In this document: piece by piece, positions 1 through 64,000 of the stretch | Layout: every line of letters begins with the position of its first letter | Numbering within the stretch: the stretch's first letter is position 1 | Source: Xanthomonas sp. AM6 | Lineage (GTDB): Bacteria > Pseudomonadota > Gammaproteobacteria > Xanthomonadales > Xanthomonadaceae | Length of the DNA stretch: 64,000 bases | Assembly (NCBI RefSeq): GCF_025665335.1 | Contig: NZ_CP106869.1 | Coordinates: forward strand, 4,180,501-4,244,500 | Direction: 5' to 3' | Notes under the pieces: model-generated | The model's input: only the letters and a program-made list of their open reading frames with translations | The model's database searches: none | What the model was told of the DNA's origin: nothing | Program-made: the position numbers and the translations under genes

Positions 1-571
1 TTGCCCTCGGACAGGCTGTCGCCGACCTTGACCTTCAGTTCCTTGACCACGCCGGCCACCGACGACGGCACTTCCATCGTCGCCTTGTCCGATTCCAGGG
101 TGACCAGGCTCTGGTCCTTGGCGACGGTGTCGCCGACCGCGACCAGCACCTCGATCACCGGCACGTCGCTGTAGTCGCCGATATCCGGCACGCGCGCCTC
201 GACGATGCCGCCGCCGCTGCCGGCTGCGGCCGGCACCGGCTTGGTGCCCTGCTGCGCGGCCGGCGCCGGCTGGGCCGGTTCCTGCCTGGCCGGCGCGGGC
301 GTGGCCTTGGCCGGCGTCGGGGCGGGCGCGGCGGCGCCGGCACCGGCGCCCTCCTCGGCCACTTCGATCAGCGCCACCAGCTTGCCCTCGGACAGGCTGT
401 CGCCGACCTTGACCTTCAGTTCCTTGACCACGCCGGCGAACGGCGACGGCACTTCCATCGTCGCCTTGTCCGACTCCAGGGTGACCAGGCTCTGGTCCTT
501 CTTCACCGTGTCGCCGACCGCCACCAGCACTTCGATTACCGGGACGTCGCTGTAGTCACCGATATCGGGGA
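1..571. repeat. Direct repeat of the lipoyl-domain coding segment (1-190 and 382-571)
   Basis: Bases 1-190 and 382-571 align without gaps at an offset of 381 and differ at only a small number of positions, mostly around 58-70 and 119-140. The similarity includes synonymous sites, so it is more than protein conservation. It points to a recent internal duplication or ongoing gene conversion between the two lipoyl domains. Confidence 0.85.
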
Positions 572-596
572 CAAGTGCTTCCTTGATTTCGGCCAT
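1..596 (-). CDS. aceF: Pyruvate dehydrogenase E2 (dihydrolipoamide acetyltransferase), N-terminal part
   Basis: The gene starts at 596 and runs off the left edge, so about 198 N-terminal residues are visible. They form a lipoyl domain (residues about 3-75, lipoylation motif [12 protein letters not shown]), an Ala/Pro/Gln-rich flexible linker, and a second lipoyl domain with the motif [12 protein letters not shown]. In this family lipoyl-lysine arms shuttle acetyl groups from E1 to the E2 core for acetyl-CoA formation. Two tandem lipoyl domains favour E2 over the E3 subunit, which in Xanthomonas usually carries one. The catalytic core is outside the window, so the E2 assignment is an inference. 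The two domains are almost identical in DNA as well as protein. Confidence 0.8.
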
Positions 597-841
597 GCGG
601 GCAACTCCGGCAACTAATGAGGGGGAAACCCCTATTGTGGCGGCCCGCAGCCGCAGCGCCAACCTTTGCCGGGCAAAAAACCCGCAGCGGCCGGCCCGCG
701 AGGCCGCAAAGCCGCCTGCGCGCGGCGTTCGCGGCGGACAGTACGCCGGCGCACTGTCCGGCCGCCATCGCCGGGCCAGGCCGCGCAGCGCCTTCACGGA
801 CGGGCGCCTAGCATGCGCCGCACCCTGATCGGAGTGCCGCC

Positions 842-1600
842 ATGCGTGTGTTCGTGCTGCTGATGTCGCTGGCGATGCCGCTGGTCGCCTGGTTCGCGCA
901 GCGCGGCGCGTTCGGCCCGACCAATGGCGCGATCTCCGACCGCTACCCGACCCTGATCGTCGCCGCCGGCTATGCCTTCGCGATCTGGGGCCCGATCTTC
1001 CTGCTCGACCTGGCCTTCGGCCTGTGGCAGCTGTCGCCGCGGCGCCGCCGCAACGGCGTGCTGGCGCGGGTGCGGCTGCCGGCGGCGCTGGGCTTCGGCC
1101 TGACTGCGCTGTGGATGCCGGTATTCTCGCAGCAGCACTTCCTGCTGGCGCTGGCGGTGATCTGGGCGGCGCTGGCGTGCCTGGCGCTGGCCGCGCTGCG
1201 CCTGTCGCGCGATCCGCACGCCGAACCGGGGCAGGCGCCGTGGGCGTGGCTGCCGCTGTCGCTGCACGCCGGCTGGCTGTCGCTGGCGGCCTTCCTCAAC
1301 ACCGCGCAGGTGATCGTCGCCTATCGCTGGCTGTCCACCGCGCACATGCTGCCGTGGAGCCTGGTGCTGTTCGCGCTGGCCGCGGCGCTGTTGCTGGGGC
1401 TGAACCGGGCGATGCGCGGCAACCTCGCCTACGCCGCGGCGGCGCTGTGGGCGCTGGCCGCGGTCTACGTCAAGCAGGCCGGCAGCGATCTGGACGGTGC
1501 GCGCAGCGCGGCCTGGGTGGCGCTGGCGCTGGCCGCGGCGCTGCTGGCGCAGACGCTGTGGCTGCGGTTGCGTGCGCCGTCGCTGCGTGCGCCGCACTGA
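842..1600 (+). CDS. TspO/MBR-related multi-pass membrane protein
   Basis: A 252-residue, very hydrophobic protein with about seven predicted membrane segments. The N-terminal part has the pattern [20 protein letters not shown], typical of the long bacterial relatives of TspO (tryptophan-rich sensory protein). Classical TspO proteins are about 160 residues with five helices, so this is the extended form. The ligand is unknown; tetrapyrrole or sterol binding is known only for shorter members. Starts at ATG 842 and stands alone, convergent with the DNA glycosylase gene. Family placement is by motif only. Confidence 0.55.
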
Positions 1601-1606
1601 TCCGCG

Positions 1607-2146
1607 CTAGATCGGCGCCGACGGCGGCGTGAGCCAGGCCTGCAGCGGCGCCCACGCCTGCTGCAGCCGCGCCAGCGAGAACGCGGCGTTGGCCGGGCTG
1701 GTCGAGGGCAGCGCCAGCACCGCCAATGCCGGCGCGCGCGGCGCCAGTTGCGGCTGCACGAAGCGTGCGAACGCCTGCGCCGCGGCGGCGCCGTTGCAAG
1801 CGATCGCGCGCAACTGCGGCAGCTGCGCGATGCGCGCGGGCAAGGGATTGGGCACCTCGCTGCCGCGCACGATCGCCGCATCCAGGCTGCCGCTGCGCCG
1901 GCACCGGCCGATCACGTCCCACAGGCCCACGCCGCAGGCCTGCATCGCCTGCAACCGCGCCGGATAGTCCAGTTGCGGATCGAAGCCGCACAACGCGCCC
2001 AGCAGCGGCCACAGGCGGTTGCGCGGATGCGCGTAGTAGCGCGCGTGCTGCAGCGAGACCGCACCGGGCATCGAGCCGAGAATCAGCACGCGGCAATCGT
2101 CGCGAATCTGCGCGGGCAGGCCGTGCAGGACCGCTTGCGTCGTCAC
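1607..2146 (-). CDS. DNA-deoxyinosine / mismatch uracil-DNA glycosylase family protein
   Basis: A 179-residue protein of the uracil-DNA glycosylase superfamily. The N-terminal motif LILGSMPGAVSLQHARYYAH followed by PRNRLWP matches the water-activating loop of the hypoxanthine/TDG-like branch, and LPSTSPANA near the end matches the second conserved loop. The family excises hypoxanthine or mismatched uracil/thymine to begin base excision repair. The start codon is GTG at 2146; the length fits the family. Divergent from ompW with about 180 bp between. Confidence 0.75.
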   Translation of the reverse strand: MTTQAVLHGLPAQIRDDCRVLILGSMPGAVSLQHARYYAHPRNRLWPLLGALCGFDPQLDYPARLQAMQACGVGLWDVIGRCRRSGSLDAAIVRGSEVPNPLPARIAQLPQLRAIACNGAAAAQAFARFVQPQLAPRAPALAVLALPSTSPANAAFSLARLQQAWAPLQAWLTPPSAPI

Positions 2147-2327
2147 GTTGGACGCACGTGGATGAACATCGCCAAGTCTTAAAACCTCGTTATTTCAAGC
2201 GTCGAACGCTGGTGTCTGAACAGTGCCTGCATTCGCCCGGTCGGGGTCGGCGGCGATTCATCTTCCCATCGATACGGTGTGCGCGCCCACTCCTGTGGCC
2301 CCACAAGAAAAAGATGAGGAGATTCCC

Positions 2328-2963
2328 ATGCGGTCCATTCAAATGCTGAGCCTGGCTGTCGTTTCCGCTCTCGCGTTCGCGCCTGCCGCGTTTGCGCAGG
2401 ACGGCGCCGACACTGCATCCGGCAAGCGCTTTTCCGTCGTCGGCAGCGCGACCCTGCTCGACCCCCATTCCAAGCCGGCCAATGGCCTGGACATCGATGG
2501 CGGCCCGGCGCCGACCATCAGCGCCAGCTGGCTGATCAACGACAACTGGGCCATCGAGCTGTGGGGCGCGGCCGACAAGTTCAACCACCGCGTCAACGCC
2601 AGCGGCGTGGGCAAGGTCGGCACGGTCGAGCAGCAGCCGCTGGCGCTGAGCGGCCAGTACCACTTCGGCCAGGCGGACAACGTGTTCCGTCCGTTCGTCG
2701 GCGTCGGCTACTACGAGTCCAACTTCAGCAACGAGAAGATCGACGGCCTGTCGGCCAGCGGCCAGCACGTCGGCCTGGACACCGCCAAGGGCGCCATCGG
2801 CACCGTCGGCGTGGACATGAACATCAACTCGACCTGGTTCGCCCGTGCCGATGCGCGCTACATGCATTCGCGCCCGGAAGTGCAGGTCGCCGGCAGCGGC
2901 ACCGGCCAGGACCTGAAGCTGGATCCGTGGCTGGTCAGCTTCGGCGTCGGCGCGCGCTTCTAA
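2328..2963 (+). CDS. ompW: OmpW family outer-membrane protein
   Basis: A 211-residue protein with a Sec signal peptide ending AFAQD (cleavage near residue 23), then a body of alternating beta strands and a terminal phenylalanine (GVGARF), as expected for an eight-stranded outer-membrane barrel. The segments ISASWLINDNWAIELWGAA and FRPFVGVGYYESNFS are typical OmpW. Family members form small hydrophobic channels and often respond to stress or iron. The start at 2328 is chosen because a GAGGAG Shine-Dalgarno lies just before it and the signal peptide begins there; a longer reading frame upstream lacks both. A strong terminator follows. Confidence 0.85.
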   Translation: MRSIQMLSLAVVSALAFAPAAFAQDGADTASGKRFSVVGSATLLDPHSKPANGLDIDGGPAPTISASWLINDNWAIELWGAADKFNHRVNASGVGKVGTVEQQPLALSGQYHFGQADNVFRPFVGVGYYESNFSNEKIDGLSASGQHVGLDTAKGAIGTVGVDMNINSTWFARADARYMHSRPEVQVAGSGTGQDLKLDPWLVSFGVGARF

Positions 2964-2985
2964 GCACGCCTGCTCCGCGTCACAT

Positions 2986-3018
2986 GCAAACGGGCCCGAT
3001 CGGGCCCGTTTGCTTTTG
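2986..3018 (+). terminator. Rho-independent terminator after ompW
   Basis: A perfect palindrome occupies 2986-3013 (arms built around AAACGGGCCCGA) and is followed by TTTTG, 23 bases after the ompW stop. The run of A before the stem also lets it act on transcripts arriving from the minus-strand genes at 3040-6328, so it may be bidirectional. Confidence 0.85.
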
Positions 3019-3039
3019 TCGCATCCGCGCGCACGCCGC

Positions 3040-3603
3040 TCAGCGCGGCGAACGGTCGTAGCCGCGATAGCGGTCGAAATGGCGCACCCGGCGCCGCAGC
3101 AGCCACGCATACGCGCATGCGTAGCCGAGCAGCAAGGCGGCGGCCGCGAGCAGGCTGGCATGGCTCATCCAGCCGTGCGCCGGCCACGCCGCGCCGCCGC
3201 TCATGCTGCGCCAGCCCTGCACCAGGCCGGCGCCGATGCGCGCCACAACCAGCAGCGTCATCGCCAGCACCAGCCACAGGTTCGGCGTGTAGTACAGGCC
3301 CTGCGGCAGCGGTTCGAAGCGGCTCAGCCACAGGCCCAGCGCGCCCAGGGCCAGGCCGGCGACCCAGCCGATGCCGGCGTAGCTCGCCGCGTTGGGCCAC
3401 CAGTGCGCGGCGATCAGCGCGAAGCCCAGCAGCACGACGCTCGACGCCAGGGCCGACCAGAACTGCACGCCGGCCAGCCAGGCCCGCGCCTGGCGCCGCG
3501 AGGTGCCGTAGCGGAAACGTTGCAGCAGCGACAGCGGCAACAGCACCGCGGTGACCGCCAGTGCGATCACGATCGCCAGGGGGATGGCCAGCAGCAGCGG
3601 CAT
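3040..3603 (-). CDS. DUF1453 family membrane protein
   Basis: A 187-residue integral membrane protein with five or so hydrophobic helices. The central pattern, PQGLYYTPNLWLVLAMTLLV, is characteristic of the DUF1453 family seen in Xanthomonadaceae. Function unknown. The gene begins 13 bases after the metQ stop on the same strand, so it is probably co-transcribed with the methionine importer; whether it has a role in it is not shown. The C-terminal tail is basic and probably cytoplasmic. Confidence 0.65.
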   Translation of the reverse strand: MPLLLAIPLAIVIALAVTAVLLPLSLLQRFRYGTSRRQARAWLAGVQFWSALASSVVLLGFALIAAHWWPNAASYAGIGWVAGLALGALGLWLSRFEPLPQGLYYTPNLWLVLAMTLLVVARIGAGLVQGWRSMSGGAAWPAHGWMSHASLLAAAALLLGYACAYAWLLRRRVRHFDRYRGYDRSPR

Positions 3604-3616
3604 GCGTGCGCTCCGC

Positions 3617-4420
3617 TCAGAACGCCGGCAGCACCGCGCCCTGGTACTTGCGCTCGATGAAGGCCTTGACCTCCGGACTGGTCAGCGCCTTGGCCAGCTT
3701 CTGCACGCGCGGATCGTCCTTGTTGTCGGCGCGCGCGACCAGGAAGTTCACGTACGGCGAATCCTTGCTCTCGATCGCCAGCGCGTCGCGGGTGGGATTG
3801 AGCCCGGCGTCGAGCGCGTAGTTGGTGTTGATCAGCGCCAGGTCGACCTGGTCCAGCACCCGCGGCAGCATCGCCGAATCCAGCTCGCGGAACTTCAGCT
3901 GCTTCGGGTTGTCGACGATGTCGCGCTGGGTGGACAGCGCATTGCCCGGGTCCTTGAGCTTGATGACCCCGGCCTTGTCGAGCAGGATCAGCGCGCGGCT
4001 GTTGTTGCTCGGATCGTTGGGGATCACCACGTCGGCGCCCTGCGGCAGATCGGCCAGCGCCTTGATCCGGCGCGAATAGGCGCCGAACGGCTCGATGTGC
4101 ACGCCGATCACGGTGACCAGGCCGCTCTTGCGGTCGCGGTTGTAAGCGTCCAGGTAGGGCTCGGTCTGGAAGTAGTTCACGTCGATCTGCTTCTGCACCA
4201 CCTGGTCGTTGGGCTGCACGTAGTCGTTGAACACGCGCACCTCCAGGGTCACGCCCTGCTTGGCCAGCAGCGGCTTGACCACCTCCAGGATCTCCGCATG
4301 CGGCACCGCGGTGGCGGCGACGCTGAGCCGGCCGTTGTCGGCGCCGGGGCTGGACTTGCCACAGGCGGCCAGGGCCAGCACGGCGGTGGCGAGCAGCAGA
4401 CGAAGCGGAAGTTTGTTCAT
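3617..4420 (-). CDS. metQ: Methionine ABC transporter substrate-binding lipoprotein MetQ
   Basis: A 267-residue NlpA/MetQ lipoprotein. The lipobox LALAAC places the acylated cysteine at residue 20. The binding-protein core has the family pattern VPHAEILEVVKPLLAKQG, then NYFQTEPYLDAYN and the loop IPNDPSNNSRALILL. It captures D/L-methionine in the periplasm for MetNI. It is the third gene of the transporter set but lies 208 bp beyond metI, with a REP hairpin in the gap. Confidence 0.9.
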   Translation of the reverse strand: MNKLPLRLLLATAVLALAACGKSSPGADNGRLSVAATAVPHAEILEVVKPLLAKQGVTLEVRVFNDYVQPNDQVVQKQIDVNYFQTEPYLDAYNRDRKSGLVTVIGVHIEPFGAYSRRIKALADLPQGADVVIPNDPSNNSRALILLDKAGVIKLKDPGNALSTQRDIVDNPKQLKFRELDSAMLPRVLDQVDLALINTNYALDAGLNPTRDALAIESKDSPYVNFLVARADNKDDPRVQKLAKALTSPEVKAFIERKYQGAVLPAF

Positions 4421-4524
4421 GGGCGAAAAATCCGGAAACGTGGGGATGGGAATGGCGCGGGCGGCACTGCGAGCAAGCTAGCAGACCCGGCCGCGACGTG
4501 CGGCGAAGGCCCGCTCGGCTTTTT

Positions 4525-4590
4525 GTAGGAGCGGCTTCAGCCGCGACCGCTTCACCGATAGATCCCGGTCGCGGCTGAAGCCGCTCCTAC
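4525..4590. repeat. REP-like inverted repeat between metI and metQ
   Basis: Two 24-base arms, 4525-4548 (starting GTAGGAGCGGCTTCAGCC) and 4567-4590, are exact inverted copies around an 18-base loop. It is the best-preserved copy in the window of a repeat that recurs near 8.6, 11.0, 16.8, 27.4, 28.8 and 59.7 kb. In the metNI-metQ transcript it would fold into a very stable hairpin that could change the relative amounts of the two messages. Confidence 0.9.
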
Positions 4591-4628
4591 GGAAGACACA
4601 AGCGCGATCCAGGCAACCGCGATGCGGC

Positions 4629-5324
4629 TCAGCGCCGGCTGTAATGCGCGACCAGCCGATCACCGAGCATCTGCAGGCCTTGCACCAGCAACAGCAGCAC
4701 CACCACCGTGATCAGCGCCACGTCGGCGTGCGAGCGCTGGTAGCCGTCGCGGTAGGCCAGATCGCCCAGGCCGCCGGAGCCGATCGCGCCGCCCATCGCG
4801 GTGAAGCCGATCAAGGCGATGGTGGTCACCGTCGCGCCGGCGATCAGCCCCGGCCGCGCCTCGGGCAGCAGCACCCGGGTCACCAGCTGCCAGGTGGTCG
4901 CGCCCATCGCCAGGCTGGCCTCGACCACGCCGCGGTCCACTTCGCGCAGCGCCGTCTCCACCAGCCGCGCGTAGAACGGCGCCGCGCCCACCACCAGCGG
5001 CAGGATCGCGCCGCGCACGCCCAGCGAGGTGCCCATCGCCCATAGCGTCAGCGGGATCATCGCGATCATCAGGATGATGAAGGGCACCGAGCGCAGCACG
5101 TTGATCGCCAGCGCCAGCGCGCCGTACAGCAGCGGCCGCTGGTGGGTCTGGCGCGGCCCGGTCAGGAACAGCAGCACGCCCAGCGGCAGGCCGATCAGCA
5201 GGGTCAGCGGCAGCGCGCCGCCGAGCATCAGCAGCGTGTCCAGCGTGGCGTTGCCGATCTCGGCCCACTTGCCGGCGTCGAGATTGCGGAAGAAGCCGCC
5301 GGCGGCGGTCGCGAACGGGATCAT
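4629..5324 (-). CDS. metI: Methionine ABC transporter permease MetI
   Basis: A 231-residue inner-membrane permease with five predicted helices. It has the binding-protein-dependent transport (EAA-type) motif near [20 protein letters not shown], which contacts the MetN ATPase, and the family segment [19 protein letters not shown]. The start at ATG 5324 overlaps the metN stop by 4 bases (ATGA), so the two are translationally coupled. A longer open frame continues upstream to 5840 but only as a shadow of metN. Confidence 0.9.
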
Positions 5325-6328
5325 CGGCGCAATTCCTGCACGTGCACGCCGGCGGCGACGAACGCGGCCTGCGCCGCATCCAGGTCGCCGCCGACCAGGG
5401 CCACGGTCAGCTGGCCGTAGGGGGTGTCCTTGATCCGGTCGATGCGCCCGGACAGGATGTTGTAGTCCACCGCGGTCTCGCGCGCGATGCGCCCGAGCAG
5501 CGGCGCGTAGGTGTCGCCGCCGACGAAGGTCAGGCGCAGGATGCGCCCGGCCACCGCGCCGAAATCGCGGTGCAGTTCGCCCTCGTCGACGTGCTCGGCC
5601 TCGGACACGAAGCGGCGCGTGGTCGGATGCCGCGGGTGCAGGAACACCTCGGTGACCGGGCCGCTCTCGACCAGGTGCCCGGCGTCGAGCACCGCCACGC
5701 GGTCGCAGACGCGGCGGATCACGTCCATCTCGTGGGTGATCAGCACGATGGTCAGGCCCAGCTCGCGGTTGATCTGCGCCAGCAGGCTCAGCACCGAAGC
5801 GGTGGTCTGCGGATCCAGCGCACTGGTGGCTTCGTCGCACAGCAGGATCTGCGGCCCGGTGGCCAGCGCGCGGGCGATGCCGACGCGCTGCTTCTGCCCG
5901 CCGGACAGCTGCGCCGGATACTTGCCGGCGTGCTCGGCCAGGCCGACCCGGGCCAGCAGTTCGGCCACCCGCGCGTCGATCTGCGCGCGCGGCGTGCCGG
6001 CCAGTTCCAGCGGGAAGGCGACGTTGCCGGCGACGCTGCGCGAGGACAGCAGGTTGAAGTGCTGGAAGATCATGCCGATGCGCCGGCGCAGCGTGCGCAG
6101 GCCGGCGCGGTCAAGCGCGGTGACGTCCTCGCCGTCGATCAGCAGGCGCCCGCCGCTGGGCTCCTCGAGCCGGTTGATCAGGCGGATCAGGGTCGATTTG
6201 CCGGCGCCGGAATGGCCGATGATGCCGAACACCTCGCCGGCGCGGATCTCCAGGTCGAGCGGATGCAGCGCCACGACCGCTTGGCCGGCGACGGAGTAGG
6301 ACTTGTGCAGGTGCTCGAACTGGATCAA
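5321..6328 (-). CDS. metN: Methionine ABC transporter ATP-binding protein MetN
   Basis: ATPase of the methionine importer, about 335 residues. Walker [10 protein letters not shown] (Lys about 44), signature LSGGQ (about 141-145), Walker B ILLCDE (about 161-166), and a C-terminal NIL domain (about 260-335), which in E. coli MetN binds methionine and inhibits transport from inside. I chose the TTG at 6328 because the product then begins with the family N-terminus [11 protein letters not shown]; an in-frame TTG at 6361 would add 11 unlikely residues. First gene of metN-metI-metQ. No clear SAM riboswitch or MetJ box was seen upstream. Confidence 0.88.
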
Positions 6329-6429
6329 CGCGCGGGGACCGGCAGCGGAAGGGGGGCGCAAAGCCTAGCAGGCCAAGGTTGCGCGCGTTATTCCATTCGA
6401 TTCTAACGCCTGCGCGCAGGGCCGCCCGG

Positions 6430-7326
6430 CTAGGGGTGCGCCTGCGGCGGCGGACGCACGGTGGCGCGCACGCGCTCGCGGTGCAGCAGGTACAGCCCGC
6501 TGGCGACGATGATCGCCGCGCCCAGCCAGGTCCAGGCATCGGGCAGCTTGCGCCACAGCAGCCAGTCCCACGGGATCACCCAGATCAGGCCGCTGTACTC
6601 CAGCGGCGCGATCAGCGAGGCGTCGCCGCGGCGGAACGCCTGGGTCAGCGCCACCTGCCCCAGCGCGCCGGCCAGGCCGAGCGTGGCGATCCAGCCGGCA
6701 TCGGCCAGCCGCAGCGGAACCCAGCCCGGCAGCGCCAGCGCGCCGGCGCCCAGCGCCATGATCAGCAGGAACCAGACCACCAGCGACTGCGGCGTGTCGG
6801 TGCGCGCCAACAGGCTGACCAGCACCGCCGCGACCGCATAGGCCGCCGCCGCCAGCAGCACCATCAGCCCCGGCAGCGAGACGAAGCCGCCCACGCCCGG
6901 GCGCAGCACCACCAGCACCCCGACCAGGCCCAGGCCGATCGCCGCCCAGCGCCGCGGGCCGACATGTTCGCCCAGCAGCGGCACCGACAGCGCTGCCACC
7001 AGCAGCGGCGCGACGAAGTAGATCGTGTACGCCGTGGACAGCGGCAGGCTGCGCAGCGCCCAGGCGAAGCAGCCGATCATCGCGATGCCGAGCGCGCCGC
7101 GCAGCAGGTGCAGGCCCCAGCGCACCGGCAGGATCGAACGCGGGCCGGCGGTGGCCAGCACCCACAGCAGCACGAACGGCAGCGAGGCGCCGCCGCGCAG
7201 CGTGGCGACCTGCAGCGCCGGGTAGTGCGCGGTCAGCATCTTCATCGCCGCATCCATCAGCGCGAAGCAGGCGACCGCCGCGACCATCCAGGCGGCGGCC
7301 GCGGTGTTGGAACGTGAAGTGGGCAT
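6430..7326 (-). CDS. EamA/DMT-family transporter (RhaT/RarD-like)
   Basis: A 298-residue protein with about ten hydrophobic helices in two homologous halves, the layout of EamA drug/metabolite transporters. Recognisable pieces are LRGALGIAMIGCFAWALRSL and STAYTIYFVAPL in the first repeat and QAFRRGDASLIAPLEYSGLI in the second. Members export amino acids or other small metabolites; the substrate here cannot be predicted. ATG at 7326. It is divergent from yajQ, with about 107 bp between. Confidence 0.75.
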   Translation of the reverse strand: MPTSRSNTAAAAWMVAAVACFALMDAAMKMLTAHYPALQVATLRGGASLPFVLLWVLATAGPRSILPVRWGLHLLRGALGIAMIGCFAWALRSLPLSTAYTIYFVAPLLVAALSVPLLGEHVGPRRWAAIGLGLVGVLVVLRPGVGGFVSLPGLMVLLAAAAYAVAAVLVSLLARTDTPQSLVVWFLLIMALGAGALALPGWVPLRLADAGWIATLGLAGALGQVALTQAFRRGDASLIAPLEYSGLIWVIPWDWLLWRKLPDAWTWLGAAIIVASGLYLLHRERVRATVRPPPQAHP

Positions 7327-7433
7327 CGGCGGATTATCGCTGCGATCGGCGACCGCGCCCAGCGACGCCGGCGCAGCTGCAGCGGCGTTGCGTCCGGATC
7401 GGTAGGATATGCGGTCTTTCCCGAGGAACCGCC

Positions 7434-7916
7434 ATGCCTTCCTTCGACGTCGTCTCCGAAATCGACAAGCACGAACTGACCAACGCCATCGACCAGGCGA
7501 ACCGCGAGCTGTCGACCCGCTTCGATTTCAAGGGCGTGGAGGCCCGCTTCGCCCTCGACGACCAGGTCATCGAGCAGTCCGCGCCCAGCGACTTCCAGGT
7601 CAAGCAGATGACCGACATCCTGCGCGCGCGGCTGATCGCGCGCGGCATCGACGTGCGCTGCCTGGAGTTCGGCGACGTGGAAACCAACCTGGCCGGCGCG
7701 CGGCAGAAGGTCACGGTCAAGCAGGGCATCGAGCAGAAGCTGGCCAAGAAGATCGTCGCCGCGATCAAGGACGCCAAGCTCAAGGTGGAAGCGCAGATCA
7801 ATGGCGACAAGCTGCGCATCAGCGGCAAGAAGCGCGACGACCTGCAGGACGTGATGGCGCTGCTGAAGAAGAGCGATTTCGAGTTGCCGCTGCAGTTCGA
7901 GAATTTCCGCGACTGA
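7434..7916 (+). CDS. yajQ: YajQ family nucleotide (c-di-GMP) binding protein
   Basis: A 160-residue cytoplasmic protein matching the YajQ/UPF0234 family along its length: it opens MPSFDVVSEIDKHELTNAID, has STRFDFKGVEA, and ends PLQFENFRD. The family folds as two ferredoxin-like halves that bind nucleotides; a YajQ protein of X. campestris has been reported to bind cyclic di-GMP and affect virulence gene expression, so the same role is plausible here. ATG at 7434 has GAGGA seven bases upstream. An open frame starting at 7314 is an upstream extension without family support. Confidence 0.9.
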   Translation: MPSFDVVSEIDKHELTNAIDQANRELSTRFDFKGVEARFALDDQVIEQSAPSDFQVKQMTDILRARLIARGIDVRCLEFGDVETNLAGARQKVTVKQGIEQKLAKKIVAAIKDAKLKVEAQINGDKLRISGKKRDDLQDVMALLKKSDFELPLQFENFRD

Positions 7917-7986
7917 GCCGTGCGCGGCGGCATGGCCGCCGCCTGTGTCGCCCGCCTGCCTTCCGCCCGCGCCCACTGGAACCGCC

Positions 7987-8535
7987 TTGAACGACCTGGA
8001 CCCGAACGCCGACCCGATCGCCGCGACCCGCCTGTGGCTGGAACGCGCGGTGATCGGCCTGAACCTGTGCCCGTTCGCCAAGGCGGTGCACGTCAAGCAG
8101 CAGATCCGCTACGTGCTCAGCGACGCGACCACGCCCGAGGCGCTGCTGGAGGAACTGGGCGAGGAACTGCTGTTGCTGCGCGACACCTCGGCCGAGCAGA
8201 TCGACACGACGTTGATCGTGCACCCGCAGGTGCTGGGCGATTTCCTGGACTACAACGATTTCCTCGACAACGCCGACGCCGCGGTGGAAGCGCTGGACCT
8301 GCACGGCATCCTGCAGGTGGCCAGCTTCCATCCGCACTACCAGTTCGCCGGCACCGCGCCGGAGGACATCGGCAACTACACCAACCGCGCGCCCTTCCCC
8401 ACCCTGCACCTGCTGCGCGAGGACAGCGTGGAACGCGCCGTGGCCGCGTTCCCGGACGCGGACGTGATCGTGGAGCGCAATCTGCAGACGCTGGAAAAAC
8501 TCGGCCTGGATGGCTGGAAACAGCTGTTCGCGTGA
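7987..8535 (+). CDS. DUF1415 family protein
   Basis: A protein of about 182 residues matching DUF1415, with the segments WLERAVIGLNLCPFAKA, the acidic middle LLVHPQ-like region and PHYQFAGTAPEDIGNYTNRA. Function unknown; conserved cysteine and histidines suggest a metal or catalytic site but this is not established. The start is uncertain: TTG at 7987 gives the family-like N-terminus, and an in-frame GTG at 7945 would add 14 residues. It lies 70 bp after yajQ and may be co-transcribed. A REP element follows. Confidence 0.7.
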   Translation: MNDLDPNADPIAATRLWLERAVIGLNLCPFAKAVHVKQQIRYVLSDATTPEALLEELGEELLLLRDTSAEQIDTTLIVHPQVLGDFLDYNDFLDNADAAVEALDLHGILQVASFHPHYQFAGTAPEDIGNYTNRAPFPTLHLLREDSVERAVAAFPDADVIVERNLQTLEKLGLDGWKQLFA

Positions 8536-8567
8536 CGCGCGGCGAATCCCAGGATTCCGGTATCCCT

Positions 8568-8633
8568 GTAGGAGCGGCTTCAGCCGCGACCGGCATTACC
8601 GGTAACGCCGGTCGCGGCTGAAGCCGCTCCTGC
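8568..8633. repeat. REP-like inverted repeat after the DUF1415 gene
   Basis: Inverted arms 8568-8592 and 8609-8633 with the family core GGAGCGGCTTCAGCCGCGAC and a short loop that is itself palindromic (ATTACCGGTAA). One arm ends CTCCTGC instead of CTCCTAC. It sits between genes facing each other and could serve as a transcript end for both. Confidence 0.85.
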
Positions 8634-8686
8634 GACGCTACCGCGCACCAGCGTTTTCCGAGTCCCCGGTCCCGAACCCCGGCTCC

Positions 8687-9385
8687 TCACCCAAACACCC
8701 GCTCCAGATCCGCCGCGTCCAGCGCCCGCCATTGCCCGGCCGGCAATTCGCCCAGCGCGAAGCCGCCGATGCGGCTGCGGTGCAGCGCCACCACGTGGTT
8801 GCCGACCGCGGCGAACATGCGCCGCGCCTGGTGGTAGCGGCCTTCGTACAGGGTTATGCGCGCCTGGCGCGGGCCCAGCACTTCCATCTGCACCGGCAGC
8901 AGCGGCGTGGTTTCGGCCTCCAGCATCAGCGCGCCGCTGGCGAACTGCGCCGCCTCGTCGCCGCGCAGGTCTTCGGCCAGGGTCGCTTCGTAGACCTTGG
9001 CCAGCTGCGACTTCGGCGAGACGATGCGATGCAGCAGCGCGCCATCGTCGGTCATCAGCAGCAGGCCGCTGGTATCGCGGTCCAGCCGCCCGACCGTGGA
9101 CAGCAGCGGCGAGCGCAGGCGAAAGCGCGGCGGCAGCAGGTCGTAGACGATGCGGCCCGGGTCCTTGGTCGAGCAGGTGTAGCCGACCGGCTTGTGCAGC
9201 GCCAGGATCAGCCCCGGCGGCGGGTCCAGGGCCTCGCCGTCGACCCGGATCGCGGCATGCTCGACGCGGTCGTCGGCATACAGCACCTCGCCGTCGGCAT
9301 CGGTGATGCGGCCTTCGCGGAACATCTGCGTGACCTGCTTGCGGCTGCCGTAGCCCAGGTTGGCCAGATGCTTGACCAGCTTCAC
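8687..9385 (-). CDS. rsuA: 16S rRNA pseudouridine synthase, RsuA family
   Basis: A 232-residue pseudouridine synthase. An S4-like RNA-binding segment (residues 1-55, NLGYGSRKQVTQMFREGRI) precedes the catalytic domain with the motif GRLDRDTSGLLLMTDDG, whose aspartate is the nucleophile, and the closing RYHQARRMFAAVGN. RsuA modifies U516 of 16S rRNA. The start is GTG 9385, whose last two bases lie in the stop of the preceding methyltransferase gene (GTGA overlap), so both are translated together and act on the same rRNA. Confidence 0.85.
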   Translation of the reverse strand: MKLVKHLANLGYGSRKQVTQMFREGRITDADGEVLYADDRVEHAAIRVDGEALDPPPGLILALHKPVGYTCSTKDPGRIVYDLLPPRFRLRSPLLSTVGRLDRDTSGLLLMTDDGALLHRIVSPKSQLAKVYEATLAEDLRGDEAAQFASGALMLEAETTPLLPVQMEVLGPRQARITLYEGRYHQARRMFAAVGNHVVALHRSRIGGFALGELPAGQWRALDAADLERVFG

Positions 9386-10455
9386 CGGCGCACCGTGGCG
9401 CGGGCGCGCACCGCCAGGATCAGCTTGAAGCCGTCGCGGGTGGCGACCACCGAGGTCTCGCCGAAGCTGGCGTCGAGCACCGCCTCGTAGGGCAGGTGCC
9501 GGTTCGCGACCAGGTACAGCCGCCCGCCCGGCTTGAGCGCCTGCGCGGCCACGGCGATGAAGCGGCGGCCGATGTCCGGGCGTTCCATGCGCCCGGGCGC
9601 GTGAAACGGCGGATTGCTGACGATGAAGTCGTACTGCGCCGGCAGCCCCGCGGTCACGTCGTGCCAGTGGTAGCCGAGCTCGACCGTGGCCGGCGCCTGC
9701 GCCAGGTTGGCCCGGGCCAGCGCCAGCGCGCGCGCGTCGGCCTCGAACAGGTCCAGCGCGGCGATCTTCGGGCAACGCGCGAGCAATTCCGCCGACAGAT
9801 AGCCGTAGCCGGCACCGAGATCGGCGCCGCGCCCGGCTAGGTCGGCAGGCAGGTGTTCGGCCAGCAGCGCCGAGGCCGGGTCGATGCGGTCCCAGGCGAA
9901 CACGCCCGGGCGGCTGCGGAAGCGCCCGTCCAGGATCGGCCGCGGCGCATCCAGCCTGGCCCAGCGCTGCTGCAGCGCGGCGTCGTGGCCACCGTGCAGC
10001 GGCGCGGTCCAGTACACGCGGCAGTGATGCTTGGTCAGCTTGCCGCCCAGCCCGGCCAGTTGCTGCAGGTCGTCCTCGCCGGAGCGCGCGCCTTCGTTGT
10101 TGGACTGGCAGGCGACCACGATGCCGCCCGGCGCGGCCAGCGCCACCGCGCGCGCCAGCAAGGCCCGCGCCTCGTCGCGCTGGCGCGGCGGCAGCACCAG
10201 CACCAGCGCATAGCCGCCGGCATCGTCGTGGTCGTCGGCATCCTCGGCGCGGACCTGCCAGCCGCCCTGCTGCAGCGCGGCCGCGAACGGGCGATAGCCC
10301 TGCTCGCAGACCAGTTGCGCCGGCTGCGCATGCTGGCGCAGCGCCCAGCCCTCGCGCGCGCGCAGGAACAGCACCTTGCCGGCCGGCCAGCGCAGCGCGC
10401 CCTGGGCGAACGGCAGGAACAGGGTGTCGAGGGGAGCGTCTTGCGGTGCCGGCAT
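9382..10455 (-). CDS. rsmC: 16S rRNA (guanine-N2) methyltransferase, RsmC-like
   Basis: A 357-residue two-domain methyltransferase. The N-terminal half resembles a degenerate methyltransferase copy, and the C-terminal half carries the SAM-binding segment DLGAGYGYLSAELL and the catalytic motif NPPFH, typical of RsmC/RlmG, which methylate guanine N2 in rRNA (G1207 of 16S for RsmC). The start ATG 10455 is chosen for the N-terminus MPAPQDAPLDTLFLPF; the frame stays open to 10536. Overlaps rsuA by 4 bases. Confidence 0.78.
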   Translation of the reverse strand: MPAPQDAPLDTLFLPFAQGALRWPAGKVLFLRAREGWALRQHAQPAQLVCEQGYRPFAAALQQGGWQVRAEDADDHDDAGGYALVLVLPPRQRDEARALLARAVALAAPGGIVVACQSNNEGARSGEDDLQQLAGLGGKLTKHHCRVYWTAPLHGGHDAALQQRWARLDAPRPILDGRFRSRPGVFAWDRIDPASALLAEHLPADLAGRGADLGAGYGYLSAELLARCPKIAALDLFEADARALALARANLAQAPATVELGYHWHDVTAGLPAQYDFIVSNPPFHAPGRMERPDIGRRFIAVAAQALKPGGRLYLVANRHLPYEAVLDASFGETSVVATRDGFKLILAVRARATVRR

Positions 10456-10598
10456 CGGGATCGGGTTCTGACAGGGAACGCGCATTCTACCGGCAGCCCG
10501 GCGCCGGCCCGGTTTTGCGCCGAGTGAACGCATCATTGATGCGATGGCAACATCGCCGCGCCTAGGCTGCAGGTCACCCCGAACGGATGGAGAGGCAT

Positions 10599-10862
10599 AT
10601 GCGCGCAGTGTTCATCGGTGGCGTCGTCGACAACAGCGAAGTGGACCTGGAAGGCAGCCAGCCACCGCTGCACTACCCGGAAAACACCGGCACCGGGCGC
10701 CCGCGCTACCGCCTGCACCAGCGCGGCGAACGCGAGGACGGCAGCGTGGTCTACGCGGTGTATGCCGCGCCGGAACTCGGCGACAGCGAGGTCGAGCGGG
10801 TGGTCAGCGAGCGCGGCTACGCGCGCCGTTTCGGGGTGGAGCCGGCGCCGGTGGAGCACTGA
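10599..10862 (+). CDS. Small hypothetical protein
   Basis: An 87-residue protein, not recognised. It opens MRAVFIGGVVDNSEVDL and contains RPRYRLHQRGEREDGSVVYA, a plausible small beta-rich fold without membrane segments or signal peptide. The ATG at 10599 is chosen over 10587 because GGAG lies six bases before it. It is divergent from rsmC with 143 bp between. Codon use is like the neighbours, so it is probably a real gene. Confidence 0.65.
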   Translation: MRAVFIGGVVDNSEVDLEGSQPPLHYPENTGTGRPRYRLHQRGEREDGSVVYAVYAAPELGDSEVERVVSERGYARRFGVEPAPVEH

Positions 10863-11198
10863 GGGGCCGGGACTGGGGATTCGGGATTGGGGATGCGTTG
10901 CGGGAGCGATCGCCTGCCGCATCGATCGCTTCGATCCAGATATCGCCGTTGCGGCGCCTGGGCCATGCGCGCCGCTTCGGCGTGCAGCCGCGATGGGCTT
11001 GTATCGATGACCGGCGTTGCCGGGTTGGCGCCCTCCAGTATTTCGTAGGAGCGACGTCAGTCGCGACGGGCGTTACCGATAACGCCTGTCGCGACTGAAG
11101 TCGCTCCTACATGGGCGTCCCTACATGGGCGCCGTATTGAAGGGGCATCGAAGCCGCGCGGCTCATCGGGAGCCGGACGCGGCCGCCATCGCCGATGG
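10863..11198. other. Non-coding gap with heptamer repeats and a REP element
   Basis: No gene recognised. The left part (10867-10892) has imperfect GGGATTG heptamers; the middle is unremarkable; the right part holds the REP-like element at 11045-11110. Transcripts from both sides run into it. Confidence 0.6.
11045..11110. repeat. REP-like inverted repeat, GACTTCAGTCGC variant
   Basis: Inverted arms 11045-11068 and 11087-11110 with the alternative core GCGACTTCAGTCGCGAC (one arm reads GACGTCAGTC). The two bases that differ from the main family are compensated in the other arm except at one site, so stem pairing is kept. Confidence 0.8.
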
Positions 11199-12533
11199 CT
11201 ACTGGCCCGCCTTGGGCGTGACCCGCCAGATCACGTTGCCGACGTCGTCGGCCACCAGCAGCGCGCCGGGCTTGTCCACCGCCACGCCGACCGGGCGGCC
11301 CTGGGCCTTGCCTTCGGCGTCGAGGAAGCCGGTCAGCACGTCCTGCGCCTTGCCGCTGGGCTTGCCGCCGGCGAAGGGCACGTAGACCACCTTGTAGCCG
11401 GACGGCGGATTGCGGTTCCAGGAGCCGTGCTGGCCGATGAAGGCGCCGCCGCGGTACGCCTGCGGCAGCAGCGCGCCTTCGTAGAAGCTCAGCCCGAGCG
11501 AGGCGGTATGCGCGCCCAGCGCGTAGTCCGGCTTGATCGCGCTGGCCACCATCTCCGCGTTCTGCGACTGCACGCGTTCGTCCACGTGCTGGCCGTAGTA
11601 GCTGTACGGCCAGCCGTAGAAGCCGCCCTCGCGCACCGAGGTCAGGTAGTCGGGCACCAGGTCGCTGCCGATCTCGTCGCGCTCGTTGACCACCACCCAC
11701 AGCGTGTCCGCGCCCGGCTGCCAGGCCAGTCCGACCGGATTGCGCAGGCCGCTGGCGAACACCCGGGTGGCGCCGCTTTGCGCGTCCACTTCCAGGATCG
11801 CGGCGCGGTTGAGCTCGGCGTCCATGCCGTTCTCGGCGACGTTGCTGTTGGAGCCGACGCCGACGTAGAGCTTCTTGCCGTCGCGGCTGGCCAGCAGGCT
11901 CTTGGTCCAGTGATGGTTGATGCCGCCGGGCAGATTGGCGATGAAGCTGGGCGCGTCGCTGATCTGGGTGTCGCCGTCCTTGTACGGGAAGCTGACCAGC
12001 GCGTCGGCATTGGCCACGTACAGGCGGTCGCCGACCAGGGCCATGCCGAACGGCGAATACAGGCCCTTGAGGAACTGCGTGCGCACTTCCGCCACGCCGT
12101 CGCCGTCGGCGTCGCGCAGCAGGGTGATGCGGTTGGCGCTGGGCACGGTGGAGCCGGCCTTGGCCATCATCGCGTCCTGGATCTTGTCGCGCAGGCCGCT
12201 GCTTTCCTTCTCCGGCGCCGGCGGCGCCGCGGTCTCGGCCACCAGCACGTCGCCGTTGGGCAGCACGTACAGCCAGCGCGGGTGGTCCAGGTCGCGGGCG
12301 AAGGCCTGCACCGCCAGGCCGGCGGCCGGTACCGGCGCGGCGCCGTCGGCCCAGCGCTTGACCTCGGCGACCTTCACCGTGGGGATCATGCGCTTCACCG
12401 GATCGGGTAGCACCGGATCGGGTCCCATCCCCTCTTCGATGGAGTGCTTGGCGGTGTCGCCACAGGCACTCAACACGGCAGCGGACAGGAGGCACAGGGC
12501 CCAACGGGCAGGGGACGAGGAAAGGCGCGTCAT
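11199..12533 (-). CDS. PQQ-dependent sugar (sorbosone) dehydrogenase-like lipoprotein
   Basis: A 444-residue lipoprotein; the lipobox LSAC gives an acylated Cys at residue 24. The body is a six-bladed propeller of the glucose/sorbosone dehydrogenase family, with [40 protein letters not shown] and [11 protein letters not shown]. Such enzymes oxidise aldoses or sorbosone with PQQ and feed electrons to the respiratory chain; substrate and cofactor here are inferred. ATG 12533 fits the signal peptide; an in-frame ATG at 12551 is possible. No PQQ synthesis genes are in the window. Confidence 0.8.
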
Positions 12534-12637
12534 CGCGGCTCGGTTCTCCATGGGGTCGGCGGGATCACCGATGATGCACAGCGCGCGCTTGGCGAACGTG
12601 AAAAAGATGTCAAATGCAGCTGCGCCGCACGCGGCGA

Positions 12638-12928
12638 TCAGGAGGTCGGCGACAGCGGCTGCACGCCGCGGATCCGGTCCAGCCAGATGTAGTGCTGCTG
12701 CCCGGGCTGCAGCAGGTCGTCCAGCCGCAGCACGCCGTTGACGCCTTCGCGCTCGTCGTGGTCGCGGAAGGTCTGCAGGGTCGGCCGGACCGACACCGTG
12801 CCGCTGACCTGGCTGCCGTCGTCCAGCTGCAGCAGCACCTGCGCCTGGTCGGGCAATTGCGGCAGCCACGCCTGCAGCGCGGCGATGGCGTCGGGGTCGG
12901 TATGCACCGCGTCGGCGTACTTGGTCAT
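12638..12928 (-). CDS. DUF3247 family protein (Sm-like fold)
   Basis: A 96-residue protein of the DUF3247 family found in Xanthomonadaceae. Pattern [20 protein letters not shown] followed by [15 protein letters not shown] is that of a small beta barrel; a Xanthomonas member of this family has, to my recollection, a variant Sm-like structure. Function unknown. ATG at 12928 is preceded by CAGGAGACGCGC, the same leader seen before the small gene at 15168-15416. Confidence 0.7.
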
Positions 12929-12992
12929 GCGCGTCTCCTGCGAGGAACTGTGCGCACGCTAGCGGCTGCCACGTGAAAAACCGGGAAAACGG

Positions 12993-14996
12993 CTATGGCT
13001 GCCGCGCGAACCGCACCGCGGACACCAGCTGCGCCACGCTGTACGGCTTGGCCAGGTGTTCCTGGAAGCCGGATTGCAGCGCGCGGTGGCGATCGTCGGC
13101 GCGCGCCAGCGCCGTCACCGCCACGGCCGGCAGTTCGGCCGCTTCCAGGCCCATGTTGTCGCGGATCGTGCGGATCAGGCCGTAGCCGTCCATGCCGGGC
13201 ATGCCGATGTCGGTGACCATCACGTCGATGCGATCGTGGCCGCCGTCGTCCAGCACCGCCAGCGCTTCGCTGGCCGAACCGGCGGTGACCACCTCCGCGC
13301 CCTGCTCCTCGAGCAGGCGCCGCAGGTATTCGAGCATGTCCGGCTGGTCCTCCACCGCCAGCAGGCGCATGCCCTTCAGCGCATAGGCTTCCACCACCTG
13401 CTCGGCCATCGCGAAGGCGCGCACCTCGCGCAGCGGCCGCTTGCCCGGCTGGTTGCGGTGCAGCGGCAGGCGCACGGTGAACACCGCGCCGCAACCGCGG
13501 CCTTCGCTGGCCGCGCTGACCTGGCCGCCATGCATTTCCACCAGCTGCTGCACGATCGCCAGGCCCAGGCCCAGGCCGCCGTGCAGGCGCGTGGTGGTGC
13601 CGTCGGCCTGGCGGAAGCGGCCGAACAGATGCGGCAGGAATTCCGGCGGAATGCCGTCGCCGGAGTCGCGCACCGCGACCGTCACGTGCTCGCCGTCGGG
13701 GTCGATGTCGATCGCCAGTTCGATCTGCCCATGCGCCGGGGTGAACTTGATCGCGTTGGACAACAGGTTCCAGAACACCTGCTGCAGGCGCGTGGCGTCG
13801 CCCAGCACCAGGCATGGCTGCGGCGGCTCGCGCAGGGTCAGCGCCTGGTCCTTGCCCTCGGCCACCGGCTCCTGCGCGCGCAGCGCCTCGCGGACCTGTT
13901 CGGCCAGGTCCAGCGCCTCCACTTCCAGCTGCACCTTGCCCAGCAGCATGCTGCTCAGGTCGAGCATGTCCGAGATCAGCCGCTGCTGCGCGCGCGCGCT
14001 GCTGGCGATCACCGACAGGCCCTTGCTGCTCGGATCGCCCGGCGGCAGCCGCTGCAGCAGCAGGTCGCTCCAGCCCAGGATGGTGGTCAGCGGCGTGCGC
14101 AGCTCGTGCGACAGCGTGGCCAGGAATTCGTCCTTCAGCCGCGCCATGCTCTCGGCGGCGTTGCGCGCGCTGCGTTCGGATTCGAGCAGCTGTTCGCGGG
14201 CCAGTTCGATGTCGCGGCGCTCGGTGACGTCCGGGCTGCTGCCGGCCAGGCCGATGAACTCGCCCTCGGCCGAGTAGCGCGGCACCGCAGTCATCTCGAT
14301 CCAGCGCCATTCGCCGTCATGGCGGCGCGCGCGCACCAGCGCGCGCAGGTTGCGCTGCTCGTCCAGCGCGTTGCGCAGCTCGAAGGCGAACACGCCGGCG
14401 TCCTCCGGGTGCAGCACGTCGCCCCAGCCCGGCCACGCGTCGTCGGCCTGCAGGTCGATGCCGAAGAATTCGGCGTAGGCGGTATTGGTGAAACGCAGCT
14501 GGCCGGTGTCGTCCAGCACCCACACCGGCATCGGCAGGCCTTCGGCGAGCGCGCTGAAGCGCGCCTCGCTCTCGGCCAGGTCGCGCTCCACGCGCTTGCG
14601 CTCGGTGATGTCCAGGAACTGCACGGCGACCTGCCGCTGTTCCGGCGCACCGACGCGGAACGCATCCACCGCCCACCAGCGCCCGAACCCGGCGGCGAAG
14701 TTCTCGAACTTGGCCGAGCGCCCGCTCAGGGCCACTTCGCCGTACACGCGGAACCAGTGCTCCTCGTGGGTCGGCGACAGCTCGCGCATGCGCCGGCCGA
14801 TAACGTCGTGCATGCCGGTCTCGCGTTCGAACGCCGGGTTGACCTCCAGGAACACGTAGTCGACCGCGCGCTGGTCCTCGTCGAACAGCACCTGCACCAC
14901 GCAGAAGCCGGAATCGATCTTGTCGAAGATCTCGCGGTAGTGCAGGTCGGAGCCCTGCGCGCGCGACGAGGAGGAAGCTTCGGTACTGGCATGCAT
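12993..14996 (-). CDS. PAS-PAS hybrid sensor histidine kinase with receiver domain
   Basis: A 667-residue cytoplasmic kinase without membrane helices. Order: PAS (about 20-135), PAS (about 143-262), HisKA with phospho-acceptor His297 (SHELRTP), ATPase domain with N box Asn414 (WNLLSNAIKFTP), G1 DSGDG and G2 GLGLGLAI, then a receiver domain with Asp596 (VTDIGMPGMDG) and Lys650. It would sense a soluble signal through PAS and autophosphorylate, then pass phosphate to its own receiver. No output regulator adjoins it. ATG 14996 is the first start consistent with the PAS domain; no good Shine-Dalgarno is visible there. Confidence 0.85.
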   Translation of the reverse strand: MHASTEASSSSRAQGSDLHYREIFDKIDSGFCVVQVLFDEDQRAVDYVFLEVNPAFERETGMHDVIGRRMRELSPTHEEHWFRVYGEVALSGRSAKFENFAAGFGRWWAVDAFRVGAPEQRQVAVQFLDITERKRVERDLAESEARFSALAEGLPMPVWVLDDTGQLRFTNTAYAEFFGIDLQADDAWPGWGDVLHPEDAGVFAFELRNALDEQRNLRALVRARRHDGEWRWIEMTAVPRYSAEGEFIGLAGSSPDVTERRDIELAREQLLESERSARNAAESMARLKDEFLATLSHELRTPLTTILGWSDLLLQRLPPGDPSSKGLSVIASSARAQQRLISDMLDLSSMLLGKVQLEVEALDLAEQVREALRAQEPVAEGKDQALTLREPPQPCLVLGDATRLQQVFWNLLSNAIKFTPAHGQIELAIDIDPDGEHVTVAVRDSGDGIPPEFLPHLFGRFRQADGTTTRLHGGLGLGLAIVQQLVEMHGGQVSAASEGRGCGAVFTVRLPLHRNQPGKRPLREVRAFAMAEQVVEAYALKGMRLLAVEDQPDMLEYLRRLLEEQGAEVVTAGSASEALAVLDDGGHDRIDVMVTDIGMPGMDGYGLIRTIRDNMGLEAAELPAVAVTALARADDRHRALQSGFQEHLAKPYSVAQLVSAVRFARQP

Positions 14997-15167
14997 GAGG
15001 GAGTGTGCTCTGGAGACGGCCTGCGGCGGCGGGTGCGGCGACGCGGTCGGCGCCCATGGCGTTTGACGGATGCCTGGCACCGGGCGGCGCGACGGACCCC
15101 GCATCTTGTTAAGCCGTTCCGCTGCCGTCAAGCCGGACCGGGCGCGGCGTCGCACGGATGCCGAACG

Positions 15168-15416
15168 TCACCAGAGAAAGGCGACCACCAGCACGATCCC
15201 CAACGACGCCAGCGCGATCCCGGCGATGACGCCCCATTGGGTGAGCCGCGCGCTGCGCAGCGCCTGTTCTTCCAGCCAGCGCTCGGCCTCGCCGCGCCAC
15301 GGCAGCGGCGGCGACTGGTCCAGCAGCTGCTGGACCCGCGCCACGCCCAGTTCGCGGCATTGCTGCCGGCACTGTTCCGGGGCGGTGGCGTCTTCCGGCG
15401 CGATTGCGTAGGACAT
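15168..15416 (-). CDS. Small tail-anchored hypothetical membrane protein
   Basis: An 82-residue protein: a hydrophilic N-terminal region with two Cys (EQCRQQCRELG) and one C-terminal membrane helix (GVIAGIALASLGIVLVVAF) with the tail ending FLW. Not recognised. ATG at 15416 is preceded by CAGGAGACGCGC, identical to the leader of the gene at 12638-12928. It lies between the hybrid kinase and another unknown, all on the minus strand. Confidence 0.65.
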   Translation of the reverse strand: MSYAIAPEDATAPEQCRQQCRELGVARVQQLLDQSPPLPWRGEAERWLEEQALRSARLTQWGVIAGIALASLGIVLVVAFLW

Positions 15417-15435
15417 GCGCGTCTCCTGTCGTGTT

Positions 15436-15906
15436 CTAGCCCAGCGTGAAGCGCGGGCTGTCGCTGGCCAGTTCGTGCTCCACCGCCATCCGCGCCAGGC
15501 GCGTGTAGTTGGCGCGCGGACCGGCGCCGCGGCCGACGATCAGGCCCAGGTACTCCAGGCCGGTCCACACCCGCGCCTTCCACTCGACCCCGCTCTCGGC
15601 CAGCACCAAGGTCAGCGAATAGCGGAAGCCCTGCCCCTGCGGGCTGCGGTAGGCGTAGATCGGCGGGAACTGCACCGCCACGTCCTGCTGCTCGCCCAGC
15701 GACGCCAGGTAGCGGCGCAGTTCCTGGCGCACGTCTTCGCCCGGGGGCAGGCGCAGGTGGCGCGCCGCGGCGTCCAGGTCCGCCTGCTGGTCGACGAAAC
15801 TGGCCGCGCCGCTCGCCGGACTGTGCCCATGGCGCTTGGCCCAGTCGATGAACTGCAGGCGCACGTCCGAGGCGGCGTGGGCCTGGTGGAACAGCGGCAT
15901 CTTCAT
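15436..15906 (-). CDS. Conserved hypothetical protein
   Basis: A 156-residue soluble protein, function unknown. N-terminus MKMPLFHQAHAASDVRLQF; the central part VQFPPIYAYRSPQGQGFRYS and LEYLGLIVGRGAGPRANYT looks like a compact alpha/beta domain. No signal peptide or catalytic motif is recognised. It ends 19 bp before the start of the next minus-strand gene, so the two probably form one transcript. Confidence 0.6.
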   Translation of the reverse strand: MKMPLFHQAHAASDVRLQFIDWAKRHGHSPASGAASFVDQQADLDAAARHLRLPPGEDVRQELRRYLASLGEQQDVAVQFPPIYAYRSPQGQGFRYSLTLVLAESGVEWKARVWTGLEYLGLIVGRGAGPRANYTRLARMAVEHELASDSPRFTLG

Positions 15907-16107
15907 GCGATCCCCGAATCACGTGTTGTGGCCGCCATGGTCGCGCGGGGGCCGTGAAGCATGCGGCGACGCAGCGTGAACCGCACGTCACACCGGCGAC
16001 GCGCGCATGAACCGGTGGAGAACGGATGCCGCCGGCGGCCGCGGCGCGATTGCGGCGACGCGCGGTCAGGCACACACTGGCGGGGCCGTTTCCCGTGGAG
16101 ATCCGCC

Positions 16108-16677
16108 ATGAAGATCCGATATGCCTGGACGGCGCTGGCCCTGGCCTGCCTGCTGGCGGGCGGAGCCTCCGCCGAAGTCCGCAACGTCACCGATCCGCAG
16201 GCCGTGCGCAGCACCGAGGGCGATGGCCCGGTGCAGGTGCGCTGGACCGACCCCGCCGCCTTCAGCGAACTGCGCTACAGCCGCAACCGCTGGGAAGCGC
16301 AGCGCGGCGACTGGGTGCGGCAGCTGGCCGACTACCTGCAGCAGCGCGCCGGCAAGCAGCTGGCACCGGGCCAGCGCCTGGACGTGGAGCTGACCGACAT
16401 CAAGCGCGCCGGCGACTACGAAGGCTGGCACGGCCCGCAATGGAACGACGTGCGGGTGATGCGCGACATCTACCCGCCGCGGATCAGCCTGAACTTCACC
16501 CTGTACGGCGCCGACGGCCAGGTGCTGGACCAGGGCGAGCGCAAGCTGCTCGACACCAGCTACCTGCTCAACAGCTCGATCGGCCTGAGCAACGATCCGC
16601 TGCGTTATGAGAAGCGGATGCTGGACGATTGGCTGCGCCGCCAGTTCCGCGACCAGGCCGCGGTGGCCGAACGCTGA
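16108..16677 (+). CDS. DUF3016 family periplasmic protein
   Basis: A 189-residue protein with a Sec signal peptide (LACLLAGGASAEV, cleavage near residue 22). The mature part matches DUF3016: VQVRWTDPAAFSELRYS, LADYLQQRAGKQLAPGQRLD and the aromatic PPRISLNFTLYGADGQVLDQ. Function unknown; probably periplasmic. ATG 16108 has GGAGAT upstream and begins the signal peptide; the open frame back to 15961 is not supported. Divergent from the unknown gene at 15436. Confidence 0.75.
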   Translation: MKIRYAWTALALACLLAGGASAEVRNVTDPQAVRSTEGDGPVQVRWTDPAAFSELRYSRNRWEAQRGDWVRQLADYLQQRAGKQLAPGQRLDVELTDIKRAGDYEGWHGPQWNDVRVMRDIYPPRISLNFTLYGADGQVLDQGERKLLDTSYLLNSSIGLSNDPLRYEKRMLDDWLRRQFRDQAAVAER

Positions 16678-16689
16678 GTGGTGGGGCGG

Positions 16690-17125
16690 GCTTCGGCGGC
16701 GCTGTGTCGCGGCCGAAGCCGCTCTCATGCGTTGCAGGAGGGCTCCAGTCCGGCGGCTTCCGAAGCCGGAAGGTCTCCTGCTCCGTCGGTCGCGGCTAAA
16801 GCCGCTCCTACAGTTGTCGGTCGCGGCTGAAGCCGCTCCTACAGTTGCTTGCGGCCGGTCGGCTGGGCGCTGCAGGAGGTATTTCCGCCTCTGGACGGCG
16901 GCTGAAGCTGAAAGGTCTGTCGCTTCGTTCGTCGCAGCCGAAGTCGCTCCCACAGGGGCTTGCGGACGGTGGCTGGTGCGCTGGAGGAGGCTGGCTCAGC
17001 CGATTTTGTCGAAGCCGGCGGCATCGCGGCGCCGTTCGTCGCGGCTGAAGCCGCTCCTACAGAAAATGGGATGCGTGGCGGTGCGGGATGCGCCCTGCTG
17101 TGGGAGGGACTTCGGTCCCGACTGC
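16690..17125. repeat. Cluster of REP-like arms in a 580-bp gene-free gap
   Basis: The interval 16678-17259 has no recognisable gene. It contains several REP arms, most in one orientation: 16789-16813 and 16819-16842 (tandem GTCGCGGCTAAAGCCGCTCC / GTCGCGGCTGAAGCCGCTCC), 16929-16953 (diverged), 17038-17061 and a facing partial arm near 17098-17119 (GGGAGGGACTTCGGTCCCGA). Spacing is irregular and several stems are incomplete, so this looks like repeated insertion and decay. Confidence 0.75.
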
Positions 17126-17259
17126 ACGGGGCTCGGCGTGGGCCATTGCTTCGCGCGCCACGCTCGATGGTCGGAGCAACGCGCTCCCGGGAGGTTGCTA
17201 CGGCGTTGGCCCAGGCCACCGCGGCCGCCATTCCGAAAACCCAGCGGCCCGTGGCGCGC

Positions 17260-18333
17260 TCAGCCGCCCAGGTACTGGCGCGGCGCGCGCTTGAGCCCGC
17301 ACAGCAGGCGGTAGGCGCTGGAACCGCAGCGGCCCGCCAGGATGTCGATGCGCGGTTGCGCGCCCCACAGCTGCACGTCGCTGCCGCGCCCGGCCTGCGG
17401 GTGGTCGGTCAGGTCCACGGTCAGCATGTCCATCGACACCCGCCCGATCAGTTCGCCGGGCGCGCCGTCGATCAGCACCGGGGTGCCGTTGGGCGCGAAC
17501 TGCGGATAGCCGTCGGCGTAGCCGATCGCCACCACGCCGACCCGGGTCGGGCGCGGCGCGACGAAGCGCGCGCCGTAGCCGACCGGCTCGCCGGCGGCCA
17601 GCTCGCGCACCGCGATGACCTTGGACTGCAAGGTCATCACCGGGCGCAGCTCGCCCGGCAGTTCGGCGCCGGCGGCGAACGGGTCGGCGCCGTACAGCAT
17701 CAGTCCCGGGCGCGCCCAGTCGTTGCGCAGCTGCGGCCAGCCCAGCAGCGCCGGCGAATTGCACAGGCTGGTCTCGCCGGCCAGGCCTTCGGTGGCCCGG
17801 CGGAACACCTCGACCTGCTCCAGGGTGCGCGCGCTGTCCAGCTCGTCGGCGCGCGCGAAATGGGTCATCAGCACCAGCCGCTGCACCTGCGGCAGCGCGC
17901 TCAGCCGCGCGTGCGCGGCGCGGAAGTCGTCCGGCGCCAGGCCCAGCCGGTGCATGCCGCTGTCCAGCTTCAGCCACAGGCACAGCGGCTGCGGCGCGGC
18001 GTAGGCGGCGATCGCCTCCACCTGCCACGGCGAGGCCACCGCGCACCACAGGCCATGCTCGGCGATCAGCGGCAGTTCGTCGGCATCGAAGAAGCCTTCC
18101 AGCAGCAGGATCGGCGCGGCGATGCCGGCCTGGCGCAGCTCCAGCGCCTCCTCGATGCAGGCCACCGCGAAGCCGTCGGCCTCCGCTTCCAGCGCGCGCG
18201 CGCAGGCCACCGCACCGTGCCCGTAGGCATCGGCCTTGACCACCGCCAGCGCCTTGCCGCCGCCCAGTTGCCGGGCCAGGCGGTAGTTGTGGCGCAGCGC
18301 GTGGAGATCGATCAACGCACGGGCTGGGCGCAC
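17260..18333 (-). CDS. alr: Alanine racemase (PLP-dependent)
   Basis: A 357-residue alanine racemase that interconverts L- and D-alanine. PLP lysine Lys33 in [10 protein letters not shown], the catalytic tyrosine in PVGYGARF (about residue 250), and the C-terminal [11 protein letters not shown], which shapes the active-site entrance. GTG start at 18333 gives the family N-terminus [17 protein letters not shown]. It overlaps the end of dadA by 22 bases, so they form one operon. In this context it acts as a catabolic (DadX-type) racemase feeding DadA, and may also supply D-alanine for the cell wall. Confidence 0.9.
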
Positions 18334-19619
18334 GAGCTTGCCTCTGCGACGGGCGCCGCGACGCGGCGCGAATAACGGAAGATGTCCAGGCCCTCGCCGC
18401 TGATCTGCGGCTGGCGCGAGGCGATCAGGTCGGCCAGGTAGCGGCCGGAGCCGCAGGCCATGGTCCAGCCCAGCGTGCCGTGGCCGGTGTTGAGGAACAG
18501 GTTGCGGTAGCCGGTGGCACCGACCACCGGGGTGCCGTCGGGGGTGGCCGGGCGCAGCCCGGTCCAGAATTCGGCGCGCGCCAGTTCGCCGCCGCGCGGG
18601 TACAGGTCGTTCACCACTTTTTCCAGGGTGGCGCGGCGCCGCGCCGGCAGCGACAGGTCGAAGCCGGCCAGTTCGGCCATGCCGCCGACGCGGATGCGCT
18701 GGTCGAAGCGGGTGATCGCCACCTTGTAGGTCTCGTCGAGGATCGTGGACATCGGCGCCAGCGCCGCGTCGCGGATCGGCAAGGTCAGCGAATAGCCCTT
18801 CAGCGGATACACCGGCAGGCGGATACCCAGCGGCGCGAGCAGTTGCGGGGAATAGCTGCCCAGCGCGACCACGTAGCGGTCGGCGCGCTCGACGCGGCCG
18901 CCGATGCGCACGCCGTCGATGCGGTCGCCGTCGGCGTGCAGGCCGTCGATGGTCTCGCCGTAGCGGAACTGCACGCCGGCCGCGGCGGCCATGGCCGCCA
19001 GGCGCTGGGTGAACAGGCGGCAGTCGCCGGTCTGGTCGTTGGGCAGGCGCAGCGCGCCGACCAGCGTGGCCGGGGCGCTGGCCAGCGCCGGTTCGATGCG
19101 GGCGATGCCGGCGCGGTCGAGCAGTTCGTAGGGCACCCCGTACTCGCGCAGCACCTCGATGTCCTTGGCCGCGCCGTCCAGCTGCGCCTGGGTGCGGAAC
19201 AGCTGGGTGGTGCCGAGCTGGCGGCCTTCGTAGGCGATGCCGGTGTCGGCGCGCAGCTGGTCCAGGCAGTCGCGGCTGTACTCGGACAGCCGCACCATGC
19301 GCGCCTTGTTGACCGCATAGCGCTCGGCAGTGCAGTTGCGCAGCATCTGCGCCAGCCACAGGTACTGGCGGATGTCGGCGGTGGGGGTGATGGCCAGCGG
19401 CGCATGGCGCTGGAACAGCCATTTCAGCGCCTTCAGCGGCACCCCCGGCGCCGCCCACGGCGAGGCGTAGCCCGGCGACACCTGGCCGGCATTGGCGTAG
19501 CTGGTCTCCAGCCCGGCCGCAGGCTGGCGGTCGACCACCGTCACCTCGCAGCCGGTCTGGGCCAGGTACCACGCCGTGGCCGTGCCGATCACACCGCTGC
19601 CCAGAACCAGAACCCGCAT
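18312..19619 (-). CDS. dadA: D-amino acid dehydrogenase small subunit DadA
   Basis: A 435-residue FAD-dependent D-amino acid dehydrogenase. N-terminal dinucleotide motif [19 protein letters not shown], family segments [20 protein letters not shown] and [20 protein letters not shown], and the C-terminal [16 protein letters not shown]. It oxidises D-alanine to pyruvate and ammonia at the inner membrane and passes electrons to quinone. ATG 19619 begins the FAD motif; an upstream ATG at 19640 would add seven residues. First gene of dadA-alr, divergent from lrp. Confidence 0.9.
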
Positions 19620-19768
19620 GCACTTACCTCGTCGGATCAAATCCCTGGCTGGATGGCGCCAGGGATGGGGTTAGGCGCAGTATATGAAGCGCAACCCAGG
19701 ATTTTCCCCTGATTTTCGACCGGCCGCCAGGCCAATACCCTGCCCCAGCCCACCGAGAGACCCGCGCC
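19620..19768. promoter_or_regulatory. Divergent dadA / lrp control region
   Basis: The 149-bp gap contains an AT-rich patch (about 19676-19725, with AGTATATGAAGC and GATTTTCCCCTGATTTTC), unusual in this GC-rich sequence. Lrp-family regulators in other proteobacteria control dadA from such divergent regions in response to alanine. The exact binding sites and promoters are not resolved here. Confidence 0.5.
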
Positions 19769-20248
19769 ATGGCCGCACGCGCCCGCGAACTGGACAAGAT
19801 CGACCGCAAGATCCTGCGCATCCTGCAGCAGGAAGGCCGCATCTCCTTCACCGAACTCGGCGAACGGGTCGGCCTGTCGACCACCCCGTGCACCGAGCGG
19901 GTGCGCCGGCTGGAGCGCGACGGCGCCATCACCGGCTATTACGCGCGGCTGGACCCGCACTACCTCAAGGCCAGCCTGCTGGTGTTCGTGGAGATCAGCC
20001 TGGCCTACAAGTCCGGCGACATCTTCGAGGAATTCCGCCGCGCGGCGCTGAAGCTGCCCAACGTGCTGGAATGCCACCTGGTCTCGGGCGACTTCGACTA
20101 CCTGCTCAAGGCGCGGATCAGCGAGATGGCCTCCTACCGCAAGCTGCTGGGCAGCACGCTGCTGACCCTGCCGCACGTGCGCGAGTCCAAGAGCTACATC
20201 GTGATGGAAGAGGTGAAGGAGACGCTGAGCCTGCCGATCGCGGACTGA
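19769..20248 (+). CDS. lrp: Lrp/AsnC family transcriptional regulator of the dad locus
   Basis: A 159-residue Lrp-type regulator. N-terminal helix-turn-helix (about residues 8-60; RISFTELGERVGLSTTPCTE) and a C-terminal ligand-binding RAM domain (PNVLECHLVSGDFDYLLKA), the usual layout and length. Its position divergent from dadA-alr suggests it activates D/L-alanine catabolism, as Lrp/DadR does in other bacteria, but it could also be a global Lrp. ATG at 19769. Confidence 0.88.
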   Translation: MAARARELDKIDRKILRILQQEGRISFTELGERVGLSTTPCTERVRRLERDGAITGYYARLDPHYLKASLLVFVEISLAYKSGDIFEEFRRAALKLPNVLECHLVSGDFDYLLKARISEMASYRKLLGSTLLTLPHVRESKSYIVMEEVKETLSLPIAD

Positions 20249-20259
20249 GCGTGTTGGTC

Positions 20260-20660
20260 CCCTTTCCCTGCGGAAGAGGTAGGGGTGAGAGGGACGGCGG
20301 CGCCGGGCAGTTGAAGGCCCGGAAGCATGCGGCTGTCGTTCGACACATGCGCGACAGTGGATGGCTACGCCGGTGCCCGTACCCTCATCCGCCCTTCGGG
20401 CACCTTCCTCCGGGAGAGAAGGAGGGGACCGCAAGCCGCTCACTGCAATGGTTCAGCCGCACGGCACGGCAGCCGAAGCCATGACTCCCCTCTCCCATCG
20501 GGAGAGGGGATGGGGTGAGGGCACGGCAGCACTGGGAAGTTGAGGCCCAGGAAGCACGCCGTTGCCGTTTCCCAGCTACTCACGGCACTGGATGGCACGT
20601 CGGGGGCCACACCCTCATCCGCCCTTCGGGCACCTTCTCCCGAGGGGAGAAGAAAGTGGC
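20260..20660. repeat. Two imperfect copies of a ~170-bp intergenic element
   Basis: Copy one (about 20260-20432) and copy two (about 20486-20660) share the order: a short palindrome with CTCTCCC/GGGAGAGG, then GTTGAGGCCCGGAAGCA-like sequence, then ACCCTCATCCGCCCTTCGGG, then a second palindrome (TTCTCCCGAGGGGAGAAG). No gene lies in 20249-20691. The shared ends and internal order identify a repeated mobile or structural intergenic element, not a coding duplication. Confidence 0.75.
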
Positions 20661-20691
20661 CCTGCCGCACCGGCGTGTGCGATCGGCGCGC

Positions 20692-21069
20692 CTACGCGAG
20701 CAGCTTTTCCAGCTCGTCGCGCGAGGTGTGCGCGTGGTTCTTGGCCAGTTCCGACACCACCCGCTTCTGGACTTCCTTGTGCAGCAGCGGCCGCAGCTGG
20801 CCCAGGGTCTGCGGATCGGCGACCAGCACCAGGTGCTCGAAGTCGCTGCGCAGCGCGCTCTGGTACAGGCGCTCGGCGAGCTGGCGGACGAAGCCGGCCT
20901 CGTCCATCGTCATCGGCCGGTCGCCGTCCTCGACGCCTTCGATCGGCGTGGGGGTCATCACTTCGGTCTGCTCCAGCAACGACGTTTCGCCCGCCAGCGT
21001 GCTGCGGAACAGGCGTGCGCTGACGCGATCGGCGACGACCACCAGGGTGTTGTCGGGAAGCTTGCTCAT
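20692..21069 (-). CDS. Host attachment family protein (AtsA/Host_attach-like)
   Basis: A 125-residue protein matching the 'required for attachment to host cells' family: it opens with LVVVADRVSARLFRSTL, ends ELAKNHAHTSRDELEKLL, and has a central SDFEHLVLVADPQTLGQLRPLL. These proteins have an RNase H/eRF1-like fold; despite the family name the biochemical role is unknown, and there is no signal peptide. ATG 21069 has AGGAG upstream. Confidence 0.75.
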   Translation of the reverse strand: MSKLPDNTLVVVADRVSARLFRSTLAGETSLLEQTEVMTPTPIEGVEDGDRPMTMDEAGFVRQLAERLYQSALRSDFEHLVLVADPQTLGQLRPLLHKEVQKRVVSELAKNHAHTSRDELEKLLA

Positions 21070-21197
21070 CGGTTCTCCTAGCGAAGGTACGGCGCAGGCA
21101 CCGGCGGCGCCTGCGTCGGGGCAGTCTAGGAAGCGGTTCGTGAGGACCGCGGCCACGGAACGTTGGCTGCGCGTTCACGCCATGCCGCCGCCCGCGC

Positions 21198-21617
21198 CTA
21201 TTCGTCGATGCGCTGGCCGTCGCCGCTGGGCACGGTGCTGTAGTAGCGGCCGCTGCGCGTATCCAGCACGCGGTTGGGACCGGCCTGCACCGCGCCCGGG
21301 ATCAGCCGCCCGCGCCGATCGTAGACCTTGGCCTGGGCGGGCGTCGTGGCAGGGCTGGTGGACGCCGGCGCGGCCGGACGCGACGGCCCCTGCTGCGGGA
21401 TCGGCGCCGGCTGCGCACGCTGGCCCAGACCGCTGGGGATCGGCGCGGTCGGCGCGGTTTGCGCCGGTCGCGTGGACACCGGCGCGGGCGCCGGCTGCAC
21501 GGTGGTGGCCTGGCGCGTGGCGGTCGGCGATTTCGGCGCGGGCTGCAGGCTTTGCGCGGCGGCCAGCGCCGGGCTCAAGGCGCACAGCGAGAGCAGCCAC
21601 AGACGGGGCATCAACAT
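21198..21617 (-). CDS. Pro/Ala-rich exported hypothetical protein
   Basis: A 139-residue protein with a Sec signal peptide (LWLLSLCALSPALAAAQS, cleavage near residue 22), about 70 low-complexity Pro/Ala/Thr/Gln residues, and a short ordered tail VYDRRGRLIPGAVQAGPNRV then DTRSGRYYSTVPSG. Function not recognised; the tail may be a small ligand- or surface-binding module. ATG 21617 or the in-frame ATG 21611 could be the start; GGAAGG lies about ten bases before the first. Confidence 0.6.
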   Translation of the reverse strand: MLMPRLWLLSLCALSPALAAAQSLQPAPKSPTATRQATTVQPAPAPVSTRPAQTAPTAPIPSGLGQRAQPAPIPQQGPSRPAAPASTSPATTPAQAKVYDRRGRLIPGAVQAGPNRVLDTRSGRYYSTVPSGDGQRIDE

Positions 21618-21750
21618 GGCACACCACCTTCCACTTCGGGAGTGCAGCCTAGCGCGCGGCATCTGCGCGCGGGGTGAACGCGCCGCCTTGATCGTCGCCG
21701 CTGCGCCCTCATTGTGCATGGACTCTCTCCGACGCGAAGGCACGCCCGCC

Positions 21751-22215
21751 ATGAGCCGATTCGACCTCACGCCCCCCACTTCCGCCGAACGCGAACGCCT
21801 GGTCGCCGGACTGAACGACGAAGAGCGGCGGGTGCTGCTGCAGCACGGCACCGAGGCGCCGTTCTGCGGCGTGTTCCTGGACAACAAGCTGGAAGGCGTC
21901 TACACCTGCCGGCTGTGCGGGCTGCCGCTGTTCCGCTCCAGCGCCAAGTTCGACTCGGGTACCGGCTGGCCGAGCTTCTTCGCGCCCTACCACCCGGCGC
22001 ACGTGCGCGAGATCCGCGACACCAGCCACGGCATGATCCGCACCGAGATCGTCTGCGCGCGCTGCGACAGCCACCTCGGCCACGTGTTCCCGGACGGCCC
22101 GCCGCCCAGCGGCGAGCGGCACTGCCTGAATTCGGTGTCGCTGCAGTTCACCGAGCAGGGCCAGGCGCTGCCCAACCCGCTGCAACGCGGCGGCGGCGAC
22201 ACCGAACCGGCCTGA
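21751..22215 (+). CDS. msrB: Peptide-methionine (R)-S-oxide reductase MsrB
   Basis: A 154-residue MsrB that reduces methionine-R-sulfoxide in proteins. Zinc-binding pairs Cys53/Cys56 (CRLC) and Cys102/Cys105 (CARC), substrate segment FDSGTGWPSF, HLGHVFPDGP, and catalytic Cys125 in RHCLNSVSLQF. Full family length. No signal peptide, so cytoplasmic. ATG at 21751. The next gene, a lysozyme inhibitor, follows after 45 bp. Confidence 0.92.
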   Translation: MSRFDLTPPTSAERERLVAGLNDEERRVLLQHGTEAPFCGVFLDNKLEGVYTCRLCGLPLFRSSAKFDSGTGWPSFFAPYHPAHVREIRDTSHGMIRTEIVCARCDSHLGHVFPDGPPPSGERHCLNSVSLQFTEQGQALPNPLQRGGGDTEPA

Positions 22216-22260
22216 CCGGCGGCGCGCCTGGCGCCGCGCCCATCGAGAGGAGACCCCGGC

Positions 22261-22686
22261 ATGCGTCCCATCCTGGCGTTTTCGCTGCTCCTGTCCTTGT
22301 CGCTGGCCGCGTGCGGGCGCGCACCCGCACCGGCAACCGCCACGGCGCCGCCGTCAATGCCGTCCGCAGGCACCACCACGCCGCACCCGCGCGACGGCGC
22401 ACCCGCCACCGACCCGGACCTGCAGGCCGATGCGCTGCGCGTGCAATGGCAATGCGGCGACAGCGCGGTGCAGGCCGACGTCGATGCGGCGCGCGAGCAG
22501 GCGACGCTGCGGGTGAACGGCCGCACCCTGCGCATGCACCGGGTCGATGCCGACCATGGCGCGCGCTACGCCGATGCCCTGGGCAACGTGTTCTGGGAAC
22601 ACCCGCAGGACACCGCCACGCTCGCCCTGTCCGGGCAAGGCGACACGCTCAAGTGCGTGCGCCAGGGCAGCGGCATGACCGGCTGA
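22261..22686 (+). CDS. MliC-family membrane-bound lysozyme inhibitor-like lipoprotein
   Basis: A 141-residue lipoprotein, lipobox LAAC with Cys18. After a Pro/Thr-rich linker, the C-terminal domain (about 55-135) has the MliC/PliC pattern: WQCGDSAVQ, then ATLRVNGRTLRMHRV, GARYADALGNVFWEH and a closing Cys in LKCVRQG that would pair with the first. Such proteins protect the envelope from host C-type lysozyme. ATG 22261 has GAGAGGAGA upstream. May be co-transcribed with msrB. Confidence 0.72.
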   Translation: MRPILAFSLLLSLSLAACGRAPAPATATAPPSMPSAGTTTPHPRDGAPATDPDLQADALRVQWQCGDSAVQADVDAAREQATLRVNGRTLRMHRVDADHGARYADALGNVFWEHPQDTATLALSGQGDTLKCVRQGSGMTG

Positions 22687-22843
22687 GGCCGCCGCCGCAC
22701 GCCTGCGTACGTCGCCGCGGCGGCGCCGCGGGCGCGCCTTCACGGGCGTCTTCACGCGAGCGCGGGACGCCGCCGCCTTCAGAAAGCCGCCGCCGGGCCG
22801 AAATGGAGGTATCCCCGTTCACGGCTCGCAGGCTGCTTCCGCC

Positions 22844-23698
22844 ATGCTCATCATTGTTGGCTTCGTCGTCGTCATTCTCAGCGTGGTCGGCGGCTATGTG
22901 CTCTCGCACGGCAAGCTCGGCGCGCTGTGGCAGCCCTACGAACTGCTGATCATCGGCGGCGCGGCGCTGGGCGCGTTCCTGGTCAGCACGCCGGGCAAGA
23001 TCGTCAAGGAAACCCTCACCGGCATCGTCGGCGTGTTCAAGGGCCCCAAGTACAAGTCCGAGGACTACCGGGCCACGCTGACCCTGATCTACGAGCTGCT
23101 GAACAAGGCGCGGCGCGACGGCTTCATGGCCCTGGAAGACCACGTCGAGAAGCCGGCCGAGAGCGCCATCTTCAGCACCTACCCGAAGGTGCTGGCCGAC
23201 CACCACCTGCTCGACTTCATCACCGACTGCCTGCGCCTGATGATCGGCAGCAACATCGAGCCGCACGAGCTCGAGCCGCTGCTGGAACTGGAGCTGGAGA
23301 AGCACCACCACGAGGCGCTGGCGCCGGCGCATGCGCTGAGCAAGGTCTCCGACGGCCTGCCCGGGTTCGGCATCGTCGCCGCGGTGCTGGGCATCGTCAT
23401 CACCATGGGCTCGATCGGCGGCCCGATCGAGGAGATCGGCCACCATGTCGGCGCCGCGCTGGTCGGCACCTTCCTCGGCATCCTGCTGGCCTACGGCTTC
23501 GTCGCGCCGCTGTCGGCGGCGATGGAAGCGCGCGCCGAGCAGGACAGCCGCATCTTCGAATCGGTGAAGACCGCGCTGCTGGCCTGCCTGCGCGGCTACA
23601 ACCCGAAGATCGCGCTGGAGTTCGCGCGCAAGACCCTGCCGAGCAACGTGCGGCCGAGCTTCTCGGACTTCGAGACGCACCTGAAGACGATCAAGTAG
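22844..23698 (+). CDS. motA: Flagellar motor stator protein MotA
   Basis: A 284-residue MotA with four membrane helices: two at the N-terminus (about 3-22, 33-50) and two after a long cytoplasmic loop (about 170-190, 200-222). The family motif PGFGIVAAVLGIVITMGSI lies at the third helix, and the basic/acidic torque loop (about 90-130) is present. With MotB it forms the proton channel that drives flagellar rotation. motB follows 7 bp later. No other flagellar genes are in the window. Confidence 0.92.
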   Translation: MLIIVGFVVVILSVVGGYVLSHGKLGALWQPYELLIIGGAALGAFLVSTPGKIVKETLTGIVGVFKGPKYKSEDYRATLTLIYELLNKARRDGFMALEDHVEKPAESAIFSTYPKVLADHHLLDFITDCLRLMIGSNIEPHELEPLLELELEKHHHEALAPAHALSKVSDGLPGFGIVAAVLGIVITMGSIGGPIEEIGHHVGAALVGTFLGILLAYGFVAPLSAAMEARAEQDSRIFESVKTALLACLRGYNPKIALEFARKTLPSNVRPSFSDFETHLKTIK

Positions 23699-23705
23699 CG
23701 CCGCC

Positions 23706-24944
23706 ATGCCCGAGACCAAAGCCACCGTCGTCATCCGCCGGGTCAAGAAGGTCCAGGGCGGCGGCCATCATGGCGGCGCCTGGAAGGTGGCCTTCGCCGA
23801 CTTCGTGACCGCGATGATGGCGTTCTTCCTGGTGCTGTGGCTGATGGCGGCCACCACCAAGGAACAGCGCGCGGCGATCTCCGAATACTTCCGCAACCCC
23901 AGCCCGCTGGCGGGCAAGAGCCAGGCGCCGAGTCCCGGCATGGCCGGCCCCGGCGGTGCCAGCACCTCGATGATCAAGCTCGGCGGCACCGCCGACATGC
24001 AGCGCGGCGACAACAAGGATCCGTTCGGCAGCAAGAGCGAGAAAGGCGACGTGCAGAGCAAGGCCGCCGAGCGCGAGAAGGAAAAGGAGCGCCTGGAAAC
24101 GCTGATGCAGGACCTGAAGGAAGCGATCGACAAGAGCCAGGCGCTGGAACCGTTCAAGGACCAGTTGCTGCTGGACCTGACCCCGGACGGCCTGCGCATC
24201 CAGATCGTGGACAAGGAGAACCGGCCGATGTTCGACATCGGCAGCGCGGCGCTCAAGCCCTACACCCGCGACATCCTGCACGAGCTGTCCGGCTTCATCA
24301 ACGAAGTGCCCAACCACATCAGCATCACCGGCCACACCGACGTCACCCAGTACAGCGGCAAGAACGGCTACAGCAACTGGGAACTGAGCGCGGACCGCGC
24401 CAACGCGGCGCGGCGCGAGCTGGTGACCGGCGGCATGGGCGAGGACAAGGTCTCGCGCGTGGTCGGCCTGTCCTCGTCGGTGCTGTTCGACAAGCAGGTC
24501 CCGGACAACCCGATCAACCGCCGCATCAGCATCGTGGTGATGACCAAGGACGCCGAGGATGCGGCGCTGGCCGGCAGCGCGCACGCCGTGGCGCTGGGCA
24601 AGCCGCAGGCCGACGCCGACACCAAGGTGCCGGAGCTGGGCGCGGCCGCGCCCGCCGCGCCTTCGCCGGCAGCGGCCACGGCGCCGGCTCCGACGGCTCC
24701 GACGGCGGCAGCGACTGCCGCGGCGCTGGCGGCGGGCGCGACCAAGCCGGCGACGGCGACAGTCGCCGCGCCGCGCACCACCTCCCCGGAAGCCGCGGCC
24801 GATGCGGCCCGCGAAGCGATCCGCGCGGTCAACAGCGTCGTCGGCGGCAAGCCGCGGACTGCTGCGCCGGCTGCGGCAACCGCTGCGCCGGCAGCGGCCA
24901 CTGCAACGGCGACGGCCGCTGCGGGGAGCCCTGCACAACGCTAG
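23706..24944 (+). CDS. motB: Flagellar motor stator protein MotB
   Basis: A 412-residue MotB. The single membrane helix (about 28-48) carries the proton-accepting aspartate Asp32 in AFADFVTAMMAFFLVLWLM. The periplasmic OmpA-like peptidoglycan-binding domain (about 150-285) has ITGHTDVTQY, NWELSADRANAARREL and NPINRRISIVV. From about residue 290 the protein ends in an unusually long Ala/Pro/Thr-rich tail of about 120 residues, beyond the typical E. coli-like length of about 310. Confidence 0.9.
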   Translation: MPETKATVVIRRVKKVQGGGHHGGAWKVAFADFVTAMMAFFLVLWLMAATTKEQRAAISEYFRNPSPLAGKSQAPSPGMAGPGGASTSMIKLGGTADMQRGDNKDPFGSKSEKGDVQSKAAEREKEKERLETLMQDLKEAIDKSQALEPFKDQLLLDLTPDGLRIQIVDKENRPMFDIGSAALKPYTRDILHELSGFINEVPNHISITGHTDVTQYSGKNGYSNWELSADRANAARRELVTGGMGEDKVSRVVGLSSSVLFDKQVPDNPINRRISIVVMTKDAEDAALAGSAHAVALGKPQADADTKVPELGAAAPAAPSPAAATAPAPTAPTAAATAAALAAGATKPATATVAAPRTTSPEAAADAAREAIRAVNSVVGGKPRTAAPAAATAAPAAATATATAAAGSPAQR

Positions 24945-24988
24945 TGCGCTTCTCGCGGCTGCCTATCGCCATGTGAACGCCCGGGAGG

Positions 24989-25014
24989 GCCGCGGCCATC
25001 CGCGTGGCCGCGGC
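24989..25014. terminator. Hairpin between convergent motB and the repeat-protein gene
   Basis: Perfect 10-bp stem (GCCGCGGCCA / TGGCCGCGGC) with a six-base loop, placed between two genes that converge. There is no T run on either side, so it may only stabilise 3' ends or need Rho. Confidence 0.45.
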
Positions 25015-25021
25015 ACCGCGT

Positions 25022-25918
25022 TCATTGCGGCAACGGTTGCGCCACGCCCTTCGCGATCGCCTCCCGGATGATGCGTTCGACGTCGCGCTGCAGCGTCGCG
25101 TTGGCGATCTGCCCGCGCTGCGCCAGCGCTTCCTGTTGCCGGGCCAACACCTGCTGCTGTTCGGCCAGCGCCGCCTGCTGTTCTCCCAGCGCGGCCATCT
25201 GCTGCGCCATGTCCGCGTGCGCGGCATCGTGGCGCGCGGCCGACCGGGGAACGGCCTGGTCGCCGCCGGCGGCGCGCCGCGCCTGCTCGCTGGCCTCCCT
25301 GGCCTGTGCCATCGCCACGCCCGCCTGGCGCTGCGCGATGGCGCCCTGCCGCTCGCCGAGCCTCCCCTGGCGCTCGCCCAACCGCCCCTGCCGCTCGCCC
25401 AGTTCGCCCTGTTGCCGGCCCAGTGCCGCGACCGGCGCATAGGCGGCCTTCAGCTGCTGGATCGTGGCCGCATCGCGCACCACGTAGCGCTTGCCGTCCC
25501 TGCGGATCCACCACAGCGTTTCGTTGCCGCGGCGGGCCTGGCGCGCCTGGCGCAGATCGTCGCTGCTTCCGTACATGTTGGTGTCGGTGCCGTCGAACAG
25601 GACCGACGCATTGCGGCGATCGTCGGACGTGATGGTGATGCTCGAACTGCTGGTGCGACGCGCACCGGTGGCGTGCATGGGCGGCGCAGGTGGCGCGGGC
25701 GCAGCGGGTGGCGCGGGCACGCTTCGGTCCGGGAATGCCACGACCGGTGGCGGTGCGGGAGGTGCGGGCGGCGCCGGCACGGCCGGTTCGGCCGGCTCGG
25801 CGGTGTGCGCCGCCGTGTCCCGGACGCCGGCCTGCACGGACGGGAGCGCACCGGCAGCGAGGCCGGCCAGGACCATCAATGCGGCGCCGCGGCGCCGGGG
25901 TGTGGTGTTCGACTGCAT
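25022..25918 (-). CDS. Exported repeat-rich coiled-coil protein under a BlaI-type promoter
   Basis: A 298-residue protein, not assigned to a characterised family. It has a Sec signal peptide (LMVLAGLAAGALPSVQA), a Pro/Ala-rich stretch, a short ordered segment (about 93-160: SSITITSDDRRNASVLFDG, then TLWWIRRDGKRYVVRDAAT), and a Gln/Glu/Ala-rich coiled coil with tandem heptads LGERQGR (about 170-200) and EQQAALAEQQQVLARQQEAL. ATG 25918 has AGGAG upstream. Its promoter (26069-26097) is covered by two BlaI-like operators, suggesting control by a beta-lactam or cell-wall stress repressor encoded elsewhere. Confidence 0.7.
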   Translation of the reverse strand: MQSNTTPRRRGAALMVLAGLAAGALPSVQAGVRDTAAHTAEPAEPAVPAPPAPPAPPPVVAFPDRSVPAPPAAPAPPAPPMHATGARRTSSSSITITSDDRRNASVLFDGTDTNMYGSSDDLRQARQARRGNETLWWIRRDGKRYVVRDAATIQQLKAAYAPVAALGRQQGELGERQGRLGERQGRLGERQGAIAQRQAGVAMAQAREASEQARRAAGGDQAVPRSAARHDAAHADMAQQMAALGEQQAALAEQQQVLARQQEALAQRGQIANATLQRDVERIIREAIAKGVAQPLPQ

Positions 25919-26054
25919 GAGGCGTCTCCTGGAGGCATGGCGAAGGGGCGATGTAGTGGCTGCGTCGCCGGGCATGGGCCCGTACGGCGCCGGCAAGCGC
26001 TTTTTTCCGCATCACGAGACCGCGGCACCTGCAGCGCGCCGCCGGACCGGATGA

Positions 26055-26097
26055 CTACACCTGTCGCCAAACTAGGCTTGCCTACAAATGTAGTCAA
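26055..26097 (-). promoter_or_regulatory. Promoter with two BlaI/MecI-type operators
   Basis: On the minus strand TTGACT (26097-26092), 17 bases, then TAGTTT (26074-26069) form a good sigma-70 promoter. Two dyads of the BlaI type TACA-N2-TGTA overlap it: CTACAAATGTAG at 26082-26093 (perfect, on the -35/spacer) and CTACACCTGTCG at 26055-26066 (one mismatch, near the start site). Dyad centres are 27 bp apart. The pattern of one operator over the promoter and one over +1 is that of BlaI/MecI control. Transcription would run into the gene ending at 25022. Confidence 0.7.
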
Positions 26098-26160
26098 GCA
26101 TGCCGAAGGTCATGCCCGGGCGCCCGTTACAATGGCCGCCAATCCGCGAACGAGACGACC

Positions 26161-26727
26161 GTGTCCAAGCATTCCAAAGCCAAGCGCGACAAGCGCAAGA
26201 AGCAGCAGCCCAAGCGCGCCTTCGCCCGCCTGGGCCGCGAACTGCCCATCGCCAACCACGCCGTGCTGCAGGACGACAGCGGCCGGGTGCTGGCCGCGAT
26301 CGGCCTGCAGGGCAACGAATGGCTGCTGTCCGTCGGCGGCCAGACCATGGGCAACGCCGACAACCCGGTGCCGATGCTGGCGATGCTCAAGCACCTGGCC
26401 AATGTGCAGGAGCAGGAAGGCAACACCATCACCCTGGACTACTCGACCCAGCTGCAGCAGATGATCGACGACCTCGCCGCCGACGAAGGCAAGACCGCGG
26501 CCGAGTACCTGGACGCGCTGGTCGCCGAGTTCGCCGAGGGCGAGGGCAACGGCGAGGGCGAAGGCGACGAAGCCGAGGCCGAGGGCGAAGACGGCGCGAC
26601 CGCCGATGGCGATGCCGGCGACGACGCGGCCGATACGGACCCGAGCACGGCCGCCAGCGACGCGGCGGCACCTGCCGCGGCGGACGCCGACGACGCGGAC
26701 GCCGACGGCAAGCGCAAGCCGGCCTGA
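26161..26727 (+). CDS. Hypothetical protein with basic head and acidic tail
   Basis: A 188-residue protein starting at GTG 26161. The first 20 residues are strongly basic (SKAKRDKRKKQQPKR), residues about 22-125 are a compact ordered region (VLQDDSGRVLAAIGLQGNEW, TITLDYSTQLQQMIDDLAAD), and the last 60 are Glu/Asp/Gly/Ala-rich (EGEGNGEGEGDEAEAEGE). Function unknown. The strong charge separation suggests binding to nucleic acid or to a basic partner. The DUF4031 gene starts 9 bp after it. Confidence 0.65.
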   Translation: MSKHSKAKRDKRKKQQPKRAFARLGRELPIANHAVLQDDSGRVLAAIGLQGNEWLLSVGGQTMGNADNPVPMLAMLKHLANVQEQEGNTITLDYSTQLQQMIDDLAADEGKTAAEYLDALVAEFAEGEGNGEGEGDEAEAEGEDGATADGDAGDDAADTDPSTAASDAAAPAAADADDADADGKRKPA

Positions 26728-26736
26728 CCGGGCGCG

Positions 26737-27021
26737 ATGGCGGTCTACATCGACGATGCGGTGCACCCCTGGCGCGGCCAGCGCTGGGGCCACCTGCTCG
26801 CCGACACGCTGGACGAACTGCACGCGATGGCGGCGCGGCTGGGCATCCCCCGCCGCGCCTTCCAGAACAAGCTCAGCGGCGCGCACTACGACGTGCCCGC
26901 TGCCTTGCGCGACGAAGCGATCCGCCTGGGGGCACTGCCGGTGTCCCGGCACACCGATCGCGAACTGATGAAGGCGCTGATCCGCCAGGCCCGCGCGCAG
27001 GCGCGTGGCGAGGCCGAGTGA
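26737..27021 (+). CDS. DUF4031 family protein
   Basis: A 94-residue protein matching DUF4031: YIDDAVHPWRGQRWGHLLAD, TLDELHAMAARLGIPRRAFQ, then HYDVPAALRDEAIRLGALPV. Function unknown; conserved Asp, Trp, His and Arg suggest a small catalytic or binding pocket. It follows the previous gene by 9 bp and is probably in the same operon. ATG 26737. Confidence 0.75.
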   Translation: MAVYIDDAVHPWRGQRWGHLLADTLDELHAMAARLGIPRRAFQNKLSGAHYDVPAALRDEAIRLGALPVSRHTDRELMKALIRQARAQARGEAE

Positions 27022-27134
27022 GTGGATTGGAGCGTGCCGGGACGCGTGCATGGGGCGCTGGCGTTGGGCGGCGTGTGCGTGTTTTCTGGGCCCCCTGGCT
27101 TCGATCCTTCGCCGAACCTTGGCGGCTTTTGGGC

Positions 27135-27260
27135 TCTGCGCGTCGCGACTGAAGTCGCTCCCACAGGGACTTGCGGCGAGCAAACCAGGCACTGTGGAAA
27201 AGAGCGGCCAATCCGACGGTTGCCGAAACCGCTGTCGCGCCAGACCCAATTGCCGAGACT
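27135..27260. repeat. Diverged REP arm preceding the tandem array
   Basis: GTCGCGACTGAAGTCGCTCC at about 27147-27166 followed by ACAGGGACTTGCGGCGAG, which resembles the end of the downstream 113-bp unit. It looks like a decayed extra unit of the array. Confidence 0.55.
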
Positions 27261-27322
27261 GCCGGCCGGAGGCCAGCTTGCAGCCATCCTATCGATGCGT
27301 TGCTAGCCTGCCGGATACCCTG

Positions 27323-27700
27323 GAGAGGGGCTTCAGCCCTGCAGCGGCCGGAGTGGTCATCATCACCGGCTTCGTTCGTCGCGGCTGAAGCCGCTCCTAC
27401 AAGAGATTTACGGCGAGCCCGCTGGGTGCGCTGTAGGACGGGCTTCAGCCCCGACGGTGGCCGGAGCCGTCATCGTCACCCGCTTCGTTCGTCGCGGCTG
27501 AAGCCGCTCCTACAAGAGATTTACGGCAAGTCCGCTGGGTGCACTGTCGGACGGGCTTCAGTCCCGACGGTGGCCGGAGCCGTCATCGTTACCGGCTTCG
27601 TTCGTCGCGGCTGAAGCCGCTCCTACAGAAGATTTGCGCAGGCCCACTGAGTGCACTGTGGGAGGGGCTTCAGCCCCGACTGCAGCCGAGGCTGCCGCGT
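27323..27700. repeat. Tandem array of ~113-bp units built from REP sequence
   Basis: Unit starts at 27323, 27436, 27549 and 27661 (lengths 113, 113, 112 and a partial last unit). Each begins GGA-GGGCTTCAGCCC, passes through GGCCGGAG-CGTCATCGT and CGGCTTCGTTCGTCGCGGCT, and ends with GAAGCCGCTCCTACA, an A/T-rich AGATTTACGGC stretch and GCTGGGTGCACTGT. Neighbouring units differ by only a few bases, so the array is recent. No gene lies in 27022-27725. Confidence 0.9.
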
Positions 27701-27725
27701 CTGGCTGCGCTGGTTGCGCCGGCGC

Positions 27726-28271
27726 CTAGAACGGGTCGCTGCCCGGGCGCAGGTCGATGCCCAGGATCGCCGCCAGGCGTTGCATGTCCTCGTCGTCGCG
27801 GCTGAGCGCCATCCAGCCGGCGCGGTCGTCGCCGCCGGTGTCCCAGCACCAGATGCTGTAGCCGTACTCGCGCAGGCGGTCGTAGGCCACGCCCAGCAGC
27901 GAGGCGGTGTCGTGGGCAGCGAGGAAGTCCTCGTCGTCGATGTCGCCGCCCCAGTCGATGCGCAGGTTCCAGCGCGCGGCCAGTTCGTCGATCGCGCCGA
28001 TCAGCGCTTCGGCGTCGCGGCCGTCCACGTAGAAGCCGGAAGTCCAGTCGATGGCGTCCTTCAGCGTCCACAGCCAGCCGTCGCCGTCGTGCTCCGCCTC
28101 GCCCGCCGCCTCGCGGTAGGCGTTGAACTGGCGCAGCGCGGTCTCCTCGTCGCCCGGATTGATCAGCAGCAGCAGGTTCCAGATCAGGCCCTGCTGGGTA
28201 TCCGGGTCGTCGTCGTCCGCGTCGCTGCTGAGGTCGTCGGGATCGTCGTAGTCGGCGCTGTTGTCGGGCAT
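27726..28271 (-). CDS. DUF6630-like conserved hypothetical protein
   Basis: A 181-residue acidic soluble protein. After an Asp-rich N-terminus (DYDDPDDLSSDADDDDPD) the body reads LWTLKDAIDWTSGFYVDGRD, LAARWNLRIDWGGDIDDEDF and YSIWCWDTGGDDRAGWMAL, a pattern I associate with DUF6630. Function unknown. ATG 28271 is preferred over the upstream frame to 28346, which is Pro/Arg-rich and shadow-like. Divergent from the DUF3297 gene. Confidence 0.65.
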   Translation of the reverse strand: MPDNSADYDDPDDLSSDADDDDPDTQQGLIWNLLLLINPGDEETALRQFNAYREAAGEAEHDGDGWLWTLKDAIDWTSGFYVDGRDAEALIGAIDELAARWNLRIDWGGDIDDEDFLAAHDTASLLGVAYDRLREYGYSIWCWDTGGDDRAGWMALSRDDEDMQRLAAILGIDLRPGSDPF

Positions 28272-28416
28272 GGCGGCGGATCGGGGTGCGGGAGGCGCAG
28301 TGTGACGCGCCGGGCGCGGCGACGGAAGCGCGGCGAAATTCGGCAACGGCGCCGCGGGCGTTTATCCTTCGCCCCCCGGAAGACGGCGCTGTCCGCCGCC
28401 AAGCGAACCCACGACG

Positions 28417-28659
28417 ATGAGCGATACCCCTCCCGACCACCTGGCGATCAGCCCGCAGAGCCCGTTCCACGATGCCGAGGCGCTGGCGCGCGGCGTCGGC
28501 ATCCGCTTCAACGGCGTGGAGCGCGACAACGTGGAGGAATACTCGGTCAGCGAGGGCTGGATCCGCGTGCAGGTCGGCAAGGCGCGCGACCGCCGCGGCA
28601 ATCCGATGACGATGAAGATCAACGGCAAGGTCGAGGCGTACTTTCTCGAGAAGGAGTGA
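28417..28659 (+). CDS. DUF3297 family protein
   Basis: An 80-residue protein matching DUF3297 over most of its length: [20 protein letters not shown] then [20 protein letters not shown] and a C-terminal AYFLEKE. Function unknown; small, soluble, likely a glutathionylspermidine-like or SH3-like fold is not established. ATG 28417. A REP element follows in the next gap. Confidence 0.8.
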
Positions 28660-29011
28660 TCGCGCAGGCACCGCGGTCGCGCGACAGCCTGCGCTGGCGG
28701 CTGCCCGCGTTGGCGATCGATGCGCCCATGGTGGTCATAGTTGGCCCACCTGCCGCGCGCCGCGGTATGCCTGGATGCGGTCGGGTGGGCGTATCGCGTC
28801 GCCGGTGCAGCAGGTTGGGACACGCAGTCACCGACTCCTTCTGTCGCGGCTGAAGCCGCTCCTGCAAAGGGCTGCAGCTGGCGGCTTGCTGGCAGGCTTC
28901 AGTCCCGACCGTGACCGGCGCGGTCCTTGGGGTGCCGCTCCACCGCGCCGGGTCGCGGCGTCGGCTGCCCGCGCGCAGGCGTCGCAGCGGCAACGCGCGA
29001 ACGGCGCCGGC
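28660..29011. other. Gene-free gap with one REP-like element
   Basis: No gene recognised in these 352 bases. At 28843-28911 there is an asymmetric REP: a good left arm GTCGCGGCTGAAGCCGCTCC and a diverged facing arm GGCAGGCTTCAGTCCCGACC. The rest appears featureless. Confidence 0.6.
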
Positions 29012-29769
29012 TCAGGACTTGAGCCGGTAGCCGCTGCGGAAGATCGCCCAGACCACGCCCAGGCACAGTGCCAGGAACACCCCGGTCATGCCCGCGCTGA
29101 CCGCGATGTGCACGTCGGCCTTGCCGAAGAAGGCCCAGCGGAAGCCGCTGACCAGGTACACCACTGGATTGAACCAGCTGATCTTCTGCCACAGCGGCGG
29201 CAGCATGCCGATCGAGTAGAAGCTGCCGCCGAGGAAGGTCAGCGGGGTCACCACCATCAGCGGGATCACCTGCAGCTTCTCGAAGCCGTCGGCCCAGATG
29301 CCGATGATGAAACCGAACAGGCTGAAGGTCAGCGCGGTCAGCACCAGGAAGCCGAACATCCACAGCGGATGGGCGATCTCGTACGGCACGAACGCGCGCG
29401 CGGTGAGCAAGATCAGCAGGCCGAGCATCACCGACTTGCTGGCCGCCGCGCCGACGTAGCCGATCACCACCTCCCACCACGCCACCGGCGCCGACAGCAC
29501 CTCGTAGATGGTGCCGGCCCAGCGCGGCATGTAGATGCCGAACGAGGCGTTGGACACGCTCTCGTTGAGCAGCGACAGCATCACCAGCCCGGGGATGATG
29601 TAGGCGCCGTAGCTGATCCCGTCGATGGCGCCCATGCGCGAGCCGATCGCCGCGCCGAACACCACGAAGTACAGCGAGGTCGACAGCACCGGCGAGGCGA
29701 TCGACTGGGTGAGCGTGCGGAAGGTGCGCGCCATCTCGAAGCGGTAGATCGCGGCGATCGCGTGCAGGT

Positions 29770-29773
<4 letters not shown>
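29012..29773 (-). CDS. ABC-2 type transporter permease
   Basis: A 253-residue ABC-2 membrane protein with six hydrophobic helices; the segments [19 protein letters not shown] and [20 protein letters not shown] are typical of the YadH/NodJ-like group. It forms an exporter with the ATPase encoded just upstream, whose stop overlaps this ATG (29773) by 4 bases. Export substrate unknown; YadGH-type exporters are often annotated for drugs or lipids. Confidence 0.85.
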
Positions 29774-30717
<944 letters not shown>

Positions 30718-30835
30718 ACGAACTCCTTGCGCGGCGAACCGGAACCACCGCGACGAACGTCCGACAGGGTAGAGGTCCGTTCCGCTTCGATAAACCCCGA
30801 TGGACGGAAGCAGTCTCCCGTGTACGGGACAGTGT

Positions 30836-30975
30836 GGGGCCGGGATTGGGGATTGGGGACTCGAGCCTAGCAGCGGCGTTGTCGCGAGCATGGCAAGCCC
30901 CGCGCCCGCCAGCCGGCCAACCCTCCGGCACCGAAGCCTTACCAATCCCCAATCCCCAATCCCCAATCCCGGCCC
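30836..30975. repeat. Inverted GGGATTG heptamer tracts
   Basis: 30836-30862 reads GGGCCGGGATTGGGGATTGG on the plus strand and 30943-30975 carries the complement (CCAATCCCCAATCCC three times, then GGCCC). The two tracts face each other across about 80 bases and would pair into a long stem. A single related tract occurs at 10867-10892. The gap between the ABC exporter and the antiporter (30718-30989) holds no gene. Confidence 0.8.
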
Positions 30976-30989
30976 TCAGCCCTCAGCCC

Positions 30990-32627
30990 TCAGCTCTTGC
31001 GCCGCGCCTCCAGCAGATCCAGATTGCGGATCAGGCGGCGCGCGATCTCGTCGGAGATCCTGCGCTGGCGGGTCAGCTTGAACAGTTCCTGGCGTTCGGC
31101 CTGCAGCCCGGCGTGGCGCAGCTGGCGCAGCACGTCGTCCAGCCGCCGCGCCTCTTCCGGGTCGCTCTCCATCGCCTCGCCGTGGTCGAGGTGGCGCTGG
31201 TACAGGGCGCTGACCCGGATCGCCGCCTCGTTGTACAGGTCGGCGTGCTCGCTGTCCTGCACCAGCCGCTGGCGCAGCGTCTCCACCGCCGCCAGCGCCG
31301 CGCGCGAGGATTCGCGCCGCGCCAGGTCCTCCTCCAGGCGGTCGCTGGGTTCCTCCGGCAGTTCCAGCCCGCGCAGCAGCCGCGGCAGCGCCACGCTGGC
31401 GACCAGCAGCGAGGTGACGATCACCGCGCTGGCCAGGAAGATCGCCAGGTCGCGCGCCGGGAACGCGGCGCCGTTGGGCAGCGCCAGCGGCAGGGTCAGC
31501 ACGCCGGCCAGGGTGATCGCGCCGCGCACCCCGGCCAGCGAGGTGGCCACGATGATCCGCGATGGCGGGCTGCGCCCGGACTCGCCGCGGCGCCGCGCCT
31601 TGAGCAGGTTCCAGCGCAGCGACAGCCACACCCACACGAAGCGCAGCAGCAGCAGGCCCACGTAGATCGCCAGCGCATAGCCCAGCAGCCACCATGGGTT
31701 GAGGTGCCCGGCCTCGTCGATGTTGTGCACCGCGCCCTGCACGATGCCCGGCAACTGCTCGCCGAGCAGCACGAACATGATGCCGTTGAGGGTGAACTGG
31801 ACCATGTCCCACACCGCCGAGCGCTGCACGCGCATGCTGCCCGGCGCGCGGCCGCTCAGTTCCACGTAGCTCATGCTGATGCCGGCGGCGACCGCGGCGA
31901 GGATGCCGGAGGCGTTGATCGCCTCGGCCAGCAGGTAGGCGGCGAACGGCAGCAGCAGGTTGACCAGGATCGCCGCGCCGGGCTCCTCGCCGACCTGGCG
32001 CCAGATCCAGCGCTGCGCCAGGCTCGCGCCCAGGGTCACGCCGATGCCGGCGGCGACGCCGACCAGCGCCACCCACAGGAAGGTCAGCGAGGCGTCGGCC
32101 AGCGAGAACGTGCCGGTGACCGCGGCGGCCACCGCGAACTGGAAGCAGACCAGGCCCGAGGCGTCGTTGAGCAGCGATTCGCCTTCCAGGATGTGCATCA
32201 GCCGCTTCGGGATCGGCGCGCGCGAGGCGATCGAGGACACCGCGATCGGATCGGTCGGCGACACCACCGCGGCCAGCGCGAACGCCACCGCCAGCGGCAT
32301 CGCCGGGATCATCCAGTGGATCAGGAAGCCGGCGCCGACCACGGTGAACACCACCAGCCCCAGCGCCAGTTCCAGGATCGCGCCCTTGTCGCGGAACAGG
32401 CCCTGCTTGGGGATGCGCCAGCCGTCCAGGAACAGCAGCGGCGGCAGGAACAGCAGGAAGAACAGTTCCGGCTCCAGCGCGTAGCCCTTCTTGAACACCC
32501 CGGCGATGACCGCGCCCAGGCCGATCTGCACCAGCGGCAACGGCAGCGAGAACGGCAGCATGCGCACCAGATAGCCGCTGGCCACCACCGCCAGCAACAT
32601 CGCCAACACCACTTCGATCGAATGCAT
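30990..32627 (-). CDS. CPA1 family Na+/H+ antiporter
   Basis: A 545-residue antiporter with about twelve helices followed by a cytoplasmic C-terminal tail of some 130 residues. Key pieces: FFLLFLPPLLFLDGWRIPK, the ion-binding ND pair in LEGESLLNDASGLV, and AGVRGAITLAGVLTLPLALP. It exchanges Na+ (or K+) for H+ across the inner membrane for pH and salt homeostasis. ATG 32627 starts in front of the first helix; the open frame to 32687 adds a basic stretch not typical of the family. Confidence 0.85.
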   Translation of the reverse strand: MHSIEVVLAMLLAVVASGYLVRMLPFSLPLPLVQIGLGAVIAGVFKKGYALEPELFFLLFLPPLLFLDGWRIPKQGLFRDKGAILELALGLVVFTVVGAGFLIHWMIPAMPLAVAFALAAVVSPTDPIAVSSIASRAPIPKRLMHILEGESLLNDASGLVCFQFAVAAAVTGTFSLADASLTFLWVALVGVAAGIGVTLGASLAQRWIWRQVGEEPGAAILVNLLLPFAAYLLAEAINASGILAAVAAGISMSYVELSGRAPGSMRVQRSAVWDMVQFTLNGIMFVLLGEQLPGIVQGAVHNIDEAGHLNPWWLLGYALAIYVGLLLLRFVWVWLSLRWNLLKARRRGESGRSPPSRIIVATSLAGVRGAITLAGVLTLPLALPNGAAFPARDLAIFLASAVIVTSLLVASVALPRLLRGLELPEEPSDRLEEDLARRESSRAALAAVETLRQRLVQDSEHADLYNEAAIRVSALYQRHLDHGEAMESDPEEARRLDDVLRQLRHAGLQAERQELFKLTRQRRISDEIARRLIRNLDLLEARRKS

Positions 32628-32856
32628 GCTCGTCCGGACGGCGGCGCCGCGCCGACGGCAGCGCGCCATGAATGGGGGAAGCGGCAAGCAAAGCGCACCG
32701 CAGGCGCGATGTCCAGTGGCCGCAGCGCGCGGCGTTTAGGCGGCGGCGCGGCGGCCGTTGCAACCGGGCCTGCCGCGCAGGCCATGGAACACGGCACGCG
32801 CTAGTATCGCCCATCCCTGTCCGCGCCCGAACCGGCGCAACGCCGCCGGAGACGCC

Positions 32857-33525
32857 ATGCTGACCATCCAACAGCTCAATGCCTTCATCGACGACCCGAC
32901 GGTCAGCGACAACGTGTCGCAGATCTGGGCGCTGATCGGCCAGCATTTCGAGCAGGCCCAGGCGAGCCTGCCGGCCGAGCACGCGATGCCGCGGCGCGAG
33001 CTGTCCTTCCACGACCACGTGCGGCTGCTGGGCTATCTGTGCCTGCTGCTGGAAGGCGTCCCCGGCGACCTGGTGGAGATCGGCGTGTGGAAGGGCAAGT
33101 CGCTGGTGCTGATGAACGAGGTCAGCAACCGCCAGCGCCGGGTGATCGGGCTGGACCCGTTCGCGCTGCCGAACCAGTTCGAGGAGTTCAACCACTACCG
33201 CCAGCTGCTGCTGCCCAATGCGCAGTTCATCCGCGGCTACTCGGAATTCTGCGCCCAGCACTTCTTCAACATGAAGCCGGAGGTGGCGCTGCTGCACATC
33301 GACGGCGGGCACACCGGGCGCAACGTGCTGCTGGATTTCCTGCTGTACGGGCCCAGCGTGGTGAGCGGCGGGTTCGTGGTGTTCGACGACTACGGCGACC
33401 ACCAGCACTCCCCGGAAGTCGGCCCGGCGGTGGACCTGCTCCGCGCCACCGGCTACTTCAACGCCTTCCACGTGCTCGGCTGCGCGCACGGGTTCGAGAA
33501 CAGCTACGTGCTGCAGCGCCTGTAG
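32857..33525 (+). CDS. Class I SAM-dependent methyltransferase, TylF/cephalosporin-hydroxylase-like
   Basis: A 222-residue protein with a Rossmann methyltransferase core: SAM-binding GDLVEIGVWKGKSLVLM, acidic VIGLDPFALP, and the later LLHIDGGHTGRNVLLDFLLY and GGFVVFDDYGDH, which resemble the metal-binding aspartates of TylF-type O-methyltransferases. Substrate unknown. ATG 32857. Divergent from the antiporter and convergent with the UdgX gene. Confidence 0.7.
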   Translation: MLTIQQLNAFIDDPTVSDNVSQIWALIGQHFEQAQASLPAEHAMPRRELSFHDHVRLLGYLCLLLEGVPGDLVEIGVWKGKSLVLMNEVSNRQRRVIGLDPFALPNQFEEFNHYRQLLLPNAQFIRGYSEFCAQHFFNMKPEVALLHIDGGHTGRNVLLDFLLYGPSVVSGGFVVFDDYGDHQHSPEVGPAVDLLRATGYFNAFHVLGCAHGFENSYVLQRL

Positions 33526-33555
33526 GCCGCCGCGTGGACGGCGCCGCGCGTGCGC

Positions 33556-35016
33556 TCAGCGGCCCCGCTGCGCAGCAGCGTCCGCCGCGGCGGTGCGCGG
33601 GGTCTCCGCGGCCTGGGCCAGCGCGTGCAGGTCGTCCACGAACCCGCGGTAGGCCGCCGCGCCCGCCTCGCCGCCGCCCTGGCGCAGCACCCACGACGGA
33701 TGCACGGTGGCCAGGGCGCGGGGGCCGTCGGCCAGCGCCTGCCACTGCCCGCGCTGCGCCATCAGCGCGAACCCGTTGCCCAGCACCGCGCGCGCCGCGG
33801 TCGCGCCCAGGCACAGCACGATGCGCGGGCGCACCCGCGCCAGCTCGCCGGCCAGCCAGAAGCGGCAGGCCTCGACCTGCGCGCGCTCGGGATTGCGGTG
33901 CAGCCGCGCCTTGCCGCGCTGCTCGAAGCGGAAATGCTTGACCGCATTGGTCACGTACAGCCCGGCGCGGGCGATGCCCAGCTCGCCCAGCGCGCGATCG
34001 AACAGGCGCCCGGCCGGGCCGACGAACGGCCGCCCGCTCAGGTCCTCCTCGTCGCCGGGCTGCTCGCCCACCACCATCACTGCCGCATCGCCCGGGCCTT
34101 CGCCGAACACGGTCTGCGTGGCCGGCTGCCACAGCGGGCAGCGGCGGCAGTCGCGCGCGGCCGCGCGCAGCGCCTCCAGGCTGTCGCCGGCGTCGACCGC
34201 GGGCGCCGGCGGCGGCGCGGGAATGCGCCGGCGTACCGGCGCCGGCGCGCGTTCGGCCATCTCGCGCACGCGCTGCCCGGCCTCGCGGATCAGGCCCGGC
34301 AGCAATCGCGTCTCCGGCAGGTTCTTCCAGTACTTCTGCGGCATCTCCTGGCGCATCATGGTCGGATTGAGCCGCGCCGGATTGAAGATGTTGGCGTAGT
34401 AGGTGCGCCACAGCGCGTCCTGCGCGTCGTCGGCCGGCGCCGCGTCGCGCGACGCCCCGGCTCCGAACTGCAGCGCCTCCCCATCCCAGCGCACGCTGCG
34501 GTACGGCGTCAGGATCGCCCAGCGCATGCCGGCGAAACGCCGCGCGAAGAACGGCGCGACGCGATCGACGATGTAATGCTCCGGCTCGAACCAGGCGACG
34601 AACGCCTCCGCCTCGCCCGGCACCTCGCGGAAGCGCACGAACGCCTTCATCTTGTGGCTGTCGCGGCGCACCGCCTGCGCCCATTGCTGCGCCCGATGCA
34701 CATCGGCATCGGTGACCCGCTGCAACAGCGCCCGCTCGCCCGCGGCGATGCGCCACAGCAACCGATACAACACCGCATGCCGCTGCGGATCGCGATGGCA
34801 CAGCACCGCCCCGGCCAACGCCAGGAACTCCGCCGATACCCGCGGCGGCGGCACCACCGCCGGCAACGCCCCCACATCGACCCCGGCCAACAGACCGCCC
34901 TGCGCATCCGCATCCCAGACCAACCTCTCCGGCGCCACCTGCGCGCACCACCCCGCCCGCGCCGCCGCCCGCCAGGCCTCCAGACTCCACCCCGGCACCA
35001 CTTCAGCCTGAAACAC
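33556..35016 (-). CDS. UdgX-family uracil-DNA glycosylase fused to DUF4130 domain
   Basis: About 486 residues. The N-terminal half is DUF4130 (VLYRLLWRIAAGERALLQRV, MKAFVRFREVPG, YYANIFNPARLNPTMMRQEM). The C-terminal half is a UDG-superfamily domain with the Fe-S Cys cluster start CRRCPLW, GEQPGDEEDLSGRPFVGPAG, NAVKHFRFEQRGKARLHRNP and VHPSWVLR. The RLH is the UdgX loop whose histidine bonds covalently to the uracil site; canonical KRRIH reads KARLH here. GTG 35016 is my choice; the frame is open to 35076. Works with the radical-SAM gene upstream (35225-36469), a known conserved pairing. Confidence 0.82.
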   Translation of the reverse strand: MFQAEVVPGWSLEAWRAAARAGWCAQVAPERLVWDADAQGGLLAGVDVGALPAVVPPPRVSAEFLALAGAVLCHRDPQRHAVLYRLLWRIAAGERALLQRVTDADVHRAQQWAQAVRRDSHKMKAFVRFREVPGEAEAFVAWFEPEHYIVDRVAPFFARRFAGMRWAILTPYRSVRWDGEALQFGAGASRDAAPADDAQDALWRTYYANIFNPARLNPTMMRQEMPQKYWKNLPETRLLPGLIREAGQRVREMAERAPAPVRRRIPAPPPAPAVDAGDSLEALRAAARDCRRCPLWQPATQTVFGEGPGDAAVMVVGEQPGDEEDLSGRPFVGPAGRLFDRALGELGIARAGLYVTNAVKHFRFEQRGKARLHRNPERAQVEACRFWLAGELARVRPRIVLCLGATAARAVLGNGFALMAQRGQWQALADGPRALATVHPSWVLRQGGGEAGAAAYRGFVDDLHALAQAAETPRTAAADAAAQRGR

Positions 35017-35143
35017 CGCCCGCCCCCCGCTTCCAGCCAACCCCAGAACCGACCACCGCCACGCCCTCCGGCTCACCGATCCGGCGCATCGGCGAACGCT
35101 CGATCACCCGCTCGCAGGGAGCACCCCACCCGCCACCGCAACC

Positions 35144-35179
<36 letters not shown>

Positions 35180-35224
35180 ACCATCGCAACACCCCAGCTC
35201 CCGCACCACCACCATCCCACCCAG

Positions 35225-36469
35225 TCAATCAAACAACCCACCCTGCCGCGGCGCCGGCGCCAACTGCGCCCGCAACCGCTGCGGATCGTCCAACCGCCGC
35301 CGCGGATGATGATCGGCCACACTGACGAACGGCAGCACCTTCTTCATCGGCATCCGCAACCGCGCCAGGTCTTCCACCCGCAACCGCGCATGCCGCCGCG
35401 CCAGCAACAACCGCTCCACATTGCGCGTCCCCAGTCCCGGCACCCGCAACACCATCTCCCGCGCCGCCGTGTTCAGATCCACCGGAAACCGCTCCGGATG
35501 CCGCAACGCCCAGGCCAGCTTCGGATCCACGTCCAGATCGAGCATCCCGCTGGCCGCCTCCGGCGCGATCTCCTCCACCGAGAAATCGTAGAAGCGCAGC
35601 AGCCAGTCGGCCTGGTACAGCCGGTGCTCGCGCTGCAACGGCGGCGCCTGCAGCGGCAGCTTCGACGAGGCATCGGGAATCGGGCTGAACGCGGAGTAGT
35701 AGACCCGCCGCAACCGGTAGTTGCCGTAGAGGTTGTGGCTGGTGCGCAGGATCGCGCGGTCGTCGGCGCCGTCGGCGCCGACGATCATCTGCGTGCTCTG
35801 CCCGGCCGGCGCGAAGCGCGGCGGCTTGGCCCGGATCGTCTTCTCGGCCTTGCGCGCCTCCTTGCTCTCCTCGATGCGCCAGCGCAGCTCGCCCATCGCC
35901 GCGCGGATGCCGCCGACGTTCTTTTCCGGCGCCAACCGCGCCAGGCCCTGTTCGGTCGGCAGCTCGACGTTGATGCTGAGCCGGTCGGCGTAGCGGCCGG
36001 CCGCGGCCAGCAGTTCCGGCGCCGCATCGGGAATGGTCTTGAGGTGGATGTAGCCGGCGAAGCGGTGTTCCTCGCGCAGCTGCCGCGCCACCTCCACCAG
36101 CTGCTCCATCGTGTAGTCGCTGTTGCGGATGATGCCGCTGGACAGGAACAGGCCCTCGATGTAGTTGCGCTTGTAGAAATCCAGGGTCAGCTTCACCACT
36201 TCGGCCGGGGCGAAGCGCGCGCGGCGCACGTTGCTGGAGACGCGGTTGACGCAGTACGCGCAATCGAACACGCAGAAGTTGGTCAGCAGGATCTTCAGCA
36301 GCGACACGCAGCGGCCGTCGGGCGTGTACGAATGGCAGATGCCCATGCCCTCGGTGCTGCCGATGCCGCCGCTGCGCAGCGAATGGCGCTTGTCCGCGCC
36401 GCTGGAGGCGCAGGAGGCGTCGTATTTGGCCGCGTCGGCGAGCACGGCGAGCTTTTCCAGGGTGTTCAC
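35225..36469 (-). CDS. Radical SAM DNA modification/repair protein paired with UdgX (TIGR03916 type)
   Basis: A 414-residue radical SAM protein. The 4Fe-4S site is CVFDCAYC (Cys66, Cys70, Cys73); GLFLSSGIIRNSDYTMEQLV and GYIHLKTIPDAAPELLA are family signatures, and the C-terminal VPGLGTRNVERLLLARR is a helix-hairpin-helix DNA-binding motif. The family is known only by association with the UdgX-DUF4130 protein; a role in DNA repair is inferred. Starts ATG 36469 and is followed on the same strand by the UdgX gene. Confidence 0.85.
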   Translation of the reverse strand: MNTLEKLAVLADAAKYDASCASSGADKRHSLRSGGIGSTEGMGICHSYTPDGRCVSLLKILLTNFCVFDCAYCVNRVSSNVRRARFAPAEVVKLTLDFYKRNYIEGLFLSSGIIRNSDYTMEQLVEVARQLREEHRFAGYIHLKTIPDAAPELLAAAGRYADRLSINVELPTEQGLARLAPEKNVGGIRAAMGELRWRIEESKEARKAEKTIRAKPPRFAPAGQSTQMIVGADGADDRAILRTSHNLYGNYRLRRVYYSAFSPIPDASSKLPLQAPPLQREHRLYQADWLLRFYDFSVEEIAPEAASGMLDLDVDPKLAWALRHPERFPVDLNTAAREMVLRVPGLGTRNVERLLLARRHARLRVEDLARLRMPMKKVLPFVSVADHHPRRRLDDPQRLRAQLAPAPRQGGLFD

Positions 36470-36575
36470 CCGCGGACGATGCCCGCTGGCCGTCTCAGCC
36501 TGTGAGACGGCGATGCGCCCTCGGCTTCACCGCGATGAACGGCTCAGGCGGGCGCCGAGGCGGCGCGGCATCCGC

Positions 36576-37382
36576 TCAGGCCGCGGCGCGCTGCGCGGTG
36601 CCGTCGAACCGGTACAGGTCCATCGCCAGCAAGCCGGCATCGATGCCGGCGTCGATGCGCTGCGCGCCCAGCCCGTCCGCGCCGGCCGCGCCCATCGCGA
36701 AGTAGATCGGCAGCCAGTGCTCGTCGGTGGGGTGCGCGCGCTCGGCGAACGGCGCCTGGCGGCGGTAGTCGAGCAGCGCCGGCAGGTCCTCGCGCCGCAG
36801 CGCCTGCTCCACCCAGTCGATGAACGGGCGCACGTACGGCGCGTCCTTGCCCTCGGCGTAGCGGCCGAAGTCGTGCAGGTTGTGGGTGATGCTGCCCGAG
36901 CCGACCAGCAGCACGCCGTCCTCGCGCAGCGGCGCCAGCGCGCGGCCCACCGCCAGCTGGTGCGCCGGCCCCAGGTCGGGCTGGATCGACAGCGGCACCA
37001 CCGGGACGTCGGCCTGCGGATACAGCAGCGACAGCGGCACCCATACGCCGTGGTCCAGGCCGCGGCGCTCGTCCACCTGCGGCTGCAGGCCGGCGCGCGC
37101 GAGCCGCTCGGCGACCTCGTGCGCCAGCGCCGGCGCGCCCGGTGCCGGGTACTGCATCTCGTGCAGCGCGCGCGGGAAGCCGCCGAAGTCATGGATGGTC
37201 TGCGGCTGCGCCGCCGCGCCGACCAGCGGCCGCCGCCCCAGCCAGTGCGCCGAGGCCACCACGATCGCGCGCGGGCGCGGCAGCGCCGCCGCCAGTTCGG
37301 CCAGCCGCGCGCCGACCAGGCCCGGCTGCAGCGCGGTCATCGGCGAACCGTGGGAGACGTACAGCGAAGGCAGGCGGGACAT
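36576..37382 (-). CDS. ygiD: 4,5-DOPA extradiol dioxygenase-like (LigB family, YgiD)
   Basis: A 268-residue class III extradiol dioxygenase. Iron/zinc ligands are expected in VSHGSPMTALQPG (His11) and SITHNLHDFGRY, with HPTDEHWLPIYFAMGAAG and the MDLYRFDG end typical of YgiD. E. coli YgiD opens 3,4-DOPA; a plant-phenolic role in Xanthomonas is plausible. ATG 37382 (MSRLPSLYVSHGSP). It is divergent from the LysR gene at 37571, the usual arrangement for a regulated target. Confidence 0.82.
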   Translation of the reverse strand: MSRLPSLYVSHGSPMTALQPGLVGARLAELAAALPRPRAIVVASAHWLGRRPLVGAAAQPQTIHDFGGFPRALHEMQYPAPGAPALAHEVAERLARAGLQPQVDERRGLDHGVWVPLSLLYPQADVPVVPLSIQPDLGPAHQLAVGRALAPLREDGVLLVGSGSITHNLHDFGRYAEGKDAPYVRPFIDWVEQALRREDLPALLDYRRQAPFAERAHPTDEHWLPIYFAMGAAGADGLGAQRIDAGIDAGLLAMDLYRFDGTAQRAAA

Positions 37383-37504
37383 GACGGGTTCTCCATGGGA
37401 ATGGCGCGGCGACCGCATTGCCGGGCGACGCGGCCGCAGGCGGTCGGCAAGGACGCGTGCCGTGCGCCGGGGCGACGACGCCGGCCGATGACGCAGGAAT
37501 CCAG

Positions 37505-37562
37505 GGTATTCCCGACCCATGGGGAGATAAATTACCCTCCGGCCAGATATCTATTTCGGGAA
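37505..37562. promoter_or_regulatory. AT-rich divergent control region of lysR / ygiD
   Basis: Between the divergent starts lies an AT-rich island in otherwise GC-rich DNA, with AGATAAATTACC and the palindrome AGATATCT about 24 bases further on. LysR regulators usually bind such partial dyads upstream of the gene they control. The exact operator and -10/-35 boxes are not resolved. Confidence 0.4.
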
Positions 37563-37570
37563 CGGCAACA

Positions 37571-38479
37571 ATGGATACGCTGGACGCGATGCGCGTGTTC
37601 GTCACCGTCGTCGACCGCAACGGTTTCAACGCCGCCGCCGAGGCGCTGGGCATGTCCACCGCCAGCGTCACCCGGCAGGTGGCGTGGCTGGAGAAGCGGC
37701 TGGGCCTGCGCCTGCTCAACCGCACCACCCGCCGGGTCAGCCCGAGCAGCGCCGGCACCGCCTACTACCAGCGCTGCCAGGTGCTGCTGGCCGAGTTCGA
37801 CGACATGGAGGCGGCGGTCGGCGAGCAGGCGCTGACCCCCTCCGGTACGCTGCGGATCAACGCGCCCTTCAGCTTCGGCATCGCCCGGCTGGGCCCGCGC
37901 CTGGCCGGCTACCGGGCGCGCTATCCGCAGGTGGCGCTGGACCTGTCGCTGTCCGACCGGCTGGTGGACATCGTCGAGGAAGGCTACGACATGGCGATCC
38001 GCATCACCCGTCAGGTGACGCCGACGCTGATCGCGCGCAAGCTCGGCGAGGTGCAGGCCTACCTGTGCGCCTCGCCGGACTATCTGCAGCGCGCCGGCAC
38101 GCCGCGCCTGGCCGCCGACCTCGCCGGGCACGAGTACCTGAACTACAGCTACGTGCCGCTGGAGGAGATCACGCTGCACGGCCCCGACGGCGAGACCCGG
38201 GTGCGGGTGCACGGCGGGCTGCGCGCCAACAGCGGCGACGTGCTGCGCGAGGCCGCCATCGCCGGCATGGGCATCGTGCTGCAGCCGGACTTCATCGCCC
38301 AGGACGCGCTGGAGGACGGGCGCCTGGTACGCGTGCTGCCCGACCACCAGCTCGGCCCGATCGGCGTCTACGCGGTCTATGCCAGCCGCAGCCACCTGGC
38401 GCCGAAGGTGCGCAGCTTCATCGACTACCTGGTCGAGGTCGGCATCGAGCGCGAGATGCACGGCGACGCGGCCGCCTGA
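37571..38479 (+). CDS. LysR family transcriptional regulator
   Basis: A 302-residue LysR protein. N-terminal winged helix (residues 1-60; GFNAAAEALGMSTASVTRQV) and a substrate-binding co-inducer domain (about 90-295). The pattern belongs to the DsdC/AaeR-like group common in Xanthomonas. ATG 37571; the longer frame from 37418 is upstream noise. It is divergent from the ygiD-like dioxygenase and followed by a WrbA-like flavoprotein gene 111 bp later; it probably regulates one or both. Confidence 0.87.
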   Translation: MDTLDAMRVFVTVVDRNGFNAAAEALGMSTASVTRQVAWLEKRLGLRLLNRTTRRVSPSSAGTAYYQRCQVLLAEFDDMEAAVGEQALTPSGTLRINAPFSFGIARLGPRLAGYRARYPQVALDLSLSDRLVDIVEEGYDMAIRITRQVTPTLIARKLGEVQAYLCASPDYLQRAGTPRLAADLAGHEYLNYSYVPLEEITLHGPDGETRVRVHGGLRANSGDVLREAAIAGMGIVLQPDFIAQDALEDGRLVRVLPDHQLGPIGVYAVYASRSHLAPKVRSFIDYLVEVGIEREMHGDAAA

Positions 38480-38590
38480 CCCGCGGGTCGCCGGCGCCGG
38501 TCGGACACAACATCCTGCGCGTGGCGATGATCGAAGCGGCGGCGCATGCGCACAATGCCCGCGCTTCCTCCCCTCCTCCAGGAATTCGCC

Positions 38591-39160
38591 ATGAGCAAGA
38601 TCGCGATCGTCTATTTCAGCGGCTACGGCCACACCGTCAAACAGGCCGAGGCCGTGCACGCCGGCGCGGCCAGCGTCGGCGAGGCCACGCTGTACCGCAT
38701 CGACCAGGACGGCAACCTGCCGGACGCCGCCTGGGACGCCATCGGCCAGGCCGATGCCATCATCTACGGCAGCCCGACCTACATGGGCGGGCCGGCCTGG
38801 CAGTTCAAGAAGTTCGCCGACGCCAGCTCCAAGCCGTGGTTCTCGCAGGCATGGAAGGACAAGGTGGCCGCCGGCTTCACCAACTCGGCCTCGGTCAACG
38901 GCGACAAGTTCGCCACCATCGCCTACTTCTGGACCCTGTCGCAGCAGCACGGCCAGATCTGGGTCGGCACCGGCCTGCTGCCGGCCAACACCAAGGCGCA
39001 CGGCCCGGCCGACACCAACTGGACCGCCGGCTCGGCCGGCGCGCTGGCGATCTCGCCGTCGGACGCCTCGCCGGAGGAAGCGCCGCGCGTCGGCGACCTG
39101 GAAACCGCCCGGCTGCTGGGCCAGCGCGTGGCGCAATACGCGGCCAGGCTCAAGCGCTGA
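38591..39160 (+). CDS. NAD(P)H:quinone oxidoreductase / flavodoxin family (WrbA-like)
   Basis: A 189-residue flavodoxin-fold protein. FMN phosphate loop YFSGYGHTVKQAEAV, YGSPTYMGGPAWQFKKFAD and VNGDKFATIAYFWTLSQQHG match the WrbA/quinone reductase family. It would reduce quinones by two electrons and limit oxidative damage. ATG 38591 with AGGA upstream. Possibly in the LysR regulon described above. Confidence 0.82.
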   Translation: MSKIAIVYFSGYGHTVKQAEAVHAGAASVGEATLYRIDQDGNLPDAAWDAIGQADAIIYGSPTYMGGPAWQFKKFADASSKPWFSQAWKDKVAAGFTNSASVNGDKFATIAYFWTLSQQHGQIWVGTGLLPANTKAHGPADTNWTAGSAGALAISPSDASPEEAPRVGDLETARLLGQRVAQYAARLKR

Positions 39161-39241
39161 GCCGCGTTCCCGCGTCGCCACCGCCACGGTGGCGACGCAG
39201 TTGGCCGTCGCGCGCCCGGCGCCGGCCAGGCAGTGCCGCCG

Positions 39242-40144
39242 TTACCCGGCCGGCGCATTCGCCGCGCGCAGGTGGTCGATGAACACGCGCAGCTTCGGCG
39301 CCAGGTGCTCGCGCGCCGGGTAGTACAGATAGAAGCCGGCGAAGGGCTGTTGCCAGTCGTCGAGCACGCGGACCAGGCGGCCGGCGGCGACGTCGGCCGC
39401 GACCACCGACTCGAATCCCTGCGCCAGGCCCAGGCCCGCCAGCGCGGCGGCGTGGGTCAGGCCGCTGTCGTTGAACACCAGGGTGCCGTTCACCTCCACC
39501 TCGAAATCGCGGCCGTCGCGGGTGAACTCCCAGGCCATGCGCCGGCCGTTGCTCATGCGGTGCACGATGCAGTCGTGCTCGACCAGGTCGGCCGGCGTCT
39601 GCGGCACCGGATGGCGCCGGAAATAGGCCGGGGCGGCGCAGATCACCTGGCGCTGCATCGGTCCCAGCGGCACCGCGATCATGTCGCGCGCCAGGCATTC
39701 GCCGAGGCGGATGCCGGCATCGAAGCCCTCGGCCACCACGTCCACCAGCGCCGCGTCCACGCACAGCTCCACTTCGATCTGCGGATAGCGCGCCAGGAAC
39801 GACGGCAGCCACGGCATCACCAGCTGGTCGGCGACCACCCGCGGCAGGGTGATGCGCAGGCGCCCGGCCGGGCGATCGCGCACCGCGTCCAGGTCCAGGA
39901 ACGCCGCCTCGATCTGCGCCAGGCCCGGGCTGACCCGCTCCAGGAAGCGCGCGCCATGCTCGCTCAGCGCCACCCGCCGGGTCGTGCGATGCAGCAGGCG
40001 CACGCCCAGCTGCGCCTCCAGCGTGCGCACCGTCTGCGACAGGGCCGAGGCCGAGACGCCCAGTTCGTCGGCGGCGCGGGTGAAGCTGGCGTGGTGGGCG
40101 ACGCGGGCGAAGGCGACCACGGCAGGCAGGGGACTTGCGGCCAT
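39242..40144 (-). CDS. LysR family transcriptional regulator
   Basis: About 300 residues. N-terminal winged helix (VAHHASFTRAADELGVSASA, LSQTVRTLEAQLGVRLLHRT) and a C-terminal co-inducer domain. ATG 40144 gives the family N-terminus MAASPLPAVVAFARV; an in-frame ATG at 40162 is possible. It faces away from the aldo/keto reductase at 40254, with about 109 bp between, so that gene is the likely target. Confidence 0.87.
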   Translation of the reverse strand: MAASPLPAVVAFARVAHHASFTRAADELGVSASALSQTVRTLEAQLGVRLLHRTTRRVALSEHGARFLERVSPGLAQIEAAFLDLDAVRDRPAGRLRITLPRVVADQLVMPWLPSFLARYPQIEVELCVDAALVDVVAEGFDAGIRLGECLARDMIAVPLGPMQRQVICAAPAYFRRHPVPQTPADLVEHDCIVHRMSNGRRMAWEFTRDGRDFEVEVNGTLVFNDSGLTHAAALAGLGLAQGFESVVAADVAAGRLVRVLDDWQQPFAGFYLYYPAREHLAPKLRVFIDHLRAANAPAG

Positions 40145-40146
40145 TA

Positions 40147-40161
40147 TGAAGTTCAGCTTCA
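40147..40161. promoter_or_regulatory. Candidate LysR-type dyad upstream of the regulator and aldo/keto reductase
   Basis: TGAAGTTCAGCTTCA is a perfect 5-bp-armed inverted repeat, three bases upstream of the lysR start codon, in the divergent region. LysR proteins often bind a T-N11-A dyad; this one is slightly longer (T-N13-A), so it is only a candidate for autoregulation. Confidence 0.35.
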
Positions 40162-40253
40162 AGGAAGATGCGGACTATGCCAGTTTATCGGCTTGGTCGA
40201 GCGGCGCATCCTGCCCCTCCCGCGGTCACGGACCGCTTGCCAGGAAGCTTCCC

Positions 40254-41336
40254 ATGTCGCTCGACCACTACCGCCTGCTCGGCCGCTCCGGCCTGCGTGT
40301 CAGCCCGATCTCGCTGGGCACGATGACCTTCGGCAACGACTGGGGCTGGGGCGCCGACGCCGCCGAGGCCGAGCGCCTGTTCGCGCGCTACGTCGAACGC
40401 GGCGGCAACTTCATCGACACCGCCAACATCTACACCAACGGCAGTTCCGAAACCCTGCTCGGCACGTTCGCCCAGGGCCGCCGCGACCGCCTGGTGATCG
40501 CCAGCAAGTACACGCTCAACCCCTTCCCCGGCGACCCCAACGGCGGCGGCAACCACCGCAAGAACCTGCTGCAGTCGGTGGAGGCCAGCCTGAAGCGGCT
40601 GCGCACCGACTACCTGGACCTGCTGTACCTGCACATCTGGGACGACACCACGCCGGTGGAGGAAGTGATGCGCGGCTTCGACGACCTGGTGCGCGCCGGC
40701 AAGATCGTCTACGCCGGCATCTCCGACACGCCGGCCTGGCAGGTGGCGCGGATGCAGACCCTGGCCGACCTGCGCGGCTGGTCGCCGCTGGTCGCGCTGC
40801 AGATCGAATACAGCCTGGCGCAGCGCACGGTCGAGGCCGAGCTGGTGCCGATGGCCGAGGCGCTGGGCCTGGGCGTGCTGGCCTGGTCGCCGCTGACCAT
40901 GGGCATCCTGACCGGCAAGTACAGCCGCCAGGACCTGGCCGCGGTGCAGCGCCGCGCCGCCGACGGGCAGGCCGGCGCCGAACGCGGCGATGCCGCGCAT
41001 GCGCACGAGATGCTGACCGAGCGCGCGCTGGACATCGCCGACGTGGTCAAGCAGGTCGCCGCGGAGATCGGCCGCTCGCCGGCGCAGGTGGCGCTGGCCT
41101 GGCTGCTGCAGCGGCCGGGCGGCGGCGCGATCCCGATCGTCGGCGCGCGCACGCTGGCGCAGCTGGACGACAACCTCGGCGCGCTGGAGCTGCAGTTGGA
41201 GGCGCAGCAACTGCAGCGGCTGGATGCGGTCAGCGCGGTGGCGCATCCGTTCCCGCATGCGTTCGTGCGCCTGCCGATGCCGCGGCAGCTGGTGTCCGGC
41301 GGCACGCGCCTGCAGCCGCGCACGGCTGCGCGCTGA
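40254..41336 (+). CDS. Aldo/keto reductase (YajO/Tas-like)
   Basis: A 360-residue NADPH-dependent aldo/keto reductase with TIM-barrel fold. N-terminal LGRSGLRVSPISLGTMTFGN, catalytic tetrad region FIDTANIYTNGSSE (Asp, Tyr) with the Lys in VIASKYTLNP and the His in YLDLLYLHIWD, and cofactor-binding AIPIVGARTLAQLDDNL. Substrate unknown, probably an aldehyde or ketone. ATG 40254 (MSLDHYRLLG). Divergent from the LysR gene at 39242. Confidence 0.85.
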   Translation: MSLDHYRLLGRSGLRVSPISLGTMTFGNDWGWGADAAEAERLFARYVERGGNFIDTANIYTNGSSETLLGTFAQGRRDRLVIASKYTLNPFPGDPNGGGNHRKNLLQSVEASLKRLRTDYLDLLYLHIWDDTTPVEEVMRGFDDLVRAGKIVYAGISDTPAWQVARMQTLADLRGWSPLVALQIEYSLAQRTVEAELVPMAEALGLGVLAWSPLTMGILTGKYSRQDLAAVQRRAADGQAGAERGDAAHAHEMLTERALDIADVVKQVAAEIGRSPAQVALAWLLQRPGGGAIPIVGARTLAQLDDNLGALELQLEAQQLQRLDAVSAVAHPFPHAFVRLPMPRQLVSGGTRLQPRTAAR

Positions 41337-41563
41337 ACGGCGCGACCGGATGCGTTGCCGACGCTGCGCGAACGCCGGCCGTGACATGGTCGGCACCTGC
41401 ACGCAGCGCGGCGCGGCACGGCGCGTTTGCAGGATCGGACAAGCATCCTGCGCGATCGCGATAACGCCGCGGCGCGCCGCGCCCGCATCCTCCGTGCCCC
41501 TGCGGCGGCATCCGCGCCGCACCGTTTTCCAACGTCTCCCCCACTCCCAACAGGAGCTTCCCG

Positions 41564-42559
<996 letters not shown>

Positions 42560-42645
42560 GCCGCAGGGTCGATCCCGGCCGCGCCGCGCCTGCGGCCGGC
42601 CGGCACGCGGCGCGGGCCGATTTGCCCGCGCCGCGCCGGCGTCGC

Positions 42646-43359
42646 ATGATGCCGGACGTGATCTCGTTCATCGTCCCCGCCCACGACGAAGCCGCCCTGA
42701 TCGGCGACACCCTGGCGTCGTTGCACATCGCCGCACAGGCGCTGCACCTGGACTTCGAAACCCTGGTGGTGGCCGATGCCTGCAGCGACGACACCGCGCA
42801 GATCGCGCGCCGCCACGGCGCGCAGGTGCTGGAGGTGCAGCTGCGGCACATCGCCGCCACCCGCAATGCCGGCGCCGCCGCCAGCCGCGGCCGCTATCTG
42901 CTGTTCGTCGATGCCGACACCCGCGTCAACACGCCGGTGCTGGCGGCGGCGTTGCGCGCATTGCACACCGGCGCGGTCGGCGGCGGCGCGCAGGTGCAGC
43001 TGCTCGGCGACATCGCCTGGCACGAGCGCATGGCGCAAGTCCTGTTCGGCTGGCTGTTCCGCCGCACCGGCATCGCCCCGGGCTGCTTCCTGTTCTGCAC
43101 GCGCAGCGCCTTCGCCGCCGCCGGCGGTTTCGACGAGCGCTACTACGCTGGCGAGGACGTGGCGCTGAGCCGCGCGCTGGCGCGGCACGGCCGCTTCGTG
43201 ATCCTGCGCGAGCCGGTGCACACCTCCGACCGCAAGCTGCGCAGCTTCAGCAAGCGCGAGCACCTGGGCCTGCTGCTGCAACTGCTGCGCCGCGGCCGCG
43301 GCATGCTGCGCTCGCGCGATGCGCTGGGCTTCTGGTACGGGCAGCGCCGCGGCCGCTAG
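42646..43359 (+). CDS. Family 2 glycosyltransferase
   Basis: A 237-residue GT-A glycosyltransferase. Nucleotide-sugar binding region VISFIVPAHDEAALIGDTLA, metal-binding DAD in LLFVDADTRVNTP, and acceptor region GGFDERYYAGEDVALSRALA with the catalytic acid. No membrane helix, so likely cytoplasmic. It is near a possible biosynthetic cluster but separated from it by the GNAT gene, so membership is uncertain. Two adjacent ATG codons (42646 and 42649) could be the start. Confidence 0.8.
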   Translation: MMPDVISFIVPAHDEAALIGDTLASLHIAAQALHLDFETLVVADACSDDTAQIARRHGAQVLEVQLRHIAATRNAGAAASRGRYLLFVDADTRVNTPVLAAALRALHTGAVGGGAQVQLLGDIAWHERMAQVLFGWLFRRTGIAPGCFLFCTRSAFAAAGGFDERYYAGEDVALSRALARHGRFVILREPVHTSDRKLRSFSKREHLGLLLQLLRRGRGMLRSRDALGFWYGQRRGR

Positions 43360-43440
43360 GCGCGCCGTCCATTCCCATACGGGTTGGGTGGGCCTGCAAA
43401 GCGGTTGCGCCGCATTCGGGCGGCTTTCTACCATCTGCAC

Positions 43441-43887
43441 ATGGGCGAGAACGGCAAGCTGGAGATCAGGAACGCGGTGATGGCGGACCGGCAGGCCATC
43501 GTGGCGTTGATGGCGGCGCTGGACTATCCCGGCACCGAGGGCTTCATCGAGGCGCGCCTGGCGCAGCTCCTGGCGCATCCGGACGAGGCCTTGCTGGTGG
43601 CCGCCGCAGGGGACGACGTGGTGGGCGTGTTGTCGCTGCATTTTCTGCCGCAGTTGGCATTGGCCGGCGACATAGGCCGCATCAGCTATTTCTGCGTGGA
43701 CGATCGCGCGCGCGGCGCCGGCGTGGGGCAGCGCTTGCTGGCGGAGGGCGAGGCCCTGGCGCGGCAGCGCGGCTGCGACCGCCTGGAGGTGCACTGCCAT
43801 CGCCGGCGCGAACGGGCGCACGCCTTCTACCGGCGGGAAGGCTTCGTCGAAGCGCCCAAGTATTTCGCCAGGTTGCTGCGCGATTGA
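43441..43887 (+). CDS. GNAT family N-acetyltransferase
   Basis: A 148-residue GNAT enzyme with acetyl-CoA binding motif in VDDRARGAGVGQRLLAEGEA (R-x-x-G-x-G/A) and terminal RERAHAFYRREGFVEA. Resembles aminoglycoside or toxin-detoxification acetyltransferases, and the substrate is unknown. ATG 43441. It lies 108 bp before the KAS III gene on the same strand. Confidence 0.8.
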   Translation: MGENGKLEIRNAVMADRQAIVALMAALDYPGTEGFIEARLAQLLAHPDEALLVAAAGDDVVGVLSLHFLPQLALAGDIGRISYFCVDDRARGAGVGQRLLAEGEALARQRGCDRLEVHCHRRRERAHAFYRREGFVEAPKYFARLLRD

Positions 43888-43995
43888 GGACCGTCTGAGG
43901 TCGCCAGCGGCAGGCAGCGACGCGATCTTCCGGCGCGCGGTTGCCGGCGCCGATCCGCTGGCAGTACGCTGCGCCCCCCTTGCGCGAGCTTTCGC

Positions 43996-45012
43996 ATGAC
44001 CGTCGAACCCAGCAGGCCCATCGCGGTGCGCATCCTCGGCACGGGCGACTATCTGCCGGCGCGGCAGGTGGCCTCGGAAAGCTTCGACCGGCGCTGGGGC
44101 AAGCCTGCCGGCTGGACCTTGCGCCATGCCGGGGTCGGCGTGCGCCACTATGCCGGGGCCGAGGAACCGGCCTCGCTGATGGGCGAACGCGCCGCGCGCG
44201 CGGCGCTGGCGGCGGCGCAATTGGAACCGCGCGAGGTCGATTGCGTGATCTCCGCCTGCAGCGTGATGGAGCAGGCGATCCCGTGCAGCGCGGCGCTGCT
44301 GCACGCGCGGCTGGGCCTGCAGGGCAGCGGGCTGGCGGCCTTCGACGTCAACGCCACCTGCCTGAGCTTCGTCGCCGCGCTGGACCTGGCCGCCTGCGCG
44401 ATCGCCGCCGGCCGCTACCGGCGCGTGCTGATCGTGTCCAGCGAGATCGCCAGCGTCGGCCTCAACGACGAGGACATGGATACCGCGCCGCTGTTCGGCG
44501 ACGGCGCCGCGGCGGTGGTGCTGGGCGCGGACACGACCGGCAGCGGCTCGCAACTGCTGGCCGCGCACCTGGAAACCTATTCCGAAGGCATCGCGCATTG
44601 CCGGGTCCGCGCCGGCGGCACCCGCCTGCGCCTGGAACACGGCGTGGAGGCGTTGCGCGCCGGCTCGCTGTTCGAAATGAACGGGCGCGCCACCTATCGC
44701 CTCGCCGCCGCGCAGTTGCCCGGGTTCCTGCAGCGGCTGCTGGACAAGGCCGGCGTGGAGCTGGCGCAGTTGCAACGGATCGTGCCGCACCAGGCCAGCG
44801 CCAAGGCGCTGCGCCATCTGCAGGCCGCGCTGCGGCTGCCGACGGACATGCTGGTCAACGTGATCGGCACCCGCGGCAACCAGATGGCCGCCTCGATCCC
44901 CGGCGCGCTGCACCAGGCCATCGCCGACGGCCGCATCGTGCGCGGCGACCTGGTCGGCCTGGTCGGCTCCGGCGCCGGGCTGGCGTTCGGCGGCGCGGTG
45001 CTGCGGTACTGA
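43996..45012 (+). CDS. 3-oxoacyl-ACP synthase III (FabH-like ketosynthase)
   Basis: A 338-residue thiolase-fold ketosynthase with the KAS III triad: Cys122 (DVNATCLSFVAAL), His265 (IVPHQASAKAL) and Asn295 (GTRGNQMAASIP). It condenses an acyl thioester with malonyl-ACP or a second acyl group. It looks distinct from housekeeping FabH and from OleA (it lacks the OleA sequence pattern). The next gene, a reductase, starts 1 base after its stop, so the two are coupled. First of the five-gene set 43996-49277. Confidence 0.85.
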   Translation: MTVEPSRPIAVRILGTGDYLPARQVASESFDRRWGKPAGWTLRHAGVGVRHYAGAEEPASLMGERAARAALAAAQLEPREVDCVISACSVMEQAIPCSAALLHARLGLQGSGLAAFDVNATCLSFVAALDLAACAIAAGRYRRVLIVSSEIASVGLNDEDMDTAPLFGDGAAAVVLGADTTGSGSQLLAAHLETYSEGIAHCRVRAGGTRLRLEHGVEALRAGSLFEMNGRATYRLAAAQLPGFLQRLLDKAGVELAQLQRIVPHQASAKALRHLQAALRLPTDMLVNVIGTRGNQMAASIPGALHQAIADGRIVRGDLVGLVGSGAGLAFGGAVLRY

Positions 45013-45013
45013 C

Positions 45014-45991
45014 ATGGCGCGCATCCTGGTCACCGGCGCCTCCGGCTTCATCGGCGCGCACATCGTCCGCGCCCTCGCCGCGCAAGGCGCGCAGGTCCGC
45101 GCCAGCGGCCGCAATGCCGCGGCATTGGCCGCCTTCGCCGGCGATCCGCGCATCGACGTGGTCCGCGCCGAACTGTGCCGCGACGACCTGGCGTCGCTGC
45201 TGCACGGCTGCGAGGCGGTGATCCACTGCGCCGCGCTGTCCGCGCCCTGGGCCAGCGCCGAGGTGTTCCGCCAGGCCAACGTGGTCGCCACCGAGCGCAT
45301 GCTCGCCGCCGCGCAGCGCGCGCAGGTGCGCCGCTTCGTGCACTTCAGTTCGCCGAGCATCTATTTCCGCTTCGCCGACCAGTACCAGGTGACCGAGGAC
45401 TTCACCCCGCCGCCGCGCTGGATCGGCGGCTATCCGCAGACCAAGTGGGAAGCCGAGGAAAAGGTGCGCGCCGCCGCCGCGGCCGGGCTGCCGGCGCTGG
45501 TGCTGCGCCCGCGCGCGGTGTTCGGCCACGGCGACAACGCGATCGTGCCGCGCCTGCTGGCGGTGGCGCAGCGCGGCTGGTTCCCGCTGGTGCACGGCGG
45601 CCGCGCGATGATCGACGTGTGCTGCGTGGAGAACGCGGTGGCCGCCGCGCTGGCCGCGCTGCGCGCCGAGCAGTTCGGCGACGGCCGCGCCTACAACATC
45701 AGCAACGGCGCGCCGATCGCGGTGCGCGACCTGCTCACCGAACTGTTCGCGGCGCTGCGGTTGCGCGTGCGCCTGCTGCCGGTGCCGCGCCGCCTGGCGC
45801 TGGCGCTGGCCACGGTCGGCGAACAGATCGCGCTGCGCCGCCGCGGGCAACCGGAGCCGCGGCTGAGCCGCTACGGGATCGGCGTGCTCGGCTATTCGCA
45901 GACGCTGGACATCGGCCGTGCCCGCCGCGAACTCGGCTACGCGCCGGTGCTGTCCACCGAGGCCGGGATCGCGGCCCTGGCGCGCGGATGA
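45014..45991 (+). CDS. NAD-dependent epimerase/dehydratase (3-beta-HSD / OleD-like reductase)
   Basis: A 325-residue extended short-chain dehydrogenase. N-terminal GASGFIGAHIVRALAAQG binds NAD(P); catalytic Tyr-Lys is YPQTKWEAE; the C-terminal part VLRPRAVFGHGDNAIVPRLL and YNISNGAPIAVRDLLTELF resembles OleD and 3-beta-hydroxysteroid dehydrogenases. It may reduce the beta-keto product of the preceding ketosynthase. The ATG 45014 is 1 base after the KAS III stop. Confidence 0.82.
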   Translation: MARILVTGASGFIGAHIVRALAAQGAQVRASGRNAAALAAFAGDPRIDVVRAELCRDDLASLLHGCEAVIHCAALSAPWASAEVFRQANVVATERMLAAAQRAQVRRFVHFSSPSIYFRFADQYQVTEDFTPPPRWIGGYPQTKWEAEEKVRAAAAAGLPALVLRPRAVFGHGDNAIVPRLLAVAQRGWFPLVHGGRAMIDVCCVENAVAAALAALRAEQFGDGRAYNISNGAPIAVRDLLTELFAALRLRVRLLPVPRRLALALATVGEQIALRRRGQPEPRLSRYGIGVLGYSQTLDIGRARRELGYAPVLSTEAGIAALARG

Positions 45992-46151
45992 GACCGCCGC
46001 GGCAGCGTCCGGATTGGGCATGCGCGGCATCGTGCGGCGACGCATGCGCACGCGTCAGTGCGGGAGCGGCTTCTGTCTCGGCGGGGCTTGCCCGCCAGAG
46101 CGCCGCGGCCGAAACATCGCCCACGCATCGCGCAGCCAGGCGAGGACGGGC

Positions 46152-47000
46152 ATGAGCGCGCCGACGCTGCGCTGGAGGCTGTACGAAGCCGGGCACTGCA
46201 CCCATCCCGAGCGCGCCACGCGCCGCGGCGCGGCGCTGGCGCCGTGCCAGTTCCCGGCGCTGGCGGCGCTGCTGCAGCATCCGGTGCACGGCAACCTGCT
46301 GTTCGACACCGGCTACTCGCGGCACTTCCTCGACGCCACCGCGCATTTTCCCGAGCGCCTGTACCGGGTGCTGACGCCGGTGCACCTGGCGCCGGGCCAG
46401 TCGCTGCGCGAGCAGCTGGCGCGCGACGGCATCGATGCGGCGGCGATCGGCTGGATCGTGCTGTCGCATTTCCACGGCGACCACGTCGGCGGCGTGGCCG
46501 ATTTCGCGCAGGCGCGCATCGCCTGCGCGCGGCAGGCCTGGGACGACCTGCAGCGGCGCGGGCGGCTGGCCGCGCTGCGCGAAGGCTTCCTGCCGGCGCT
46601 GCTGCGCGGCGCGCGCGAACGCATGCACTGGTTCGAGGACCTGCCCGTCGGCGCGGCGCCCGCGGCGCTGCGCGACTTCGGCGCGCCGCGCGACCTGTTC
46701 GGCGACGGCAGCGTGCTGCTGGTGCCGCTGCCCGGGCACGCGCCCGGCCATTACGGCCTGTGGTTCGAGGATGCGCACGGGCCGGTGTTCCTCATCGCCG
46801 ATGCGGCCTGGTCCAGCGCCGCGCTCGCCGACGGCACGCCGCCGCCGGCGCTGGTCACCCGCCTGCTCGGCGAGCACCGCGTCTACCGCGACACGCTGGC
46901 GCGGCTGCACGCGCTGCGCCTGGCCGAACCGGCGCTGCGCCTGGTGCCCTCGCATTGCCGGCAATGGCGGCCGGCCGCGCGCGCGGCCGCCGATGGCTAG
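46152..47000 (+). CDS. Metallo-beta-lactamase fold hydrolase (lactonase-like)
   Basis: A 282-residue MBL-fold hydrolase with metal-binding HXHXDH motif LSHFHGDHVGG and the later ligands in PLPGHAPGHYGLWFED (His) and FLIADAAWSS (Asp). The overall pattern NLLFDTGYSRHFLDATAHFP resembles N-acyl homoserine lactonases. It may hydrolyse a lactone or thioester in the pathway. ATG 46152; it overlaps the ATP-grasp gene by 8 bases (ATGGCTAG). 160 bp follow the epimerase gene. Confidence 0.82.
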   Translation: MSAPTLRWRLYEAGHCTHPERATRRGAALAPCQFPALAALLQHPVHGNLLFDTGYSRHFLDATAHFPERLYRVLTPVHLAPGQSLREQLARDGIDAAAIGWIVLSHFHGDHVGGVADFAQARIACARQAWDDLQRRGRLAALREGFLPALLRGARERMHWFEDLPVGAAPAALRDFGAPRDLFGDGSVLLVPLPGHAPGHYGLWFEDAHGPVFLIADAAWSSAALADGTPPPALVTRLLGEHRVYRDTLARLHALRLAEPALRLVPSHCRQWRPAARAAADG

Positions 47001-48174
47001 CGCGCCGGCGCTGCTGATCACCGGCGCGCGCGCGCCGGTGGCGCTGGACCTGGCGCGGCGCTTCGCCGCGCAGGGCTGGCGCGTGCACCTGGCCGACAGC
47101 GTGGCCTGCCGCATCTCCGGCTGGTCGCGCGCGGTCGCCGCCAGCCATCGCATCGCCCCGGCGCGCTACGCGCCGGCCGCCTACATCGCCGACCTCAATG
47201 CGCTGGTCGCGCGCCACCGCATCGCGCTGCTGCTGCCGACCTGCGAGGAAGTGTTCTACCTGGCGCGCTACCGGCAGGCGCTGCCGGCGCAGCTGGACGT
47301 GCTGGTGGACGCCTTCGACACGCTGCGCGCGCTGCACAGCAAGTGGCAGTTCCTGCAGCTCGCGCGCACGCTCGATGCCGAGGTGGACGTGCCCGACAGC
47401 GCGCAGGTGCGCAGCCTGGCGCAGGCGCGCGCGTGGGCCGGCAGCGCGCCGCTGGTGCTGAAGCCGGAATACTCGCGCTTCGGCGTGCACGTGCGGGTGC
47501 ATCCGGATGGCCTGCCCGCCGCCGCGCCGCCGCTGCCCGAGCAAGGCGACTGGGTCGCGCAGCGCTATTGCGCCGGCGAGGAGCGCTGCTCGTACGCGGT
47601 GGCGCGCGACGGCGTGCTGCTGGCGCATGCGGTGTACCGGCCGCGCTACCGGTTGCAGCGCAGTTCCAGCTACTACTTCGAAGCCGCGCCGTCGCCGCAG
47701 ATCGAACGCTTCACCGCGCAGCTGGTCGGCAAGCTCGGTTTCAGCGGACAGATCTCCTTCGACTGGATCGTCTCGGCGCAGGGCCGCTGCAGCGTGATCG
47801 AATGCAACCCGCGCGCGACCAGCGGCCTGCACCTGTTCGCCGCCAGCGACGCGCTGGTCGCGGCGCTGGACGGCAGCTGCCGCGATCCGGCGGCGGTGGT
47901 GCGCCCGGCGGCCACGCGCGCGGCGATGCTCGGCCCGCTGATGCTCGGCGTCGCCCTGCCGGCGGCGCTGCGCCACGGCCGACTGCGCCGCTGGCGCGAG
48001 GACTACGCCCGTGCCGACGACGTGCTGGCGCCGCGCGGCGACCGGCGCCCGCTGGCCGGCGCACTGCGCGACCTGGGCAGCCATGCGCGGCTGGCGCTGG
48101 CCCAGCGCTGCACGCTGCGCGAGGCCTCCACCCGCGACACCGAATGGGACGGCGAAGCCCTGCCGCCGCCATGA
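46993..48174 (+). CDS. ATP-grasp domain carboxylate-amine/thiol ligase
   Basis: A 393-residue ATP-grasp protein. N-terminal pre-ATP-grasp domain with ALLITGARAPVALDLARRFA, then ATP-binding lysine in PLVLKPEYSRFGVHV, QRYCAGEERCSYAVARDGV and the metal-binding DWIVSAQGRCSVIECNPRAT. ATP-grasp enzymes activate a carboxylate as acyl-phosphate and join it to an amine, thiol or hydroxyl. C-terminal 80 residues are Arg-rich and unassigned. Overlaps MBL gene by 8 and the next gene by 4 bases. Confidence 0.82.
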   Translation: MASAPALLITGARAPVALDLARRFAAQGWRVHLADSVACRISGWSRAVAASHRIAPARYAPAAYIADLNALVARHRIALLLPTCEEVFYLARYRQALPAQLDVLVDAFDTLRALHSKWQFLQLARTLDAEVDVPDSAQVRSLAQARAWAGSAPLVLKPEYSRFGVHVRVHPDGLPAAAPPLPEQGDWVAQRYCAGEERCSYAVARDGVLLAHAVYRPRYRLQRSSSYYFEAAPSPQIERFTAQLVGKLGFSGQISFDWIVSAQGRCSVIECNPRATSGLHLFAASDALVAALDGSCRDPAAVVRPAATRAAMLGPLMLGVALPAALRHGRLRRWREDYARADDVLAPRGDRRPLAGALRDLGSHARLALAQRCTLREASTRDTEWDGEALPPP

Positions 48175-49277
48175 CCGCCGCCGAAGCCGCTGACGACTAC
48201 GCGACGCAGGCGCGGCGCTTCGCCGCGCTGCATGCCGGCCGCGACGCGCGCAGCGTGGCCAGCAACCTGCACGCCCGCATCGAGATGCTGCAGGCCGGCA
48301 CGCTGGCGATGCCGGTGACGGTGGGCCAGGCGCACCCGGGCAATGCATGGGTGTGCTCGCCGCGCACCACCTATGCCGACTACGCCGCCGAGGAGGCCGC
48401 GCGCCTGCTGCCGCGCGCGCTGGCCGCGCCGCTGCGCGGGCTGTGCGGCGGCATCGGCGCATGGCTGGACTGGGCGCGGATCGACCGCGCGGTCACGCTC
48501 AACAACTGGCTGCTGTCCACCAACCTGTATCCGCCGCTGCCGCCCGACGGCCTGGGCGCCTTGCTCGATGCCGCGCGCGCACGCTGGCCCGACCACGCGC
48601 TGTGGTTCCGCTCGTTGAACCGGGTGGACACGCCGCACTGGCTGGACGCGCTGCAGGCGCAGGGCTTCACCCTGATCGGCAGCCGCCAGGTCTATCTGTA
48701 CGAGGACTGGCCGCGGCTGCTGCGCCACCGCGACCTGGCCCGCGACCTGAAGCTGACCGCGCGCACCGACCTGCAGCGCTGCGGCAACGACGCCATCGGC
48801 GAGGCCGACTACCCGCGCATCGCCGCGCTGTACGCGCAGCTGTACCTGGACAAGTATTCGCACTGCAATCCGGCCTACCACGCCGACTTCCTGCGCGCCT
48901 GGCACCGCGCCGGGCTGCTGCGCTTCGACGGCTTTCGCGACGGCAGCGGCGAACTGGCCTGCATCACCGGCCTGTTCGGCATCGGCGGGACGCTGACCGC
49001 GCCGATCGTCGGCTACGACCTGCGCCAGCCGCAGCGGCTGGCGCTGTACCGCACGCTCACCGCCTGCGGCTTCGAACACGCGCTGCGCCATGGCCGCCGG
49101 CTCAACCAGAGCGCCGGCGCGGCCACCTTCAAGCGCCAGCGCGGCGGCACGCCGGTGATCGAATACAGCGCGGTGGACGCGCGCCACCTGCCGCTGCGCC
49201 GGCGCCAGCCGATCGCCGCGCTCGGCGCGCTGACCGAACGCATCGGCGTGCCGCTCATGCGCCGTTACCGGCTCTGA
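48171..49277 (+). CDS. GNAT-like acyltransferase (uncharacterised)
   Basis: A 368-residue protein. The C-terminal half (about 190-350) resembles GNAT-like acyl- or aminoacyl-transferases of the FemAB/BioF2 sort: YPRIAALYAQLYLDKYSHCN, ELACITGLFGIGGTLTAPIV, and NQSAGAATFKRQRGGTPVIE. The N-terminal half is not recognised. It ends the operon, starting ATG 48171 with an ATGA overlap with the ATP-grasp gene, so it is almost certainly part of the same pathway. Not similar to the small GNAT at 43441. Confidence 0.65.
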   Translation: MTAAEAADDYATQARRFAALHAGRDARSVASNLHARIEMLQAGTLAMPVTVGQAHPGNAWVCSPRTTYADYAAEEAARLLPRALAAPLRGLCGGIGAWLDWARIDRAVTLNNWLLSTNLYPPLPPDGLGALLDAARARWPDHALWFRSLNRVDTPHWLDALQAQGFTLIGSRQVYLYEDWPRLLRHRDLARDLKLTARTDLQRCGNDAIGEADYPRIAALYAQLYLDKYSHCNPAYHADFLRAWHRAGLLRFDGFRDGSGELACITGLFGIGGTLTAPIVGYDLRQPQRLALYRTLTACGFEHALRHGRRLNQSAGAATFKRQRGGTPVIEYSAVDARHLPLRRRQPIAALGALTERIGVPLMRRYRL

Positions 49278-49653
49278 ACGGCGTCGCCCGGACCCATCCC
49301 GGCGCTGCAGGCAAACGCAGGACCGCTGGCGGCGCATGCGACCCGATCCATCCGACCGGGAGCGCCGCGGCCGGTCCCGATCGCGCCGGGAATCGCTAAA
49401 GACTTCGCCTGTGCCGCCGATAATTCGGCATTCGTTCGCGGCACGACCACGATGGACCTAAACGATGTTTCTCGCCGGCCTGTCCCGTGTCCGCGCACCA
49501 CGCTCACGGCGCCGCCGTTCCTTCGCCAGGCAGGCCGGAACATCGGGCGCGTTCAAGCCGATGCATCGGCTGTCGCCGCGCCGCCAGCGCACCTGCGTCG
49601 CCCTGTCCTGGGCGGCATCTGAACATCGTTTACTGCCGCGGATCGGGGGCCCT
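49278..49653. other. Gap with a probable promoter for the diguanylate cyclase
   Basis: No gene recognised. A good -10 box GATAAT at 49419-49424 lies in an AT-richer patch (49395-49470) and may start the transcript of the cyclase gene. An open frame from ATG 49465 continues into the cyclase but its first 63 residues are Arg-rich and unlike a real N-terminus. Confidence 0.5.
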
Positions 49654-50841
49654 GTGGAGTGGATCGCGCACCTGGCGCACGCCGGCACCCTGCTGATCGT
49701 CAATGCGTTGCTGGCGGCGGTGTCGGCGGCGGTGTTCCTCGCCATCCATTGGACCGGACGCAAGGCGACGCCCGTCCGCGGATTGCTGCTGCTTGGCCTG
49801 AGCTACGGCACCTTCGCCGTCGGCTTCGGCATCCTGCTGCTGCCGGCATTGCCGGTGTACGACGCCAACGTGGTACTGCTCGGCAACCTGACGCTCGATC
49901 TGGCCACGGTGTTGACCCTGGTGGCGGTGAACGCCTACCTGCGCCGGCCCCTGGTGCAGACGCGGATCCTGGTACCGGTGGCGCTCATCGGCCTGGCGGA
50001 GATCTACTGCCTGCAGCAGGGCGGGGTCGATCTCCGGATCATGGTGATCTTCGGCTGCGCCCTGCGCGGCCTGTTGACCGTCGCCACCGGCGTGGCCCTG
50101 TGGCGCCATGCCGACGCGACCGCGCGGACGGCGGCGCGCTTCACCGCCGCCTTCCACTTCCTGTGGGCCTTCATGCTGCTGCTGCGCATCGCGTGGTGGT
50201 CGTTCAACCCGTCCGCGGACACCGGCCACGACCCGACCTCGACGTTCGGATTGCTCTCGCGCATGGTGCTGACCTCCATCATCACCCCCGGGTTCCTGTG
50301 GATGCTGACCCGGCAGATGCATGCGGAACTGATTCGCCACGCCTCGCAGGACGCCCTCACCGGCGTGGCCAACCGTCGCGTCATGTGGGAAAAGGGCGAA
50401 TCGGCCACGCAGAGGGCGCGCGACAGGAATTCGCCGATCGCGGTGCTGATGATCGACGTCGACCACTTCAAGAGCATCAACGACCGCCTGGGCCACACCG
50501 CGGGCGACCAGGTCCTGGTCGCCATCGCCGACACGCTCGCGCGGCACATCCGCAGCCCGGACCTGCTCGCCCGGGTGGGCGGCGAGGAGTTCATGGTGCT
50601 GGTCCCGCACGGCGACGAAGCGGTGGTGCGCGACATCGCCGAACGCCTGCGCCGCATGGTGGAGCGCCAGGAGATCGTGGCCCCGTCCGGCGCCCCGGTC
50701 GCCTGCACGGTCAGCATCGGCTACTGCATCTCGGCGCAGGCGCAGGTCGAGTGGCAGAAGCTGGTCCTCATCGCCGACCAGGCGCTGTACGCGGCCAAGC
50801 GCGGCGGGCGCAACCGGGTGACCGGAACGGTCGTCGCCTAG
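49654..50841 (+). CDS. Membrane diguanylate cyclase (GGDEF)
   Basis: About 395 residues: five to six N-terminal membrane helices (about 8-215) then a GGDEF domain with DALTGVANRR, metal-binding MIDVDHFKSINDRLGH, the active site GGEEF at 309-313 and an I-site RSPD at 300-303, so product inhibition is expected. It makes cyclic di-GMP from GTP, probably in response to a membrane signal. GTG 49654 is chosen because it begins the first helix; an ATG at 49465 would add an unlikely Arg-rich stretch. Confidence 0.82.
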   Translation: MEWIAHLAHAGTLLIVNALLAAVSAAVFLAIHWTGRKATPVRGLLLLGLSYGTFAVGFGILLLPALPVYDANVVLLGNLTLDLATVLTLVAVNAYLRRPLVQTRILVPVALIGLAEIYCLQQGGVDLRIMVIFGCALRGLLTVATGVALWRHADATARTAARFTAAFHFLWAFMLLLRIAWWSFNPSADTGHDPTSTFGLLSRMVLTSIITPGFLWMLTRQMHAELIRHASQDALTGVANRRVMWEKGESATQRARDRNSPIAVLMIDVDHFKSINDRLGHTAGDQVLVAIADTLARHIRSPDLLARVGGEEFMVLVPHGDEAVVRDIAERLRRMVERQEIVAPSGAPVACTVSIGYCISAQAQVEWQKLVLIADQALYAAKRGGRNRVTGTVVA

Positions 50842-51037
50842 CGCCCCGCGGCACACAGCGTGCCTGCATCCGCGCTGCAGCAATGAGACCGCGCGCACCG
50901 GAACAGCAGCGCAGCACAGCGCGACAGCGCAGCGCAGGCCGAGCACCGCAGCGGCGCCGCGCCGCCTGCCGCCCAGCGTGCACCATCGGGCGCATCGATC
51001 CAGGCACCGATGCGCCGCGCATGCGACGCTAGCGGCC

Positions 51038-52051
51038 ATGACCGACTGGCATCCCTCGCTGTACCGACACTGGTTCGCCGTGGCCCGCGCCGACGCGCTG
51101 CGCAGGCGGCCGCTGGCGGTGACGGTGATGGACCGGCACGCGGCGATCGCGCGCTGCGCCGACGGCAGCCTGCTCGCGCTGGAGGACCGCTGCCCGCACC
51201 GGCATGCGCCGCTGTCGGCCGGCTGCGCCACCGGCGACGGCCTGGCCTGCCCGTACCACGGCTGGCGCTTCGACCGCGACGGCGCGCTGCGCGAGATTCC
51301 CGGCATGCCGCCCGGGCAGGCGCCGCCGGCGGTGCGGGTACGCGCATTCGCCGCGCGCGAGCACGACGGGCTGATCTGGCTGCGCCCGGATCCCGCCGGC
51401 GACGCCGCGCCCGCGCAACTGGTGCAGGCGCTGCAGCCGCCGTCGCGGCGTTTCCTGTGGCGCACGCGCTGGGACGCGCACGTGGTCGATGCGCTGGAGA
51501 ACTTCCTCGACCCGCTGCACACCCACCTGCTGCATCCGGGACTGGTGCGCCGCGGCGGCGCGCGCACGCCGATGCGCGCCTGCCTGCAGACCAGCGCCGG
51601 CGGCTTCCACGTCGACTACAGCGGCGCCGCCGCGCAGAGCGGCTGGCTGTACCGGCTGTTCGAATCGCCGCGCACGCTGGAGCGCGCGCATTTCGCCGCG
51701 CCCGGCACCGCGCAGATCGAATACCGCTACGCGCGCGGCGGCCGCGTGCGGATCAGCCTGCACTTCACCCCGGTCGGTCCGCGCAGCACCGAGGTGTTCG
51801 CCAGCCTGCACGTGGACGGGCGCTGGGCGCCGGCGTGGGCGGTGCGCTGGCTGGTATGGCCGCTGCTGCGCAAGGTCGGCGAACAGGACCGGCGCATGCT
51901 CGCGCTGCAATCGCGCAACCTGCAGCGCTTTCCCGGCGTGCGCGGCGCCTCGACCACACTCGATCTGGTGCGCGAGCCGCTGCGCCGCTACTGGGACGGC
52001 GAGCCGCTGCCGGCGCCCGGCGCGCAGCAGTCCATCGACCTCATGCTGTGA
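51038..52051 (+). CDS. Rieske non-heme iron oxygenase, alpha subunit-like
   Basis: A 337-residue oxygenase. Rieske centre Cys52-x-His54 and Cys71-x2-His74 (CPHRH, CPYHGW) and mononuclear iron site in [15 protein letters not shown] (Asn155, Asp158, His161, His166). It hydroxylates or demethylates an aromatic or terpenoid-like substrate, taking electrons from a reductase encoded elsewhere. ATG 51038. It ends convergently with the PAS-EAL gene (11-base overlap), and may or may not belong with the biosynthetic genes upstream. Confidence 0.82.
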
Positions 52052-55034
52052 CCGCGTCGGACATGCCGAGCGCGTCGATCGCCTGCGCCAACGGCACCGG
52101 CCGCCCGATCAGGTAGCCCTGCACATGGTCGCAGCCATGCGCCCGCAACCATTGCAACTGCTCGGCGCTTTCCACTCCTTCGGCCACCACTTCCAGACCC
52201 AGGCTGCGGCCGAGCGTCAGCAGGGCCTCGCAGATCGACGCATTGCGCGCGTCGCGATGCACGTCGGCGACGAAGCTGCGATCGATCTTCAGTGCATCCA
52301 GCGGCAGGTCGCGCAGGTAGGCCATGCTGGAAAAGCCGGTGCCGAAATCGTCCAGCGCCACGCAGACGCCGAGCGCGCGCAGCTGCCGCAGCACCTCCAG
52401 CGCCTGCTGCGGTTGCCGCATCAGGCTGCTTTCGGTCAGCTCTAGGTGCAGGCCGTCGGCGGCCAGGCCGGCATCGGAGCAGGCCTGTGCCAGGTCGGCG
52501 ACCAGGTCGCCATCGAAGAACTGCAACGCCGAGACATTCACCGCCACCGGCAGCGCCGGCCAACCCTGCGCCGCCAGCTGCCGCCGCGCCTGCGCCGCGG
52601 CGCGCATCACCCAGCGGCCCAGCGGCAGGATCAGCCCGGTGTCCTCGCACAGCTGGATGAACTGATCCGGGGCGATGTGGCTCCCGTCCGCCTGCGGCCA
52701 GCGGATCAGCGCCTCCAGCAGGCGCGGCGCGCCGGTGTCGGCACGCACCACCGGCTGGAAGTACAGCTCGAATTCCTGCCGCTCGATCGCCTGGCGGATG
52801 CGCCCGGCCAGGCGCAGGCGTTCGCCGATGCGCGCGGACATGCTGCGCTCGAAGCGGGCGATGCCGCGCCCGTCGGCCTGCGCCGCGTGCGCCGCCTGCG
52901 CGGCGCTGCCGATGGCCTCCTCGGCGCCGGCGGCATCGTCCGGACAGAGCGCCACGCCGACATGCGCCTGCAGCTGCAGGGCGAAGTCGCCGCCCTGCAC
53001 CGGCGTGGAGACCGCCTCAAGCAGCGCCTGCAGCGCCTGCGGCAGCTGCTGCGGATCCAGCACCGCCAGCACGAAGTCCTGCGATGGCTGATAGGCGGTC
53101 AGGCCGAAGCGCTCGCCGAGCCCGCGCAGGCGCGTCGCCACCGCGCAGCGCACCGCATCGCCGGCGGCGCGGCCCAGGGTGTCGCCGATCAGCGCCAGGC
53201 CGCGCAGCTGCACGTAGGCCACCGCGTAGGCGGCTTGCGGCCGTGCGTTCAGCGCCTCGGCCAGCGCGCGCGGATTGAGCAGCCCGGTAGTGACGTCATG
53301 GCTGGCGCGGAACGCGAGTTCGCGCTCGTAGGCCAGGCGCTGGCTGACGTCCTCGGCCAGGATCAGCCGCGCCGGCGCGCCGCCGAGCTCCAGGTCGGCG
53401 CTGTGGACGCGCACCGACAGCAGGCTGCCATCCTTGCGCCGGTGGGTCCAGATGCTCGGCTCGTCGAAGCCCTCGCGCGGCTTGCGCACGTCAGCCAGCA
53501 GCCGCTCGGCATCGCCGGCCGGTCGCAAGTCGAGCAAGGTCATCGCCAGGAACTCGTCGCGGCTGTAGCCGTACTGGCAGATCGCGGCCTGATTCACTTC
53601 CAGGAAGCGCAGGCTGTCCACCGCGAACATCCAGAACGGCAGCGGGTTGCGCTCGAACATCAGCCGGAACTGGCGCTCGGCATCGAGCAGCCGCGCCGCC
53701 ACCTCCAGCCGCTCGCTCACGTCCTGCACCGCACCGGTCATGCACATCCCGTCGCGTCCCTGCACCAGCGCGCCGCGCGCGGCCAGCCAGCGCAGGCGCC
53801 CGTCCGGCATGTGCATGCGGTACACCGCGTTGTACTCGCCGCCTCCGTGCACGGCGTCTTCGTAGCAGCGCGCCACCCGCTCGCGGTCGTCGTCGTGCAC
53901 CCGGGCCAGGAACGCGTCGACCGTCATGCTCATCCGCGGCAGTCCCAGCATCGTCCCCGTGGGCTCGGCCAGCGACAGCTGGCGCTGGTCGGTGTCGATC
54001 TGCCAGGTGCCGATGCCGCCCATCTCGTGCGCCAGGCGCAGATCCTCGTCGCCGCGGCGCAGCCGTTGCAGCAGATGCCGCTGGCGGCTCTCGGCACGGC
54101 GCAGGCTGCCGAGCAGATAGATGAACCCGGCCAGATACAGCAGGTACACCGCGCCCGCGCCACCGACGAACCACCACCAGCCCGCCAGCGCCTCGCGCAC
54201 CGACAGCCCGGCCACCGCCAGCAGCGGATAGTCGCGCCCGCCGCTGATCGCCACCATCCGTGCCTGGTGGCCGATCATCGCTTCGCGCATGCCCAGCGCC
54301 AGGCCCTGCGGCTGAGACCGGGCCAGGTCCGGCGGCAGTTGCACGCGGCCACCGGCAACCGGGCCGCTGGCGGTCAGCAGCAGGCCCTGGGCGTCGATCA
54401 GGCCGACCACGCCGTCGTGCCCGGTATCGAAGCCGGTGACGATGGGTTGCAGCGCCGCAACCCGCCAGCGCGCCAGCACCCAGCCGCCGGAGGCCAACGG
54501 CAACGCCAGGCGCACCACCGGCTCGCCGTCGGCGGTGCGCTGCAGCGGTCCGACGAACACATCCGCGCTCTGGCGCTGCGCCTGCCGCGCCCACTGGCGC
54601 ACGCTGGGATCGCTCGCACCGCCGAGCCAGCGCGCGCCCTGCGCATCCAGCAGGGCCACGCTGTGCAGTTCCGGATGCCGGGCCAGCAGGCGCTGCAGCG
54701 AAGCCTCGACCAGCGCCGGCGCGCGCGCCGGGATCTCCGCGCGCAGGGCCTGTGCATTCGCCGCCTCGCCACGCAGTGCCTGCCCGAGGATGTGCAGCTT
54801 CATCTGCAGCAGGCGGTCGGCGCTGGTCGCCAGCGCCAGGCTCTGCCGCTGCGCGGCCGCCAGCCGGTTGTCGCGGTCCTGCACCAGAACATAGACGAGC
54901 GCGCAGGCCATCGCCACCGCCAACAGCAGACCCCACACCAGGATCGCGTGCAGTGGCGCACGCAACGCACGCCGCAGGCGTTGCCTGAAGCGCAGATCGC
55001 GCGTCTTGGGGGTGGCGGAGAAGCGGCGCGGCAT
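52041..55034 (-). CDS. PAS-GGDEF-EAL sensor with probable phosphodiesterase activity
   Basis: A 997-residue protein. One membrane helix near residue 35-52, a periplasmic sensor (about 55-280, CHASE/dCache-like), a second helix (about 285-310), two PAS domains (about 330-445, 460-570), a GGDEF domain (about 580-730) and an EAL domain (about 745-985). The GGDEF site is degenerate (QPSQDF in place of GGDEF), so it is not expected to make c-di-GMP. The EAL domain keeps [30 protein letters not shown] and EGVES, so c-di-GMP hydrolysis is likely. ATG 55034. Confidence 0.87.
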
Positions 55035-55136
55035 AGGTCATGGTTAGAGCGGCACGGCGGCGGCGAACTTGACCGCGCCGGGTGCTCCGCAGTTGCCTGC
55101 GCCGTTTAGGTTCGCCGGTGCCGCCGAGCCGCTATC

Positions 55137-56055
55137 TCAGTCGGGCCAGCGCGCCAGTTGTTGCGGCGCGATCCCCACCCGCCGGCAGGCGCGTTGCGCG
55201 ATGCCGTCGTTGAGCGCGATGCGGAACAGCGGCGCCAGCCCGCGCAGCACCCATGCCGACGCCGCTGCGCGGACGCCTTGCAGGCGCCCGCGTCCGAGCA
55301 TCGCCGTGGCCCAGGGCGGCAGCAGCGCCGCGCCGGCGCCGAGGAACAGGTCGCGCGACAGGCCCGCGGCCGGCACCGGCAGGCGCAACCCGGCCAGCAC
55401 CGCCAGCACCTCGCGAGCGCGCGTCCACCCGCAGCTGCGGTTGCAGCTGCGCGAAGTAGGCCTGCACTTCGCGCTCGGACGCCGGCACCGCCTGCGCGCC
55501 CAGCGCCTCGGCCACGCGCCGCACTTCGTCGTAGTAGCGGTCGGCGATGGGCTCGGGCACCGGGCGGCAATAGCGGCGGTAGCCGTGCAGGAAGCCGTAG
55601 GCCTCGGTGACGTGCACCCAGGTGAGCAGCGCCGGATCGTCGGCGGCATAGGCGCGGCCGTCTGGCGTGCGGCCGCGGATCCGGGCGTGGATCGTGCGCA
55701 CGCGCTGGATCAGCCGTTGCGCCTCGGCCTGCGGCGCGTAGCTGGTGGCGGCGACGAACTGGGTGGTGCGGCGCAGGCGCCCGACCAGATCGTCGCGGAA
55801 ATTGGAATGGTCGTACACGCCGGCCAGCGCCAGCGGATGCAGGGTCTGCAGCAGCAACGCGCACAGCCCGCCGGAGAGCATGCCGGGGAATTCGGCATGG
55901 ATGCGCCAGGTGACGCTGTCCGGGCCGAACAGGCCGGCGTCGCCGCGCGGCTGGTCGTAATCGATGCTGCTGTGGCCGCGCGGGAACGCGCCCAGCACCC
56001 AACGGCGGATCTGGGCGGTGGCGGGAGCGGTGAGCGTGCGCAGCATGGCGGTCAT
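55137..56055 (-). pseudogene. DUF2236 (oxygenase MpaB family) gene with a frameshift
   Basis: The first part (from ATG 56055) reads a normal DUF2236 N-terminus: WVLGAFPRGHSSIDYDQPRG, PGMLSGGLCALLLQTLHPLA and GVYDHSNFRDDLVGRL, then VTEAYGFLHGYRRYCRPVPE. Near 55415-55425 the family sequence jumps to another frame, continuing as EVLAVLAGLRLPVPAAGLSR and ending at 55137 with CRRVGIAPQQLARWPD. One extra base (or two missing) near VDAR explains it. Either a recently disabled gene or a sequencing error. The family's heme-binding role is known only for a few members. Confidence 0.78.
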
Positions 56056-56268
56056 CGCGCCATGGTAGCGAGCGGCATGCATGCGCCGCGCAAACCGCGC
56101 TGCCGCGCGCAGCGCGGGTGCTGCGCCGGGACCGGTCGGCGCGGGCGGATGCCGCCGCGCCCGTTGTGCAGATGCAGCATGCCTATCGCGGCCGGTGTGC
56201 TAGAAAGAAGCTGCTTCAAGATTGCCAAGGGCGTCGCCGCCTGTCACCGCATCTGCAAGGAGCCTGTC

Positions 56269-56886
56269 ATGATCGCTTTGTTCAAGGGGTTGGGGTTGTT
56301 GCTGGAGGACAACGCGCTGCACCAGCGCTCGTTCCCCGAACAGGTCGCGCATTGGCAGCACAAGAGCGAGGCCCAGCTGCGCTCGGAAGTCGACCTGCTG
56401 GCCAAGGCCAAGCAGCAATGGCTGGTGGCTTCGATCGTCGGCTGGCAGGCGATCTCGCTGGTGATCCTGGGGGTCATCACCAACCAGCTGTGGCAGCACG
56501 ACTACCACGTGACCTTCTCGCGCGTCGTCATCGTGTTCAGTTCCTGGGTCGCGATCCTGTTCGTGATCTGGTTCATCGCCAACATGTTCGACCGCACCGC
56601 CGGCTTCGAGCGCTGGCTCACCGCCTTCAACAGCCGCGAGCCGCTGTCCGTCGACGCCGATACGGTGGAGTGCGTGGCCGATGCGCTGAACATGGCGCGC
56701 AAGTATCCGGAGATCCTCGAATACAAGCGCGAGGTGGTCGCCAACCGCGAACTGCGCCACGAGGACATCCGCATCATGCGCGAGATGGGCCGCATCCGCC
56801 TGCATGCCGAACTGGTCGCCGCGCTGACCCAGTTCGAGGGCCTGCCGCCCGGCGGCCAGACCGGCGTGTTCCGCGTCGCCGGCTGA
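56269..56886 (+). CDS. Conserved hypothetical membrane protein
   Basis: A 205-residue protein with two central membrane helices (about 50-72, 85-106; WLVASIVGWQAISLVILGVI and VIVFSSWVAILFVIWFIANM), an amphipathic N-terminus and a soluble C-terminal part with RKYPEILEYKREVVANRELR. Function not recognised. ATG 56269 with AAGGAG six bases upstream, a strong start signal. Confidence 0.65.
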   Translation: MIALFKGLGLLLEDNALHQRSFPEQVAHWQHKSEAQLRSEVDLLAKAKQQWLVASIVGWQAISLVILGVITNQLWQHDYHVTFSRVVIVFSSWVAILFVIWFIANMFDRTAGFERWLTAFNSREPLSVDADTVECVADALNMARKYPEILEYKREVVANRELRHEDIRIMREMGRIRLHAELVAALTQFEGLPPGGQTGVFRVAG

Positions 56887-57400
56887 GCCGGCTGCGGCAC
56901 GCGTTTCCCGCTGCGGCGCGCATACGAGCGCGCTGCGGCGCTGCGCAGCGGATGTCGGGCTTTCCGCGCTGCCACGCAGTCCGTTCCGCAGTCGTCGCCA
57001 CCTCCGTCGCCGCTGCCTGCCGCGACGTCGCCGCACGCTGCCGCCGATCGCACGCACGCCATGAGCTGAAGCCGCTGCCGTTCGCGGCGGGATGACCGCA
57101 TGTAGGCGCGGCATTCCTGCACGTGCGCCTGCGCGGCGCATGCCGTCTCCGCGTCGCCACGACCATCGCAACGCCGGCAACGGCGCCGCGTCTTCCCGCT
57201 GCCCGCATCCGCGCCTGCGGCGCTGCCGCGTGGAAGCGCACCTGGACCTGGCCTGCAACCATGTCGCCGAAGCGATGCGCCGGGGGCGACCGGACCGCCT
57301 TCCACGCCCGCGGCGTCGGCCGGCACCCGTGGGCTGCCGGAGCCACGAACACTCGAAACCGGTACACGCCGCGCCGGCCGCGGACGCTTCGCAAAACCCT
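56887..57400. other. Gap without recognisable gene
   Basis: About 510 bases. Open frames here are short or shadow-like, have no family pattern and contain many rare codons; I see no RNA gene. The right end leads into the Fur-controlled promoter of the TonB receptor. Confidence 0.5.
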
Positions 57401-57404
57401 CTTC

Positions 57405-57423
57405 GCGAAATATAATCATTCTC
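57405..57423 (+). promoter_or_regulatory. Fur box upstream of the TonB-dependent receptor
   Basis: GCGAAATATAATCATTCTC matches the 19-base Fur consensus GATAATGATAATCATTATC at 14 positions, with the right half ATAATCATTcTC nearly perfect. It sits 34 bases before the receptor start codon, a usual distance for iron-repressed siderophore receptors. Confidence 0.7.
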
Positions 57424-57457
57424 GATTAGCCCTCCCCGCCTCTACCCCACGGTCCCG

Positions 57458-59551
57458 ATGAAACTGCATCCCCTCCCGCTCGCCTGCCTGCTCGGCATGG
57501 CGGCTTCCGCTCCTGCGCGCGCGACCGACATCGCCGATGCCGCGCAGGCCACCGCGCTGCCCACGGTGCAGGTCCGCGCCGAGGCGGCCGACGACGGCTT
57601 CCGCAGCACCGCACCGGCGCACGCCGACAAGTCGGACGCGCCATTGGCGCAGACTCCGTTCTCGATCACCGTGGTGCCGCGCGCGCTGCTGGACAGCCAG
57701 CAGGCGCAGACCCTGGCCGATGCGCTGCACAACGTGTCCGGCGTGGTCGCCAACACCTTCGGCCGGCGCGGCTGGGACGACCTGATCATCCGCGGCCAGA
57801 CCGCCTCCGACTCGCTGTTCGTCGATGGCCTGCGCACCGCGGCCAACAACCGCGTCGCCGAACAGCTGTTCGGCATGCAGCAGGTGGAAGTGCTGAAGGG
57901 GCCGGCCTCGCTGCTCTACGGCCAGGTCCTGCCCGGCGGCTTGGTCAACCTGATCAGCAAGCGCCCCGAGCGGCAGCCGCTGCGCCGCGCCGAACTGGAA
58001 GCCGGCAGCGACGGCCTGCGCCAGGGCAGCTTCGACCTGAACCAGCCGCTGTCGGCCAACGGCAAGGCCGCGCTGCGGCTTAACGGCCTGGCGATGAATT
58101 CGGAAGACCCCACCGACCACGTGTACTTCCGCAGCCGCTGGATCGCGCCGTCGCTGTCGCTGGACCTGGGCGAGCGCACCGATTTCGTGATCCTCACCAG
58201 TTACCAGGAGCGCGACTACATCCGCCAGCAGGGCCTGCCGTGGGAAGGCAGCGCCGAAGCCAATCCGAACGGCAGGATCGACCGCTCGCTGTTCACCGGC
58301 GAGCCCACCCAGCCGCCCTACCACAGCCACCAGAGCCGCGTCGGCTATGTGCTGGACCACCGCTTCGATAACGGCTGGACCCTGCACCACGCCGCGCGCT
58401 GGCAGGAGTTCGGGTTGGACGGTTTCTTTATCGCCAACAACGGCCTGGCCGCCGACCTGCGCACGCTGCGCCGCACCGCCACCGACCAGCACTACGACGG
58501 CCGCACCTGGGTGCAGGACACGTATCTGCAAGGCGGCTTCGCCACCGGCGCCTGGCAGCACACGCTGACCGCCGGCGTGGACGCGTTCAAGACCTGGGAA
58601 TGGAACGTGCAGTCCACCTGCCGGGTCGGCACGCTGGACATCTACGCGCCGGTCTACGGCGGCGCGATCACCTGCCCGGCCACGCCCACCCGCGACAACC
58701 TCAGCGTGGTCGCCTCCGGCGGCCTGTACCTGCGCGACCGCATCCAGTTCGCGCCGGACTGGCAACTGCTGCTGGGCCTGCGCCACGACCGCAGCCGCAA
58801 CCGCAGCGAGGACCGCCTCACCGGCGTGGACGCGCGCAACGACGCCAGCGTCACCACCGGCTCGGCGGCACTGATGTTCGATGCCGGCGGCGGGCTGCGC
58901 CCCTACGCCAGCGTGGCCACCTCGTTCTATCCGAACGTCGGCACCGACGTGCAGGGCGCGCAGTTCGATCCGGAGCGCGGCCGCCAGGTGGAACTGGGGG
59001 TGAAGATGGAACTGGACGCCGGCACCAGCCTGAGCATGGCGCTGTACGACCTGCGCCGGCGCAACGTGCTGCAGAGCGATCCGCTCAACGACGGCTACAG
59101 CATCGCGGTCGGCGAACAGCGCAGCCGCGGCGTGGAGCTCAACGCCGCCGCCGACCTGGGCAGCGGGCTCAGCCTGTTCGCCGGCTACGCCTACACCGAC
59201 GCGGTGGTCACCGACGATGGCGCGCAGCGCGTCACCACCGTCGGCGACCGCCTGTACAACGTGCCCAGGCACAGCGGCTCGCTGTGGCTGCAGTACGCGC
59301 CGCACGGGGTGGACGACGGCTGGACCGTCAGCGGCGGCGCGCGCGCCGAAGGCGAGAAGACCGCCTACGGCCACCGCATCCCCGGCTACGTGGTGTTCGA
59401 TGCCGGCCTGGCCTACCGCCAGGGCCACCTGCGCTACGCGCTGAACCTGAAGAACGCGTTCGACCACGACTACTACGCCGGCGGCCTGCAGCGCGCGGTG
59501 GCGCTGGGCGACCCGCGCACGCTGCTGTTCTCGGTGGGCGTGGACTACTAG
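57458..59551 (+). CDS. TonB-dependent siderophore receptor
   Basis: A 697-residue outer-membrane receptor. Signal peptide (LACLLGMAASAPARA), plug domain (about 60-165; QTPFSITVVPRALLDSQQAQ and FGMQQVEVLKGPASLLYGQV), and a 22-strand barrel ending in a C-terminal aromatic (FSVGVDY). Two Cys in an extracellular loop (VQSTCRVG, GGAITCPATP) may form a disulfide. Belongs to the FpvA/FhuA-like group that takes up ferric siderophores; ligand unknown. Fur box upstream. ATG 57458. Confidence 0.88.
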   Translation: MKLHPLPLACLLGMAASAPARATDIADAAQATALPTVQVRAEAADDGFRSTAPAHADKSDAPLAQTPFSITVVPRALLDSQQAQTLADALHNVSGVVANTFGRRGWDDLIIRGQTASDSLFVDGLRTAANNRVAEQLFGMQQVEVLKGPASLLYGQVLPGGLVNLISKRPERQPLRRAELEAGSDGLRQGSFDLNQPLSANGKAALRLNGLAMNSEDPTDHVYFRSRWIAPSLSLDLGERTDFVILTSYQERDYIRQQGLPWEGSAEANPNGRIDRSLFTGEPTQPPYHSHQSRVGYVLDHRFDNGWTLHHAARWQEFGLDGFFIANNGLAADLRTLRRTATDQHYDGRTWVQDTYLQGGFATGAWQHTLTAGVDAFKTWEWNVQSTCRVGTLDIYAPVYGGAITCPATPTRDNLSVVASGGLYLRDRIQFAPDWQLLLGLRHDRSRNRSEDRLTGVDARNDASVTTGSAALMFDAGGGLRPYASVATSFYPNVGTDVQGAQFDPERGRQVELGVKMELDAGTSLSMALYDLRRRNVLQSDPLNDGYSIAVGEQRSRGVELNAAADLGSGLSLFAGYAYTDAVVTDDGAQRVTTVGDRLYNVPRHSGSLWLQYAPHGVDDGWTVSGGARAEGEKTAYGHRIPGYVVFDAGLAYRQGHLRYALNLKNAFDHDYYAGGLQRAVALGDPRTLLFSVGVDY

Positions 59552-59579
59552 GCGCGTTCCCTTCCGCTGCGTGCCCCCT

Positions 59580-59892
59580 GTAGGAGCGACTTCAGTCGCG
59601 ACGCGCGGAGGTGGGATTGGCGGCGGTTCAGGCTGCCTGTCGCGGCTAAAGCCGCTCCTACAGTGCACTCAGCGAGTTCGCCGCGAGATTTCGGCTAAAG
59701 CCGCTCCTACAGTGCGCCCCGCGAGTTCGCCGCAAGATTTCTGCAGGAGTGGTTTTCATCCGCACGAACGAAGCCGTCCATCGCCCGGCTTCGGCAGCAG
59801 TCGGGACTGAAGTCCCACAGTGCACCCAGTCGACCCGCGGCAAATCGACTGGTCTGCCACACGCCCCTGTAGGAGCGACTTCAGTCGCGACG
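59580..59892. repeat. REP-like cluster in a gene-free gap
   Basis: No gene in 59552-59994. Arms: 59580-59602 (GACTTCAGTCGCGAC variant), 59638-59660 (GTCGCGGCTAAAGCCGCTCC), 59690-59711 (partial, CGGCTAAAGCCGCTCC) and 59869-59891 (again the GACTTCAGTCGCGAC variant). Between the second and third arms a segment AGCGAGTTCGCCGCGAGATT is repeated, giving a short tandem unit of about 52 bases. Confidence 0.8.
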
Positions 59893-59994
59893 AGCGAAGC
59901 CCGCAAAAACTCGGCGGCTTCGTGACTGTCGGGCAGAAGCCCGTTACAGCATCCGCAGCAAAAAGCCTGGAGCCTGCCGCGCTCAGCCCCGCAC

Positions 59995-60396
59995 TCAGCC
60001 CCGCGCGCAACGCTGCGTCGCGGACGGGGTCTCGGGCGTGACGCATTGGTCGAAATCGGGCGACAAGCCGCCGATCTCGCGGCGCTGGCCGACCGGCAGG
60101 TCGAACTCCTGCAGCATGCGCGGCACGCACGCCGCCGGATCGTTGCCGTTGGGCGCGCCCGGCGCCGTGCAGGTCGCGTAGACCTGGTAGTGGCAGCGGC
60201 CGCTGCGGCTGTCCACGCAACGGAACGTGGCCAGCCCGCCGCGGTAGGTGGTGCGGCTGAAGATCACCGCCACCCCGCGCTCGCTGGTATGCACCACCGA
60301 TTCGCGGCTGGCGCTGGTGGACAGGTCGAGGTTGGCGTGTCCCTGGCAGCCGGCGATGCCGAGCAGGCACGACCACAGCATGGAAAGCAGGCGCAT
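59995..60396 (-). CDS. Small cysteine-containing lipoprotein, function unknown
   Basis: A 133-residue protein with a plausible lipobox (LLGIAGC, Cys17). The mature part has six Cys (FRCVDSRSGRCHYQVYATCT, AACVPRML, DQCVTP, QRCARG), which suggests disulfide bonds in the periplasm. Not recognised. It lies just downstream of the LytT-type regulator on the same strand (40 bp), so it may be co-transcribed with it. ATG 60396. Confidence 0.6.
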   Translation of the reverse strand: MRLLSMLWSCLLGIAGCQGHANLDLSTSASRESVVHTSERGVAVIFSRTTYRGGLATFRCVDSRSGRCHYQVYATCTAPGAPNGNDPAACVPRMLQEFDLPVGQRREIGGLSPDFDQCVTPETPSATQRCARG

Positions 60397-60436
60397 GGCG
60401 AATTCCTTGTTCCAGTGCGAAATGGCGGAGGCGGCG

Positions 60437-61204
60437 CTACATGCCGCGGAACAGACTCATGTACGGCTGGCTGACGGTCAGCACTTCGTCGCGGTGGCGC
60501 AGCTTCATCCGGCCCTTGCCGGTGTCGTCGCGGACCACCGAGGCCACCGCCTTCAGGTTGACGATGGTGGAGCGGTGGATCTGCCGGAACGCGGCCGGGT
60601 CCAGCACGTCCAGCAGTTCGCGCAGCGGCGTGCGCAGCAGCGCTTCGCCGTCGCGGGTCAGCACCGTGGTGTACTTGTTGTCGGCCTGGAAATAGACCAC
60701 GTCGTCGAGCAGGATCAGCCGCGTCTCGCGGCCGCTGTTGGCGGTGATCCAGGCCAGCGGCGGCGGCGCGGTGGGCGACGGCGGGCGCTGCCCCAGGCGC
60801 TGCAGCAGGGCATCGAGCACCGCCACGTCCGGGCCCTGCGCGGCGCGCGCCTGCAGCCGCTGCACGGTCGCCAGCAGGCGTTCGCGCGCGATCGGCTTGA
60901 GCAGGTAGTCCACCGCGCCCTGTTCGAACGCGTCGATCGCGTACTGGTCGTAGGCGGTGACGAACACCACCTGGGTGCGCGGGCTCAGCTCGCCCAGCGC
61001 GCGCGCCACCTCGATGCCGCTCAGGCCGGGCATGCGGATGTCCAGGAAGGCCACGTCCGGCTGGTGCTCGGCCAGGCGTTCCAGCGCGCTGGCGCCGTCC
61101 TCGCATTCGGCGACGATGCGCAGCTGCGGCCAGACCTCGGCCAGCAGCGCGACCAGCGCGGTGCGCAGCAGTTCCTCGTCCTCGGCGATGACCGCATCAA
61201 CCAT
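60437..61204 (-). CDS. LytTR response regulator (AlgR/LytT-like)
   Basis: A 255-residue two-component regulator. Receiver domain (1-120) with phosphorylated Asp55 (FLDIRMPG) and TAYDQYAIDAFEQGAVDYLL, a Gln/Pro-rich linker, then a LytTR DNA-binding domain (about 150-250; DVVYFQADNKYTTVLTRDGE, FRQIHRSTIVNLKAV). LytTR regulators bind direct repeats upstream of target genes. ATG 61204 overlaps the kinase gene by 8 bases, so both are co-translated. Confidence 0.88.
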   Translation of the reverse strand: MVDAVIAEDEELLRTALVALLAEVWPQLRIVAECEDGASALERLAEHQPDVAFLDIRMPGLSGIEVARALGELSPRTQVVFVTAYDQYAIDAFEQGAVDYLLKPIARERLLATVQRLQARAAQGPDVAVLDALLQRLGQRPPSPTAPPPLAWITANSGRETRLILLDDVVYFQADNKYTTVLTRDGEALLRTPLRELLDVLDPAAFRQIHRSTIVNLKAVASVVRDDTGKGRMKLRHRDEVLTVSQPYMSLFRGM

Positions 61205-62516
61205 GGCGCGCTCCTGCCGGCAGCGGCGGCGGCACCGGCGGCGACGGCGATTGCCATTGCGGCGGACATGGCAGGGTGATCGTCGCGGCCACGCCGCTGG
61301 GGAAGTTGGACACGATCGCGAACGTGGCCGCGCCGGCATAGGTCAGGCGCAGACGTTCGCGCAGGTTCTTCAGGCCGATGCCGGTGCCGCTGGACTGGCT
61401 GTTGAAGCCCAGGCCGTCGTCGGCGACGGTGACGGTGACGTGGTCGTCGAAGGCGCGCGCCAGGATCCAGATCGTGCCGCCGCCGGGCTTGGGCTCCAGG
61501 CCGTGCTTGATCGCGTTCTCCACCAGCGTCTGCAGCATCATCGACGGCAGCGCCAGGTGCTTCATCGTCTCGGGCACCTGCACTTCCAGTTGCAGCCGCG
61601 CGCCCATCCGGATCTTGAGGATCTCCAGGTAGGCCTGGGCGCGTTCGAGTTCCTCGCCGAGCGAACTCAGCGCGTCCTCGGCGCTGGGCAGCGAACGGCG
61701 CAGGTACTGGATCAGGTAGCCGAGCATCAGGTCCGCGCGCGGCGGATCGGTGCGCGCCAGCACCTGCGCGCTGGCCAGCGTGTTGTACAGGAAGTGCGGT
61801 TCGACCTGCGCGTGCAGCAGGTTCAGCCGCGCCACGGTCAGCTCCTGCTCGGTGGCCGCCTGCGCAGCGGCGGCCTGCTCGTCGCGGCGCTGCTCGGCGA
61901 CGCGGCGCGCCACGGCGCGGCTCAGCGCCTCGGCGTTCTCGTAGTTGCTGCCCTCGTCGACCGCGAACAGGTCGATCCAGGCGCTGGCGTCCGGCTCCAG
62001 CAGCAGGGTCAGGCTGCTGGTGCCGGCGCCGGGCGTCACCGTCGCCAGCACCTGGTTGCGCTTGACCGCCACGCGCGCGGCCAGGTTCCAGCGCGAGGGC
62101 TTGCGGCCGTTGTACGGATCGATGCGGCGCACTTTCGCGCGCACCTGCAGGCTGTCGGCGGCGCTCTCGATCTCTTCCACCCGCGGCAGTTCACGCACCG
62201 CCGCATCGACCAGCGCGAACGCCTCGCGGGTGTCCAGCGGGATCTCGATCTGGCGCCGCTGGCGGCTGGACAGGGTGGCGCTGTCCAACTGCCCGGCGAT
62301 CAGCCAGACCCGGCGCAGATGGGTGATGCCGGCGACCAGCGCCGACAGCATCAGCAGCATCGCCAGCAGGCCGAAGAACCAGCCCGGCGGTTCCTCCATG
62401 CCGTAGAACAGCCCGCTCCAGACGAAGCCGGCGACGATCAGCGCCGCCGCCCAGGCGCAGAGCAGGCGGACGATCAGGGACAGGCTGGAAACCATGGCGG
62501 CGGGGATCGGTGACAT
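61197..62516 (-). CDS. LytS-type sensor histidine kinase
   Basis: A 439-residue kinase. Two membrane helices (about 14-36, 46-66), a coiled linker with a possible sensing segment, then a His_kinase domain with phospho-acceptor His241 (VEPHFLYNTLASAQ) and HATPase motifs LVENAIKHGLEPK and GTGIGLKNLRERL. Partner of the LytTR regulator at 60437. Signal unknown. ATG 62516 is used; ATG 62495 inside the same frame is possible. Confidence 0.87.
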   Translation of the reverse strand: MSPIPAAMVSSLSLIVRLLCAWAAALIVAGFVWSGLFYGMEEPPGWFFGLLAMLLMLSALVAGITHLRRVWLIAGQLDSATLSSRQRRQIEIPLDTREAFALVDAAVRELPRVEEIESAADSLQVRAKVRRIDPYNGRKPSRWNLAARVAVKRNQVLATVTPGAGTSSLTLLLEPDASAWIDLFAVDEGSNYENAEALSRAVARRVAEQRRDEQAAAAQAATEQELTVARLNLLHAQVEPHFLYNTLASAQVLARTDPPRADLMLGYLIQYLRRSLPSAEDALSSLGEELERAQAYLEILKIRMGARLQLEVQVPETMKHLALPSMMLQTLVENAIKHGLEPKPGGGTIWILARAFDDHVTVTVADDGLGFNSQSSGTGIGLKNLRERLRLTYAGAATFAIVSNFPSGVAATITLPCPPQWQSPSPPVPPPLPAGARHG

Positions 62517-62815
62517 GGCCGCGAGCATAGCCGCGGCGGCGCGGGCCGCCAGTCCCCCGGCGACGAAACCGCGCCGGCGCGGACGGGACGCCGGATCGGC
62601 GGAGCGAAACCGCGGCGCTGGCGTCGGTGCGGACGTCGGCCGCGCGGCGGCCCCCGGGGCCCCGGCCGCCGCCACCGGCTTCGGCAGCGATGCGCGTGGT
62701 GCGTCCCGTGCGCCGCACCGGCCGTTCGCCTGCAGGCGCGCATGGCGCGGGCGGGCCACGCGACGCGAGCGCGGCCGCTCGCGTAGACTCCGCTCGCACG
62801 ATCGAGGAGCCCGGC
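62517..62815. other. Divergent gap before the D-amino-acid-oxidase-like gene
   Basis: About 300 bases between two divergent starts. A good promoter is not obvious; GATCGAGGAG just before 62816 is a Shine-Dalgarno for the oxidase gene. Otherwise nothing recognised. Confidence 0.5.
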
Positions 62816-64000
62816 ATGCACCGACGACATTTCCTGCGCAGCGGCGCGCTGGCCGCCGCCACGCTCGGCGCCGGGCCGTTGCTCGCCCACGCGCGGCGCG
62901 GCGCCGCGGCGGCGCCGCCGGCGTCGCCCGCCCTGCCGGTCCTCCCTGCACCGCCCGCCCCCGCCGCCTTCGCCACGCCGGCGCCGCTGGCGCCGATCCG
63001 CGCCAGTGCCGACCGCATCGTCGCGCTGCACGCCTGCACGCGGCCGTTCCGCGCGCAGGGGCCGCGCATCGAGGCCGAGCGCATCGGCCGCAAGACCGTG
63101 ATCCACAACTACGGCCATGGCGGCAGCGGCTGGTCGCTGTCGTGGGGATCGGCGGCGATCGCCACGCAGCTGGCGCGCGCCACCGGCCAGTCGGAACTGG
63201 CGGTGATCGGCTGCGGCGCGATCGGCCTGACCACCGCGCTGGTCGCGCAGCGCGCCGGGCTGCGCGTGCGCATCTACGCCAAGGAGCGGCCGCCGGAAGT
63301 GCGTTCCTCCTTCGCCACCGGGGTGTGGTCGCCGGATTCGCGCGTGTGCAGCAGCGCCTACGCCACGCCGGAGTTCGGGCGGCGCTGGGAACAGATGGCG
63401 CGCACCTCGTTCGGCATGTACCAGAACCTGCTCGGCCTGCCCGGCGATCCGATCGAGTGGCGCGACGGCTATGTGCTGTCGGATGTGCCGTTCGACCAGC
63501 CCAGCGGCCATGGCGGGAACGGCGAGCCCGATTACCCGTCGCTGGAGGCGCAGTATCTGGCCGACCTGGGCCCGAACTCGCAGGCGCTGGCACCGGGGCA
63601 GCATCCGTTCCCGGTGGCGCACGTGCGCCGCTACACGCAGTTGGTGTTCAACATCAGCGCCTATGCGCGGCTGCTGCTGGACGACTTCCTCGCCGCCGGC
63701 GGCGAGATCCAGACGCGAGAGTTCGAAAGCCCGCGCCAGTTCGCCGAACTGCGCGAGAAGACCCTGGTCAACGCCACCGGCTACGGCGCGCGCGCCCTGC
63801 TCGGCGACGACAGCCTGGTGCCGGTGCGCGGGCAGACCGCGCGGCTGGTGCCGCAGCCGGAAGTCACCTACGGGCTGGTTTACCGCGGCCACAACCTCAA
63901 CGTGGTACCGCGCCGCGACGGCCTGCTGGTGCAGGCGCAGGCCGACGGCGACTTCGGCAATCCCGACGCCACGCCCGACCGCGCCGCCTCCGAAGCGGCG
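62816..64000 (+). CDS. Tat-exported FAD-dependent D-amino acid oxidase-like protein (permuted motif order), partial
   Basis: 395 residues are visible; the C-terminus is past the right edge. A twin-arginine leader (RRHFLRSG) and an Ala/Pro-rich linker come first. Then the motif normally near the end of D-amino acid oxidases, CTRPFRAQGPRIEAERIGRK followed by VIHNYGHGGSGWSLSWG (97-110), precedes the FAD-binding loop VIGCGAIGLTTALVAQRAG (131-146), which normally comes first. FATGVWSPDSRV and ARLLLDDFLAAGGEIQTREF follow. So the chain looks circularly permuted relative to classical DAAO. ATG 62816 with GAGGAG. Confidence 0.78.
   Translation, partial: MHRRHFLRSGALAAATLGAGPLLAHARRGAAAAPPASPALPVLPAPPAPAAFATPAPLAPIRASADRIVALHACTRPFRAQGPRIEAERIGRKTVIHNYGHGGSGWSLSWGSAAIATQLARATGQSELAVIGCGAIGLTTALVAQRAGLRVRIYAKERPPEVRSSFATGVWSPDSRVCSSAYATPEFGRRWEQMARTSFGMYQNLLGLPGDPIEWRDGYVLSDVPFDQPSGHGGNGEPDYPSLEAQYLADLGPNSQALAPGQHPFPVAHVRRYTQLVFNISAYARLLLDDFLAAGGEIQTREFESPRQFAELREKTLVNATGYGARALLGDDSLVPVRGQTARLVPQPEVTYGLVYRGHNLNVVPRRDGLLVQAQADGDFGNPDATPDRAASEAA

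Follow-up and report, generated by a model that had tools for sequence, protein, structure and literature searches.

Two BlaI-type operator dyads overlie a minus-strand-facing promoter in the window (the whole stretch of 64,000 nucleotides analysed here), and the gene behind it, hereafter the target gene, is very probably controlled through this double operator by BlaI2, a repressor encoded elsewhere in the genome, judging from the sequence comparisons below. The target is a stand-alone homologue of the tail of the M56 metalloprotease encoded directly after blaI2, and we put at about 0.6 the probability that, under repression by BlaI2, it serves as a feedback protein or co-sensor in an envelope-sensing circuit. 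Pairs of a BlaI repressor and an M56 protease are widespread in bacteria, and the well-studied ones sense beta-lactams.

A previous reading of this DNA, made from the sequence only, had placed two dyads 27 bp apart, one on the -35 element and one near +1 of a TTGACT-17-TAGTTT promoter. Both the dyads, with their start-to-start distance of 27 bp, and the promoter were found there (Table 1; minus-strand promoter stretch TTGACTACATTTGTAGGCAAGCCTAGTTTGGCGACAGGTGTAGTCA). The promoter is missed by a generic sigma-70 scan, because only three of the six -10 positions fit the consensus. Its hexamers nevertheless recur: TTGAC is invariant among the aligned orthologues of the target promoter and the 32 blaI2 promoters of the family, the blaI2 promoter has the identical TAGTTT, and target orthologues retain the -35 together with most of the -10. 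Conservation in these orthologues covers the promoter block and not the leader below it. The region upstream of blaI2 (TTGACGACAGTTGTCGTCACGGGTAGTTTGGCGACAGTTGTAGTCA) has the same layout, with TAGTTTGGCGACAG-N-TGTAGTCA common to both promoters, and a single central base distinguishes dyad 2 from GGCGACAGTTGTAGTC, the second operator of blaI2.

Table 1. Features of the target locus (window positions) and of the associated loci (genome positions)
Feature	Position	Strand	Remarks
Target CDS	25022..25918	-	codes for 298 aa from an ATG at 25918; stand-alone protein homologous to the tail of the M56 sensor
Predicted Sec signal peptide	25829..25918	-	residues 1-30 (...GLAAGALPSVQA); read from sequence
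Small beta-domain	25475..25648	-	residues 91-148; two beta-hairpin/helix units; ETLWWIRRDGKRYVVRD motif; AlphaFold2 pLDDT mostly >90
Long helical hairpin	25049..25471	-	residues 150-290; AlphaFold2; the M56 tail model shows these elements too
Operator dyad 1	26080..26095	-	GACTACATTTGTAGGC; overlaps the -35; 1 mismatch to GACKACANNTGTMGTC; kept in orthologues
12-base core of dyad 1	26082-26093		CTACAAATGTAG; perfect
Operator dyad 2	26053..26068	-	GGCGACAGGTGTAGTC; over the expected +1; 1 mismatch to GACKACANNTGTMGTC
12-base core of dyad 2	26055-26066		CTACACCTGTCG; one arm TGTCG
Putative -35 TTGACT	26092..26097	-	sequence; 5/6 to consensus
Putative -10 TAGTTT	26069..26074	-	sequence; 17-nt spacer; 3/6 to consensus
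blaI2	223860-224243		BlaI-family repressor, PF03965 95.9 bits; followed directly by the gene for an M56 (BlaR1-type) metalloprotease
Single perfect dyad	4281488-4281503 (L004 6488-6503)		GACTACAGTTGTAGTC; before an FmdA/AmdA-family gene

The double dyad is beyond chance. A search of the genome (one contig of 4,917,337 bases) for the 16-base motif GACKACANNTGTMGTC, allowing up to one mismatch, returned exactly five sites, namely the pair at the target (4206553/4206580), the pair at blaI2 (223802/223829) and one single site; the reversed pattern, used as a control, had no match in the same genome. Order-1 Markov versions of the window averaged 0.007 extended sites, and among 300 of them none contained a pair spaced at 26-28 bp. 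Dyads of the 12-base pattern at 4055501 and at window position 16808 were set aside, since a dispersed GGAGCGGCTTCAGCCGCGAC-type repeat encloses or adjoins them, as were those at 948407 and 1395574, which lack the full outer GAC/GTC bases. Dispersed GTCGCGGCTGAAGCCGCTCCTACA-type repeats, at 27370-27690 and 16790-16860 of the window, are a source of chance CTACA..TGTCG dyads.

The genome scan for the dyad and for blaI/blaR1 that had been suggested yielded, besides these five sites, two Penicillinase_R (PF03965) genes (124.3 and 95.5 bits, cut-off 22.6) and BlaR1-type M56 proteases. The assertion that no blaI or blaR1 lies nearby thus holds for the 64-kb window, in which neither a blaI nor an M56 gene was found, but not for the genome, which encodes both types elsewhere. 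If the contig is circular, blaI2 lies about 0.93 Mb from the target; the best PDB sequence matches of its product are BlaI (1sd4/1xsd) and MecI (1okr). The other gene, blaI1 (G000:C1:1133863-1134207; L001 1454-1491), forms a second BlaI-M56 pair with the M56 gene that follows it. Just before its start codon lies a different inverted repeat, GTTTACCCGTGTAAT-N8-ATTACAGGCGTAAAC, and the blaI2-type dyad is absent before blaI1; because the repeats differ, the two BlaI systems of this genome seem to be insulated from each other.

Could the dyads be bound by another regulator, such as a CopY-like copper repressor or the blaI1 product, or serve mainly the divergent gene at 26161? CopY-type repressors do bind a very similar 16-base site, the sites described here fitting or nearly fitting the published operator consensus RNYKACANNTGTMRNY (PMC7253601), and the start of the divergent gene is only 65 bp from the dyads. 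However, only two PF03965 genes were found in the genome. BlaI2 contains no cysteine and therefore lacks the C-terminal CXC copper-binding motif, and unlike CopY/CopR it is partnered by an M56 protease; blaI1 has its own inverted repeat in place of such a dyad. As for the divergent gene, the polarity TTGAC-dyad-27-dyad favours the minus-strand gene. We therefore regard these alternatives as very improbable. Control by a BlaI-type repressor, as first proposed, is strongly supported by comparison, in that the same pair is found at blaI2, at its orthologues across the family and at the target in every genome of the genus that has this gene, whereas genomes with no blaI2 or a broken one lack it.

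The target had been described as having no characterised homologue, a statement that we amend: it is a stand-alone version of the extracytoplasmic domain of the M56 sensor (42% identity to its tail, 2e-27), for which there is no Pfam model either. The protein begins with a signal-peptide-like segment followed by a Pro/Ala linker and the region homologous to the sensor tail, and no Pfam or NCBIfam family scores above its cut-off. AlphaFold2 models residues 91-298, with pLDDT mostly >90, as a beta-domain, two helices of about 65-70 residues and a short C-terminal strand; the same elements appear at residues 425-626 of the M56 model, at lower confidence than in the target model. A beta-domain plus helical hairpin with a W-x-R-x5-Y-V-V-R core is common to the target and the tails of Xanthomonadaceae BlaI2-linked M56 proteins, and W137, Y145 and R148 are invariant across 35 sequences. 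Foldseek found no PDB match to the target at E <= 0.001. VIA-align matches with Z of 9-11 (PI3K p85, dynein, axonemal proteins) were rejected as long helices within chance for helical models. In the tree, some branches of which are long or weak, the target domain does not group with the sensor tail of its own genome; it is therefore no recent copy, and its role may be a different one.

The sensor itself matches PF05569 over residues 17-314 (221 bits), with the HEXXH motif present as HELVH at residues 221-225. No further domain was detected at E <= 0.01, and in particular no C-terminal penicillin-binding or transpeptidase-like domain; against the NCBIfam BlaR1 model the protein scores 70 bits, the cut-off being 400. 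These features bear on the idea, put forward in the sequence-only reading, that the target belongs to a beta-lactam or peptidoglycan-damage response. On this view the M56 protein would be triggered by beta-lactams, with the target helping the cell to survive. The well-studied BlaI/M56 pairs are indeed beta-lactam systems, and a peptidoglycan dipeptide is a further signal to which BlaI/MecI can respond (PMC3305447). Against this, the sensor has no penicillin-binding domain and falls short of the BlaR1 cut-off, and none of the five sites lies at either beta-lactamase match (1308404 and 870598) from a search that covered class A. Since the sensor tail is not penicillin-binding and the class A genes carry no operator, such a regulon is improbable. 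The circuit does not appear to be a penicillin response, and the beta-lactam part of the idea is not supported; a response to some envelope signal is plausible.

Conservation of the circuit was analysed in the family and in the genus. In the family, all 32 blaI2 operons that reach the promoter, the one described here included, have TTGAC-linked paired dyads before blaI2, spaced at 27 bp (some at 28, once at 30). The dyad is present in close relatives, its absence there having been named as one of the observations that would speak against the sequence-only reading. Among 20 genomes of the genus, 16 have intact blaI2, and it is these 16 that carry the M56 tail, with four to eight sites apiece. 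The pair precedes blaI2 in at least 15 of these 16, G253 having at least one site among the matches listed. Intact blaI2, sensor and operators are thus jointly present or absent (16 versus 4). Of the four, G153 and G214 are without sites, blaI2 and sensor, and G202 lacks blaI2 and sensor and has a single site. In G186, only a fragment of blaI2 persists (residues 37-98; G186:C1:1974744-1974973), the sensor tail and the target are gone, and one imperfect operator-like site, which may be a remnant or due to chance, lies 28 bp before the fragment; this genome probably represents a natural loss of the circuit. A scan of genome contigs returned one locus, from Xanthomonas bonasiae, a near relative by which the genus was judged to be Xanthomonas.

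The target gene occurs in nine of the 20 genomes, including the present one, and all nine have an operator pair at 27-28 bp. In eight the pair lies directly in front of the target; in the ninth, G170, the target lies at a contig end, and a separate contig opens with the pair, next to the flanking block seen in the other genomes. Seven of the 16 genomes with blaI2 have no target, which is therefore not essential to the circuit.

A different arrangement is seen in the related genus g17 (L046-L055). There the M56 protein is shorter, with a coiled-coil tail and no beta-domain. Just downstream of m56, the same strand encodes one or two stand-alone beta-domain proteins that are secreted. A second operator was looked for between m56 and the stand-alone gene and none was found; as the two genes are separated by about 0.4-0.55 kb, a shared transcript is only likely. 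The tree, with uneven supports, suggests that the stand-alone forms of the present genus and of g17 arose separately. The domain is thus found fused, separate or both next to the same regulator, and since parts joined in one lineage but encoded apart in another may be expected to interact, this suggests that the M56 protein and the stand-alone domain work together. The g17 sensor seems to have ceded its beta-domain entirely to separate secreted proteins, which would amount to a split BlaR-type sensor with periplasmic feedback.

We propose the following mechanism. BlaI2 dimers bound to both dyads would cover the -35 and the start point, keeping the target gene off and, likewise, the operon of blaI2 itself. 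Once the M56 sensor is triggered via its periplasmic tail, its protease domain would inactivate BlaI2, whereupon the blaI2-m56 operon and the target would be switched on together. The computations show the identity and conservation of the operators, the co-occurrence of the parts and the homology of target and sensor tail; repression and proteolytic derepression are what we infer from the family, with BlaI-BlaR1 (PMC9834060) serving as the analogy for repression by BlaI2 and its relief by the M56 protease. What the target gene then exports would be the sensor's periplasmic domain in free form, which could bind the same ligand or the helical tail of the sensor and so shape or shut off the signal as decoy, feedback protein or co-sensor; we infer a feedback or co-sensor role to be the most likely one.

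With regulation unchanged, the secreted target might instead be an effector that binds or shields an envelope component (peptidoglycan, the outer membrane or a small molecule), the sensor having the same domain because it measures the same ligand. The signal peptide, Pro/Ala linker and helical hairpin would suit a periplasmic binding protein, and the predicted FmdA/AmdA-family target also has a signal-like start, so that the outputs seem periplasmic. But no ligand-binding fold was recognised for the target, and in g17 the beta-domain is gone from the sensor but persists in separate proteins encoded immediately after it, which a co-sensor fits better; we thus consider an effector unlikely. More tentatively, the co-sensor reading can be put in general form: a BlaI-M56 system with an input domain that does not bind penicillin might derepress a secreted, soluble version of that domain, the free and membrane-bound forms competing or co-assembling.

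The predicted regulon is small and sharply bounded, comprising three promoters in the genome with a given 16-base operator. At its third promoter, the single site ends 25 bp upstream of the start codon of the FmdA/AmdA-family gene. Site and gene recur in seven congeners (76-92% identity), and in G248 both look decayed. In congeners without the target (L115, L116, L117, L119 and L120), a BlaI2-type site precedes a different gene, whose product (MRGWMAR...) has a signal-peptide-like start and no Pfam family; membership of the regulon therefore changes within the genus.

The system resembles BlaI-BlaR1/MecI-MecR1 of staphylococci and Bacillus licheniformis in its BlaI-fold repressor, its paired TACA-N2-TGTA dyads over the promoter, its HEXXH M56 metalloprotease and its autoregulated operon. 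It differs in that its sensor has no penicillin-binding domain and no class A beta-lactamase was found among its targets; the regulon instead includes a secreted version of the sensor domain and a secreted FmdA/AmdA-family protein. Mycobacterial BlaI (Rv1846c) controls dispersed genes besides its BlaR-like partner, and PDB entry 2g9w, which we take to be this protein, is similar in sequence to BlaI2. We know of no counterpart in which a paralogue of the sensor domain is a BlaI target. The open PMC papers contained no work that we could find on this system; many journals lie outside that set, so absence is unproven. The present analysis describes a Xanthomonadaceae BlaI-M56 system without a penicillin-binding sensor domain and names a secreted sensor-domain paralogue as its trans target. 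What such systems sense becomes testable, with the soluble domain usable as bait and the promoter as reporter.

Finally, a conserved block, TGACCTTCGGCA, lies directly upstream of the -35 (window 26101-26112, minus strand). A second exact copy is found in the window at 40324, within a coding-like stretch, and a similar sequence, TGACTTCCGGCA, lies about 20-30 bp upstream of the FmdA-gene dyads. The block may belong to a divergent promoter or to another regulator.
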